Part shown: in pieces, positions 1-64,000 of the stretch
How positions within the stretch are numbered: the stretch's first letter is position 1
Layout: the number at the start of each line of letters is the position of its first letter
NCBI GenBank assembly: GCA_963971425.1
Contig: OZ020521.1
Coordinates: forward strand, 9,999,519 to 10,063,518
Origin: Bryoerythrophyllum caledonicum
Lineage: Eukaryota; Streptophyta; Bryopsida; Pottiales; Pottiaceae
Direction of reading: 5' to 3'
Length of the DNA: 64,000 bases
Translations under genes and position numbers: made by a program
Notes under the pieces: generated by a model
What the model saw: only the letters and a program-made list of their open reading frames with translations
Databases searched by the model: none
What the model was told of the DNA's origin: nothing

Positions 1-915
1 TCTTTCCGTGTCCCACATCAATGGAAACTCCGGTGATTCGGCCCACAGAGTAGAGAGATAACACTGCCTGCTCCATCGCATACAAACCGTTCACGTTGAA
101 AGTCTCAAACATTGTCTGGACCATTCTCTCCCGAGATACCTGAGACACAGGACAAACCAGGGAGGTTTCAGCAACACTGACATGTAAGAGGTACCAATAC
201 AATGAACACGAAGTGAGGAAGAAGAAGAGGTAAAGAACCACCTTAGGCGTCAACAACGGTTCTGCTACAAGAAGCTGGCCTTCGTTGCCCGGCTCCCAGC
301 CGAGAGTAGTGTAGAAGACATATCGCCAGAGATCCTCCATCGCATCCCAATCCTTGATCACTCCTCTGTCAATCGGATGAACAACATCCCCCATCCCATT
401 TGCCCCATCCTCCTCTACCCTCGACATCGCTGTCGGAAGGACCTGCAACCAACACCAAAAAGGCATCAACATCATCGTATGCCTCATGTGATTTCCCTCA
501 AACCCAAGCCTCCACAAAAGACCTCAAAACCCTCATTCCCATCAAAACACACAGGGCATTGCCGAAAACCACATCGAATTCCCAGCTTCTCTCACTAAAA
601 GCATAAAATGCGTAAAACCCTAAACCCTAAATCATAAAAGCATACAAAAACGCCAAGATGCAACACAATCAACAAAGATAAACCTCAAAACTATCATCCG
701 TCAAAGGGTTCAATGCACGCACTCCATTCCTTCTAAATTCATCACTCAAAGCACAAGAAACCAGGTTTCCTCTCGAACCCTACAACACTCATTCCATGAT
801 AATACTGCATTGAGAGGACGGGACTACGATGGCTTACGACGGAGGGGTCCTGGTCGGGGCTGGCGAAGCCCGCTCGCAGGAGCGACGACCCGGAGTCCAG
901 TACCACTGGCTCCAT
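1..915 (-). CDS. ARP7: Actin-related protein 7 (5' part, runs off the window)
   Basis: The N-terminal part of plant ARP7, a nuclear actin-fold protein that in plants belongs to SWI/SNF-type chromatin remodelling complexes. Three exons read on the minus strand: 915-838 (starts MEPVVLDSGSSLL, ends ..PDQDPSV), 442-242 (ends ..LLVAEPLLTPK) and 139-1 (starts VSRERMVQTMFETFNV, open at the window edge). All junctions are GT/AG and stay in phase. The start ATG at 915-913 is followed at once by the actin-type first beta strand. Visible motifs are IKDWDAMEDLWRYVFY, ETFNV and EQAVLSLYSVGRITG, ending at the DVGHG phosphate-loop region. The match to my memory of Arabidopsis ARP7 is clear along the whole visible length, and better than to conventional actin. 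The 3' two thirds of the gene lie outside the window. Confidence 0.88.
614..631 (-). promoter_or_regulatory. Telo-box (AAACCCTAA repeat) in ARP7 intron 1
   Basis: The plus strand reads AAAACCCTAAACCCTAAA, two overlapping plant telo-boxes, inside the 395-bp first intron of ARP7 (443-837) and about 220 bp downstream of exon 1. Telo-boxes near the start of plant genes are known elements in genes active in cycling cells and in Polycomb recruitment. Activity here is inferred from position only. Confidence 0.5.
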
Positions 916-1187
916 GGCAACCCCGCTCTAGCTATTGCTCGCGACACAGGCAGGCGGCCGGCGTGGGAAAAAATTGCGTGCGGATGTCGGAGACGGAGGA
1001 ATGCACGGAGTCGATGCGGCTTGAGGTTTGCGAGTGATCGATCGCGCGAGCAATCCACGCACGCGAGTGCACAACGTCTTGCTCTTCTCCGGACGAGCTC
1101 AGGCAGTTTTGGCGCCAAAAGTTCCAGCTCGGATTGCGTAAAGGATGAGGTGGATGTCCACGTACTCACACTGATGTCCGTAAACCT

Positions 1188-1310
1188 CAGTCGGGAACCG
1201 TATATACGGACTCGTATTTTACTCTGTAGCATACCAAAAAAATGTATCAAAGTTTAGCATGACTTACACCTTTGGATTGAAGGCTCTTCAACTAACATCT
1301 TGTAGTGGTA
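1188..1310 (+). repeat. Dispersed ~150-bp repeat family, copy 1 (upstream of ARP7)
   Basis: This starts at CAGTCGGGAACCGTATATAC and continues through a conserved core containing TTTAGCA and ACACCTTTGGATTGAAG. Related copies lie at 35609-35765 and 40474-40640, all in the plus orientation. This copy lies about 270 bp upstream of the ARP7 start codon, in or near its promoter. I see no coding capacity. It could be a short non-autonomous transposon or a solo-LTR fragment. Confidence 0.6.
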
Positions 1311-2190
1311 GACTTTTTGGATTGATGTTGTTTCTTGAGTTCTAGTGTGAATAGGGATTCCTTGAAGTTCGTTTTTTAAAGATAATGTGAATACCCAAGA
1401 TGAAGAATGTAGTTTTGGTAGTTAGGATATGAAGGGTTATGAGAAAGATATGGAATGATATGAATTGTAACACACAATTTTGGAAAAGTGCCTATGACCT
1501 CAATCCTCATCAAGAAATTCTAAAAAAAATTATGAAGATGTGGCATAGTACTAATGCAGTAGCTTTGTGTGGACTCTAAATACAGTTTTTCTTTGCATTG
1601 GACTTCTGCATTTTTAAGGTATCTTTGATTTTTATGTGGAATAGAAGAAGTTTTTTTTCATACTGTGCCTAAGAATATGTGAAATGTTTCATTTGGGGTA
1701 TAACAAATATTTTGGATTACAAGATGTTTGTCTATCTCAAATCAAATAAATACAGTTTTTCTTTGCTAGCTGATACCTTCCAGCGTATCAGCTAGCACAG
1801 CCTTCATTCAAATTGAAACTGTGCACTCCCATGCAGAGGTTTGCACACATTTACCAGTTCATCATTGATATACTGCGATCACCGTTATGCAGAATTGACC
1901 CCCAAATCTGTTCTATTGGAATTGCACTCTTGAAACTAAGAATCACTCAAACCTCATAGTCTCTATTATCAGGTATTAGACAATGGTGCACAACCATTCT
2001 GAAGACGCTCCACAGTAACATGTGGTGCTCAGAACAACCGTTCTACTGGTCTAGACTTGTGACTGTCAGTATGTAACGTGCGACTGAAAACTCAGACTAT
2101 ATTCAATGGCTAAATTCCTATTGTCCTTCTGAGAACGAGTAATCCAACGATCTGAAACAAGCCAATTTTGCAAAGGAAATGATCAAAGGG
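1311..2190. other. AT-rich intergenic stretch, no gene seen
   Basis: No open frame, RNA gene or clear repeat is visible between the ARP7-upstream repeat and the GC-rich repeat at 2191. A short local palindrome, GCTAGCTGATACCTTCCAGCGTATCAGCTAGC (near 1766-1797), is the only structure noted. Confidence 0.5.
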
Positions 2191-2588
2191 GTTGTCATAT
2201 CGGGCGGGTTAGGGTCATCGGACAGGCGAACCGGACCGGACGGGCGGACGGTTTGGACACCTCCGTCCGCTTTGATTCTAGGAGGCCCTGTAATTTTTTG
2301 AAGGTAAAACATTTGGCAGTAAAAAACCACGTTGGATTCTGACGTGTCTATCCACCGTGGCACCGTGGCGGGGACTTAAGGGCCAGGGCGCGGACGTAAG
2401 GGGCAGGGCGGGGACGTAAGAGGCAGGGCGCGGATGTAAGAGGGGCGGGGCGCGGACGCTGGGGTCGGGGCGCGGACGCTGGGATTGGGGCGCGGACGTT
2501 GGGGGGCTGGGCGCAGACGTGGAATGCAATATTACACACACAAGGGGTTTGAACTTTGAATGTTGGTAAGAACTATAAATCTTTATAA
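2191..2588 (+). repeat. GC-rich dispersed repeat, copy A
   Basis: This begins GGTTGTCATATCGGGCGG and ends after AACTATAAATCTTTATAAAA. It is nearly identical to copy B at 12432-12905, which has the same orientation. The middle holds imperfect tandem units of about 17-19 bp built on GGGCGCGGACGTAAGAGG. Both strands stay open through these units, giving spurious Pro/Arg-rich frames. Related diverged copies are at 52250-52500 (plus) and 53785-54075 (inverted). Confidence 0.75.
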
Positions 2589-3184
2589 AACATCAAACTA
2601 GGGGCTGTAGGGGGTCTACCACTCAACCTTTCTTGAGAGAATCTACGAATGGCATTTGAGGCTGTAGGAGAAGTGGGACTGTGGAGGCGTGGTGTTGGTG
2701 TATTCTGCTCAACAACAACATTAGACGCCGCAACTGGTGCGAGTCCATGGTCAAAGTCTTTGGTGAATACAAATGTATCGTGAAGGTTTGTACGGTTTGG
2801 GTTAAAACGCATTGGTGCATCAACTACTGTATCATTTATTGGAACCGGCTCAATCAATGGTGCATTTCCCAAGCGTATGCCATGGTGTCTTTGAACAGGT
2901 CGGAGGCTACAAAGTGATGCACCGACACCTCTCGGGCAGCTAATGCCATCACAGTCATCAACAAATCCTTCGCAATTTGGAGTTGCAGTATTCCCTACCA
3001 TGCCTCCGTCCCCATTGTTGTGGTCATCCCCATTTCCACCGTTGTGACCCGAAGAGGGATTGTTGTCATTCACATTATCGTCCCACGGGGTTCCATCATC
3101 GCCACGGTTAGGCGTACAATTTGAATCGTCGCTATCCGACACTATAAGAAAACCGTCGGATTTGTGATGTCTTAAATCAGACAT
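2573..3184 (-). other. Open frame of 203 codons reading out of a CACTA-like end; unrecognised
   Basis: The frame starts with ATG at 3184-3182, inside the CACTA-like terminus, and runs into sequence outside that terminus. The first 14 or so residues are therefore encoded by the transposon end. The body is rich in Asp, Asn and Gly, then Thr/Pro-rich, and low in complexity. Its last codons overlap the end of the GC-rich repeat. I recognise no domain. It may be an exon of an older element disrupted by the insertion, or a chance frame. Confidence 0.2.
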
Positions 3185-3200
3185 TAGAAGTCGTAGTAGA
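3140..3200 (+). mobile_element. CACTA (En/Spm)-like terminal sequence
   Basis: CACTATAAGAAAACCG at 3140 closely resembles the classic CACTA terminal inverted repeat (CACTACAAGAAA). It is followed directly by GATGTCTTAAATCAGACATT, the first of very many GATGTCT/AGACATC motifs. Subterminal repeats of a short motif are typical of CACTA elements. A second TIR-like stretch (GACTATAAGAAACCCG, 5086-5101) lies inside. No matching right-hand end was found. Confidence 0.5.
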
Positions 3201-3457
3201 CATCTAAAAAGTGATCTTTTAGTCTAGAAGATCGGTTAGACGCACTAAATCTCTAAGAAAACATCACAAAATATAGGAAGATGTCTTCGTACATACCGTG
3301 AGTCAAGGTAACTTTGGGAGGGTAATAAGTTTGCCACGTCGACACCACATCAGCGCCATGTGGACGGGTAGTGCCGCATGGTAATGATTTTCATCCTGAT
3401 GTGGAGTTTTACGTGGTCCCTCAAAGTGTGATATGGCGGCGTTAAATTCATACATGG

Positions 3458-3545
3458 ACCCGGGAAAATCCGAAGTGGCATCCGGGAAAATCCAACGTGG
3501 CACCCGGGAAAATCCAACGTGGCACCCGGGAAAACCCGACGTGGC
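3458..3545 (+). repeat. 22-bp tandem repeat, four copies
   Basis: Four contiguous units of ACCCGGGAAAATCCAACGTG plus GC, at 3458-3479, 3480-3501, 3502-3523 and 3524-3545, with one to three differences each. Two units keep the core ACGTGGC (a G-box/ABRE-type core). They sit within a GC-richer island about 320 bp inside the CACTA-like end. Confidence 0.75.
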
Positions 3546-4728
3546 ATGCCACGTTAGCATACTTCTGGGGGGTATTCTATTTAAATAATGTTCATATTAG
3601 ACATGACAGAAGACATGAGGATGTCTTGTGAGACATCTTGAAATGTCTTTGATGATGTCTATGGTGATGACTTTAGTAGTCTAAGCGCGTCTGGTGTGAC
3701 ATCGCCGTAGACATGGTAGTGCTTAGTTTTAGTATTGCACGATGTTTTACATGATGCTTTATAAGATGTTTAAAGGAGGTGTGCGAGGATGTTTTAGAGG
3801 ATGTTTTCTATGATGTTTTACAAAATGTCTCCTGAAACAGCTATGACAATGTTTTCTAGAATGTTTATGTAGATGTTTGATACGACGTCTTGCAGGGTGT
3901 TTGAGACTATGTGTGCGGTGATGTTTCAAAGTAGTCAATTTCACAGTCCTCTCAGAAAATATCCCCCCGTCTTCTACATCGTGTCTTTCAAGACATCAAC
4001 TGTTATAAGTATGTTGCACTGACTATTCAAAGATGCCTTCTGACATCGCTGAAGACCCATACAAACGTGAAATTTTACACTGCTGAAAATGTCGAAGATA
4101 CTCATACATGCCTGTCACGAGTACGTACTTGCATTCCATATTATTAACACATGGTCACCTCTCAATTCAAATGTCATACTTATATTGTTTATGACCTCAA
4201 AAACCAAACAACAAAATGCATAAAAAACCTACTTCTACCCACAACACTGATGTACTACGCACCCAAAACTCCGTGTCGCTCCAATATCATCTCTTGTTGT
4301 CGCTACTCCCCTATAGTAGCACACATGTCGGATCCTACACATGGTCAAGAAGCCAACAACAAGTGCGGTTAAACAAGAGATTCATGAAAGAAACAAATTG
4401 CCTTCATTTCCGGTACTGAGACAGGCTACATTTGCATGGTTTACTTCCTACCGTCCCCAAAGTATTGACCCTATTCAATGCTTTTTGTGAAAGTTCACCA
4501 TGCCCGACAAAGTATGATAGGAGCTATTGCGTGTCAGAAGATATTCTATGGGATGTTGTAGCAGATATCTCAGACGATAATAACAACATTACTGCGTGCA
4601 ACTAGATGTCTTTGAAGAGGACTTTCACTGTTCATGTGTATTTCATGCGTCTTGAAGTGGCACACTTGCATTTCATTCGTGTCTACATTGTAATATGAAA
4701 TGACTCACCTGCTTCAACGCCCTGATCT

Positions 4729-7700
4729 TCATTTTTTCTTCGCGGCCTCTGCTCTTGTGGAGGTGCGTATCTGCGCAACCTTCTGATCCACCTTTGTAGA
4801 TTTTGGCTTTGATACTTCCTTTACTGCATCCACCTTGGTCGCTTTCAAAGGGCCTGCTGGCTTTGGTGTGTCCTTCTTCGCTAGCTTTGACAATCTTGCA
4901 GGCTTTGGTGTCTTGGACGGTGCGTTTTTTACGTTACCTGGCTTTGAAATTTGCCTCACGTACGCAATGGTCTCACCCGGCGTTTCTAACACCTCCTGCA
5001 CATCCAATACATCACTACATATGCAATTGTATTTTTTTGCAAGCACACAAGATATTCCACTATAATAATACAAAGGAGACAGGTTGACTATAAGAAACCC
5101 GCATTTTTGATAATGTCTTTTGTGGACACAAAATTACTTCTGTGATGTCTTCTATCTTACAAGGATGTCTTCGAAAACATAAGATGTCTACTCAGTCGTA
5201 AGGACTCAAAGTGAAGCCCATCTCCCTACACATATTTGTTTCCAATGCTTGTTGCTCTAATTGTACTCACATATTCTGACGTCCCGATAATTATAACTTC
5301 ACATCATTATAATCAAGAATCATTGCACATACAAGGATAGCAAATACCATAATAAAATTAAACTTTCCTCAATTGCAGAGACAGAAATGCATCAAACATA
5401 TCAGTGTCTATAAGAATGTATATTTGATGTCCCTATAGACGCCAGTATGTTTCCAAAACAGTCCGTGCAATCTATATATGTCTCTGCAGACGTCCTGTGG
5501 AACATGGTCACACCTCAATCATGATCAAACCACAGCTACTCTAAGTTTACCTGGTCGGCGTGGACTACTTCAGCTGTCGGTGTTGCAGACGCCAGGGTTT
5601 CCACGTAATCATGAACCTCCTCCACGACTTCATTGACTGTTGTGGTGATTAGAGCCGCCTCTCCCTCCTCTTCGCCCTCTTCTTCTACCTCCTCCGTCGA
5701 TGTGCGTCCCCCGTGGTTCTTCTGAGCTCCAATGTTTGCTTCCTCGTCACCGCTCCGATCAGACACGCCCGATGCACCATGGGTTAGAGAGTCTGCCCTC
5801 ATCTTGTCATTGGTAGTTGTCGGCGTCGGAGTGACATGCACTAACACAGGTGTTGCAGTCACCTGCGGATCCATCGACTGTGGCACCGTCGAGTTAGTTT
5901 GAGATTGCTTCATGCCTATGAGCTCAAGGAACATTGCCTCCAAGCGCCGGTTGGACTCATCGGTCTTTGACTCCAAGCGGCTATTAGATGCGTCGATCTT
6001 CTCCTCCAGTTGCTCGGTCGTTGCTTCCATCATAACCTCCAGGTCTTTCAGCGTTGTCTCCAGTGCCTCCTTCCCATGGTCATCACTCTCGTTGTCCGCC
6101 TGTAGTCGCGCATACTCCTCCTCCATCTCTTCTTGGATCTCAGACTCGAACGGTTCCCGCTGAAGGCGGATAGTCTAATAGAGGGAGATCAACCATCATC
6201 GGTAGGAACCTTAGTACGTGACTATTACATCAATAAGGTACGTAAGGATGTTTGGCCAAAAATTACCTAAGATATATAAGGTTAGTTGACAAGACATTGG
6301 TTTAGACATTGACGTATGTTTGGGCAAACATTATCTAAGACATATAGAGATGTTTGTGAAACTATTAGCTCAATCATTTGAAGATGTTTTAAAACACGTT
6401 ACCTGAGATGGCTACGGATGTTTGAGAAGACCTTGTTTTAGACATGTATTGATTGTTGGACGTCTCTAACAATGAGCAAAATTTTTTAAAAAAAATTCAA
6501 CTTTTTTAACAATCATGTTCTAACACACCAACTGTAAATGCAGGAATAAATTGTATCAGCTTCACTAGCGCAGGCTCCCGTAGCGATGCCATCACCGCTC
6601 CCTTGCCTCGCTGCCCTTTGGAAACTCCACGCATCCTGTTGGACTTTTCCTTCGCCGCTAGAGTCATCCTGATCTTGACCATCTTATTCCAGTAGTTGTC
6701 TGAGATATGTGGAGGTTTCGGCTCACTGTTGTCGATCATCTTGTTTAACTGAAAACGTTGGTTAGTGAGGACCTTGTTAGCCCTCACAATGATCCATCCT
6801 TGGTCCACTACCGCTTTCTGCTTATGGTGTAGCCCCCTCACCTACCACCTTGCAAACCAAAATAAACATGTAAGCGCTTTTTTGAAGACCTCCAAGACTA
6901 CAGACCACAACATCATTGGATTCCATACTCCTCAAATGTTAGAATTTTACCTTCAAAAAGCCGCTCAAAATACCTTTCCTTCGCCGCTTCCTCCTGATCT
7001 TTAAAGCTTGGGGTGGGATCCAAGTCTTTCGTAAGTAGCCTCAGTTCCGCCTCAAACGCCTTTCTCAAAGACCCGCAGGGTGTGCCGTGCTCATCCACAG
7101 TGAGGGGCTTCTGCAAACGTGGCCGGATTCCCTCTAGTTTAGTTGCTTGCAGTGGAGTCTGAGTCGGTGCTTCATCTTCAAACACGTCTTCATTCTCGGT
7201 TGCTGCATCGTCTAGCTCCTCGTCTTCCTCCTTGTCATCCTGAGATGTCTCATATCCTCGACTGTACAACAGAAAACCTTGCCTAATTAAATGTTAATAG
7301 CACAAAAGAACTCACTCCACTATCACCCTTCAACCATGTCAAACCCATCCATAACACATAGCATATCCACAAATTTCAAAAAAATACAACCTCAACTCGG
7401 ATGCCCACATACCTAAAACATCAAAGGATGGTTGATAGAACTATTTTTTAGACATCTCAGGATGTTTGGCCAAACATTATCTAAGACATATAATCTAAGA
7501 CATATAAACATGTATGTGAAACAATTACTTTCTACATTTAAAGATGTTTTAGAAAACATTTTATAAGACATTAGTAGATGTCTTAGAAGACATTGTTTTA
7601 GACATTTACATCTGAAAAATATTCAAATGATTGGGGAACCATTATGTTATACATTTGAGGATGTCTGGGAGAACATTGCCTAAGAATTCTAAGGATTATT

Positions 7701-8226
7701 GAAAAAACATTGTTTTAGACCTCTGAGGAAGTTTGAGAGAACAGTATATCGGATATATAAAGATATCTTTGAAACAATTATCATATATAGTTTAAATTGT
7801 TTGATAAAACATCATCTTAGACATATGAGGATGTTTTAAAAGACCTTGTTTTGGACATCTAAAGATGTTGAAGTCAGTAGATACTTCCAACCACACGTTC
7901 TTCACATACTAAGTAGATGTTGATAACTTCAACTACAACCAATAAACTCACCGGAAGTCTTGTTGCACTTGCAGTTCTCTCATGTGCGCGGTCGAGGTCG
8001 GTCGCACTTCTTGCACCTTTGCTTTGCCCTTGCCACTGGTACCAGGCTGGAAGTCTTGTCTGTTCTTTGTTCGGCGCTTTTGAAATTGCCACGCAGTACC
8101 GTCATCTCCATCAATGATGTCCTGAGCCGTACGGGGCGACCTCTCCCGCTTGCGTCCGCTGTTCTTTGTCATCCTTAGGGGACGCGCTGGCCACTCCACA
8201 AATGCCTCTAAGTTTTTCTGCCACAA
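4729..8226 (-). pseudogene. Multi-exon TNPA-like/plant transposase-type gene remnant of a CACTA-like element
   Basis: Several minus-strand frames look like exons of one gene, read from high to low coordinates. About 8226-7953 is Lys/Arg-rich and ends in a GTGAGT donor. About 7262-6951 is very acidic, has acceptor TTGTACAG, and joins the first in phase. About 6850-6506 carries DNYWNKMVKIRM and KSNRMRG. 6170-5536 is a long coiled coil with Glu-rich and Thr/Pro-rich parts. 5000-4729 is a Lys/Pro-rich tail. The acidic/coiled-coil make-up and the Lys/Asn/Arg motif recall the second protein of En/Spm elements (DNA-binding TNPA / Transposase_24). No TNPD-type transposase was seen. The junction near 6850 does not keep phase as I read it, so the copy may be broken. 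Confidence 0.4.
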
Positions 8227-9075
8227 TTGCAGACATCAAATTAGACATCTACATAGACATCCATACAAACATCCATGTAAACTAATTAGAGGAGTCAAGC
8301 AACTTGAAAGAAAAATAATCATGAAATTAGTAATGTGATTGGAACATAAGCATCTACAAAACTCACATCAATTGGTATTAGCTTCGTGAGAAGGTTATCT
8401 ATTAACAGAAGCTTTCATCCAGCATCATAACAGCTCTACTCCCAACAACTACCAAAGGATAGTTAGACATCTATTTAGACATCCATGAAGACGTTCATGT
8501 AAACATTGTACAAAAGGAATCTAGGAACTTCCCAGCACATCAGCCAATCGAAAGAAATTAAACATGAACAACATAGAAATGAAAAGCACCAGGTATTAAT
8601 CATGTTAGACTACAATTTAGTACGCAAAACATTGATCCAACAACACACAACTTTGTATCCCATCCCCTACCATAGAATACTTAGTCATACATTTACACAT
8701 CCATGCAAACATCAATGTGAACTTCTAAGACAAAAAATCTACCAACTTCACACTTAATCAACAAATTCAAGGAAATTCAACCGATCTAGCAGCAAAATGA
8801 ACATGAACATGTCCAAGATCTGCGCAATTTTAATCTATTAAGTAAAACTTTTATCTACCAAGTTTACGTTCAAGGTTCAAGTTCAAGTTAAAGTTGAAGA
8901 TGTTCGTGTAACACATCTTTGTACAATTTCTACATAGAACAGTAGGCAATTCAAGAAAAAAAAACACGAATACAAGCACATTCAATAGCAACACCTCCTT
9001 GGGATGTTATAGTGCACATAATCAAGCAAAGCCTTCTTCCTGCACCAAGAGAGTTGTAGTCTTGCAAATGCCACT

Positions 9076-9148
9076 TAGACATCCTCTTAGACATCCTTCA
9101 AGACATCTTTTTAGACATCCTTTCAGACATCCTTTCAGACATCCTATG
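9076..9148 (+). repeat. AGACATCC array (subterminal-type motif)
   Basis: Six units of roughly 12-13 bp (AGACATCCTCTT, AGACATCCTTCA and so on) follow one another here. Single copies of AGACATC or GATGTCT are scattered through 3.1-8.5 kb and reappear at 11728-11750, which ties both flanks of the 9149-11727 insertion to one element. Confidence 0.65.
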
Positions 9149-11727
9149 AACCCGCGAACCGGTTCACTCTTGTGGAAAGTACCTTCCGCAAGGTTTTGGC
9201 CCGATTTCACTCACTAAGTGAGTGCAATTAGGCCATTTTAGTTATTTTATTAAGTTCATTAGTTTGGTTAGTAAGGTGGAATTAGTAAGATTTACCTTAT
9301 TATCTTTTAGCTTCTAGTGTGGAGTTTTATTGGGGTTTTTAAGAGGTTAGAATGCACTTGATAAGAGGCTAATTCTTGCTTCCCCCTTGTGTTAATTAGA
9401 AGGGGGGTTTTAGCTAGAGTAGTGAGGTTTAGAGGATAAGTCTTGGATGGATGAGGTTTTTTCGGATGTAGTTTTTTCAAGTTTTCCTCCCTACCATGGA
9501 GCTAGGGTTTGTCTCTTCTCTCTCTCTCTTCCCTTGTGAGGGTGGAAGGAGTGTGTGTGGGAAGCTTGTGGTGTGTTAGAGGAAAAGTGGAATCTAGATT
9601 TAGAAGTTTGGTATGCCGTTTTGGAGCTGTAGAAGGGTTTTTATCCAAGATGAATGTATCACGAATAAAGCCCTAGTGGGGGATCTTTAGAGGGAAGGTT
9701 TCATGCGTCTAACAGTTTCATGCAACTAAGGTCATATGTTAATAAATAGTAATGTTTGAATTCTAAACTCAATCCAAGATACTCTAGATTTAATTATCAC
9801 TTTCTACAACCACTCTATCTCAAGGTAAACCCATTGGTCAATTGGACATCGTACAATCAAGTTTTAGTGTGGTCAAATTGACAATATTCAGGGGTACATT
9901 TGTTATTGCTAGTGGTCAAATAGATGGGATATTATGGTCAAGTTGACATTCAGTAGTTCAAAGCCTTAAGTCAAATAGACAACCTGCACTTAAAAGCTTT
10001 AAGTCAAATTGACTACTCTCTCACTCTTCCAATTCAATGAGTCTTAGGGATAAAAGACTTATCAAGGTCTGCTTTAGTCCTTCCCTATTTGTTCCTTAAT
10101 TCGCTTTAATCTTTATTTCCATTATTACGAATTCCATCTGCAAAGCACTTCTTAAAATAATGTTTCTTATTAGTAGGGGTCAAATGAATACAAGACAATA
10201 CTATTAGGGTGATCAAGCCTCACAATATTAGTCTCAAAGAAAATTAGGGACCCACTTAAGAACACCTTTATTGTTCATGCTTATTTCATTACTTAGAGCT
10301 AGCTAAACTCCAAGTATTTCTTCCTTACCGTGAGCTCACCTTATCTTCTCTCCTTAGAAGATTTATTATAGTGGCAATGCTCTAAGCATTCCTTTCTCTT
10401 ATGATTAGACTCTTCTCTAATCCTTAAGAATAATAATTTAATAGTGAAGGAATTAATGTCCCTTTCACTAAGTGCACTTTTAATATTAAACTATGGAGCT
10501 CTTCACACTAGAAATGCTCTTTCACTTCCAAGTATCCATTCTAGTCCGATCGACTTCTATTATATTCACAATTTCTCTTCATACCATATCCTATTGTCTA
10601 ACTGTATCAAGTTTCACATATGAATGTTATGCTACATTCACTTCTAATATATTTATACAATTGTTATGAATGTAAGTCAATTAGACAATTATATATGCAC
10701 ATTCAAGCAATTCATCACAATGACGTTTATTATAATAATTCTAAGAACAAGTATGAATGCTTTAAACAAGTGGATATAGATTTCACCAATTGAAGCCTCT
10801 TGCTTCAATTAATCCTTCCTTGGCGTCCGCATCCCGCACTCGCCTTATTATTACTCCCGGAGTAATAATATTACTTATACAATCAAACAATAGAATTACA
10901 AACAATCTTAAAGCATAAAATATGATTTGCATTGATTAAATTGTTTGAAGTGGAATACACAAGGCTAAGGGTGTAAACAAGAATAACTTGTCATACCTCA
11001 CCTTTTATCTCTCTTAAGACGAAAAGGTATCTATGTAGACTTTAAGATCTACCTTTCTATTCTTTAAACCGTTTCGTCCTATTATTTCATATCTTATCTA
11101 TTGGTCTATTCTAATTTAAACCTTTTTACATTCTATTGGACATTTAAGTCTAATTAAAGCTCTTTTCTCATCACAGGAGCCTTGTGTGTTTGTGGTGGTT
11201 TTGTGTGACCGTTTTGCAGCCGCCGAATGGAGCAGCAGAACTTTGAAGGACGGTAGCACTCGGCCTACAACAAATCTGGGGCTGAGCTTTTGGGAGGACG
11301 TAGATCAGGTTGTCCTCTCTCCAAGGACACCTTGCACGCTCGATTTGAAGCAACGGACAAGGAGCTATAGCCGTTGGAAGGAGGAGGAGTGCTACAGCAG
11401 TAGTGGAGTCACAGAGGAAGCCTTCTCTCTCACTTTTTAACTTCCTTGCAATATTTGATTGAAGTGTTAATGTTTGGTATTCCTATAAGTCTAGGAAATA
11501 ATGCTTAATACTGAAAAGGCAATATAATTGCCAAAAAAATACATGTGAATTTGAGTTGTTGGAATGCATGTGTTGTGAAATTTCTTGTGTGGGTTTTGTT
11601 TGAGTTGTTCTCGTTGAATTGTATGTGATTTGCATTGCTCTAGTGGTGGCTTGCTTGGAAGGAATTATCGCTCACACCATCTTCCGGCCCATTTTGTGCC
11701 CAAGTTCTTTGCAAGAGGAATTTGGTG
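9149..11727. mobile_element. Candidate 2.6-kb insertion into the AGACATC-rich element (possible solo LTR)
   Basis: The AGACATC-rich sequence stops at 9148 and resumes at 11728, and the sequence between lacks the motif. The insert begins TATGAACCCGCGAACCGG and ends AATTTGGTGCCACACA. CATCC occurs on both sides, but it is part of the host repeat and so is weak evidence for a target duplication. No protein domain is visible. An 84-codon plus frame at 11186-11440 is unrecognised. A retrotransposon LTR without internal region would fit, but no second LTR or polypurine tract was identified. Confidence 0.35.
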
Positions 11728-11819
11728 CCACACATCCTTCTAGACATCCACAATACAAACACTCTACAAACTGGACAATCACATACTGACTAGTTTCGAG
11801 ACCTTCGCTTGCAACATGT

Positions 11820-11998
11820 GCACCGAAATTGAAGCAAACATGTACAATTCATCCAGCATGGTTATTGGTCACAAATCCATGATATAAACACCAAAATTGT
11901 AGCAAACACGTGCAATTCATCCAACATTGTTACCGGTCACAAATCCATGATATGAGCACCGAAATAGAAGCAAACATGTGCAATTCACCCAACATCAG
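11820..11998 (+). repeat. 68-bp tandem repeat, about 2.6 copies
   Basis: Units start at 11820 (GCACCGAAATTGAAGCAAAC), 11888 and 11956 with exact 68-bp spacing. They differ at scattered positions, and the third copy is cut short. The array lies in the right-hand arm of the AGACATC-rich element. No coding function is apparent. Confidence 0.7.
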
Positions 11999-12431
11999 AT
12001 CACAGAAACGAAAAGCACCGTAAAAAACAGAATAGAAAAGAGTAATGAGAATCTCTGCTCTCACGCGTTGAGCAGCGGCGCCCTCATAACTTTGGAGCTT
12101 CGTGCAGTACCTCCGCCGACCTGAAGCGTGAAAACAACAGACCTCGAATTGAAAAGAACAGACACTGGTTCACATGAGTGAGGAAGATTGGCGATGCACA
12201 GACCGGAAGAGCACAGACAATTTCGGAGACAGCGCGCCCGAGGCGCCGACGCTGGCTTTTATGAGCCGAATCCGCCCGGCCCTATAACCGGGGGTACAGG
12301 CCCTATGACCGCGCGATGTAGGCCCTATGACCGTGCGATGTTGCCGTCGACCTGTTCCATTTCGGAGCATCTGTTTCCAATTTCGGGGCTCCATTGGACG
12401 ACAATGTGTGTTTTTGACGTCTCCCGAGGCA

Positions 12432-12905
12432 GGGTTGTCATATCGGGCGGGTTAGGGTCATCGGACGGGCGTATCGGACCGGAGGGGCGGACGGTTTGGA
12501 CACCTCCGTCCGCCTTGATTCTTGGAGGCCGTGTAATTTTTTAAAGGTAAAACATTTGACAGTAAAAAACCACGTCGGATTCTGACGTGTCTGCCCACCG
12601 TGGCAACGGGACGGGGACTTAAACGCCAGGGCACGGACGTAATGGGCAGGGCGGGGACGTAAGAGGCAGGGCGCGGACGTAAGAGGGGCGGGGCGCGGAC
12701 GCTGGGGGCAGGGCGCGGACGTAAGAGGGATAGGGCGCGGACGTAAGAGGGATAGGGCGCGGACGCTGGGGACGGGGCGCGGACGATGGGGCGGGGCGCG
12801 GACGCTGGAGACAGGGCGTGGATGCTGAGGGCGGACGTGGAATGCAATATTACACACACAAGGGGTTTGAACTTTGAATGTTGGTAAGAACTATAAATCT
12901 TTATA
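12432..12905 (+). repeat. GC-rich dispersed repeat, copy B
   Basis: A longer sister of copy A (2191-2588) with the same start and end sequences. The internal tandem block (about 12620-12835) has more GGGCGCGGACGTAAGAGG/GCTGGGG units, so the two copies differ mainly in unit number. It lies just left of the divergent gene at 12980-13700. Confidence 0.75.
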
Positions 12906-12979
12906 AAAAAACATGCTTTAATACATCAAGACTATGATCAAACTATGTTTTCAAAACAACTCATATTCTTAGTTGTTAT

Positions 12980-13700
12980 CTAAGAAACTCCTGATATGTT
13001 GTAGATCATTCTAGGAATGACTACTAATATGTTGATTTGTCGAAGACCCACAGAGCTAATATAGGTTTGCCTTAATTCTTCAAACGGCTCGACCTGCGCA
13101 CTCGAGTCTTCGGGGTCACCCAGATCAATGACTCTTTTCTCCTCATCAATGGCTACTGCTTCTTGAGATCCATCTTGATCCCTATCCAATCTTGCATCAA
13201 TCTATACAACATGCACAATAATCAAATGAATCAATATACACAAAGGCTCTAGAACATTAACAAGCTTGAAAATAATCTTCAAAGCTCTAATTTTTATTGA
13301 GTACCTGTGTCATTGAGTCCACTACTCCATCATCTGCACAATAGAAGGCCAAAGATTCACTAGATGTAGAAGATAGCCCCCTAGGCCCATGCTCCTTGAT
13401 CATGTCCTTCCACCCTTCGCCTTCTTCCGCATTGTCAGTAGGAACACTCTCCGAAACAGTCTCTAGATTGATAGAACGTATTTTTACGTTTTGCCTAAAC
13501 TCAAGTGGCACATCATCATCATTAAAAATGTCAAACTCGTCCGCCTGTTGCTCATCGCCGTTCGAGTTGGATCCACCTCGCTTTCGCAATGCACTTCGTT
13601 TCAGCGCCTTGGTATTCGTATACCTAATCCCACCTCTCTTTTTCTTCCTCTTCTGCACAACTTCCTTCGGTCTCTCAGAAATGTTGCTTACATCGTCCAT
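12980..13700 (-). CDS. Two-exon hypothetical protein, divergent from the Mutator-like transposase
   Basis: Exon 1 is 13700-13305 (ATG at 13700-13698, donor CAG/GTACTC) and exon 2 is 13201-12980 (acceptor TTGTATAG). The join is in phase and gives 205 residues. The N-terminus is strongly basic (KRKKKRGG; RSALRKRGG) and looks like a nuclear-localisation or DNA-binding stretch. The middle and end are acidic. I recognise no family. It lies head to head with the transposase gene starting at 14278, so it could be an accessory gene of the same transposon, as some Mutator elements carry a second gene. That link is inferred from position alone. Confidence 0.45.
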
Positions 13701-14277
13701 ATTGCCTGCAATCTACACTTACAAATTTCAAACAAAACGTCCTATCAAATCAGCCCACAAGATCAGACTGAAGAATGAAGAGGCTAAACTCTTGCATTCT
13801 CCTTCTACATATGTGATTTCTGGATCCCACAGACTCATCTAAATTAACAAGCGCGTACACCTCACATCCCTACCCCACCCGATTTTTTCATCTCTGACAT
13901 CACGATAACAACGTGTCTGACAATCCATTCTAAGCAAGTTTTTAAACGCATGAAATGCCAAAGAAATCATCTGACAGTGACAGCCGCCGTCACTTTACCA
14001 ACTTTACATACGTATTAGAATGGGGTATTTATTATTTTTATGCCTGACTACTACATGCAATTTACTGATTCCATTTATAATAACTACTCTAATTAGCACC
14101 CTCAACAAATTTGAATACCCCCAAGATTTAGAACTTGCACACGTATAACATTCCCCATACCCGTTTGATTCTTACGCTAATTATTTACATTACTGGACTC
14201 ATGCACTTTACCTCACCCCTCGAGTAATTTCATTTCTATATAAACTACTGAACAACACCTCAACATCTCTTTCTTAC

Positions 14278-17200
14278 ATGAATTGCTCATGCTCTCTAAC
14301 TCTTGCTCCCATCATGGCTTCCTCTTCTATTCAACATCCGGTTCTGAACGTCATAGAGATTAGGTCACAAGGTTCACTTCCCTCCATCTACGTTCCGCCA
14401 GGTCCTGAAGGAGTGGCTGACATCACTCCGTCGTGGCGTGGAATTCGTTTCGGGTATGACTCATCGTCCTTGTGGTTAGAAAACGAAGTTCTTGATCCAA
14501 TCACTCAGCAGGTTCTGTACTCCATGGTCATAGACCCTATCATCTTAGAGAACAATACTACAATCTGGAAGCTGCAACCCGGAAAGTATCGCCTCTATGG
14601 TTTGACAGAGTCCGCCATGAACGCCTCTACGGTTCTCCTAACCTCCCGTAGTTCTTCTACAATATCCACAGTTGCTCCAGTACTCGCTCGTGTTAAGGTC
14701 GAACTAGGTCTCAAAGTCCGTATTGACATATCGGATTCGTCCGACGACGAGAAAAAGTCATCCGTTCAGTCCCGTCGCCCTTTGTCAAAAATTCCTTCAC
14801 CCACTTCTATTTCAGAAAACACTCTCAGATCCACCCTCTCGTCCGTTCCCTCTTCACAAATTCTAAAACCTAAAAACATTCTTCCCTCTCTTCACAAACT
14901 CGGTAGTATGCCTCGAAACAAAAATATCCTCAAAAAAGTTGATTTCCATTCCATTTGCACTGTCAACGTATCTTTTTTGCCTTCGTCTTTCAATGGCGAT
15001 GTCCTCTACATCCTACCTCCTGTTCTTCCGTCTGCTGCTCACAAAGTTGCTAAGTCCATGGATGGGATGGATAAACGGTATGACGGACACGTGTGGACTA
15101 GGACGATGACTACTAACATCAGTAACACGCTAGGGTTGTCCTTCCGCTTCTCCAACTGTGTAGGTCATCTACAATGCCACAATCAATCCTGTGACTTCTT
15201 GCGACGACCCGACCGTACAACTGGAGTGAACGAGGTGGAGTTCGAAGGCATTACCAAGGACCCCTTCCTAGTAGGAGAAGCGCCACCGCCTTCTTCTACG
15301 ATAGTCTGTAAGATTTGCAAAGAACCTCCAGTCTGCGTTGCTCCATGCTTGGCTAAAATCTTCTATGTTTTTTGGAGACAATAGTCAAGAGCGTGCTTGT
15401 GTCCATATTGGTACACGCGAACACCCTGTCAAGGTCGGTGACTACAGATGCACACGTAAAAAAATTGACGAGTTATTAGAAGAGCATGTTGACCGTAACC
15501 CGCAAGCTACCGTTTCAAAAATAGTCATGGAGACCAGCAAGGACTTACTAGGCAACTTACTTCTCCGTGATGAAAGTGACCCTCAAACCTCCAATCTTTC
15601 TCTCCAACAGTTAGAACCAATCTTTGATCAATGTAAAGAGTTGAACTCTTCGAGCATGCGGAATCGTATCTACACTTTCAAGTACTTGCGCAGGTATGGC
15701 ATTCTCGATGGGATCACAAAGCTCTGAGGCCTCAGCAACTGGGCCTACATCCAACGTAACATGTTCCCGGGCCAAGGAGACGACTCTGACAAAGTCTTCA
15801 TCTTCAAGATGTCTCAGGTCGGCCCCGGTAGCGGTGTTGACCTTGTTAGCCGTATGCAGCCTGGAGAAAACCTGTCCCACGCATGGATGATGTTCGACCA
15901 TGTCAAGCGGGTTAAGGACTAGACCACCATGGCCTGCCACGTGTACGACTCCCATTACCAACGCATTCTAACTATTGCTTGCTGTGATTTCCAGTCCAAG
16001 GACGGAGAAGCTCAACTCGTCTTCTGGAAGAACCTCAACTACATCATGGCCAGGCACGGAGTACCAAAGCCGCAGTTCTAAGGATTCATGGCTGACAGTG
16101 CTTAAGCCAACTGGAACGTTGTGCGCATCATTTATGGCTCTGGAAACCCTAAAGTCCCCATGGAAGGCCGCGAACAGACTTGTTACTTCCATTGGACACA
16201 ATCCCTAGAGAAACACACCAAAAAACACATCGTGCATGACCTGCAAGATCAACACAAGGTTCTTTGCAAGCAGTATAAAGATGCATGCACCATGGAAGAG
16301 GCTGAGACGCGCTACTGGGCTATTAGAGCGTGGTGGGCATCCGCAAAGGCCACCTCCAAAGTCGGATTAGGTCACTTGGGCCATTGGCTTGCGTACTGGC
16401 ATTTCCGGTATAGACAATGGGGTGGCTTTATGGAACTGGTGAGCATGCACTTATTGTAGTAAATATTTGTGTTTTATACTGAGATAAATTTTACACGTTA
16501 CTTTTTTTCCATGCTGTTTATATATATATTATTTATTTTTTTTAAATATCTATTTTTAGGAGAGGGTTGCGTGAACGCAGTTCTCTCCCATTTGAGACTT
16601 GAATATCAGATTTTCATGGTTGGTAATCTTGCAGGAAAAGAAATATTCTGCGGAAGAGCTAGCAGAGATGCCTTCATGTAACCTTGCAGAATCCGTCCAT
16701 AACAAATGGTTGCAAGCGTTCGGCAATAAGGATGGGGACCTCTACGTTGCAACTGTTGATGATTACGTTCGGGCTTTCCTCCAAGTAGTGGGTTACCATC
16801 AATTCAACAATGGTGGAGCTAGTGGTTCTGGACCATCTGTAGTAGAACTTCGACTTCGCATCGCCAAGCTCGTCGATCCGGCGATCCAGCGGGCCTCAAC
16901 AAGGCAGTTATGGACTTCCCAGAAGCTGAAATTTTTTGTACCCGTGACGCCCACCTGGAGGGGGCTGAGGTTTTTGGTTCCAAGAAACGTAAGGCAGATG
17001 TTCCAATAGGAGCTGAAGAAGAAACTCATAGACCAGACACCGTGAGCTACTCACGTCCTCGAATAGGGAGAAGGGTCACCCGAGCTCGTGTTGAGAATTT
17101 GAGTACTATCCACGAAGAAAATGAAGTTGAGGAGCAACCGCTCGAACCATCCACTTCTGCTGGACCCAATATTCAACGCGTGACCGCTGTTGAAGAGACC

Positions 17201-18073
17201 AAAGTGAACGAGAGGCTATGGCACATTGCCTGTTTGAAGGAGTCTTCATCCAAGGCTTGTTGGGGAATTATGACAAGGAGTAAGAAGAAATGTGAATCCC
17301 GTATTGTCCAAAACGGGAAGGCTACCCCGGCTCCAACTTACACCGGAATATGGCAGCCTCCTCAACGTGGTCGCAAATTAGAAGATCAGTTCTATTTTTG
17401 TGCAGACGATATTGAGAGGTGTGTGAAGGGTAGTCGTCGGAAGTGGATTGAGCCGTTTTCTCGAAGGCAAGATAGACCCCCTATTCCTTTAGTCTGGCCC
17501 GTAAAGATAGGGACTAATCTAACACGTGACGAAATGGAGGCGTTGGAGAATGCGGGCTTTCGACTTCCACAGAAGGAACGGCTTCCACTCAACCGCACAT
17601 TCAATAATGTTGCCCCACCACAAGACTTGTCACATATCCCAGTGCCAGACAAGGCGGACGTGTACCCTAAATCACGGAAGTCTAAGCCCATTCGACGCAT
17701 CACAACTGTGACTTCAAAGCACATGAAGAACATTGATTCTGCACGGGCCATATAGGCAAAAATACTAAAGGTGACCATGATACCTCAGCCTGGTTTTGGA
17801 TGTATTGTAGACTCGGAGTCGGATTCAGAGTCTGTTTATAGACTTTCAATTAGTGAAAACCCGGAGTGCTCCTGCCTAGTGTTCAAGAAAACAATTGCTA
17901 AGTTAGGACGGAGAGGGGAACCATATAGACCTTGCAAGCACCTATACTTCGTCTTGGTATTGGTCTGCAAATTCGATCCCGCTAGAGACCTCTTCATCCA
18001 CGCGCCCACCCTCAGTTTCAACGAGGTGAAAATAATTTTGGAGAGGGGAATTCTAGACCATGCTACAGATTAG
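14278..18073 (+). pseudogene. Mutator-like (MULE) transposase gene with SWIM zinc finger, broken
   Basis: One long gene on the plus strand. 14278-15384 is an N-terminal region ending in Cys/His-rich sequence (FSNCVGHLQCHNQSCDF) that resembles the WRKY/GCM-type fingers of some MULEs. A frameshift in a T6 run (15368-15373) moves the frame to 15338-16440. Here a DDE-type core is readable: ACCDFQSKDG, then FMADSA, then (after an intron ending at about 16634) CNLAESVHNKW. 16910-18073 carries a long basic/acidic linker and ends in a SWIM finger (CSCLVF ... RPCKHLYF). In-frame stops occur at 15725 (TGA), about 15920 (TAG), two TAA near 16079-16106, and 17753 (TAG). A second frameshift lies near 16900. 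The gene is dead but recent enough to read. Element ends were not found. Confidence 0.7.
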
Positions 18074-18890
18074 ACTACCTAGACCTCCACATCAACATAC
18101 TCTATGTGTTATTCCTATAATCGTGTGTTTCACGCGTTATGTATTATAATTTCCCAACTTAGTGACAATCAATATATTAGTATCTGTATTTACAACATTC
18201 GTTGACTTGTTATATAACCTAGACTTCTAATTTCCATGAATGTCTCTTACTGTCTAGTATACATGGTTCAAGTCCACTCCAAAATTTTCAGAATTTTAGA
18301 ATTTTAAGCCTTATTTCCACGGGTTTGGGTCACTAAATCCATGGTAATAAGTCAAGAATATTTGGATATTCTCAAGAATATTCCGGAATAAAATAAAATA
18401 AATTTTTTTTATAGAGATTTTTTCACTAGAAATACCAACTCACCGCTCAAAATTTTGAAATTTGTATGCTTACCGCTTACTGCTCACACCATAGCAACGT
18501 CCGCCTCGGTCGATGGAGTCGGGTCGGCTGCCTGAGTTGTGCCCCAACCGGGTTGCTCCACGATGTAGTTGGGATCTTGTTTGGAACTATCTAATTAGTC
18601 TACTCTCTAATTTTCATCAAATTTGACCGTACAGATCTTGAGTTATATTCAGTCAAAGTTTCAATTTTTGCAAAAACAACATATCTTTTTTAAGCATATT
18701 GACGACAATGTGGTCGATTTTGACTGTAGAAGTTATCTGCGCTATTTTTTCTAGGCTGATTTTAGTGCTTATACTTGTTGGGCTCCCTCACCTTGTCCAA
18801 ACCTGTCTTCAACTGATTTTCATGTCTTACCGTAGCTGTAGTAACCCAAGTAACCCACGTAACTCACACCCATTTCTTATCTATTCAGGT
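18074..18890. other. AT-rich gap between two transposase remnants
   Basis: No gene is visible. The stretch after 18690 reads into the pogo-like remnant through a possible intron acceptor (CTTATCTATTCAG, ending at 18888). Confidence 0.4.
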
Positions 18891-19481
18891 ATGGAGCCAA
18901 CCGTAGACAACAATTTCCCCCGTCGTGCACTCCACCAAGTGTCCACACTTCACGATCGGAAGACCGTCATCGCTTGGATGATTGAAGATGAGACCATCAC
19001 TGGCACCCGAGGTCTACCAACCCGTACAGTTCGTGCGTTTCGATAAGCTATGGTTTTAGCCGAAAAGAGGACCACCTTGAGATATTTGCTACCATGTTCA
19101 ACACACCTTTGCCAATCGGCGGACTCCTTTATCATTTCAAAAATCAAGGATGCATGGACAAAAAGGTGGGAAGCCAAAAAATCTGAACTAATCCAAACAC
19201 ATTCTTGGCAAAATAGGCCTCGAGGGGATGGCCAATGGTCTGGCAAACTTATTAACCCAGGGAAGGCATTTTTTCTTCAATTAGTTGTAGATTCTGTTGA
19301 AGATGTAAATAAAGAAATAGACATTGATAATATGTCATATGCTAGGAAATCCATGATAAGATGTGGCTTGGGTGGTACTTAGAGTGTTAATCAATTATTC
19401 CCTCAACTTTAGCAAATTGTTGCAAAGCATCAGCAGTATTTTCAAGGCTTAGAAGTGCCAGAATTGCCTATGGCAGATTAA
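18891..19481 (+). pseudogene. Internally deleted DDE transposase remnant (pogo/DDE_1-like)
   Basis: A single frame of 197 codons joins an N-terminal part (MEPTVDNNFPRR ... DRKTVIAWM ... GLPTRTVRAF) to a C-terminal part beginning THLCQSADSFIISKIKDAW and running through KLINPGKAFFLQL to its own TAA at 19479-19481. The frame is kept across the joint near 19046-19075, where the whole catalytic centre is missing. Stops lie at 19044 (TAA), 19380 (TAG) and about 19410 (TAG). The C-terminal motif (THLxQPADSFVI.KIK.AW) is one I associate with pogo/Tc1-type DDE_1 transposases found in plants and oomycetes. Such copies are typical non-autonomous deletion derivatives. Confidence 0.5.
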
Positions 19482-19587
19482 TATATACTTTCATTTCTTT
19501 ATTATTCTAAAATTGAAATTTCAATATTATTTCATAATTCACTACAATTGGCTTTTAGTGTTCCAATTTTTTAACCATTGTTCATAT

Positions 19588-21417
19588 TTAGTGTAGTGGT
19601 TCGTAATTAGTGTGTAGCACACTAATCAACATTATTAGTGTAGTTCCAGAGACTTGGGGTGATTGAGATCCCGAGGACAATTGCCGCCCCGAATTAGGAG
19701 TGTACGCAAGCTTTTTCATCACCGTGGAGGTAGACGCAGGACTCAGGTATGCAATTTTGCTTGCAAGCACTGCTTCATCAAGGTTAGTGGTATCTGGAGG
19801 CTGAGTTGAGGACTGGCTGCCTTGGGATTTGAAGACCTCTATCTCGTGTTGTTTGCCTTTGGCTTGCCTCGAACCGTCCTGCACAAAAGTTTGCTTACCT
19901 GCATCCTTGTTAACAAATGGGGGTGTTCCGGTTTTGGGGTCAGCATTACTCTTCTTGCTGCGCTCTTCATCGGCGGATGGCGGTATCATGGAACTGCTGA
20001 CTTGAGAGGGTCCTGCGTTGTTGCCATCTTGTTTGCCTGCGGCATTCGTCCCGAGCAAGAGCTTCCCTGGAACAACCAACTGAGTGTTTTTAGAATGGCT
20101 ATTTGTGGTCAACGAGGGGACCTGGATCGATTTGTTGCTGCAGACTTGGGATGTCCGCCCTGGAGTACCGGTCGTTGCTGGTCGATCATATGGTCCTGCT
20201 CCTCTAGCCTTACTGCTTGGCGAGGCCTTCGCTCCTTCGTCTGAAAGGTCAGAGGATTCATACCTGAGACGTTGTCCCGCCCGGCGAGTGCGATAATATC
20301 GCCGCTGCGAATTTTTATTTATTTTTATTTTTTAGAAACTACGACGATGAACCCATCTTCGTCTGTTGATGCTGATATGCGATCTGAGGCTTCAGACATA
20401 GTCACGTCCTTGGCTTGTTGGGGCTCTTTGGCTTGCCACTGCTGCTTCGGGACAGGTATTTGCGCAGGGCAAGGTCGATGATCCTTCAACGGAGCTGGCT
20501 GGGGCGGTATTTGCTGCATCACTCTTGAGCATTCGGAGTCGAGGTGCCTTGTGCTTAGGCATGTCAGGCACCTAATTCTCACTCCATACTCCACCAGCAC
20601 TCTGGCGTTTCTCCCTCTCGTGCCCACGATCTCAATCTCTGCAATCCACCCAGCATCGATGTCAAGGCTTACCAAGAAACGCGGATCGAGTCTTTCCCTA
20701 TTCCTGTGATCTTCTTGGAACACAGGGCCGAGAGCTTCAGCGATTTGTCTTGCCACCGGGATCAATTCCAGGCCAAGTAGGTGTAGAGTCGCCCATACCG
20801 GTGTCCTCATTCCTACCGCTCGTTGAGGGTTGAACGAAGGGAGCCACTCGTGAATCAAGATTCTCTGTCCATTGCAAACAAAAGAAGCAGTTGCTACTGC
20901 TCGCGTTAGTTCCTCATGAGTCCCAAACTGAACATAGTGGAAACCACATCCAGCAATCTTGTGACCTACGACTTTGCCACGGACAGCTATCTGAAGATCT
21001 GAAATCCATTTTTGCAAAGGAATTTTGAACGCTTCGGAACCTTGCACACGGACAATACTCATGCATGTGCTTCCTGTAATGCAACACTTCACGACCTATT
21101 GCTTGCTGATCTAATTCAAGGTGATGGATCGAAGCAAGCTCCCTAATGAGCAGTTCGTTGTTGTTTCGGAGCAGTGGCCCTTCAAGTCGTGACGCTTGCT
21201 TGCTTAGGGTTGAGGTCGAGATGGCGGTAGGCGTTCCGGCTGCTGCGTTTCTGTTGTCGGCAGCAACTGTCCCTCCTCCATTTCCGGCGGAGTTGGTTCG
21301 GTAACCTCCTTCCTCAGCAGGGCTTCGGTTCCCATGGGTTCCGGTTCGGCGCGCGTCGTTGATGCTGTCGCCTGCGTGTGGCGTACGCGCAGCCTCGCTG
21401 GAGCCGCTCGGTCCCAT
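19588..21417 (-). pseudogene. LINE-type ORF1 (DUF4283 plus CCHC zinc knuckle) remnant
   Basis: Read on the minus strand, the frame starts at ATG 21417-21415 (MGPSGSSEAARTP). It has one frameshift near 21050 and continues to 20325, then through a stop into a Ser/Pro/Gln-rich tail ending at 19588. The central part has the DUF4283 look (ILIHEWLPSFNP, TPVWATLHLLGLEL). It is followed by RCLTCLSTRHLDSEC, a CX2CX4HX4C zinc knuckle, as in ORF1 of plant LINEs. No endonuclease/reverse transcriptase follows. The lower-coordinate side is occupied by the pogo-like remnant, so ORF2 was lost or never present. Confidence 0.6.
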
Positions 21418-21571
21418 CTGGAAGTAGTTGAGCACTCCGACGACTCGGTCAGAGAGTTTCTCGCCAGTTTCCACACGCGCCAGCTTACTACAGTTCTCCA
21501 CTTCACGCCAGCATGGCCGTAAGGTTAGCCGCAGGAACCGCAGGTAGTACGTAACCACCTGTGACTGAGAC

Positions 21572-21806
21572 CTGCAGAGCAAGCAAACTTCTGGGCAGAC
21601 CTTGCAGAGCAAGCAAACTTCTGGGCAGATCTTGCAGAGCAAGCAAACTTCTGGGCAGACCTTGCAGAGCAAGTAAACTTCTGGGCAGACCTTGCAGAGC
21701 AAGCAAACTTCTGGGCAGACCTTGCAGAGCAAGCAAACTTCTGGGCAGACCTTGCAGAGCAAGCAAACTTCTGGGCAGACCTTGCAGAGCAAGCAAACTT
21801 CTGGGA
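21572..21806. repeat. 30-bp tandem array, about eight copies
   Basis: Units of TTGCAGAGCAAGCAAACTTC plus TGGGCAGACC repeat every 30 bp with only two or three single-base differences. Because 30 is a multiple of three, both strands stay open through the array, giving decapeptide repeats on each strand. The array lies about 155 bp upstream of the LINE ORF1 start (minus) and about 130 bp upstream of the GMC oxidoreductase start (plus). There are no unique spacers, so it is a minisatellite and not a CRISPR array. Confidence 0.85.
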
Positions 21807-21938
21807 CTTAGTCCTATGAATTGCGGCTCTCCGAGCTGGCTTATCAAGTCATTTCTCAACGCCCCTGGCAAACGTCGACTGTTAGCTGCTGCGTACCGTG
21901 TGATCCACCGTGAGCTTTAACTTCTCGATCGGTCAGCG

Positions 21939-23765
21939 ATGGCGAGACTCGCCCCGCCGCCGAAGTCGTTTGAGGAGGCGTACTTGCCGACGGCGACAGA
22001 CGCTCCGTCGCCGAAGTCGTTTGAGGAGGCGTACTTTCCGCTGAAGCTGAGCGACGCAGTGAAGCAAGGGACAAGGGAGAACCCGTATGACATTGTGATC
22101 GTGGGGACGGGGATGGGGGGAGGCGTGCTGGCCGGAGCGCTCTACGACGCCAACCAAGAACTCGGGGACAAGATGAAGAAGAGGATACTGGTGGTGGAGA
22201 GGGGAGGCCTGCTCTTCCATTCGCACTGTCTCAATACCTCCAGGCCCCCTGGTTTGCTCACGAACCGCGGCCAGCAGAACGACAGATTCTACGCTACGTT
22301 CAAGGACAACAAAGCGTGGACGATCAAGACGGATGGTGGCGCCAAAGATAATTGGGCAGGAGGGCCGCTCTACTGCTTGGGCGGGAGGAGCTGCGTGTGG
22401 GGCCTGTTTGCCCCCCGTCCCCATGTCAAGAGCCTGAAGAGTCACTTCCCATACGATGTGTGCCAGGACTTACACAACAAGTTTTTCCCTAAAGCGGAGG
22501 ATTTGATGAAGATTTACTCGCCCAAGACCAAACCTGTGCACCAGGCTCTCATGGACCACCTCAACATGGCGAACTACCTGGACGACACCAATTTAGGCGA
22601 GGCTGGAACTGAGCTGCAGTGGGAGTGGGGTAGGATCGCATCCGAGTTCTCAGACGAGAGGAACTTCGATTTTGCGGAGGGCGCCTACAGCACTGTGGAC
22701 AAGCTTCTGGAGATTGCAATGACCAATAAGGAGAAGAAGGACGCTGCTGAGAAGGAGGGCCGGAAGAAGAAGGATGCCAAGTTCCAGATAGTGCTGAATG
22801 CGAAGGTGATATCTCTAGAACCGGATCAACCCGACCACAAGGAGATGCACCCCTTAGTCAAGGTGGTTTTTGAGAATTGCAAGGACTTCACGTACAGCCG
22901 TCGCGTGGTGCTGTGCGCCGGAAGCGTGGAGAGCGCGGCAATCCTGCTTCGAAGCCCCGAAATCCTGCCTCAAAGCCCCAAAATAGTGCCGACGATAAAT
23001 ACACCCATCACGGATCACAACATTTATGGTGTGGTGGTGAAGTTCAAGTACGCCAACGAGGCGGATAGAGCCAAGATTGGACCGATGAAGCTGCAGACCT
23101 ACTTCCGTTTCGGTAATAAGAACGACTTAAACAATGCAGACAAAGACTTGATCGCGATTGCCAATGTGACCATCGACGTAGCGTCATTCCTTCCGAGGCA
23201 GAAGGCACCCGATAACAATGCGGATCCTGAACTCATTGTCACCTTCATCCTCCCTGCCGACCTCAACAAAGTCGACCATATCGACGCCACAAAGTCCACG
23301 CTCACCGTGACAATCAAGAGGGAACCCAATGTAAAGAAGAGAAAGGATATCATGTTTAGAATGGTCAGGGACATTCTCAAAGGTGTTAAGGAAGTGTTAA
23401 AACTCCAGATAAAGGATGACCCGAAGGAAACAGATCTTGTGCTGCTGCCACTTGGTGCGGTGGCTCACGAACTCGGCAGCTTGCCTATGCCTGGAGGGTC
23501 AGAGAAGTCGGAAGCTGGTCATGAGGCGGTTGTCGACGAGAACTTGAACGTGATAAAGCGCGTGGACAAGCGCGCGGACAAGAAGGGGACCCACTGCAAG
23601 CAAGAGACCTGGCCAATCTCGGTGTGCGACCTCTCCGTCTTCCCCTTCTCGCCCGCTGCCAATCCTTCGCTTACGCTCGCTGCGCTGGCTCTCAGGTTGG
23701 CATACCAGCTTGGTGCAGAACATGGACATGGTGGAGGACATATGCATGTTGTAGGACATGTTTAG
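21939..23765 (+). CDS. GMC-family FAD-dependent oxidoreductase, intronless
   Basis: 608 residues in one exon, about the usual length of the glucose-methanol-choline family, which oxidises alcohols or sugars with FAD. The FAD-binding Rossmann motif YDIVIVGTGMGGG is at about residues 50-62. The GMC glycine motif is GGPLYCLGGRSCVWG (about 145-160). The catalytic His is in VAHELG (about 510) and the Asn in SPAANPSLT (about 574), inside the family's C-terminal signature DLSVFP..PAANPSLTLAALALR. There is no signal peptide. The N-terminus holds a duplicated decapeptide (PKSFEEAY twice), and the C-terminus ends in a His-rich tail (EHGHGGGHMHVVGH). It resembles microbial-type GMC enzymes more than HOTHEAD or long-chain alcohol oxidases; the substrate is unknown. 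A decayed partial copy lies at 25.2 kb. Confidence 0.85.
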   Translation: MARLAPPPKSFEEAYLPTATDAPSPKSFEEAYFPLKLSDAVKQGTRENPYDIVIVGTGMGGGVLAGALYDANQELGDKMKKRILVVERGGLLFHSHCLNTSRPPGLLTNRGQQNDRFYATFKDNKAWTIKTDGGAKDNWAGGPLYCLGGRSCVWGLFAPRPHVKSLKSHFPYDVCQDLHNKFFPKAEDLMKIYSPKTKPVHQALMDHLNMANYLDDTNLGEAGTELQWEWGRIASEFSDERNFDFAEGAYSTVDKLLEIAMTNKEKKDAAEKEGRKKKDAKFQIVLNAKVISLEPDQPDHKEMHPLVKVVFENCKDFTYSRRVVLCAGSVESAAILLRSPEILPQSPKIVPTINTPITDHNIYGVVVKFKYANEADRAKIGPMKLQTYFRFGNKNDLNNADKDLIAIANVTIDVASFLPRQKAPDNNADPELIVTFILPADLNKVDHIDATKSTLTVTIKREPNVKKRKDIMFRMVRDILKGVKEVLKLQIKDDPKETDLVLLPLGAVAHELGSLPMPGGSEKSEAGHEAVVDENLNVIKRVDKRADKKGTHCKQETWPISVCDLSVFPFSPAANPSLTLAALALRLAYQLGAEHGHGGGHMHVVGHV

Positions 23766-25120
23766 ACATGGTGCAGGACATTCGAAGAAGCTGTGTCATA
23801 CACTTCTTTTGCCTTTGAGCTATACTTTTCTATCTTTTTTGTGTAAATAAAGTATAAAGTCCTTTCATTTTCTTTGTTATCTGTGAATAAGAACTAAATT
23901 GACCTTAAAAGAAGAATCTAAAAGAAATGGTAGAAAATGAAAAGACACAAGTCAAGTGAAAAGTTGTGAATGAGTAAGTTTCAACTATATATAGAAAATC
24001 TAGGTTCATTTCCTCTTTGAACACATCGGAAGAATGTGTATCCACTTTGTGAATTGTTGGAATACATTCAAGAAAGAAATGTATATCCATTGAATTGAAT
24101 ATTTTGTCTTTTATCAATTTGTAACACAAACTGTTGTTTTAACAACAATTATAAAATAAATACATATAACTTGAAGTGAATTCAATTTTGATAAAGTATA
24201 AATTGGAGTTCCCGGTCATTGAAATGATTGAAGAATATTTGTGAAGACTATAAATTTGGATTGTAATATTTTACATTACATTGAGAAATTGTGAGAAGTT
24301 TTAGAAGTTACAATTTGCCTATGTGCTTGGCTATTTGAGAATTATGTATAATTGCACCTATGTTGTGAATGTGTTTGAAATTCAAAGCCTATGGTCAAAG
24401 AAGATTATGAATATTGAATTGTACAATAAAAACAAACTTTGAATTATCAATTCCAATTATTGATAAAAGAAAAAGGAGTTGGATAAAGAAGGTGCATGAA
24501 GTTGAATTCTAAATTATTGTCTAATTGACTCCTACTATTGTGACCTTAATTACGTAACTACAACCGATCTAGATTCTCCCAACGAAGACCCCCACTATCT
24601 ATTTTCCCGGGTTTTTTTAATTCGTCTGTAAAAGATTCTACAAGCTGTGTTTGTATGGAAGGACATACCAGATGAGGGCATGTCATTTATGTTGAGTAGT
24701 AAGATGGTGCTGTCAGTGGCTTTATCACTCATGATGCTTTGTAGAACTTCCTCTTTTCCATCTTGAGATGATATATATAGTATGGAATGCCAAGACATAG
24801 TTGTGGTATTTTTTTATTGTATTTTTGTGAGAAATATGTCATAGGGTGCCCGTGGTGTTCATGTATTTCTAATAAGTAAAAATATTGTTAGTAACCATTT
24901 TGTTTTATTTTATTTTTGTGTGGGAAATATATCATGAGACACTTGATGTCATGTGAACTTCCCTCATGTGAACTGCATTGACCTTCAGGCCCCCTCTTCA
25001 TGCCAGTGTGCAAGTCTCAAAATGAAAGCTGCCTTATACCTCAAGTGTCCCACAATTCATAAAGGTTTCTTTATAGTATTTGCATCCAGTGAATGACTCT
25101 TGACATTAAGAGCATCTCCA
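23766..25120. other. AT-rich intergenic region, no gene seen
   Basis: This stretch downstream of the GMC gene has no supported coding frame or RNA gene. The first 60 bp repeat GGACAT/ACATGG motifs that continue from the His-coding tail of the gene. Confidence 0.5.
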
Positions 25121-25124
25121 AGGG

Positions 25125-25174
25125 AGCACCGAGACTTGTTTTTGTTTTGGGCAGAGAGGTTCTCGGTGCTCCTT
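25125..25174. repeat. 12-bp inverted repeat (hairpin) beside the GMC pseudogene
   Basis: GGAGCACCGAGA and its exact complement TCTCGGTGCTCC enclose about 25 bp. The preceding AAGAGCATCTCCAAGGG resembles sequence often seen at the ends of plant MITE/hAT-type elements. This may mark a small element next to the pseudogene break. Confidence 0.4.
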
Positions 25175-25225
25175 TGTTGTGGGCAGAGAGCTCCAAAACT
25201 TGCTTTGTTATCATCCAAACTTCCG

Positions 25226-25665
25226 AGCACAGACGAGGCTAGAACTGTTCTGCACTGGCAGTGGGGTAGGATCGCATCCGAGGTCTCAAACGACAGGAAC
25301 TTCAATTTTGCGGAAGGCGCCAACAACACTCTAGACAAGCTTCTGGAGATTGCAATGACCAATGCCGAGGAAAAGAAAGTTGCTGCAGATGAGGAGGGTG
25401 CCAACTAATTCCAGATATTGCTGAATGCGATGGTGGGCTCTCTAGACCTCGTTCCAAACTCCAAAGCGCAGAAGGGCTCCACAGAATCCGAGAAGTTAGT
25501 CGAGGTGAAAATTGAGGACACTACTTGTACGGTGAGCAGAATAGCAGCTTGTTCGGTCGACGTAAGGTGGTGCTGGTGTGGTGTGAAAGTTCCGGTTCAC
25601 AACAAAACACCCAGGTACATTCAAAATCTTATTGAGTTCGTTCTAGGGAGGGTCAAGTTCGACTA
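25226..25665 (+). pseudogene. Truncated, broken copy of the GMC oxidoreductase
   Basis: WGRIASEVSNDRNFNFAEG and TLDKLLEIAMTN match residues about 225-265 of the intact gene 3 kb upstream. Similarity continues through FQILLNAMV to about residue 315, then fades. A stop lies at about 25406 (TAA) where the parent has a Lys-rich linker. The FAD-binding N-terminus and the catalytic C-terminus are absent, so this is a fragment of a local duplication. Confidence 0.8.
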
Positions 25666-26442
25666 ATGTAATGTAAAACACAATCATTTACAATTAAAAA
25701 GGGGTTTTCTTTTCTTATGACAAAACTTAAGCTTTTCCACTCGACTGAAGGAATTAGTGTCACTCTTACATTCCTTCTTTTGATAATTAATTTAATTTCA
25801 ATTTCAATTTATCAATTATATGTTTTTTAAAAATTACAATCTTAAATAAATTAAAGTATTTCTTTAATTTTACAATGAAGAACTATTTTTTATATTTTTA
25901 TTGCTAATACAAATCATTACTCGTCCCAAGTATATGAAAATGTATCAACTTCAACACAAAAACAAACACAATGCAAGATACTTCTTACAAATCCCTTGAA
26001 AGAAGCTTCAATTTCACCAACATAATCTTCAAATACTAGCACTCCAAGCTAGGACTCACACTTTTATTCATAAGATGTGGTAAGAATAAACACAAAGATT
26101 AAGAAGATATAGTTCTATTTTCTAAGAGTTGCGCCTTTTACCAAATGCACATTTTCCATTTTTAACCCTTTTCACACTTAAACTACCATTTTGCCTTTTC
26201 TAAGCCTAAATGTGCAAATATTCCTATTCATTTCTAGTTTGTAAAGATCTACAATGCTTCTTACACTATGTTTTCTGAAAAAGACTAAAAACAAAAAAAA
26301 ACGTGTCTACATAGCCTCCTTCTTTAACGTGAAGACGCCCTCGTCAAACTAAAATTCTTAAATACTGAATGATGAATTTTTACTTTCTCTAGCGCTTTAT
26401 CTTCTTTTCTTGTATAAAGTCTTTATAATTTTTTGTATATAC

Positions 26443-26446
<4 letters not shown>

Positions 26447-26501
<55 letters not shown>
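26447..26501. repeat. (AT)n microsatellite
   Basis: About 55 bp of uninterrupted AT dinucleotides, ending 4 bp from the stop of the AT-rich frame at 26506-27300. Confidence 0.9.
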
Positions 26502-26503
<2 letters not shown>

Positions 26504-26505
26504 AA

Positions 26506-27300
26506 TTATTTCCAAATAAAGAAAACATTAAATATTCCGGGATTCCATATGTACGGATTTATTTCTGAATTCCAATTACAAATCTTAGTGTAAAATTTGA
26601 TATCATGAGTTACATAGTAAAATAAATCATTCATTTCAACGACAATGATCTGTAATTCCTCTGAAAACATTTCAATCTTTTGTTTTCTTTTAATTTGAAT
26701 GGTGTTTGTAATCTTGTTTACATTATAAGTCAACCATAACTTTTGAATCATAGAATTACATTCTTCAATATTTTTATTTTTATTTTTGAGGTAAAATATA
26801 TTTCTTTGAATATTCTTAGCTTTCATAATAGTAAAATTTAGAACACTAGAATGAATTTTATTTCTTTCGTTCTTTTTATAAATTTTTTTATTGCTTTTAT
26901 ATTTTAAATGTAAAGCTACTTCTTTATGATTTGATATTGGTGTTGTTTTTGTTATAAAGTGCATTCTACATGTTTCTTTTTCCATATCCATATTTGAAAT
27001 TGGAAGTTGTTGATTATTTTCAAGAAAATGATATTTCTTTACTATATTAGAACACCGTCCATAATTAGAAATATTTTTGTAATTGCTTACTTCATTGAAA
27101 ATTGGCTTCACTAGTTTAATAGTATTCTTATCCAATTTCTTGTTTTCATTTTCACATATACTTTGATAAGTCTTTCCAAAAATTGCTATAAATATGTTGA
27201 AATTTTGTAGCTTACATTGTTGCAAATCTTTATGAATTCTCATTTGATTGGTGTTATAATCAACTATGCCATTGTTCAACATTGTTTTTAAGTTTATCAA
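26506..27300 (-). CDS. AT-rich Lys/Asn/Ile-rich open frame of 264 codons, unrecognised
   Basis: The translation is dominated by Lys, Asn and Ile, with no obvious membrane segment or repeats, and its base composition is far more AT-rich than that of the host genes. It follows the coiled-coil frame 27331-28014 on the same strand, separated by one stop and about 30 bp, so both may derive from one coding region or two exons. I recognise no family. It could be mobile-element or foreign DNA, or an AT-rich chance frame, though 264 codons without a stop at this AT content argues against chance. Confidence 0.35.
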   Translation of the reverse strand: MINLKTMLNNGIVDYNTNQMRIHKDLQQCKLQNFNIFIAIFGKTYQSICENENKKLDKNTIKLVKPIFNEVSNYKNISNYGRCSNIVKKYHFLENNQQLPISNMDMEKETCRMHFITKTTPISNHKEVALHLKYKSNKKIYKKNERNKIHSSVLNFTIMKAKNIQRNIFYLKNKNKNIEECNSMIQKLWLTYNVNKITNTIQIKRKQKIEMFSEELQIIVVEMNDLFYYVTHDIKFYTKICNWNSEINPYIWNPGIFNVFFIWK

Positions 27301-27330
27301 TTCATGTTCAAATATAATAGCATGATTGGA

Positions 27331-28014
27331 TTAGCATTTTATATTACTTCCAACTTCAATTACACACTCTCTATTAGATTGAACATATTTTTCTAAATTT
27401 TTTTCAAGTATTAAAATTTGGTTTTTGAAAGTGTTATTATTTATTATAAGGGTATCTCTTTGACATGTAATTTTTAACAATTGTTGATTTAAACTCTCAA
27501 CCTCTAATTGCAAGAACTTATTACCTTCACCGTAATTGATTTCAAGCTCTTCTTTTGTAATCTTCGATTGAACTTTGGTATCTAGGCAAATTTGTTCTAA
27601 ATTTTGTACTTGGGTTCTTAAAGATGCATTTGATAGTATTAATGTTTCTTTTTCTTCTCTAGTTTTTGATAATATTATAAAGAATTTTTTATTCTCACTT
27701 GAAAGTTCATTTATTTGTTGTGATAAATTAGCTTCTTTATCTTTCCAAATACAAAATTTCTCTTGGAATTTCTTTTCTTCGTTTTCTATTTTAACTTTAA
27801 ATTGCTCTTGCATCTCCTTCACCTTCTTTACATCATTCAACTTGCATTTTGATTCTTCTTCTAGGATATCTTCATAACATTTTTTCCACAATTCTTCATT
27901 AATTTTAGCCTTTTTTTTTTCTATCTCTTTATTCTTTAGCATCTCCAAATAATTTAAATTCAATTGTCTTAAGTGGGAATTCTCTTCATTTATGTCTTGT
28001 AAATCCATTTGCAA
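27331..28014 (-). CDS. Coiled-coil protein frame of 227 codons, unrecognised
   Basis: ATG at 28014-28012. Nearly the whole frame is predicted by eye to be a long coiled coil, with heptad-spaced Leu/Ile and many Glu/Lys (for example NEENSHLRQLNLNYLEMLKN). It begins about 50 bp downstream (minus sense) of the 845-bp CTT/AAG repeat. No known family is recognised. Together with the frame at 26506-27300 it forms an AT-rich block bounded by microsatellites on both sides. Confidence 0.4.
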   Translation of the reverse strand: MQMDLQDINEENSHLRQLNLNYLEMLKNKEIEKKKAKINEELWKKCYEDILEEESKCKLNDVKKVKEMQEQFKVKIENEEKKFQEKFCIWKDKEANLSQQINELSSENKKFFIILSKTREEKETLILSNASLRTQVQNLEQICLDTKVQSKITKEELEINYGEGNKFLQLEVESLNQQLLKITCQRDTLIINNNTFKNQILILEKNLEKYVQSNRECVIEVGSNIKC

Positions 28015-28062
28015 TCCAATTAGACCCTACGAGAGAGCCTTTGCTTTCAGTGGCCTTTGACC

Positions 28063-28907
28063 CTTCTTCTTCTTCTTCTTCTTCTTCTTCTTCTTCTTCT
28101 TCTTCTTCTTCTTCTTCTTCTTCTTCTTCTTCTTCTTCTTCTTCTTCTTCTTCTTCTTCTTCTTCTTCTTCTTCTTCTTCTTCTTCTTCTTCTTCTTCTT
28201 CTTCTTCTTCTTCTTCTTCTTCTTCTTCTTCTTCTTCTTCTTCTTCTTCTTCTTCTTCTTCTTCTTCTTCTTCTTCTTCTTCTTCTTCTTCTTCTTCTTC
28301 TTCTTCTTCTTCTTCTTCTTCTTCTTCTTCTTCTTCTTCTTCTTCTTCTTCTTCTTCTTCTTCTTCTTCTTCTTCTTCTTCTTCTTCTTCTTCTTCTTCT
28401 TCTTCTTCTTCTTCTTCTTCTTCTTCTTCTTCTTCTTCTTCTTCTTCTTCTTCTTCTTCTTCTTCTTCTTCTTCTTCTTCTTCTTCTTCTTCTTCTTCTT
28501 CTTCTTCTTCTTCTTCTTCTTCTTCTTCTTCTTCTTCTTCTTCTTCTTCTTCTTCTTCTTCTTCTTCTTCTTCTTCTTCTTCTTCTTCTTCTTCTTCTTC
28601 TTCTTCTTCTTCTTCTTCTTCTTCTTCTTCTTCTTCTTCTTCTTCTTCTTCTTCTTCTTCTTCTTCTTCTTCTTCTTCTTCTTCTTCTTCTTCTTCTTCT
28701 TCTTCTTCTTCTTCTTCTTCTTCTTCTTCTTCTTCTTCTTCTTCTTCTTCTTCTTCTTCTTCTTCTTCTTCTTCTTCTTCTTCTTCTTCTTCTTCTTCTT
28801 CTTCTTCTTCTTCTTCTTCTTCTTCTTCTTCTTCTTCTTCTTCTTCTTCTTCTTCTTCTTCTTCTTCTTCTTCTTCTTCTTCTTCTTCTTCTTCTTCTTC
28901 TTCTTCT
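28063..28907. repeat. Perfect (CTT)n/(AAG)n expansion, 845 bp, about 281 units
   Basis: Every printed line from 28063 to 28907 keeps the exact triplet phase with no interruption that I could find. The six frames give Leu, Ser and Phe (plus) or Lys, Arg and Glu (minus) homopolymers, which should not be taken as genes. Long GAA/TTC tracts are known to form triplexes and to cause silencing (Friedreich ataxia FXN; IIL1 in Arabidopsis Bur-0). Confidence 0.95.
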
Positions 28908-30897
28908 GTAGTATAAACCTTCCAACCTGTTGAATCATAATTTTAAAAAAACTTGAGAATTTATTTTTTCAATAGTCTACACAAAGATCCTATGGTTAAA
29001 ACTAAAAGGAAACAATTTTTTCCTCCTTTTTGCTCTTTGAAATAGTATAAGTAGTTTCAAGGTGTTTTTGGTGACAAAGAATCAAGGAACTTTGGAAATT
29101 AATATTCCCTCAAATCCTTTTGAAAAATTCCATGGATAGGACTTTCCTAAAACATCCTTATTATACTTGATTAAAAGTGACTTTTATAAGTGCTGTGATG
29201 CCTACAAAAACCTACAATCATTTTATTTAGCTTTAAAGCCTTTAAAACATATTGTACATGATCATCTTCAAACAAAACTTTTTGAAATTTTAGATAAACA
29301 AGTTGAAAATCCAAAGTACTAATAGATTAACATACTTGCATCTTTTCACTTGTTGTGGTATGATTTGTCTAATAAAGGATTATTGAATCAAACATGCTTC
29401 TTATGCTCAATTTGAGCTAAAGATGATTTCCACTATCAACCCTTCAGTGTACATGGTATTGTAGCCAAGAACTTTAATTTTCAATTAATTCCTTTGAGAA
29501 GTGAAAAATGAAATGTCTGATTTTAATATCCAATTTGAATGGAATATTACTTCATCAATGAATAGAATGTTCCAAAAAAACTCACATTTTAAATAGAAGA
29601 GGCTTAGACATGAACTAGGTTGATGCGCTACTAGCTTCACAATGACACACAAGACATGAAGTAAACATTTATGAATAATTTCTAATGGTTTTTCATCTTT
29701 TATCTACTTGATTATACACTAAAATATTCCAAAACTCATGCCCAATAAGAAGGGAGTTTTGTAGATAAATAATAATGATCAACAATCACATAACAATGGA
29801 GTCTCTCAAAAATCAAATTTCAATCAAACCTTTAAACCAAAAGCAATTTCCATAAGTGTAAAATGAACTTCATAGTATGTGGTGTGATTTGTAGGCATTC
29901 ATTGTATTTAAGTGTATTGAACATGTTTGGCAAATATGTTCCAAAGTTTTCCAAGAGTTCTATAACTCCAAATCATGATCCAACTTTTGTAAAGTGTGTG
30001 CAAGGTAAACCCCCTGGTAACCAACCCAAATTCATAATCATCACCTATAAAATCATCACCTATAAAATTAGGGTATATCCAACCCACTTCCATCCCATTA
30101 CCACCCATTCACCCATCCAAACAGAGGTTCCCTATCCATCATAAACCCTTACTTTTGGTCAGCGCTTATGGGGTATCTATGGGCATAAACATGGAAACAC
30201 ACTTTGAAAATTCATAACTAATTCACATGTCATTAGAAAAATATGAAATCACTTGGGTTGAAATCGCAATTCTATTGGCTATCAATGAAAAATGAGTGTG
30301 TAATTCATTCCTCTCTCCATATATGCACATTGTTGAAGTTCTCAGTCATGGGGGGATACCTGAATGTGTGCAAGTCCACAATCTAGCTCCTCACGGATTT
30401 AGCACATGCAGAGACCAAAAACTGCATCTTATCACTTGTGCTCAACTTTCTTCAGCTAAAAATGATCTAACAGTACAAATAGAATCATGGAATCAACTCA
30501 ACTACTCCCTAGATTCGACACACCACAAAGAAAGAGAGAAAATTCATCCAGCAACTGAATGTTGTTATGAGGACAGATTGGGTCCATTTACAACATGCAA
30601 AACACGAACAGAACGAATCAAAAGAGCAAATCAAATACTTGCCACAAATTTCCACAAATGCAACGATGACCTGTATGCTACACGATATTCCACTAAAACT
30701 GGTGCTGCTACAAAATGACGCCACCAATTGTTCTCACGACAAAACAGGGAACTAGAGCTAGGTTTCTTGTATGAAACTGAAACGCTAAAAAGCGTGTGAG
30801 TTCCCGAAATGAAAGGAAACAATGAAAAGCTACGCCTTGAAAGAAGAAAGAACCCGCAGATAACCTAGTCAACCACATGAATGATAACCATACCAGG
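28908..30897. other. AT-rich intergenic region, no gene supported
   Basis: Only short frames with no recognisable protein content. A small direct repeat (ATCACCTATAAA twice, near 30038-30068) is present. Confidence 0.5.
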
Positions 30898-32563
30898 CTA
30901 TGGTTGAGCTCCTGATGCTGTGGCGGACTTGTTGTTGTTGTTGTTCTTGGCCACTTCATCTTCATATGGATCGCTGTCGTACTCGTCATCATCCGACTCA
31001 GCCCTGCCCCTCATTTGCGACTTCTTCAGGTCCTTGAAGCGGCTCACCCCCTCCGTTCTCTCTTTGTACTTTTGATAGCCGAATGCAGCGCCCACCGACA
31101 CCGCAGCCACCACTGCACCTGTGATGAGAAGAGCACCCCACCACTGCACCAAATGTTCCTCAGATTGGATGCGAAAAGGATCAATCTTCGATACACAAAC
31201 TACTCGCACATCATTCTCACGCCTAGACACTAATTGGCAATCACTTCCCTGAACATTATTAGTTAGATACTGATTGTGCTACTCCCTTTGACATTTTTTT
31301 TCTCTACTCTCATGTGATGAATCTAACGTACTGCACCTACACGATAGAGACTATTGTTAAAATACAGAAATGATGTCAAAAAACTGTAGACCAATGCACA
31401 TCTAGAAAGTTTTGCACAATAGTAAAATATGAAAAAATTGTAGCCATCAAGTCAATTTAGTGGTTACAGATTAAATTCGTAGAACACCAGGAAGGTTAGG
31501 TCGGCGGTTTTCACCTTGATATTCTCTATGACCAATTTGTAGTTTGTTCTCTACTCATGTGAGAATAATTACTGCATCTACAAACAGTGCCTCAAAATAT
31601 TGAAAGAACTTAGAATGTTTGACATGCACTGAGAATTTCCATCTAGAAAGTTTTTCAAAGCGGTACTGAAAACGAAAAAAAATGTAACGAGCGGGTCAGT
31701 CTAGCGGCTAAAAGCCTATCATTCACATGCAAGCACATGTAGAAGAAGAAGAAGATGAGCATGTAGGTTTAGCAACGCACCTTGATTCCAGAGCCACCGG
31801 AGGAGCCGTGATCAGTGGCTAAGGAGCAGATTGCATTCCCTTGCCATTCAGGTGGGCAATCGCACGTCCCACTTGAAGTGCACGTCGCATTGTTGTAGCA
31901 GTAGCCGATTCCACAGGCCTTCCCGGCTAACTGGCACTTCTCACCCGCGAACCCGAGCACGCAAATGCATGCGCGAGTCGTGCCTAGCATGCCGCATGTG
32001 GAGTTTACTCCATTGTCCACGCAGTAGAACGGATCGCCCGCGGTCGAACTGCAGTAGTGGCTCGGTTGGTCGCAGAACTGCCCTCTGCAAACACCAACAG
32101 CGTCCCCTCAGTCAAGGATAACCCTTCAAAGGTACCATGAGTTTTGACCTCATTTCCATGATCAGCTTCGAGAGGGAAAATGCATACGCCTTAGATTCAT
32201 GAGGGTTCTCCTTCATTCTCAACGGCGGCTAAAAATACTTCGAATTCTAGCAGCTACTAAGAGTGAGGAAAGAGTAGCATTCTAAATCAAAAGAGAGGCA
32301 TCTTTAGAAGACTTTACAAATGTATCTAAAAAACATCAGAGAACTAAGGATTGGGAATCCTCGAAAAGAAAACGAAGAATCTGAAGAAGGATGGTGAGTT
32401 CTTACCCCAAGAAGGACGGCTCTGTCCCATTATTTGGGGTGCAGAGGCAATTGCCATCTGTGCCGCAACCGTTCTTACATCGAGGGTCACAGGCCGGCTG
32501 TTGCGACCTCACACTTTGAACTAACAAAATCAGCGCCAGAAAGCAGCAGCCGAGCTTCATCAT
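30898..32563 (-). CDS. EGF-like, Cys-rich type I membrane protein
   Basis: Three exons, 32563-32406, 32084-31781 and 31248-30898, all GT/AG and in phase, give 270 residues. The start is the first ATG of ATGATGAAG. It is followed by a clear signal peptide (MMKLGCCFLALILLVQSVRS), then about 150 residues with regularly spaced Cys (CDPRCKNGCGTDGNCLC, then ACICVLGFAGEKC and ATCTSSGTCDCPPEW) typical of EGF-like repeats. One transmembrane helix follows (WWGALLITGAVVAAVSVGAAFGY), then a charged cytoplasmic tail with an acidic cluster (SDDDEYDSDPYEDE) and an Asn run. The predicted site is the plasma membrane or endomembranes with the EGF part outside. The role is unknown. It is divergent from the VOC gene at 33491. 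Confidence 0.8.
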
Positions 32564-33490
32564 TAACGCAAGCTGAATCCGCAACGACCCCCGGCAACCA
32601 AAACCCCAAACCCCAAAACAAAATCCCGTTTCAATCCTCCAGATCCGTCACCACCACACCAGAAATGGAGGAAACCCACTGTAACTGAACCTCAAATCCA
32701 ACCTCGGAGGGTCAGAAGAACTCCTCACCCAACCAAAACTCCGATCGAGAAACCCCTACACCAAACCCTAATCTCCAGATGCAAGAACGAACACCCCAGA
32801 TGCGAAGAAGAAAGTGTCAAGTCCGCATCGAAACTCACACCTCCGAGCTCCGAGCTCCAGATGCGAGGAAGATCCGCCGAAGCTGCTGCTGCTGCTTCCG
32901 ATCGCGGATCTCACCCGCAGGCAGCCTGCGGTCAAATGCAGACAACAGACTTGAGAGAGCCTAGAGATCGAATTTCCTTTGGCATCGGATGGTAAGTTTG
33001 CTGAGGACTACGCGGATATGGGATCCTCGGCAGGCACTGGTGGCCGCGCGCGGCGCCACCATTCCTGAAAATGTGAAGATCTGATGAGCTCATCACATGC
33101 GTCACAGGATAGTAGGAGTTATGGCGATGGATTCTCTCGCATCATCGCCCCACCTGGCCATCGCTACCTATGGCCAAGTGGACTGCCTCCATGCCAAACA
33201 TCTTCTTGCAGTGCAATGGTGCTCACCTTCTTCCCTCCTCTATTTAGTTCTCGCCACCTTGTCCGACCTTCTCATCGCAGGAGCATTTGTTTGGTGCGTT
33301 GCGTGTTTTGTCTCATGGTTCTGCGGGTTTGGTTTGTAGTTTTGTTTTCATGTGAGTGACATGTGAGGTTGAGGAGGAGTTTTGGTGTGTGTTTGAGGAT
33401 GTTTAGGTTGGAGTTTCATGCTGTGATGCTTTTTTTCTGACCCACACGGTTGTTGTGTGTGTAGAGAGTTGTGTTGAGAGGAGATAAAAG
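32564..33490. promoter_or_regulatory. Shared divergent promoter region
   Basis: 927 bp separate the start codons of the EGF-like gene (minus) and the VOC gene (plus), so both promoters must lie here. The EGF side is C-rich with CAAACCCCAAACCCC and AAACCCTAAT near 32600-32770. No TATA box can be assigned with confidence. Confidence 0.5.
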
Positions 33491-34580
33491 ATGGGTGGGA
33501 ATGGCGCGCAGTTAGCGTATGTGATTGTGTACGTTCCGGATGTGAACAAGGCTGCGGAGTTTTACAACAAGGCTTTCGGTCTTGAAATCCGACCCCAGAA
33601 CAAGACACGCTCGTAAGTCGATAACTGTTTCTCTTTTGAAGCAGTACGTCTTGCTTTGATTGTGCACATTGTCGTCGATTGAATGTTGTCATATTTTGGG
33701 ACCCCCCTCTAGTGTAGTTCTTGATAAGATATTTCTGGGGGCTCACATGTATTGGTTGAGCTTTGATTAAGAGTTTCTATTGTGTGAGCTGTGATTGAAG
33801 CGTTTTTTTGGTTTTGTTTCTTCCTGTGAAGATGGGTTGAAATGGAAACGGGTGCAACGACGTTGGCATTCACGCCGGTGAAGCAGCACGAGACCGACCT
33901 GATCGGAGGTGTGCCTTCGTCCGGCTCAGGTCATGGCAACATGGAGATCAACCTCGACTTCCCCGATGTGGACGCTGCTTATCAGGTAATATTTAAAACC
34001 TCAGATGCTTATTCATGTGCCTCTACCAGCAAAATCAGAGAACATTTTCCGTGTGAACAATTACCTCAAGTTGCTCACCTATTATGAACTTCGAGAACAT
34101 CAATGGAGTTATTCACCATTAATTGGCAGTAGTTTCTCTTAAGAAAATTGGCAGTTTGAAAGCCCTCTCCATGCCTTATATTTGCAGCATGAAACTCCTA
34201 AAGTTGAATGAATTGATCTCTATGGAAGTTTCAGATATGATTTGTCTCATTCTCACTGTGAACGATTACCTGAAGTTGCTCACCTGTTATGAACTTCGAG
34301 AACATCAATGGAGTTATTCACCATTGATTGGCAGTAGTTTCTCTTAACTAAATTGGCAGTTTGGAAGCCCTCTCTGAAGTCCTATGAAGAGTTTTATGAG
34401 AGTTTCAGATATGATTTATCTCATCCTTGATTGTTTGTGGATGTGCAGCTTGCTGTATCGCAAGGAGCCACACCTATGGTCAACCCTGAGGAGAAAAACT
34501 GGGCCCAGAAGGTGTGTTATGTGAAGGACATCTATGGAAACAGAGTCCGCTTGGGCTCCTTTGTTGCAATGCCGAGTTAG
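33491..34580 (+). CDS. Single-domain VOC (glyoxalase/bleomycin-resistance fold) protein
   Basis: Exons 33491-33612, 33832-33985 and 34449-34580 give 135 residues; all junctions are GT/AG and phase is kept. The protein starts MGGNGAQLAYVIVYVPDVNKAAEFYNKAFG and has FTPVKQHETD and the closing strand VKDIYGNRVRLGSF. It closely resembles plant desiccation-induced single-VOC proteins as I remember them. Glyoxalase I metal ligands are not evident: the first strand carries Tyr rather than His. Glyoxalase activity should therefore not be assumed. It is likely cytosolic, with no targeting signal seen. The large second intron (33986-34448) contains an internal duplication. Confidence 0.82.
34052..34425 (+). 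repeat. Direct duplication inside intron 2 of the VOC gene
   Basis: About 120 bp (34052-34170, containing GAACTTCGAGAACATCAATG and GGCAGTAGTTTCTCTTAA) recurs at 34257-34374 with a 205-bp period and a few changes. The sequence AGTTTCAGATATGATTT also occurs twice (about 34228 and 34402), so the unit is partly present a third time. Confidence 0.75.
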
Positions 34581-35439
34581 GTTACGAGGAGGAACATGGG
34601 ATAGTCTCTGTAAATCAGTAGATTCAGGATTATCTTTCAGTGTTTATGCCAAACTTCATCTGCAAATACGTTAGGTAGACACACTCTACCATACCTTCCT
34701 GGGACCATTAACAGTTGCGACCTTGTAAATAAGATGCATCAATAAGTATTCTATCTTTTTGTTTACCGTGCCTATGACCTTGGAGCTGGTTGTGTAATGT
34801 TCTGGTTTTCTCTTCCAATGATCTTTAGAAATATCTCACAGGTCCTTTCTACAGGGGTTGATTGTTGTCTAATTGTTGGCTAACCTTTAATTGGCAAGCA
34901 CCCATATGTACCTGAGTTTCCTGTGTATGTATTACTGTATGACCAATGTACGGTCAATTTGGCAGGCTGCACAAGATGTTCGATTCTGGACGACATTGTT
35001 GACATACCAAGCTCATGACGATGAGAAGGTACAAAGCTCTCCATGGAATGATCTCATCCTAAATCCCGGACTCCAAACCTTCAGGCAAGTTTTTACTCAA
35101 CTATAGCTGTTGATCTCTACCATCACTCTAGAAATTTTTGGTGCCCTCTTTTGATGCTTTGAAAGTTGTGAAATTTTTGGAATGTCAGTTTGGGAAAAAT
35201 CATGTAGGCAAGATCAATGAGTGGATATTATAAAACTGTCTCCGGAGTGCCAAGATAACAATATACACACAGGTAGATGCGCAGGCTGAGAAAACCACGT
35301 TTGTGTGTCAAGATCAACTTCCAAACGTCACGAGTCAATGAATCTAGTATTGAGGAATAGGAGTCTTAAGATTTTATTAGAAACTTTGAGTTCACAAAAC
35401 TTTGAAACACTCTGTGGTTGAACATTAGACATGCGTTTG
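34581..35439. other. Intergenic, convergent gene ends
   Basis: This separates the 3' ends of the VOC gene (plus) and the ATP phosphoribosyltransferase gene (minus). It must contain both 3' UTRs. No further gene is seen. Confidence 0.5.
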
Positions 35440-38400
35440 CTATGCGTTCAAATTTTCCAGAAGCTGTCGATATCTGGGAGTTTCTTCGTCAAAAATGTAC
35501 GTCAAAGGAGACACGAGCACTCCGCTGCCTCCAGCCTGAAAAAAACATTAAAAAAAACACCAACAGCATTTAGTGCGCACGTTGTTTAACCCTTAAAAAA
35601 GATCAGTGGAGGACCGTATGTACGGTCATGTATTTTACTCCTAACCTACAAAACAATGTACTAAAATTTAGCAAGACATACACCTTTGGATAGAAAATTC
35701 TTTAACTAACATCTTCCATTTGGAGTTCATTTCAATATCTGAACCTTATCAGCTCACCTACGACACCATACAAATACATGATCATTTTGCAACTTCTCTC
35801 AAGCATGTAGTAGGTGCAATAATGATCTAGATTAAAATTGTCATGTGTCATTGGATTGGGCTCAACACAAATACAAACCTTTGTAACTATTGTATACATC
35901 ACTTCTAACACCTTGTATGTCAAATACACAGGAAAACATCATGTTGCAACCCAAAAGTGGTACCTCAGACCTTGAAGGGATATAAATACGATAGTTGTTT
36001 CTTTTTTGGCCATACTAGACGATTATCTCTGACCGATGAAAATGAATCTTATTTGTTGAGAAGAAATAAATTTAAAAAGGTACCTTTCTTAGCTGGCGTA
36101 CAGCATGATACAGCTGAGACTTTGGCACACAAATGGTAATCGCATAATAGTCTACCTCTGTCTTGCCCCCTTCTTTGGTATACACAGGGCTCACTGTAGG
36201 ACCCTGCAATAAAAAAAAATTAGCTGTGTTTTCCCTCTCTGAGCTTATTATAGATTAATTACAAGCAATTCAGGGCTGATTTGAATGGAAAAACGAGGTC
36301 GAAACTCATGGTATCCTTGCCTACCTTAACAAATGACTTCTATAACAAAGCAACTAGTAATGGTAGACAAACCTGCAAGCCTGCATAGCTGGTAATATTA
36401 AGTATCCTGTCTGCAACCTCCTCTGCACAATCACCTCTCATGTTGGCCACCACCTGTAAACATAACAAGAGAAGAAGTCTTCATAACATTCAAAAAGCAG
36501 TCCCATTTAGGATTGATTCTTAAATTTTATTAGAACCTTCACAAGAGGCTAATGAAAATGAAGCAAGTGGCCATCAAAAGAAAGCAGTGTGCATGGTCCA
36601 TTGAAAAAGCAAATTAATCACTCTCAAAACTCAAGAGTGATTCAGAAAACCCAAGTGGTTTCTAGAATGTTATATTAGTGATCCTGATATAAGAACATTT
36701 AGTACGCATGTGCAACTTCAAGGTGCTCTTTCAAGAGGTAGAGTGAAGTCTATCTTTACCGTAAATTGACCTGAGGCAGTCAGATGAGCTTCGAACCGCT
36801 CCAACATTTCATGAGCCACATCCAGCACCTCCTTGCGCTCCAGTAACGCCTTCTTATTGGCCACGAACACACCCTGAAGGTGGAACAAAATGTCAATAAA
36901 TATAAGTAAATAAATTACAAAAATATATAAGTAAATAAATCACAAACTGTGACAGCCGATTGAAGAGGGTGTTACTCTGACATGATAATTGCGCACTGGA
37001 ACATATCCTTTGAGGCGAACAACTCTCCACTCTCACTTCTACTCCTGTTATAGCTGGGAGCCCTAAAACATAGGATCGTTTGGATGCACAAAGGAAGTTT
37101 CTACTTTTAATTTTAGAAGTACAAAATTCCATATCTGTTTCTACCTTAGGATTAACTGGAATAATAAAGCCTGGTCCATTGCAGCGGGGCAAGAGTCTTG
37201 ATTTATGAATGACAAACAATAGGATAAAAATAAAGGAGGATACAGATACAAAGAAGTAGAAACCACCTGACTGCTGAGAACAGCTCCACCGTTGATCTCC
37301 TTGAGGTTGTTCTCACGAAGAGTGGTTCCGCTGCTCACCAAATCCAATATGCAATCAGCAGTGCCCATCTGTGTGATAAAACGACCGGTGAAAACCATAC
37401 GAAAACAACCTCAAAAAACAAAAGGTACAGTCATTTTTATGATAAAAGGGTAACCGCAAGGCATACGACCAAAGACAGGAAAACTAGCAATAAAAGTTAC
37501 TCACAGCTGGCGCAGCCTCCAAGGCACCATCAGCAGTAGAGAGCTGTACATGCTTAAAACCATGCTTTTCCAAGAACTTCTTCCCCAACTGCATATCCAA
37601 CAAGTGTGTACTTTAATAGAGTTGTTTGTAAATTCATCCAGTATCTTGTGTGCTCTAACATCTCTTTCTAGGTTAATACTATTATGTTTTTCCCCAATAA
37701 GTTTTGCTTTGATAGAGCTATTTGTAACGTCAACCTCTATCTTGTGCGGTGTATCATCTCTTTTTTACTTAATACTACATCCTACATGATCTTTAGTTTG
37801 ATAGGATATTCAAATAACTGAATGGATTTAGGGCAAGCTGTTGCTTACATAAGTGTATCCTGTGACAACACGCAGTGGCCTATCTTCAGTCCACAAAGGC
37901 ATGGCAGCCAGCTCACTTAAAGAGTTGATATTCTCGAAGATACCATAACTTGGAATCTGAAAACCACAAAAAGAGCCAAGAAAAATTGGAAACATGAGCC
38001 AAATGAATGCTTTTGTCAGGTGACAGAAGTGTTAGCTGACTGACAATTTTATGTACTCTGAAAAAATAAATGTTTTCAAAGAACAAACAGCTACAAAAAC
38101 AAAAATCGTCCATACCTCCTCTTTTTATTTGTTATGCTACTATTTGTACACTTAGATAGTAATGGGATGTAAAAGAGCTTGGTGGTCTTTCAATTATAGT
38201 CTTCATTAATTGGTGGTCTCTAAAATGTAGTCGAAATAGTTTTAGCCATCTTTGAGAGGTGAAGAAAGAGTTTGCATGAGATCAACCGTGAACATCAGCT
38301 GCCTTTCTTCCTACTTAGAGCTGATTTCAAGATGGAAAAAAGAGGGGATAAACTTTGGGTGACTTTACAAATAACTCTATGGAAGGAGCCTTGAAATTAT

Positions 38401-39707
38401 AACCAAGAAGAAGAGAAAACACACCCCAATGGCGAGGTGACATTGTCCGAACTTCAGAGCGTCATGAACAACGATGAGGTCCTCAGAGTCCTGGCCAAGA
38501 ATGCAGCAAATAAAAGCAGTTAACGTCGTTAAAATTTGGAAAAGTATACAATTTGCTGGAAAAAGAAAGGAAGAAACAACTAGTTCGGCCTTTTAAGACC
38601 AGGCTATAGCAATTTTTAGCACACAAGGAAAACAACACACTTACCTCTCCATACTCCCGAAGCATATCATAGCCAACAATGCCCAGATCCACGTCCCCAG
38701 TCTTTAGTTTCCGCACAACATCAGATGCTCGTTGAAACCACACCTCAACATTCTTCAGCTGCAAACAAAAGCCAAAAGACAGAATGACCTTAAAAACCAA
38801 GAAATCTGCACCTGCAAGAGATTCCAGAAAGAGAAAACGGATCGTGAAGAGCTGTGAAGGAAAATTGAACATACTTCAGAAATGTCTGCTATGTACTGGC
38901 GAGGGTTCAGTTTGCGCACTGAAAGCTCGCAATCCTGCGTAAAGACACAAAGCCGAGATGAGAATTCATCACAAACATTACAGTAATTTGTAAAATCATC
39001 TAAAGTTACAAATAAGATACTCCCCTCTTTTCAGCTCCAACATCAAGAAAGGCAGCTAACATTTTATGATACCTTATGCAAACTCTTTCTCAAAGATAGA
39101 CGACTATGACTACTTTAACTTGAGTTTAGAGACCACCAAGCTCTTCTATTGTGATCTGATACTTGTTTCGTAAGTTGGAAAACTAGAAATGCTAGCAGTC
39201 AAGAAGATGCGAACCTTCATCAGACCGAGTGAGTCTTCCGCCATGCGACCTTTGCTAGGAAGTGCCAGGCGAATAGTTGTGCGCTCCACAGACCGTAATG
39301 GCTTGTCAACACCTGCATTACAGCACCATTCCAGCAGCATCTCCAGCATCAGTGGCAAACACCTCATGCTTTCAAGGAGTCGCTACAATCTTCTCACTTG
39401 GTGGGCTTCAAACAACAAGCGCTACTAGGTGCACAGAAAAGCAAACATCAGGCAATTCACGCCAATCAGATGGATCAATCGATGCAACATAGAACCTACC
39501 AGAGATGTCAACATTGAATTGGGGCAGGGTGGTTGAGCTTGGGCTCACTTGACAGCGGAGGTTGAGGCTGCAAGTCCTGGGAAGGGCGGCCACCCCGGAC
39601 TGCGGCCCCAGCTGCAACCCCAGATACGAGCTCCGCGACTGCAGCAGCTGCACTACCACTTGCTGCTGCTGCTGCAGTCCTGCCGCCCCCCCTTGCAGCG
39701 TTGCCAT
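35440..39707 (-). CDS. HISN1: ATP phosphoribosyltransferase, plastid form
   Basis: First committed enzyme of histidine biosynthesis (ATP + PRPP to phosphoribosyl-ATP), plastidic in plants. Twelve exons: 39707-39500, 39312-39215, 38934-38875, 38758-38645, 38490-38425, 37956-37849, 37588-37505, 37368-37267, 36873-36760, 36453-36373, 36203-36084 and 35535-35440. All have GT/AG borders and consistent phase, giving 416 residues (usual plant length about 410). The N-terminal 60 or so residues are Gln/Ser/Arg-rich and resemble a transit peptide. Family motifs are [46 protein letters not shown], the PRPP loop [10 protein letters not shown], and the C-terminal regulatory domain ending [17 protein letters not shown]. 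No defects were seen. Intron 11 holds a dispersed repeat copy. Confidence 0.93.
35609..35765 (+). repeat. Dispersed ~150-bp repeat family, copy 2 (in HISN1 intron 11)
   Basis: This shares the core TTTTACTC ... TTTAGCAAGAC .. ACACCTTTGGAT .. TTCATTTCAATATCTGAACCT with copies at 1188 and 40474. It lies within the last intron of the ATP phosphoribosyltransferase gene. Confidence 0.6.
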
Positions 39708-40473
39708 CGGAGGATTGCTGCAACGCCAATCGTGTCCCCGACACTCCACTGACCTCACAGGTCCAAACTCCACCTCTCCCACACCAAAACACCTCTGATG
39801 ATCACCAAGCTTGGGGCTTCGGCACAGGTCCTGGAAGAGGACGTCTACGGGAGCATCCCGCGCTAGACGACGAAAGGGAATCGTTAGAATGCAGCTAGCT
39901 CCTGTCACTGTGAGTCTCCGAGTGTGCGACACGGCGATGGAGAGCGAGGTGAGTGAGGTGAATGATTCTTCTTCTTCCTGAGGCGCGGCGCGGGAGTTTG
40001 TTGGAGGTAGAAGCGTGCACATGTGCAATGAGAAAGGGGGACAGCATCAATCGGCATCAAAAGGGGAATGTTCAGAGCGGAGATGCTGTTGCGGGCCGCG
40101 ACATTGATGGCGAGGGACGAGCGTCCCCACCGCAGCCTAGCGCGGTCGCGGTGACAGGTCCGTGACGCCGCGACTGTCGCAGAGCTGTCGCTACTGTCCC
40201 GGGACTGCGATTCGTAGATTTGTGATGGGAGTGAATGTGTCGGTTTTGGGCGGAGTGACGGCTTTCAGGTTAGCATTGAGCGCGTCAAATGTATTTCTGG
40301 GGTCAATAATGTAGGCAGGTATTCAACATGAACATTTAATGTTCATTTCAACCTTTACATGCCTTGAGGTACACTCATCCCTCAAATAAGTTATAATCTG
40401 CTAAGTTATAACTACCACTACCTTGTAATATGTATTGGGAAAATGACATTTGCTAAAGTACAATCCTTTAACG

Positions 40474-40640
40474 TCAGTCGGGAACTGTATATACATGCAT
40501 GTATTTTCCTCTGTAGGATACAAAGAATGCTCTAAATTTTAGCAAAACTAACACCTTTGGACTGAAGATTCTTCGAGTAATATGTTTCATTTGGAGGTCA
40601 TTTCAATATTTGAACCTCATCATGTTCAAATATGATACCG
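40474..40640 (+). repeat. Dispersed ~150-bp repeat family, copy 3 (upstream of HISN1)
   Basis: The start CAGTCGGGAACTGTATATAC matches copy 1, and the end TTTGGAGGTCATTTCAATATT matches copy 2, linking all three. It is about 770 bp upstream of the HISN1 start codon. Confidence 0.6.
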
Positions 40641-43008
40641 TACATGTAGAATATTGTGGCCACCAGTGGCATCTTCTGGCGTTTAAGGATTAAGTTACAA
40701 CCTTGCTAGGTTATAACTTCTAATATGTTATTACCTTATCTTAGAACATGAAATGCTATTTTGTGAGCGGCAAGGGATAAGGCCTGAGATTTTTCAACTT
40801 TTTTTTAATATTTTTTTTAATAATTTGAAAGCAATGCCTATGGCCGTGGGTTATATTTAATCTATCTTGACATGTGGAAAAAAACATGTAAAGACCTACA
40901 ATCAAAAGATATTTATTTTTGGCATCCCTTTACTGCATAAATTCTAAAACATTAGAAATTCTAAAACTTAGAGATCTTCATATTTTTTTACTTTAATTTT
41001 TCCCACGGCATTATGTGGTGTAACCCTTTACATTGACCATTCCGAATATCAATCTAAAACATATTAAGTTCACAAAAAAATATAACGTGAACTGGCGATT
41101 TTTGAACATCCACTCCTTGCATAGTTCTTGGAATGACATACCAAGATAAAAGAAGACATTCACAAATAAAGCAAAAGTCTCACACAATTACAAAGATGAT
41201 GTCAACAAACTAAAAGTCTCATGAAAGGACAAAACAACAAATCAAAGCTGAGAAATCACAATTTGTTCGCTAAGAAGCAATCGGAGTCACCCTCGTCCAA
41301 AGGTTGATAATTACTATGTGAACCACTAGTGTCTGCCTCCAAGTTTATGAGTGGACATGCCGCGGACCTCCGTCTGGTTACCTTTGGAAGATGTGGAGAA
41401 GATGCAAGCGCTCTCATCACCTCTGCAACACTTGCATCCCACAGATTCAAACTAAACGATTGCGGTGGACTCCCAATCCCCACATCGCACACGATACAAG
41501 AGTGATTTAACCATCAGTTGTTGCATCGAGTGCTACAAATTTTTGCATTTTCAAAAACAAAGATGGGTCTCAGGGGTCACGATTTTTTTTTAAAACCAAA
41601 AATCTAGCACACGAGTAGGACAATATAAGACCAAAACCAATCGAGTGCAGCATGATGATGGAGATTATCATTACGAGCAACCACACAAACCTCTCCAACC
41701 ATCATGTCATTAATTCGCATGAGCTGAATACAAGCATCTGGACCGACTTAACAATCAATGATCTCTGGTTAACATGTTTATCATGTGCAACATGAAGCAT
41801 AACAGACATGACTTGCTTCAATCTGCATGAAAGTAAAGACGTGCATTGCAAAAGATCATGCCATGCATGCAAGGAGGTGAACTTGGGAATTCATTAAACA
41901 CGACTTGAACTGGAGTACTTCTTAAGGATCCTCAATTTTTTTTCATAAATCGTGACTTCTAAAACCCACCTTTGAATCCAAAAGTGGGTCTCAATGGTCA
42001 CAATATCTTTTGAAAAACCACAAATCTTGCACACTGTTTGGAGGAGACTACACCGAAAGGAGGGGAGTCAAGTATGACAATAGAGACCATCATGAGCAGC
42101 AAATGGACATGAGCCGCCCAACAAGCTTGAAAACGAGGAGTTGAGCTCAACATGATAAGAATGTGGGTCTCTCGGGGTCACTAAATATATATATATATAT
42201 ATATATATACAATTAAAAAAAATTGTGATCCCAAAGATCCACCTTTGGATCCGAAGGTGGGTCTCTCGAGGTCACTATTTTCTGTAAAACCACAAATCTA
42301 TTGTAGTGATCACTTTCATGTGAGGTAAATACATAGGAAGTTAAGTGCCCTTAAATCAAATTTGGTTCAAAGAATATGGCCTTTATGTTTGGGTGGATTT
42401 GTACGGATGATGCATGTGCTAGTAAGCGGATTAGAAGGACTAAGTGTGGGGTCTGGAAAGCGACGGGACATGGAGATTATTTTGTGGCATCTTAGCATGT
42501 GATCTGAGGGGAGAGATAGAATACAAGCGTGAGTGAGTATATGCTAGTCATGACGATTATTCTCCTCATGCCGAGCTTAAGAAAATGAAAGTCGTGTTGA
42601 TTTGCTTATGATGTCCTACTGCTTGTGATCAAGGTCCCCATTGTCATGCGTTGTTTTCTCCACTTGGTCTGGTCTCTTCCTTCCAGAATCCTGGATTCTT
42701 CAATTCAATTTATTTTTAAAAAAATAATTTTTATAATTTTAGTTTTTAAAATTAAAAATTAAAAATATAGTGATGATTCTTTTCATTTAAAATTAAAAAA
42801 ATTATATACATATAGTCAGAAGCACCACGAGCTGGGAGAGGAACAAGAATTAACAGGTGTTTTTACATAATAAGAGGTCTCGAAATTTGACAAGTACTAT
42901 TCTGAGAGCTCAGACATGTACTGTACACCGAAATATATTACAACGTGACTACATGCTTCTCTGAAGATTGTTGTGTACGCCTTCATGAAGTCTATACAAT
43001 TCACCTAT
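40641..43008. other. Intergenic region with short repeats between HISN1 and the HAK gene
   Basis: Mostly AT-rich. A 78-codon minus frame (41256-41492) has a protein-like composition but no family I recognise. An (AT)n tract is at about 42183-42208, and several copies of a GGGTCTC/GGTCAC motif are listed separately. No supported gene. Confidence 0.45.
41555..42305 (+). repeat. Scattered short repeat with palindromic core (AAGGTGGGTCTC..GGTCAC)
   Basis: Related stretches lie at about 41560, 41965, 42162 and 42235. Each has GTGGGTCTC plus GGTCAC, mostly followed by AAACCACAAATCT. The best copy contains CCACCTTTGGATCCGAAGGTGG, a near-perfect palindrome. Confidence 0.5.
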
Positions 43009-46000
43009 CTACACGAAGTAAAACATGCCCACTTCAATGAGGCTGGTGTGGGGAATGTTGAGATCCATCGCTGGATCTCGGCTGTTCTTCCGCAAAAATG
43101 TGTACGTGTAATCGATGGCGAACTTCTTCAGAAACGAAGAAGACTTCTTGGCCTTCACGTACGAGTGGCTCATCATGTACGCAACGCCGGCCTCTTTGGC
43201 CTTGAACAGAATGGCCAGCTCCTTCCGCACGTCTGCGTTGACGCCCGCCTCGCTCATGGGAATGTCAAAGTGCACCCGTCTCTGGTGGAGTAGCCCAGGC
43301 GACGAGGATAGCCACTCCATGGACTGCCAATCCAGGCTCAGTTGTTAGAGTACAAAAACAAGCTGAGAAACACGGCCCCACTTCGAGCAAAACTGAGGAT
43401 GAGGGAATTAACGGAGGTGCCGTATTCACAAAAATCGAAGTTCGAATAACGCCTGTTCCAGAAGGGAAGTCTCACATAACTAGTACCACGAGGAGTGGCA
43501 TTGCTGAACCAGTGATGAGCTACAGGACATGTTAAGGTACACATGCAATTAGCTGAGGCAACGGTGAGATTACCTGCAAACTGTCTCCATCATTTGAGAC
43601 GGTCAAAGATTTGACACTCTCTTGATTTTGTTCTCGTCTAGACGAGAGGTTGTTGACAAGTACGCCCGGAGTGGTCCCCATGACGGTCAGGTGACGGTCC
43701 CCTTCGAACGACTGTTCGTTGCGGGACATGGCGTCTTCAGCTTCAATAAACTCGGCAAGGTTGGCGACCAACTGATTTTCAAAGTCGTCCTCGTCTCGGC
43801 GGACGTCCTTGTAACCATACCGAATCACACACCTGCAGCCAACTCACATTTTCAGAACAAGCAAACAAAACTGTAGACATTGATGGCTATGGCAGCGGTT
43901 TTAAATGGTGGAGATTGAATATTTTCTTCCAGTTTTGAAACTATGGCAGGAGGTTCTCAGCCTGCTTGAAATAACACTAGATCAATGCACCGACTTGGGC
44001 CTAAACTGCCAAAATTATTATGGTGAACATCTCCAATAAGGTTTGCATGAAAACTGATTAATTTTGGAATTGAGGAAATCGGTAGCTGACCTGTACATGT
44101 GATATTCCTTGGGGCCAATGCGTCCAATCAAGTAGCGTTCGTGATGAGGCACATACGGGACTGGTGCAGATTTCATGCACACAAAAACCAGGACTTCGTG
44201 GAAGGCAGGCAAGTTGGTGACAAAGTGGGAGAAGATGGCCGGGACGCCGCTCACGAGGTCGGTGTAGATCAATCCCATGCCCGGGACACGCACAATCCCC
44301 AGGCTGGGACCCAGGTTCAGCAGCCACTTCATCGACACCTTGTTCTGGAAGTCGAATTCGTACTTCTTGGTGGTGCCATAGTACCACACGTACATGATCA
44401 CCATGAAAATGCCCGCGAGAGCCAGAGGCACCCAGCCTCCTTTGGGAACCTTGAAGAAGGCCGTGGATAGGTAGAGAAGCTCCACGGAGCCGAACACCAA
44501 GAAGAAACCCGCCGCAAGCCAGATGCTCCGTTGCCACACAGTGATTATCACAAGCACCATGAGACAGGTGGTGACCAGCATCACCGTGATCACAGCGATT
44601 CCTGCAGCAGCAATCAAAGCACCGGTATCAAACTGTGACTTCAAAATTGGGATTCACACTCACGTAGAGATGAATGGTCATTTTAGATAAGAGGCTATAC
44701 CGTAGGCATTTCCGATGTCAACGGTGTCCCGGAAACCGATGGTGAGGGCCAGGCAAATCATCAGCATAATCCAGTTAATCTCTGGGATGTAGATTTGGCC
44801 ACAGATGTTGTGGGAGGTGTGCACCACTTTGACGCGAGGGAAGCAGCCCAGCGCCATGCATTGGTTTATGATGGAGAACGTTGCGGATATGACTGCTTGG
44901 CTGCCCACGATGGAGGCAAACGTTGCTATTACAAACACGGGCCAGAACACCGGTTCTGCGCAGAAACATCAATTGATTGTACACGGTCAGTTTTAACCGT
45001 GACGTTTATTAAAACGTTTGAAAGTTTCATGCTAGCCAAAATGAGATTTCGGGTTCCAATATATATACTTAGAGAGAAGTTCCGAATCAAGTGCCAAACT
45101 CAGGAAAAACTGGAATAACTCCATAACAAGATGAGGTATTGTGAGCGAACTTGGAACGGAATTGAAGAAGGCATGGTCAATATGCTCCAGATGCTTGGAA
45201 AGGTAGGCAGCCTGTCCGATGTATCCAATCACCAAGGAAGGATACACAATTCCAGTGAACGCGATCTACAATCATTGCCACAAACTAATGCGTTAAAATT
45301 AAGTTCCGACAACCATCTAATAAATTGAAGGTTTCGATGTTACCTAAGTTGCTATTGAGTATACCGATAAGATGTGTCACCTTTATAGATAGAGGAGAAA
45401 AATGTCCTAGGTCTGCATACATCGCCTCCGCTCCTGCTCACAAAGAGTTTCATAAGTGAGATCATCGTGAGGAGTGAAATGAATTCAAGGACAAGAGAGA
45501 TTCAGAGTCACAAATGTCAACCTGTGATGCAGAGGAGAACGCCACCGAGGGCGATCCACCCCTCCTTTCCATCCATCTTAAAGAAGTAGTACATGTAGTA
45601 TGGAGAGAGCGCCTTGAGAACACTTGGATTCCATGTGACCAAGTTGTACAAGCCAAGGGATGCGTTGCAGAAAAGCCACGCCAGTATGATGGGCGCGAAC
45701 AGGAATGACACTCGGTGTGTGCCCATGTGTTGAAGCCCGAAGAGGAGGATCAAAATGCAGCACGCCACTGCCACAGTCACATCTGAAACTCCCACATGGT
45801 GTTACATCAAGAACAGAGGAGTAGAAATTAATCTCATAAACTCGTTCACTGCATTGGTAGGTTCAGCTTAGAAAACTCTCTCCATACATGGCTGTTTTGA
45901 AACTCAAAAGCTCATTTTAGCAAGAATTAGTAATATTGAACATCTGCATTCTTTCTCTTCTCGCACGATATGGAAAACGTCGTGACAAACTTGATGAAAT

Positions 46001-46760
46001 GTACATCAGAAAGAAAATGATGCTCACTCTCGTGAAGGCTGGGAGCAGCCACCCGAATGCCAGATACTGCTGATAAGACTGTCACACAATCGACGTGAGC
46101 TGAGTTAATAGCCTTGACACCAGTCTGGTTTTCGCTGCATTGGAAATCAGTTGAGATATACTACGGTGATGCCATATAATCTTTATGGAAATTATATTCA
46201 CTCTATAGCCAGTTTAGGAAGCCCTCCTTAAAATTACATGAATACTTAGTGTTATTCGCATGAAACTAGCTGCCGAAGTATGAACAGCACCATCTTTAGA
46301 ACATCAAAGCTACTACTGGTTGTGCGCGCAAGTCTAGACCAGTTGCAATTGCAATGAGGAAGAAAACATGACTAGTGGATTGAGATGTCCACCTGAAAGA
46401 GCAGGAGTGAGCGCGCCATCTCCAATAACCATACAAGTGCCCAGCAGAACAACAATGAGGAGCCCGTTCTGGAGGAATTTGTGCTTCTCCAGCATGCGCC
46501 GGAACCACACCCCTCGCGGCGACTCCGAGCTGGGCTGGTCCACCTTGTACGACGAAAGCTCCTCATCCGCCGCTTGCTGGTTCAAAATCAGGCTCAGCTT
46601 CAGATGCCGGCACAGCAGCGCATACAGCGCGAAGGTTCCCCCTGTCAACACAACCACAACCACATGATCTCTCTCGGCCACACAATCAAAACATAAACCC
46701 TACAGTTCGACAGACCACCTCGAAAGATGGGCCTATATTGGGCGGAGGTTCACGTTACAT

Positions 46761-46798
<38 letters not shown>

Positions 46799-47567
46799 GA
46801 GCATGGAAAGGTTATCAGCAGATAAAAAGAGGTAACAGACAGCAGTAGACCAAAACTAGAGGAAATGGGACTAGTGGCCTTGAAAGTTTTACTCTCAATG
46901 AAAGGTTATATTTTTTGACTAAAATAATGATACTTATCTTCGAAGTGCATATCGAGAGAGATGTGCACAACCCATTGTTTTTAGGGTTGGCTGCGGTGAA
47001 TGAAAAAAACTGATGGTGACAGTCATTGTATGAGATTTTGAGTCTTGTACCTTCGCCGTTATCGTGAGCGCCGAGGACAATGAAGCTATACTTGATGACG
47101 GGAATCAAGGTGAGCGTCCAGAAGATGAAGCAGAGCACGGCCTCGATTTCGTACTCCTCCACGGAGCTCCGGAGCGCGCCTCCGAATGTGGAGCGGAACA
47201 CGTACAGCGGCGACACGCTCAGGTCGCCATACACCACCCCGAAGCTCTGGTACGCAAGCGTCAGCAGCACCGCCACCGATACCTTCCCCGTCGACGTGTT
47301 ATAATAGTACTCCTGCTGCACCCAACACAACCAATACATGTCGATGCATATCACCCAGGCTCACTCCCAAGGCAAAAGAATGAAGCTAATATCCCCACTA
47401 TCGACTCCCGGTTTCCCTCAAGACTCAAACCCTCACTTCGGTAGTGCCAACATCGCCATAAAGCTCCAGGTAACGACATCGCCTCGGATAGGGCGAAAAG
47501 GACGTACCTGGTTCACCTGACTACTCCGCTGCTGTAAGTTGCAGCGAACTCCAGACTCCGCGTCCAT
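43009..47567 (-). CDS. KT/HAK/KUP-type potassium transporter
   Basis: Eleven exons: 47567-47508, 47315-47051, 46641-46393, 46078-46028, 45782-45522, 45433-45381, 45265-45151, 44955-44701, 44601-44091, 43832-43574 and 43323-43009. All GT/AG and in phase, they give 797 residues, the normal family size. The hallmark [15 protein letters not shown] is at about residues 46-60, followed by [46 protein letters not shown] and the C-terminal [15 protein letters not shown]. About 12 membrane segments are visible, plus a long cytosolic C-terminus. It imports K+ with H+ across the plasma membrane or tonoplast. The short N-terminus (20 residues before the core) and intact motifs argue for a working gene. 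The subfamily cannot be assigned by eye. Confidence 0.93.
46763..46797. repeat. (CT)n microsatellite in HAK intron 2
   Basis: About 17 uninterrupted CT units within the intron between exons 2 and 3 of the transporter gene. Confidence 0.9.
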
Positions 47568-47737
47568 TGTCACGCCACAACATCCACCACCCAACTGTAG
47601 TCTCAAAAACCAACCCCCAAACGTACCCACTGCACTTTGCAACGACCTCTCCTCCTCAAGAGCCTCACCCCACTCCTCTACACATTGTGAGAACCCTCTC
47701 GATCGATCATAAAACAAACCCAACCTTTCAGAAACTA

Positions 47738-47919
47738 AACTTGATGTGCACACTGGGCTCTCAGGTCGCAGACCATAAAACAACCTGTCAGTATAGTTTT
47801 GAAGGCTCCTTCAAAACTATACTCGATGCGCACACTGGGCTCTCAAGTTGATCATGAAACAACCTACCAGAAGCTAGCTCCTTTCAAACAAAACTTGATG
47901 TGCACACTGGGATCTCAAG
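47738..47919. repeat. Three copies of a 28-bp motif upstream of the HAK gene
   Basis: AACTTGATGTGCACACTGGG plus CTCTCAGG at 47738-47765, a close copy at 47819-47846 and another at 47892-47919. Each is followed or preceded by ATAAAACAACC-type sequence. They lie 170-350 bp upstream of the HAK start codon, in the promoter or 5' UTR. Confidence 0.7.
47790..47823. promoter_or_regulatory. Perfect 16-bp inverted repeat (hairpin) upstream of the HAK gene
   Basis: AGTATAGTTTTGAAGG, a 2-bp spacer, then its exact complement CCTTCAAAACTATACT. It sits between the first and second 28-bp motif copies, about 220 bp upstream of the HAK ATG. If transcribed it would form a strong stem in the leader. Confidence 0.7.
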
Positions 47920-47929
47920 CTGCAGAGCT

Positions 47930-50900
47930 CTCAACTCGGTGTTTGAGATTCATCCTTACTGGCTCATAATGAGGTGTGAGTAGTACTAGCTAGCTGAACA
48001 ATCTGATGGTTCTGTGCACAGACAGCTGCTACTGCTGGAGTGGTGGTGGTGTGTAATGAATGGGTGGATTATGAGGGGTGGTGTTATGAGCTAGCTCCTC
48101 GGTGGCAGACCTGCAGCATGCAAAACGCGGAGAGAGATTACGGATCTGTAATCCATCCCTCGCTTTGCTTAGTTATGATCTGTAACGCTCGTCTGCAAGT
48201 GATTCACTGTTCCTTGTTTCCTTTTATGTGGATGGGTAGGTGGAGTTTTGGAATGAGGAATAATTAGTGTGGGTGCAGTTGGAGGTGGGGACCTAATAAT
48301 GACCAACACTGAGGGAAAGATTTTTATTTTTCTTGAGTTCTCACTTTCTCTATTAGCTATTAACGCTTTTAAGACCTACGAGGCCCTGGCTGGTGCTTTT
48401 CCTCTTCCAACTCTTTTCACTATTGGCCATTGTCTCTCATGTCCTCTGAACGCATTTTGAGGTCCTTGTTAGCTTTCCAACGGATCTCTTCAATCTTCAA
48501 ACCGTGCAGGCATCGGCAAACTACAATGATTTCGGTGTAGTGGGGTTGTGTTGAAATGTATCCATTGTGTAGATGATGATCTGCCTACTCTAGTACGCTT
48601 GTAGATTCTCCCACGCTCTCATGGTCCGCTTAGGCGTTGAAGGGTTAAATAACTCCGAGAATAATAAATGTTGTAGTGAAATAAATCATTTTTTTTTTTC
48701 AGTTAAGAAAAATGGATTTGGATATGGGTAAGGGAATGAGTCACTAGTGCTTTATGCGAAACAGCCCATATGTAGTACTCTAGAAGAATTCTCTTTGTGC
48801 CTTCTTGTGCCTTTCACTATTTGAGTGGTCCATTTAGCACCAACCACCATGAAAGTGGTACTATCAATGTTTGACGATTGTAATTTTGGTGTATGAAGCA
48901 TATGCAAAGATGGAATCCCATTTCTGAGTTTATGTTCAGACTTGCAAGAAGCTCCCCCGTGGCTACTTTTCAACAGTCATACTCAGAACAAAAATTCTGA
49001 GATTGTGAACGTACAAATGTATGCTTATTTATCTACTTGCAAATACTTCCAATTACTTGCAATTAATGCCATTGGAAGGACGAAACAATGCAAAGAGTTG
49101 GATCCTTGTCATGCACAAACACATTAAATGCAAACTTGTGTTCAAAACAAATTTTGCCCCATGGGATGCATACACTATTGAAAAGATGGTATGAGACAAT
49201 CAACAAGTATACCAAACATTGATTAAATACGGTATAATTTGTTGTTATGTGGTATATTCAATGGTCATCTTAATGCTGCATTTTCATAAGCCATTTCTAC
49301 CTACTACACAAAGGCTTGATAAGAAATAGCTCTCCAGTTGGATTTCCAAATGAAAGGTTGTCCTAGCACTAGTTTGAAAACAATATTGAGATCATATATT
49401 TAAGATCATTGACTCCAATATAACAAATTTAAGTGTGGTCGTTTATCTGTGGTTTGCTTAACATAAGTGAGAGTAAACCAAGTGTAGCAGTACGCGATGT
49501 AGAAGTCATGAATAAGCCGATTTCTGTACATGAAGCATAATTTGTCCTGTACCCTAGTACTCACACGTGAGAGTAGGTAATAAAGTGAGTCCGTAACCGT
49601 CTGCCCGCTGGGACAGCACAACTGTGCCATGATTCATACTCCTGCATTTTCCACGCGGAATGTCCATGTCACTACAATATTCGTTACATTGATGGTTTTC
49701 ACATTGCCAACTTCGGCCAATTTGTCATGTCATAAATCTGCGAGGTTAAGTTGGAATACAATCAACGTGGAAATGTTAGGAGTACAATTAAAATTTGCAT
49801 CCAGAAATGCCAATGAAAAGCGCGATGCCCATGACAGGTCTATCATGTACTAGACATGAAAAGATACACGTCAATCTCACTGTCCGAACGATTCAAGCCA
49901 AGAGGACAACTGGACTTACATCCCACCTACAATGTGTGACCAAATCAATCTCTTCTTCGAAACCTTGAATTTATGCCACCCATCAAAAGGTTGATACTTT
50001 GGAGCCACTACCTTGTTACATAGTGCATGGACCATGCCATTCCTAATTTTTTCAGAGGTTTGTTAAGTTGGACTGTTCTTATTCACACCAAACTCAAAGG
50101 AGGCCGGGATCCTTATGAGATGAAATAGCACTAAGTGTAGATGTTGTTTTGCATGATCTGTAACACTTCTAGATTCTCCTAGGCCTTGTAAGCTCATGAG
50201 CCTTAAAGGCTACCGAATAAGTTATGGACTTATGACAAAGCACTCTACAATAAAATAAAATAAAAATTGGAATTGTCCAATTTAGCCAATATGGCCATTG
50301 GCATTGTATAGTAGTACAAAACGATTGTCCATAATTGATTTTGGGCAGGTTCCTAAAAATCTGATTTTAAAGATCAATTTTTGAAAATATAGGTGAGAGT
50401 TGGAAAACAGGTTATTTGGCACGGAAACTTTTTCTTCTTTTCTTGGACTTATAGGGAAAAAATTATGTTGATTCAAACATCAAAATCTTGAGTTGAGGGC
50501 AATTGGGCAGAGTTCTATAAAGATGAATGAGGCTACTGTAGAGTTGGCTATTGCAGTTTTTTTTAAGGTGGTAACAGTGAAGGAAAGTTTTTTGAGTAAG
50601 AATAATTTACTCACAACAAATAGATATTCATGATTTTACTTTTTTTTCTTAAAAATAAATTTTCTATTGTTAGACTTAGTCATTATAATTTTATCCACCG
50701 TTTGGATTTTGTATTCAACAATTATTCCTTTATTTAGAAAATAAAATTGCTTTCCTATGTGAATAGCTACTTTCTATACCCCTAGTCATTACAAGTCCAT
50801 TTCTCTTATCGTGAACATCTCCACTACTTGTGAATTTGTTGACCTAATACATGAATTCATGAAAGTTATGCTATGTGTAGTTAGAAAATATGACATTATC

Positions 50901-52249
50901 TTGAGTCAAAGTACTCTAATCATGTTTGCGCATGAGAAGAAAAAAAATCATATTGCTCTCTTCAAATGCATGTATCTTACAATCATGCGGTCAAAGTTTA
51001 CAAAACAATTTGAGTGTCTCCTTGTTGTAGTGAAATTGAAGGTCTCACTCCTGAAAATAGTTTAAATTTTTTTATTTAGACTTGCAATGTCTCATCTTAG
51101 AGAGGCAGTTTTAGGGTGGTTTTGGTGAAACATAGTCTTGGTCCTTTAGGGGTTAAGGGACAATACTATGTGACAATAAATAGTATTATGTACATTTTAT
51201 TCCAGAAATTGATCTTGTTTGGTTACAAAACCAAATAAGGTTACAAAACATAAGACGTGTACTTTTAAGCTACTGATTTCTGCCCTAGAATGAAGGACTG
51301 TTTTACATGATACAGTTTAATGTCTTGTGGCGGTAAATTCACTAGAAGGAACCTCGAAGCGGATAAACATTTTCCGCTTGTGGAGGATCAAATGAGCTTT
51401 TTAGCCCAATTCTGGAAGTATGGCGGGTGGGCAGCAGAAGCCTAGTACAATTGTAGTTACCAGAAAATATACCCTCCCCACAAGCTTCTAACCTTCAGTC
51501 CCACAAATGGCATGTGGTTGGCCGTTGTAGGCTCGTACATGATTCGCACTTGAAATTTTATGGATAGTAAAGTTTTCATTCCAAATGCATACATCAGTTG
51601 GGTCATGGGTCATGGATCATTTCATGTTGTTTGGGCCAAAACTATTTTTTAACCCTTAGGACGACAGAGGAACTAGTGTGATCCAATTTTGTTTCGCATC
51701 TACAAAATTCATAGAATCTATCCCTAGCATCTCCATAATACGTAGAAATTGAGTTCCGTCTTAGTCGCTTTGATGACCATAGCAGCTCGCCGGAAGCGAC
51801 TGTGGCTGATCAACTTTTGGCGGATCAACTTTTGACGGATCCGCTTTTTGTGCAAAACGCTCGGCTAGCCGCTAAAGGGTTTCGGGGATCATGTGATCTC
51901 ACGCAAATTGTGTCTACTACGTCCAAAACGGTCCTGGATGTCCGTAATGGTTTAAACATTTTCCAGACTTGTTCTAATAATAAAATGGAATGAATACTTC
52001 TACCAAGTGTCCTGCATGTTGATGCAACATATATATTATCACACCGTAAACTGTAAACAATGCTTACAATCATTGCAAGTGAATCTTCTTGTTGTGTAGA
52101 GTAGTAAAAAGGGTGGATCTTGTTGTCTTTCTCATGGATTTTGTCTCTATTGGTATTTTTAATATTTTTTGTGTGAGTTTTCAAATTGTACCAAGTGAAT
52201 TAAAATTTGAATGTACTTATTACAACAAGGACTAAGTAGTTACAATAGG
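47930..52249. other. AT-rich intergenic region, no gene seen
   Basis: Over 4 kb upstream of the HAK gene without a supported coding frame, RNA gene or mobile-element domain. Two stretches (about 48560-48700 and 50130-50260) share ACTTCTAGATTCTCC-like sequence and a following A/T-rich run, and may be an old dispersed repeat. Confidence 0.45.
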
Positions 52250-52500
52250 TTTGTCATACCAGACGAACATCCGGTTTTCCCGTTCGCCCGCCCGCCCGGT
52301 CCGATAGAGGTCTCCACCCACCCAATAGGGTCAAACGTAGTTGACTGACTCGAAAGTTAAAAAACTAGCAACTTGGCTTATCCTACATTTACCCGTTTGC
52401 CACGTTGGCGCCACTTCCTTGCCACGTTGGTGCCACCTGGATGCTAGGAAGGATGCAGAGCAGGGACATTAAGTGATCAGGGCGGGGACATTAAATAATC
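52250..52500 (+). repeat. GC-rich dispersed repeat, diverged copy D
   Basis: It starts TTTGTCATACCAGACG and contains CGCCCGCCCGCCCGGTCCGA, TTGCCACGTTGGCGCCAC and GGGCGGGGACATTAA, in the order expected from copies A and B but strongly diverged. Confidence 0.4.
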
Positions 52501-52737
52501 AAGGTTGTGCAGAGCACCTTACATACAATTTACAAACATACAATTGCTTCTTATATACAATTTACATCTTACACACAATTTATATCACATACAATGGCTA
52601 TAAGGGAAAATACAAGATGATGCATAATAGTGTATCGACTATAGTATACGTCGGTTTATTTATACAAGAAAATGGACAACATTGTCAAGTATACGTACTC
52701 CATTCCAACTTCCAAGGATGATTTACCTTCCAAATAA

Positions 52738-52805
52738 GCTCTAGATGGTAGAGTTCAAAAAACAAAAATTGAATCACAAAAAACAAAAAACAAAAAACAA
52801 AAACC
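52738..52805 (+). repeat. A-rich (CAAAAAA)n tract
   Basis: Several CAAAAAA units in tandem. It could be the tail of a retroposed sequence, but no source sequence was identified. Confidence 0.5.
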
Positions 52806-53028
52806 TATGTACGAGAACAAGATGGCGGCAAGGTCCAATGATGGGGAGCCTTTGTCAATAAATCTAGGACCTCAAACACAGACGCCCTATCCTGCACATC
52901 TTCTTTTTGGAGTCTATCCAATTTCACCATTAGGTTCAATGGATTTTTGGAAAAATTCAATAACCTATTTTTGGAAAAATTCCCCTACGTGGAGGTCTAC
53001 TTGGTACATAATTAATTCAAAATTGAGG

Positions 53029-53275
53029 GTGTCCAAATTTCTTGGAAGATATATAGTTTTTGTCTAAGGTGATACCCACGTGATGCCAAGGTCATACTCA
53101 TGTAATATATATGGTAATACTTGCGTAATATCTAGGTGATATCCATTGTGTCCGAACCACTGTGCGAGGAAAAGATAATTACTTCGATACAAGACTATTG
53201 AACTAGACCTCAGGGTATTATATGGAAGGTGTCCAAATTTTTGGGAAAATATATTTTTTGTCCAAGGTGATACCC
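53029..53275 (+). repeat. Two direct copies of a ~48-bp sequence, 197 bp apart
   Basis: GGTGTCCAAATTTCTTGG .. ATATAT .. TTTTGTCTAAGGTGATACC at about 53029 and again at about 53226 with a few changes. No coding content. Confidence 0.55.
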
Positions 53276-53784
53276 TTAAATCTAATGGGGGTAAATGGAG
53301 TAAGTAATGGGAATGAAAGACAATTATTTAAATAAGCATAGTATGGAGATAGAATGAAGGGGGAAAGTTTTAGTGGGAGACAATAAAATAATTAAATCTA
53401 GTCGAGGTTGGAGGGTCTAAGGAATGAGAATGAAAGACTATTTAAATAAGCATGGTACGGACGTAGAAGGAAAGGAGAAATGGTATATGATCAAGGTTTG
53501 GAGGTAGAGGGAAGGAGAAAGTGGTGGAGGGAGAGAACAAAATATTGGAGGGGAAAGGGACTCTGGAGTATGACCTCCAAAATCAAACCTCAAATATGGA
53601 GTTTCTTCCCACATGTTGGAAAAGACAAAATTGTTGTCATTAATGGAGAATGTCAAGATCTTATTGGACCTATAAATAATAACCAATTGCCATTAATGGT
53701 TCCGCCAATCTTTGGGAGAGAGGAATCGCCTTGGCAAGGTCATTTCCAAGCTTTGCAAGTGTTGAGGAAGGGACTCCTTTCAAC

Positions 53785-54075
53785 AAATAAAGTCCATGCC
53801 CTACGTCCCCACCTTGTCGGATGACGTCCACGTCCTAGACATGGACGTCCGCGCCTCGACGCTAACATCCACGCCTTGTTGAAAGCATCCACAGTGGACT
53901 TCAGTCCACCGTGGAACGATATGTCACGTACTGTCGTGTAATTTACAGCCAAATATTTCACTCTTGAACGAATTACTATGTATACAACAGACAAACCGTC
54001 CAGTCCATCCGCACGTCCGGTCCGATTCCTCCGTCCGACTTGCTTGCCGGAAAACCCTGTTTCGTCCATTATAAC
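53785..54075 (-). repeat. GC-rich dispersed repeat, inverted copy C
   Basis: Read on the minus strand it follows copies A and B in order: GGGTTGTTATAATGGACG, GGACCGGACG, a TTTGGCTGTAAA segment (TTTGGCAGTAAA in A), a GTGACATATC..CCACGGTGG segment and a GGCGCGGACGT end. Confidence 0.6.
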
Positions 54076-54533
54076 AACCCTGATATACAACACACAAGTT
54101 ATAAGAAATAATTGTCACTGTAATCGTATACTAAGGTGAGATGACATTACACCATTCTTAGTGTTGTCGTGCATAAACACATCGTGCAAAGATAACATTG
54201 TGCCAACAGGTGAGAGCGCACAATTAACAACAAATCCGGAGCAACGATGATAAACCATCACCGTTATCTTTGTAAACAACAAAAACAATAGTTCTCAAAA
54301 GAAACTATCAACCACTCAACAACCTAGGCTAGGAAAAAGAAATAAATACCCAGACCACAACATATAGTAATTGGTCTACAGAGACCCCTTTACTTGCCTC
54401 ATTTGCCCGTATTGAAGCCCATTTCATACTAGCAAATCACACAATTAAGGTAAACTGGAGGAACAACCAATCATGAAAACCTCTCAAGTCCAAAGAAATA
54501 AAGTTGACCTAGTAAAAAGACACTAATAAATCG

Positions 54534-54704
54534 TATAAACACCATATTCATTATATTGGGAGATTTCCATGATTTTGATCTAGTGCACATTCAGCTGGAC
54601 TCGAGCTGAATGTGCATAATGGGTACATTTTAGAACTCAAGAGCAACATACGTATTAAATTCGGAGGCTCACAATCTCCCAATATAATGAATATGGTGTT
54701 TATA
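54534..54704. repeat. 32-bp perfect inverted repeat with a nested hairpin
   Basis: The arms at 54534-54565 and 54673-54704 are exact complements (TATAAACACCATATTCATTA...). The 107-bp loop contains a second perfect 13-bp stem (TGCACATTCAGCT / AGCTGAATGTGCA, 54584-54596 and 54604-54616). It lies just beyond the last recognisable codons of the gypsy element. Confidence 0.85.
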
Positions 54705-54792
54705 GACAAACGAGAGGTTGAGTGCAATGAGAGCCCCATTGTTAGTCGCCTCCAACACGTGTTTAATAGCTAAACATTGTCTACGTAGACTC

Positions 54793-56552
54793 TCAATGTG
54801 CTAAACAATGTGGACACCACCATTGACCCACTAGAACCTCTAATAGAGGTGGGGTGAGACATTCTAGATGCCACCCCGTAGAACACAAGTCACAAATGAC
54901 CATTATGGAAGTCTGTTTAGCACTACCATACAACCGACATCACAATCCAGAAGAGATGTGAGAAAGCCCAGGGTGTATTGTGGCCATCTTTGTGTGACAA
55001 ATGACAAGGTGCACAATTGTGCATGTGATCCTTCCATACCTTACCATCACAACTCTCTTACAGTAACACTCCTGAGTTCTTTACCTCACGAACTTGTAAG
55101 ATCACCCGTCCCTCTGTCACATCCAAGGTAGTCGGTGCTACTTGTTGCAAATACACATAGTCTCCAGAAGTACAACGTTGCACTTGTGGTCGGTAGCCTC
55201 CTCTCCGTATTGTAGCACAGCGCAACGTATCCCGATGCTAAGCAATGGAGAGGTTCCTCAATGCCATAGGCATCATCCGCTTGAACTAATCCGCACGTTG
55301 GTCACACACTTGAGCCCACGTGTGTGGATTGTCCATGTTAACAATTATAGTGTCAACATCTGCCTGAATGGCCTTCGGTAACACTGAATGTCTTCTAAAC
55401 AAGAAATAAGAGAAAATGACGCCAATGATGTTTGCTTACTTTAACGGTAGCCCATGGCTATCCATGGTAGTTGCAAGTCTCAATCCTGGTGATGTCCCTT
55501 CTTTAAACTATACTTCTGAAGCCCACTCTTGAAGGTTTGCACCATATATTCTGCCAATCCATCCACTTTGAGGTGATCCCTCGAAGTACTGCCGTGATCT
55601 ATCATCGCTTGCTTACACAACGTTTGAAATTCATCAAAGAACTCATGTCCTTGGTCTGTAAGCACTTCCGCTGGAGCTCCTAAGCGACTCAAAACATTAT
55701 CAAGGAAAGAATAAATGGCTCTTTAACTGAACTTGTCATGCAAAGCTACCAACTCAATCCACTTCAAAAAAGTGTTCAATCATCACTAACACATACTTGT
55801 TGTGTCAAGGTGTCGCTAGCAATGGACCTGCAAAGTTCAAGTTCCATTGGTATCCTAAGCTCATAATTGGTAATGGTTGCAATTGTGGCATTGGAGCGTT
55901 AAAAGACGCTTGCACACGATAACACATCATGCACCGAGCCACCAAAGCTTGAACTTGTGATTGCATTCCTCGCCACCAATAGTGAAGCTGGGGCAAGTTG
56001 TAAGTCCTCCACACTCCAAAGTGCCCAAGGTCTTCATGCATGTCTTTGATAAGCTTCACTCTCACTAATGGAGACGGTACTACCTTTCGGATACCATCGG
56101 GCCACACTCTCAAAAGGTGAGTGCTCTCCCACACAAACTGTTTGGCTTGTTGTGAGACTTGATCTCTCTCTTTAGCGGACCACATAGGCACCACCTCTCC
56201 ATTCTTCAGAAACTGCATCATGTTCGTGTCTTCAAAAACGTCTTTGGCGCCCCCAGATTCTTCACCACCATCTTTATCTCCTATGGCGATAGTAGTTTCT
56301 CCGGTGTCATCTCTACGCATTGCTGATACACATAGAAAGGCCACACAATGCCAATTTGACAACGGATCGGCCTCATTTTCACAGTGTCACCTAGCGCCCA
56401 TAGCATCCGCTTAGTTTGGAATTGGATTGCGACTAAGACCATCGGCATCCATATTCACCAATCGCGCTTTATGCACCACTTTGAAGTCGTACTCCATCAA
56501 CATCAAGCCTGTCGCGCTAGTTTCCTTGTCAGTTTGTCATATTTCATCAACC
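54793..56552 (-). mobile_element. Ty3/gypsy element, 3' part: end of RNase H, integrase and PHD-finger remnant
   Basis: Read from 56552 downward. The tail of RNase H ends with the conserved DADGLSRNP-type motif (about 56430). An integrase HHCC zinc domain follows (HEDLGHFG ... CMMC, about 55990-55920). Then comes the catalytic core with NLNFAGP (about 55840-55820, Asn where the family has the first catalytic Asp), VLTDQGHEF and DGLAEYMV (55690-55540), with LPWIAMGYR after it. Past further decayed sequence a PHD-type finger is readable (CDLCSTGWHLEC ... WWCPHC, 54939-54805), ending at TGA 54795-54793. Many stops and frameshifts break it. The rest of the element continues at 63103, on the far side of a nested transposon. 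No LTR was identified. Confidence 0.75.
56545..56552 (+). repeat. Target-site duplication, left copy (CATCAACC)
   Basis: This matches 63103-63110 exactly. Removing the element and one copy leaves the RNase H reading frame of the gypsy element continuous and matching its family at the junction. Confidence 0.9.
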
Positions 56553-57169
56553 CCCGGGGGGGTCACTTAGAAAATTTTATTAAACAACGTACGGCATAAT
56601 ATAGGGTGGTATTAAATCATGGTGTCCAAAAATTAAAAATCTTTGAGGTAATAAAGGGTGTTCAAATCGCTTCACACTCAATTATAAGTAATATATAGAG
56701 GTAAATAATGGGTCATATTCTTTTATTTTTTTAATCTAAAATACCCTGTAGGAAAAAGATATGAATAAAGTTTTTTTTATAGATTCAATTATTACTCTGA
56801 AAATGGTGCTTAGGATGGATGGAAACGGGTTGGTATGATGGATGGAAACGGGTTGGTATGATGGATGAATATGCGGGTTGGGGCTGGGATGGATGAAAAA
56901 GGAGATAACGGCGGAGTGGGGTCTTCTCTCTCACCTTCGCGTGAACAGCAAGCTGTGTGTTTGTGGCCGGGTTTTTCGAGTTGTGTTTCTGAGTGGCTGC
57001 AGTTTTTGAGCGCTCTTTTCATTTTCAGATCTTCTCGTGCTCTTGCTCCGTTAGGGTGCGTGCATAGATTTGGGGTTTCTGCAGAGAAAGGGTTTAGAGT
57101 AATCGCTTTGCTGTAGTGAAGTTGCTGCGCCGTGGGTTCTCCTTCACTTAGGGTTTTTTGCAGAGGTTC

Positions 57170-60100
57170 ATGGCAGCTCCGAGGGAGAGGCACGTGAAGT
57201 TGTGGACTCGGGAGCACGAGGATGCGGACGCTGAATACTTCGGGAAGGTGAAAGTTGGGGACTGTTTATCGTATGCCTCGTTACGGGAGAGGTTAGAGGC
57301 CGCAAAGGTTTTGGACTGGCCTTTCGAGTTCTGGAATGTTGAAGAGAGTTGCAAAATCCGAAAGAAGATCGAAGCTCTGAACGACATCCTCGAGGAGGTG
57401 CATGTGATACCTGTAGGCGATGGCAACCCTGTTCCAGCTAAGCGTCGGAGGTTGGAGGGTGAAACGCGTAGCGAATTCGAGCCCGCAGTCGACTCAGATT
57501 GCGGTCTTGGAGACCCTGAATCGCTGATTGAAGCGTCCGCCGAGCCTCTGGGATCTTCTAGGATTAGCGGCGAAGGTAACGACAGCGAAGAGAATGAGGT
57601 AAGTTGGAAATCTACTGTAAACCCTAAAGAAATCAGGGATCGATACATAAGGGCGGCTGAAAGATTGAGGAAGGATTCGAGGGATGTTTCACTTGAGGAC
57701 AACGGATGGGTGCTGAAATCGTGGGATCAAGATGGTGTGGGGATTGTCAAAGTATTTTGCTTGGAATGCAGTAAAGAATGCGGTGGTGATAGCGGAAGTC
57801 ATAGCAATACTACTGTCGCTAATCTGTTTTCAAATTTTAAGTCCAGTCATCTGACCAGTACCCAACATATTAAGAACTGGTGTCGGAAGCACAATGTGAA
57901 TTTCCTTGACCACCCCGCATCAGTCCCAACAAAGGGGAAAGCTGTTCCATTGTCTCCGAGCAGACACAAGGAGTTGATCAAGGAGGGGATTTCCATAATG
58001 GAGGAGGTGAATGAGGGACTTGATTTTGGTGTGCTGCCATTTTCTGTCGTGGGGAACGTTGAAACACCGAACCCTAAGAGTTTCTGGTTTAAGGTTAAGT
58101 GTCCCTTCTGCAAAGACTTGCTAAATCTCTGCCCTCCTAAGAGGAATTTGGAGGCGAATTTACGCAATCACATCGGAGGTTCGAAGCACATGATGGCGGT
58201 TGAAGAAGCTCAGAACCAGCTCTCAAAGTCGACTGGATTGCTTTCGGGGAGGCGTGGCAGGCCAAGTCGGTCATCCAACACAAGTGCTCACTCGAACCAA
58301 CCTGATTTTCATTCGTGGTTCAGTAACGGGAATTCAGGGGGCAACAGAGAAGGTAAGTATTTCACCGACGCCTTAGATGCGAATGTTGTGAAGGGTTTGA
58401 TGTGTTGGGGATTTCGGGCGTCTTTTTCGAATTACTACGGTGTTCCGTATGCTGTAAGAGGCTTGTTAGCGGATCAGATGTGTGGTGCTGCGTGGTTTAG
58501 TGAGCCGCACCTTTCTGCGTCTGTGATTGTCAATGGGCAGGTAGTAAACATTAATGGCGCGTTCAGGCATAGTGAATGTGTTAGGTTTTGTGCTGATGGG
58601 AAAGGCTTTCGGGACCTCACATGCTCAATGTGCGCTCAGATACCACAAGAAAATGATTTCAAGAAGAGGGTGTTCAGAGAGGACCGCTCAATCGATAAAA
58701 GGGGCAGTAGGACTACTTCCGGTGGTAGGAGAGTTGGGTACTTGACAGTTGCCGAGCTTGTTCGTCATGGCAGGGACATGAGGAAGAATTTGAGGTTAGA
58801 AAAACTAAACCATTGGTCTGCTAGAGCTAGGATAGTGCAGTTGAAGGTGAAACGGCCTACGCTTAAGGAGATGGCTAAACAGTCCTCTTCTGAGCATAAC
58901 TTGTTAAAGTTTTGCAATAATATTTTGAATGCTCATAGAACTGGTGCATTCGGAGGTAGAGTTGCGTTATGGGACTTTATCCAAGATGTTGCACAAAACC
59001 TGAATCGTGACAGTAGAGGGAATCGGTATAGCGACAACACTAAATCTTTCGCTCAGGTTATGAAGGTATACGGAGGTAACAGAATGTGTGACGTTTTTAG
59101 TTTGAATTATTGTGGATCAAATTATAGTACTATCAAGCGGGATCATGCTAAGGGTGTACAGTTCATTCCCGGTGAGCATTCTGAAATCTTTGCGGCTGCT
59201 GTAGAGATTTACAGAAACGCTAAAGCAGCGCATGGTATTACCGGACGAGTTCCTGTGATACTAGCTGAGGACGAGACGAAGGTGAGAGGTCGAGTCGCGT
59301 ATGAGCCCAAGTGGGATACGCTAGCAGGTTTTTGTGGTCCAAGTGATGATCATCAGTGTGTTTCAAGTTTTAAGCCTCTGGTGGGATCGGGAGAAGAAGG
59401 ATACAACAACATTCTTGACTCGTTCAGAACTAACAAAGTAGGGGGATTTGCTCGAGTTATTGTTGTGAATCCCATGCATGAAAGATTACCTCGTCTGGTC
59501 TTGGTTGCATGTTGCACTTGTAACTGTTTTGATTCAAGTTGGGTAAGGAGGCAATGGGATGTTATAGATGGATTGTGGGAAAAAGAATGCTTGAGTGTTG
59601 TTGGTCCTATTGTGGGTCACTCAAGTGATGGTGATTCACGTAGAAGGCAGTTAATGTTACAAGATTACCGCAGTACTGTAGGACCCCGTCTGTCGGCTAA
59701 CTCGGAGGGTTGGAATCTAACATCTGCTGTTGATGAACTTGGAAATGCCCGCAGCCTACATGACCAGGATTACATTCATAACGGAAAAAAACTAATCAAC
59801 CCTCTTCTTTCAGCGGTGCGTGTTCTGCAGCTAGGTGGGGATGTCTGTACACATGAGCACATGGGATTAGTATATAATCCTTTTACCGCTGACCAACATG
59901 GATTGAAGCACGAGGATGTTGATCGTAAAGATAGACAGAATTGGGCCTCAATCCAAAGAATATGTCAGCAAAAGGTAAGAACGTGCTTGAGACTCTTACG
60001 TGAGTCCCCGGATGTTAACAGGGAACGCACTCTAGGTACTAAGATGTATCTGGAGATTTGTGCAGAGTACATTGATATTTTTTGTTCATAGACAGTAGAT

Positions 60101-61663
60101 TTGCGAGGTAGAATTGTGCTGGCATCAAAGGTAAGTTTCTTCTTTCGCTTGTGGAAGTTATGGCTGAAACACGGAGATCACTCTGTCCTTGGAAATTCTA
60201 GGCATATGGTAGAAGCTCAGAATTTTGTGAGTCAACAGTGCTTCATAGATATTCAACTATCTTGTAGCTTTGTTGTGCTACTAATCTGTCATTTTAGGGA
60301 TCGTTATGCACACCTCCGTGTACCATTACACCTGACAGGTAGTGACTCCTGCGAGATTTTCATCTCAAAGATCGGTGGAATGAATGGTCAAGAGCGGGCG
60401 TACGATTTTCACGAACTTGTCAACACTGCCAACACTCTGAACTAGTTGTCGGCGATCGAGTACGGGGAGAACGGACTGAAATTCAACAACGTCCACAACA
60501 AGATGGAGAATATCTGGGCAAAACTGCACCCAGTAATGGAAGGAGAAGTGCAGAGCAATTTGGGTGATTAGAGCAAGATACCTTCAAATGTCGAAGTGGT
60601 GGAAGCGCTCCAGGAAGGCTTTGTAGAAGCCCAGCGGATGTTGAGAGGGCTCAACATGGCTCCAACTGTGCATGCCGCCGCTTCCAAAAAGGTATGGTTC
60701 AATAAACCATGGCTGATCGAGAAGGTGGACCCCAAATTCATGGCGTACACTCCCCCAGCAAGGCCTGTGCGTGGCGAAGACGGCGACGGTGAAGTGTTGC
60801 GAGAGGCCGCTGCTGCGTCTTCCTCGAATGCTGAAGGTACCATCGTTCCTTCTACGCTGAATCAGGATGTTGAAGATGAGATCCTTGACGATGATTTGGA
60901 TCCTCAAGTTGTCGTGGAGGACGAGACTCGGGATGCCATTTCCGACGTCTTGAGTGCACATGAGCCGCAGGTGTCCAGCCGTGTAGCACCGTCAAAAGTA
61001 CTTCCGGTCGTAGAATACGATGGTCATGTCATTTTTAAATCTACTCTTGTTTCACAACTTAATGGTAACCCTTTCCTCTCAAAGGACCGTCTGACGAGAG
61101 TTAAGCACTCAATATACTTTAACAACCATGATGATTATATCACGGCTGCTGCTTCTTCTAGCACATGTCTTCTAGGACTCGGATCGGATTGCGGGGTTTA
61201 CTTTGTGCAGAGCGCCAGCACCAGGACCACGTCAACAGTGAAGGTTGTGGCCCGTAGGAAGAGAGGACGGCCAAGTGCTGCCTCAAAGAGCGGGACCCCG
61301 ACGAATTGCCGTGAAGGAGGTGCAGATCACGGAACCTGGTGGATCGGCCGCGTGTAGAAGATTCGTCGCAAAGTTGGGGCTCAGCAGTGGGGTCTCTTGC
61401 GACACCTAGTCGACTTGCTTGACCGCACCGACACAACAGGGAGAAAGAATACTCGTCCATGCTCTCTTCAAGTTATGTTACAATACTTTAGTAAGGCTGC
61501 AGGTTTGAATAAGTTTAAGTACGATCACACTGATACTAACTAGATAGATGTTGATTCTATTATTACTACAGTGACTTTTTCAATCAATCCAGTTACTTCC
61601 GTGTACACTTTGAACCATGAAGATGTTGATGCTCTAAACAAGATTGTTGCAGATCGAAGTTAA
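57170..61663 (+). pseudogene. Transposase of the nested element, DDE-like, superfamily not recognised
   Basis: One frame of 1,498 codons from ATG 57170 to TAA 61661-61663, with no frameshift and five in-frame stops, all TAG: 60089, 60443, 60569, 61355 and 61541. The first 973 codons are open. Visible parts: two BED-like C2..H fingers (FCLEC at about 196-199; KCPFC at about 311-314, then NHIGGSKH); an AT-hook-like RRGRPSR (about 361-367); and candidate acidic catalytic residues AEDETKV (Asp701), SSDGDSRRR (Asp820/822) and HDQDYIHNGKKL (Asp865/867). Past the first stop come FRLWKLWLKHGDHS and GSDSCEIFISKIGGMNG; the C-terminus has a second AT-hook-like RKRGRPS (about 1362). I recall related uncharacterised proteins in plants and animals but cannot name the superfamily. 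The upstream TTG at 57158 is not used as start. Confidence 0.8.
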
Positions 61664-61753
61664 GCTTGGGCAACAAGTTTGATTTGTGGGATGTAGCCAA
61701 TTGATCGTTAAGCTTGTCTAAGTTGATCTAAGTTTGTCTAAATTTTTGCTTGG

Positions 61754-62302
61754 GTGTGCAAGAGGCCTGGTCTTAAATACCAGCAGCATGATTTGACTGC
61801 ATTCCAGGAGACCAGCGCTGCGTGCGTGGAGGGAATCCCCTACGGCCATCTAGTGCCGATCTTGGCAGCTCACTGTTTCGCGTCAAAGGATCTGTGGGAG
61901 CTCGACAATGGAGCTCGCGTTTTTAGACTGCGGACGATCCCCTTCGCGTTGGCCACCTGTAGGGAATGGCGCGGTATGCTGTCAACGTAGACGGAGTACG
62001 TAGCGCTCCGCTTGGCCGAGTTCCAGGTTACTGGAGCCACACTCCTCCATTCCACCAGCGCTGACGAATTTTTTGTGTCCAGGTTTGACTCCAACATCGC
62101 CCTGCTCTCGAAGTCGTGGGAGCTTCACACACCCATGCCGCACCGCCTCCGCACCGCGCCCCTCTCGGAGTTGTCGAACGTGGAGCTGGACGCGCTCGTT
62201 TGCAAGTTGTCGGCAGGTTGGCAGATTGAGGCGTTTGTGCCCCTAGGCACAGATTGGAAGCGCATGGAGCATGTGTGGGTGACCCCGTCCCTACGTGGCT
62301 GA
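61754..62302 (+). pseudogene. Second frame of the nested transposon, interrupted by one TAG
   Basis: Two open stretches, about 61754-61987 and 61991-62302, share one frame, separated only by TAG at 61988-61990, and end at TGA. The frame is the same as that of the transposase. The gap after the transposase TAA has several stops and could be an intron (possible donor GAA/GTTAAG near 61659, acceptor TGTGCAAG near 61767). The protein has no recognised motif. It could be a C-terminal exon of the transposase or a separate accessory protein. Confidence 0.45.
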
Positions 62303-63102
62303 CTCTCGTCACCGTAGGGATCCTTGCTGTTCCTTGTTTTTTCTCATTACCGGCCCAAGAGAACCTGTTTTTTTTTCCATTATTGTAGTATTTGTTTCAG
62401 CCCATGAGTATACTCTTCGTTTTCCACCGAATGTATAGACTAGTACAGGATTCAGCGCATGCGTGGAGGAACTCAGCTTTGATTTTGAACTGTAAAGGAA
62501 TTGTGTTTGTAAAGACACTCCCTAATGCATATATACTTCTTTGGGATCGTTTTTAGTCGTCTTCCTTGCATGTTGTGGTATGTTTGAGGAAGAGTACTCT
62601 TGTTCGTCATGTCTAAAGCCTGCTTTTGCTTCCTTGTATTTGATCCTTCATGAAATGGAAATGGAAAGGAGATTCATGGTCCTTAATTTGTTTTCAGAAG
62701 TGGAGGTTAGTGTATTGGATTGTGATCGTGGTTGTTATATTCGTTCTTTTCATATGGCGTTGTTTGATAGCTTTGTTGTGCAAATTTTGAGTCGAGCTTC
62801 GTCTGTAATACCTTGGTTTTTATCATGCTTCTATCATGAATGTGAAATTTTTGTCTTTAATCTTTAAAATTCACTTTTCTAATTTACTTTATTTTGTTAC
62901 AATAAATTAGGGGACTTAAAAATTGGTCCCCTCCTGAAATTATAAGTAATGATATGGACCTTAAAAACAAGAACAACTAGAAAATTAGGTAATGGAAGGG
63001 TCCATTTAATTAGTCCAGCCCATCAAAATACCCCCTAAAATATTCCCCTTGGCCGCACGTGATATACAACACCTCCTAAAGAGTGACCCCCCCCCCCCGG
63101 GC
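62303..63102. other. 3' non-coding end of the nested transposon
   Basis: An 800-bp stretch with no supported gene. It becomes AT-rich after 62850 and ends in the C13GGG right terminus. Confidence 0.5.
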
Positions 63103-63110
63103 ATCAACCA
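63103..63110 (+). repeat. Target-site duplication, right copy (CATCAACC)
   Basis: Identical to 56545-56552. Together they define the insertion site of the 6,550-bp transposon inside the RNase H codons for the TNNQPLKWLM segment. Confidence 0.9.
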
Positions 63111-64000
63111 CTTTAAAGGTTGATTATTCGTAACCAACAGTAACTTGTTACCATAAAGGTAACATAAAAATGAGCAATTGTCCATATTGCAGCCAAGCAT
63201 TCTCCTTCATACGAGCTATACTAAACCCCCGCATTGTTGTTGGACTAACTGGCATACGCGATCACGAACTCCTTCCAGTCGTCATCCATTTGTGTAAACA
63301 CCGCACCGATTTCCAACGCGCTCCAATTTGTATGAAACTGGTATGTCTTTCCTGCTATCAGCCTTTGAAGTATAGGTGTTGATGCCAAACACTCCTTTAA
63401 CTCTTGAAAGGCCGCTTCTTGCTCATCTCCCTAGATGCAAGGTTGATCAATCCTTATCATAATGGTCAATGGCTTGGCGATAGCACTGAAAGTCTTCACA
63501 AAATTTTTATTGTAGTTACACAACTCCAAGAATACACATAGCCTACTGACATATCTTGGTCTAGGTGTAGACGTCACTACTTCAATTTTGCTAGCTACCA
63601 CACCCAATCCACTTGGGTATATCATGTGGCCTAAGTATTCAATGCCGTCGAAGTAGAATTTTCACTTACAAGGTGCAACTTCAAACCATGGAGCCTCAAT
63701 TTAGCAAACACTTCCATTAAGTGTAGCCTATGTTGCCTTTGATTCTTGCTAAAAACAACGATGTCGTCAATGTAGCATCTTACAAAGTCCAAGCCCGAGA
63801 ATACTCGATCCATAACCCTCTGTTATTTGATACGCGCATTATTCAATCCAAATGGTAAGAACTTCCATTGGAACAATCGGTCCTTCTTCTTGTGATCTTG
63901 TCCTAGTCCAATCTTGTCGTATCCAGAGCGCAAGTCCAACGTACTAAACACTTTGGCGTTACCAATGGCCTTAAAGTTCTCCTTCGGCGTTGGCATGGCA
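63103..64000 (-). mobile_element. Ty3/gypsy element, 5' part: reverse transcriptase and start of RNase H
   Basis: Read from 64000 downward. RT shows STLDLRSGY (about 63950), FLPFGLNNA, VMDRVF and the catalytic YIDDIVVFS (about 63775). A connection region follows, then RNase H (FHTNWSALEIGA, YEGECLAA, TNNQPLKWLM), which ends at the nested insertion. At least one frameshift (near 63650) and several stops are present. The protease/gag side lies outside the window. Confidence 0.8.

Follow-up and report, generated by a model that had tools for sequence, protein, structure and literature searches.

A DNA transposon with G-run ends in Bryoerythrophyllum caledonicum, probably a THAP-less relative of the P element

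The stretch of Bryoerythrophyllum caledonicum DNA analysed here, 64,000 nucleotides in all and called the window below, carries exons of a HAK/KUP potassium transporter, a DUF4283 domain (presumably of plant type) that lies barely over the cut-off at 27.7 versus 27.2 bits, and a minus-strand gypsy element whose integrase zinc-binding domain (PF17921) is at 55808-56386. An Rfam search over the whole window returned no match at the gathering score. A 609-aa GMC oxidoreductase-like frame was also seen at 21936-23762 on the plus strand; among the 120 relatives listed for it, all those with a named organism are fungi, mostly basidiomycetes, and the best is from Tulasnella at 43%. It is possible that this is a fungal gene acquired by gene transfer. 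About 0.87 kb of uninterrupted trinucleotide repeat (28061-28933) leaves several frames open, reading poly-Ser, Leu, Phe, Glu, Lys and Arg. Within the gypsy element sits a DNA transposon, the subject of this report, with the following boundaries:

56545..56552, no strand: left target-site duplication CATCAACC, read in the sequence and matched by an empty site in all seven paralogues fetched
56553..63101, plus strand: whole transposon, 6,549 bp
56553..56567, plus strand: left terminal inverted repeat CCCGGGGGGGTCACT, an end found also on other copies
56799..56867, plus strand: subterminal array of three 23-bp tandem repeats, with 74% identity to the reference copy
63082..63101, minus strand: right terminal inverted repeat CCCGGGGGGGGGGGGTCACT, with a run of 12 G
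63102..63109, no strand: right target-site duplication CATCAACC

On the forward strand the right end reads AGTGACCCCCCCCCCCCGGG (63082-63101) and is followed by CATCAACC. The pattern CCCGGG, 0-12 bases of any kind, GTCACT has two matches in the whole window, which are exactly the two ends of the element (shuffled sequences gave a mean of 0.02). Both termini and the 8-bp duplication had been read directly in an earlier note on this DNA, and our analysis agrees with that reading. Its left end stands to the base. On the right, the run contains 12 C rather than 13 and the duplication ends at 63109, so that an element given as 6.55 kb at 56545..63110 is corrected to 6,549 bp with duplications reaching 63109. 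The 23-bp subterminal repeats are possible binding sites for the transposase.

When the flanks are fused at a single CATCAACC, one minus-strand gypsy frame reads LLLVTNNQPLKWLMKYDKLTRKLARQA over the junction, and the claim that the host frame becomes continuous once the element and one duplication are removed was thus borne out; the host copy has stops and frame changes away from the junction. The right flank has 40 genome matches listed, the window's own among them, and the others are 84-85% identical. Seven of the 39 other matches were fetched, and all seven proved uninterrupted, with one CATCAACC each. These are the empty sites that the earlier note had proposed to look for in paralogous gypsy copies, and because of them the insertion counts, together with its boundaries and duplication, as observed rather than inferred.

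Copies of the element occur throughout the 437-Mb assembly (894 contigs). A protein search of this genome gave 47 matches at 47-100% identity, including the window copy. Since only 47 of 213 candidates were scored and all 47 matched, this count is a lower bound. The aligned part is without a stop in 10 of the 47 copies, and for four of these the surrounding open frame is 1,404 to 1,557 aa long. A genome search for the pattern CYCGGGGGGGTSACT gave 39 occurrences, and none for the reversed control. Searching with the first 248 bp of the element gave 21 genome matches, of which 13 rows, representing 12 elements including the window's, are at least 95% identical.

Both ends were read in 29 elements, or 28 distinct insertions, as L061 is the same insertion as L015 on a duplicated segment. 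An 8-bp target-site duplication with at most one mismatch flanks 26 of the 28 (22 perfect, four with one mismatch), and two, L004 and L055, have non-matching flanks. This scoring allowed one or two bases of slack per boundary; without slack, L016 would have one mismatch instead of none. Further copies with such ends and 8-bp duplications, which the earlier note had proposed to search for, thus exist. The end scheme C[C/T]CGGGGG, a few bases, CACT is mostly kept among the families, even in copies with just 47-48% protein identity (L033, L034 and L035), and the right ends are more variable (CACGGG, CTTGGG, CTGGGG). Of 22 script-scored insertions, 21 open with C and close with G, and the shifted L016 does not; L078, a shortened element, has T as its first base. 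Perfect duplications also surround elements whose ends are 36 kb and 9.9 kb apart, presumably because of nested inserts, and three shortened elements of 614 bp, 1.46 kb and 3.8 kb that were compared by their ends alone. The 3.8-kb element carries an insert of about 2.4 kb. These short forms suggest movement in trans by full-length copies. Two copies on C8 (20670113-20676968 and 20771538-20778412, G000), about 100 kb apart, have an identical target duplication and hence represent a single insertion copied by segmental duplication.

The transposase gene is a single continuous frame from the ATG at 57170 to the TAA at 61661-61663, with no frameshift; in a tblastn search with the homologue P0001, residues 5-1472 of that protein matched in one frame at 53% identity. 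Its features, and a possible second frame of the transposon, all on the plus strand, are as follows:

57170..60088, plus strand: transposase gene before its first TAG, an open frame of 973 aa that covers the N-terminal region, catalytic Asp 1 and 2 and the D-x2-H motif
57182..57424, plus strand: probable ubiquitin-like (beta-grasp) fold, residues about 5-85
57707..58225, plus strand: zinc-finger-like motifs CLEC...H...H and CPFC...H...H, residues about 180-352
59270..59272, plus strand: catalytic Asp 1 (AEDET), D346 of P0016; D in all 65 ungapped rows
59627..59629, plus strand: catalytic Asp 2 (SDGDS), D465 of P0016; D in 62 of the 63 ungapped rows
59768..59779, plus strand: D-x2-H motif (DYIH), with which the insertion domain opens; D in 61 of 62 rows (C in one), H in 62 of 62
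60089..60091, plus strand: first of five in-frame TAG codons, preceding the catalytic Glu; the others begin at 60443, 60569, 61355 and 61541
60092..61663, plus strand: continuation in the same frame, no frameshift, with four more TAG, to the TAA
60344..60355, plus strand: D-x2-E motif with the catalytic Glu (GSDSCE); of 54 ungapped rows, all have E and 51 have D
61742..62302, plus strand: possible second small reading frame, about 185 codons, with one internal TAG

Conservation was counted in an alignment of 66 rows (A2), leaving out rows gapped at the position, and is given in the numbering of P0016. Around 62053-62297, in the second small frame, the DNA is 71-72% identical in two family-B copies. 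The C-terminal part of the family, beyond the P-like part (P0001 residues about 1250-1475, for example), contains a conserved region with IYKSTLVSQLNGNPFLSKDRLTRV... and IGRVQK..., and this region of P0001 has no Pfam match.

Since the first TAG precedes the catalytic Glu, a full transposase is not expected from the window copy. All five of its stops are TAG, and for this reason recoding or programmed read-through was considered. It was rejected, as the stops over loci L001-L036 are scattered and comprise 41 TAG, 13 TGA and 10 TAA (L015 and L017, a single insertion, are counted twice), many of them at Gln or Trp positions, as would be seen under decay. The bias towards TAG might, as a guess, come from deamination of methylated CAG.

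The signature of the P superfamily, as given in PMC8230255, a paper on THAP9, is a DDE triad (D230, D303, E531) with a [C/D](2)H motif after beta 5. The corresponding residues of P0016 are D346, D465 and E707 with D512-x2-H515, and the window copy has the same ones. From the D-x2-H motif to the Glu there are 195 residues here versus 192 in DmTNP. The spacing between the two Asp residues is 119 versus 73 in P, 46 residues more. In DmTNP, the residue three before the Glu is D528, a GTP contact according to PMC7776569. Its counterpart is present in 51 of 54 rows, and it is the only one of eight listed DmTNP GTP contacts with an obvious counterpart; the other seven could not be placed, so that GTP use is something we infer. 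Equating D566-x2-N569 with the contacts D444/N447 was dropped, as the two pairs lie at different places in the insertion domain, 54 versus 105 residues from the D-x2-H Asp.

Searching with the window protein gave 45 relatives and a profile search gave 125, with about 8,000 candidates scored in each. No relative listed in either search (for the profile, the best 120 of the 125) is named as a transposase; a brittle star, a mussel and a sea spider are among the few sources named for these 120. P0144, one of the 120, carries a precomputed PF13359 domain, which we take to be a Harbinger-type DDE domain. A search of IMG/VR with six peptide patterns gave no relatives. The window protein matched no Pfam family, and neither it nor the long relatives P0001 and P0003 had a Pfam match to THAP. 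PF21787, the TNP-like RNase H N-terminal domain, matched the first-Asp region of two homologues above the cut-off, with scores that are sums over repeated stretches, the best of which lie inside the family-homologous part. At E values up to 1 it also matched five of 48 further relatives (best 5.1e-4), and among the 15 members of A1 there was no match in 14 and one at 0.062 in the remaining member. In the element's own genome PF21787 had no match at E 0.01, but the control genomes were likewise without a match, so that this absence carries no weight. PDB searches by sequence, including one with a profile of 66 members, found no transposase, P transposase included.

Structural comparison was made with a predicted model of a homologue whose identity to the window protein is 58%, over 73% of the region searched. 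The model is predicted to have an RNase H fold split by a helical insertion domain, as in DmTNP, and its fold match to P scored 25.9 versus 8.8 for Hermes. In the VIA list of fold matches, Transib, RAG, Hermes, Tn5 and others are far below P, a ranking that covers the superfamilies on that list. Because sequence searches mostly miss P, the link to P rests mainly on this predicted fold and on the D-x2-H motif.

Based on the fold, the triad and the duplication, cut-and-paste movement is expected. The transposase would bind the element through its N-terminal zinc fingers, pair the two G-rich ends, cut, and presumably excise the element. The 3'-terminal G of each end would then be joined to target strands 8 bp apart, producing the 8-bp duplication; that this base is nearly always G fits a contact there, as a compatible observation rather than a proof. 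If the P element is a guide, GTP may serve as cofactor, bound by the insertion domain. The window copy inserted into the gypsy retrotransposon and later decayed by five TAG stops, and the short derivatives may have been mobilised in trans by full-length copies.

Taken together, these results make it likely that the element is a cut-and-paste DNA transposon and belongs to a deep branch of the P element superfamily that lacks THAP. Several observations speak against this membership, namely the window protein without a Pfam match, the 14 of 15 members of A1 without PF21787, the profile search of the PDB that missed P, ends unlike known P ends, the missing THAP match, a single GTP contact of eight with an obvious counterpart, the longer Asp1-Asp2 spacing, L004 and L055, 2 of 28 insertions without a matching duplication, and a structural model that is of a homologue. 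The missing Pfam match, the ends, the longer spacing, the different N-terminus and the PDB sequence search that missed P would suit a separate superfamily, to be named beside P, that has the RNase H plan with an insertion domain in common with P by deep descent; we regard this as unlikely, and still as the most serious of the rivals. The earlier note had called the terminal repeats unlike those of known superfamilies and the family undescribed or poorly described; this reading is supported in part, as the ends are indeed unlike known P ends, but the transposase probably belongs to the P superfamily.

The 8-bp duplication by itself is shared with other groups. Novosib has one as well. Zisupton also makes them, according to PMC12730594, but the strong fold match to P argues against an element of either kind, and no KDZ family is among the Pfam matches listed (25 of 33 families in one scan), which bears on KDZ and not on Novosib; we consider this assignment very improbable. 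A divergent hAT element would account for the duplication and for the short inverted repeats, both found in hAT, but is less probable again, given the weak fold match to Hermes and the lack of a hAT family (hAT C-terminal dimerisation domain) among the Pfam matches listed in the same way. That a chance pair of G-runs flanks a duplicated gene family and no transposon exists has the low complexity of the ends in its favour and nothing else. It is refuted by the empty sites and contradicted by the duplications in 26 of 28 insertions, by the 39 versus 0 occurrences of the end pattern, and by nested and shortened copies with perfect duplications, which leave it a negligible probability.

Returning to the P-type reading, the nine superfamilies that a 2023 review recognises among the DNA transposons of plants do not include P, as far as the text available names them (PMC10741241). 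Among the papers listed by our literature search, none was seen to describe these ends or a P-type element from a plant; a description in a subscription paper or only in a database (Repbase, Dfam) is possible. The P element, a founding model for the study of transposition, is known best from animals, in which it carries THAP. THAP is said to be animal-restricted, and P transposase to be unique in its use of GTP as cofactor (PMC7776569). A P-type family that lacks THAP and has many copies, defined ends and some long open frames would offer an outgroup for the features of P, and could test which of GTP use, the long staggered cut (17 nt in P) and THAP are ancestral. For annotation, C[C/T]CGGGGG...CACT ends with an 8-bp duplication provide a diagnostic. 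More tentatively, with slightly less than even confidence, we propose that the family is a THAP-less sister branch of P with G-run ends, a ubiquitin-like N-terminus and zinc-finger motifs that has members in both plants and marine animals and has moved recently in the host plant, that P-type, GTP-dependent transposition is far older and wider than the animal branch of P and THAP9, and that THAP was a later gain on the animal side.

Among known systems, the Drosophila P element (6p5a, 6pe2) shares with this one the 8-bp duplication, the DDE triad, the D-x2-H and D-x2-E motifs and, as predicted here, the split RNase H fold and a helical insertion domain of nearly equal length. It differs in having THAP where our element has a probable ubiquitin-like N-terminal fold and zinc-finger-like motifs. 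The Drosophila transposase is 751 aa long, whereas the one described here has about 1,490 aa; the ends are short G-runs in place of 31-bp repeats, and the element measures 6.5 kb versus 2.9 kb. A single uninterrupted reading frame contrasts with the four spliced frames of the Drosophila element (PMC7776569). PF21787 recognizes two homologues but not the window protein or 14 of the 15 members of A1. The hAT, Zisupton/KDZ and CACTA/Transib-type elements are also DDE transposons, with 8-bp duplications in hAT and Zisupton, but none of them has a Pfam match listed here and the Hermes and Transib folds match far more weakly than P. Zebrafish Pdre2 and THAP9 have an 8-bp duplication, short inverted repeats (13 bp) and a P-type catalytic domain in common with our element (PMC10983969); they differ in belonging to animals and in carrying a THAP domain.
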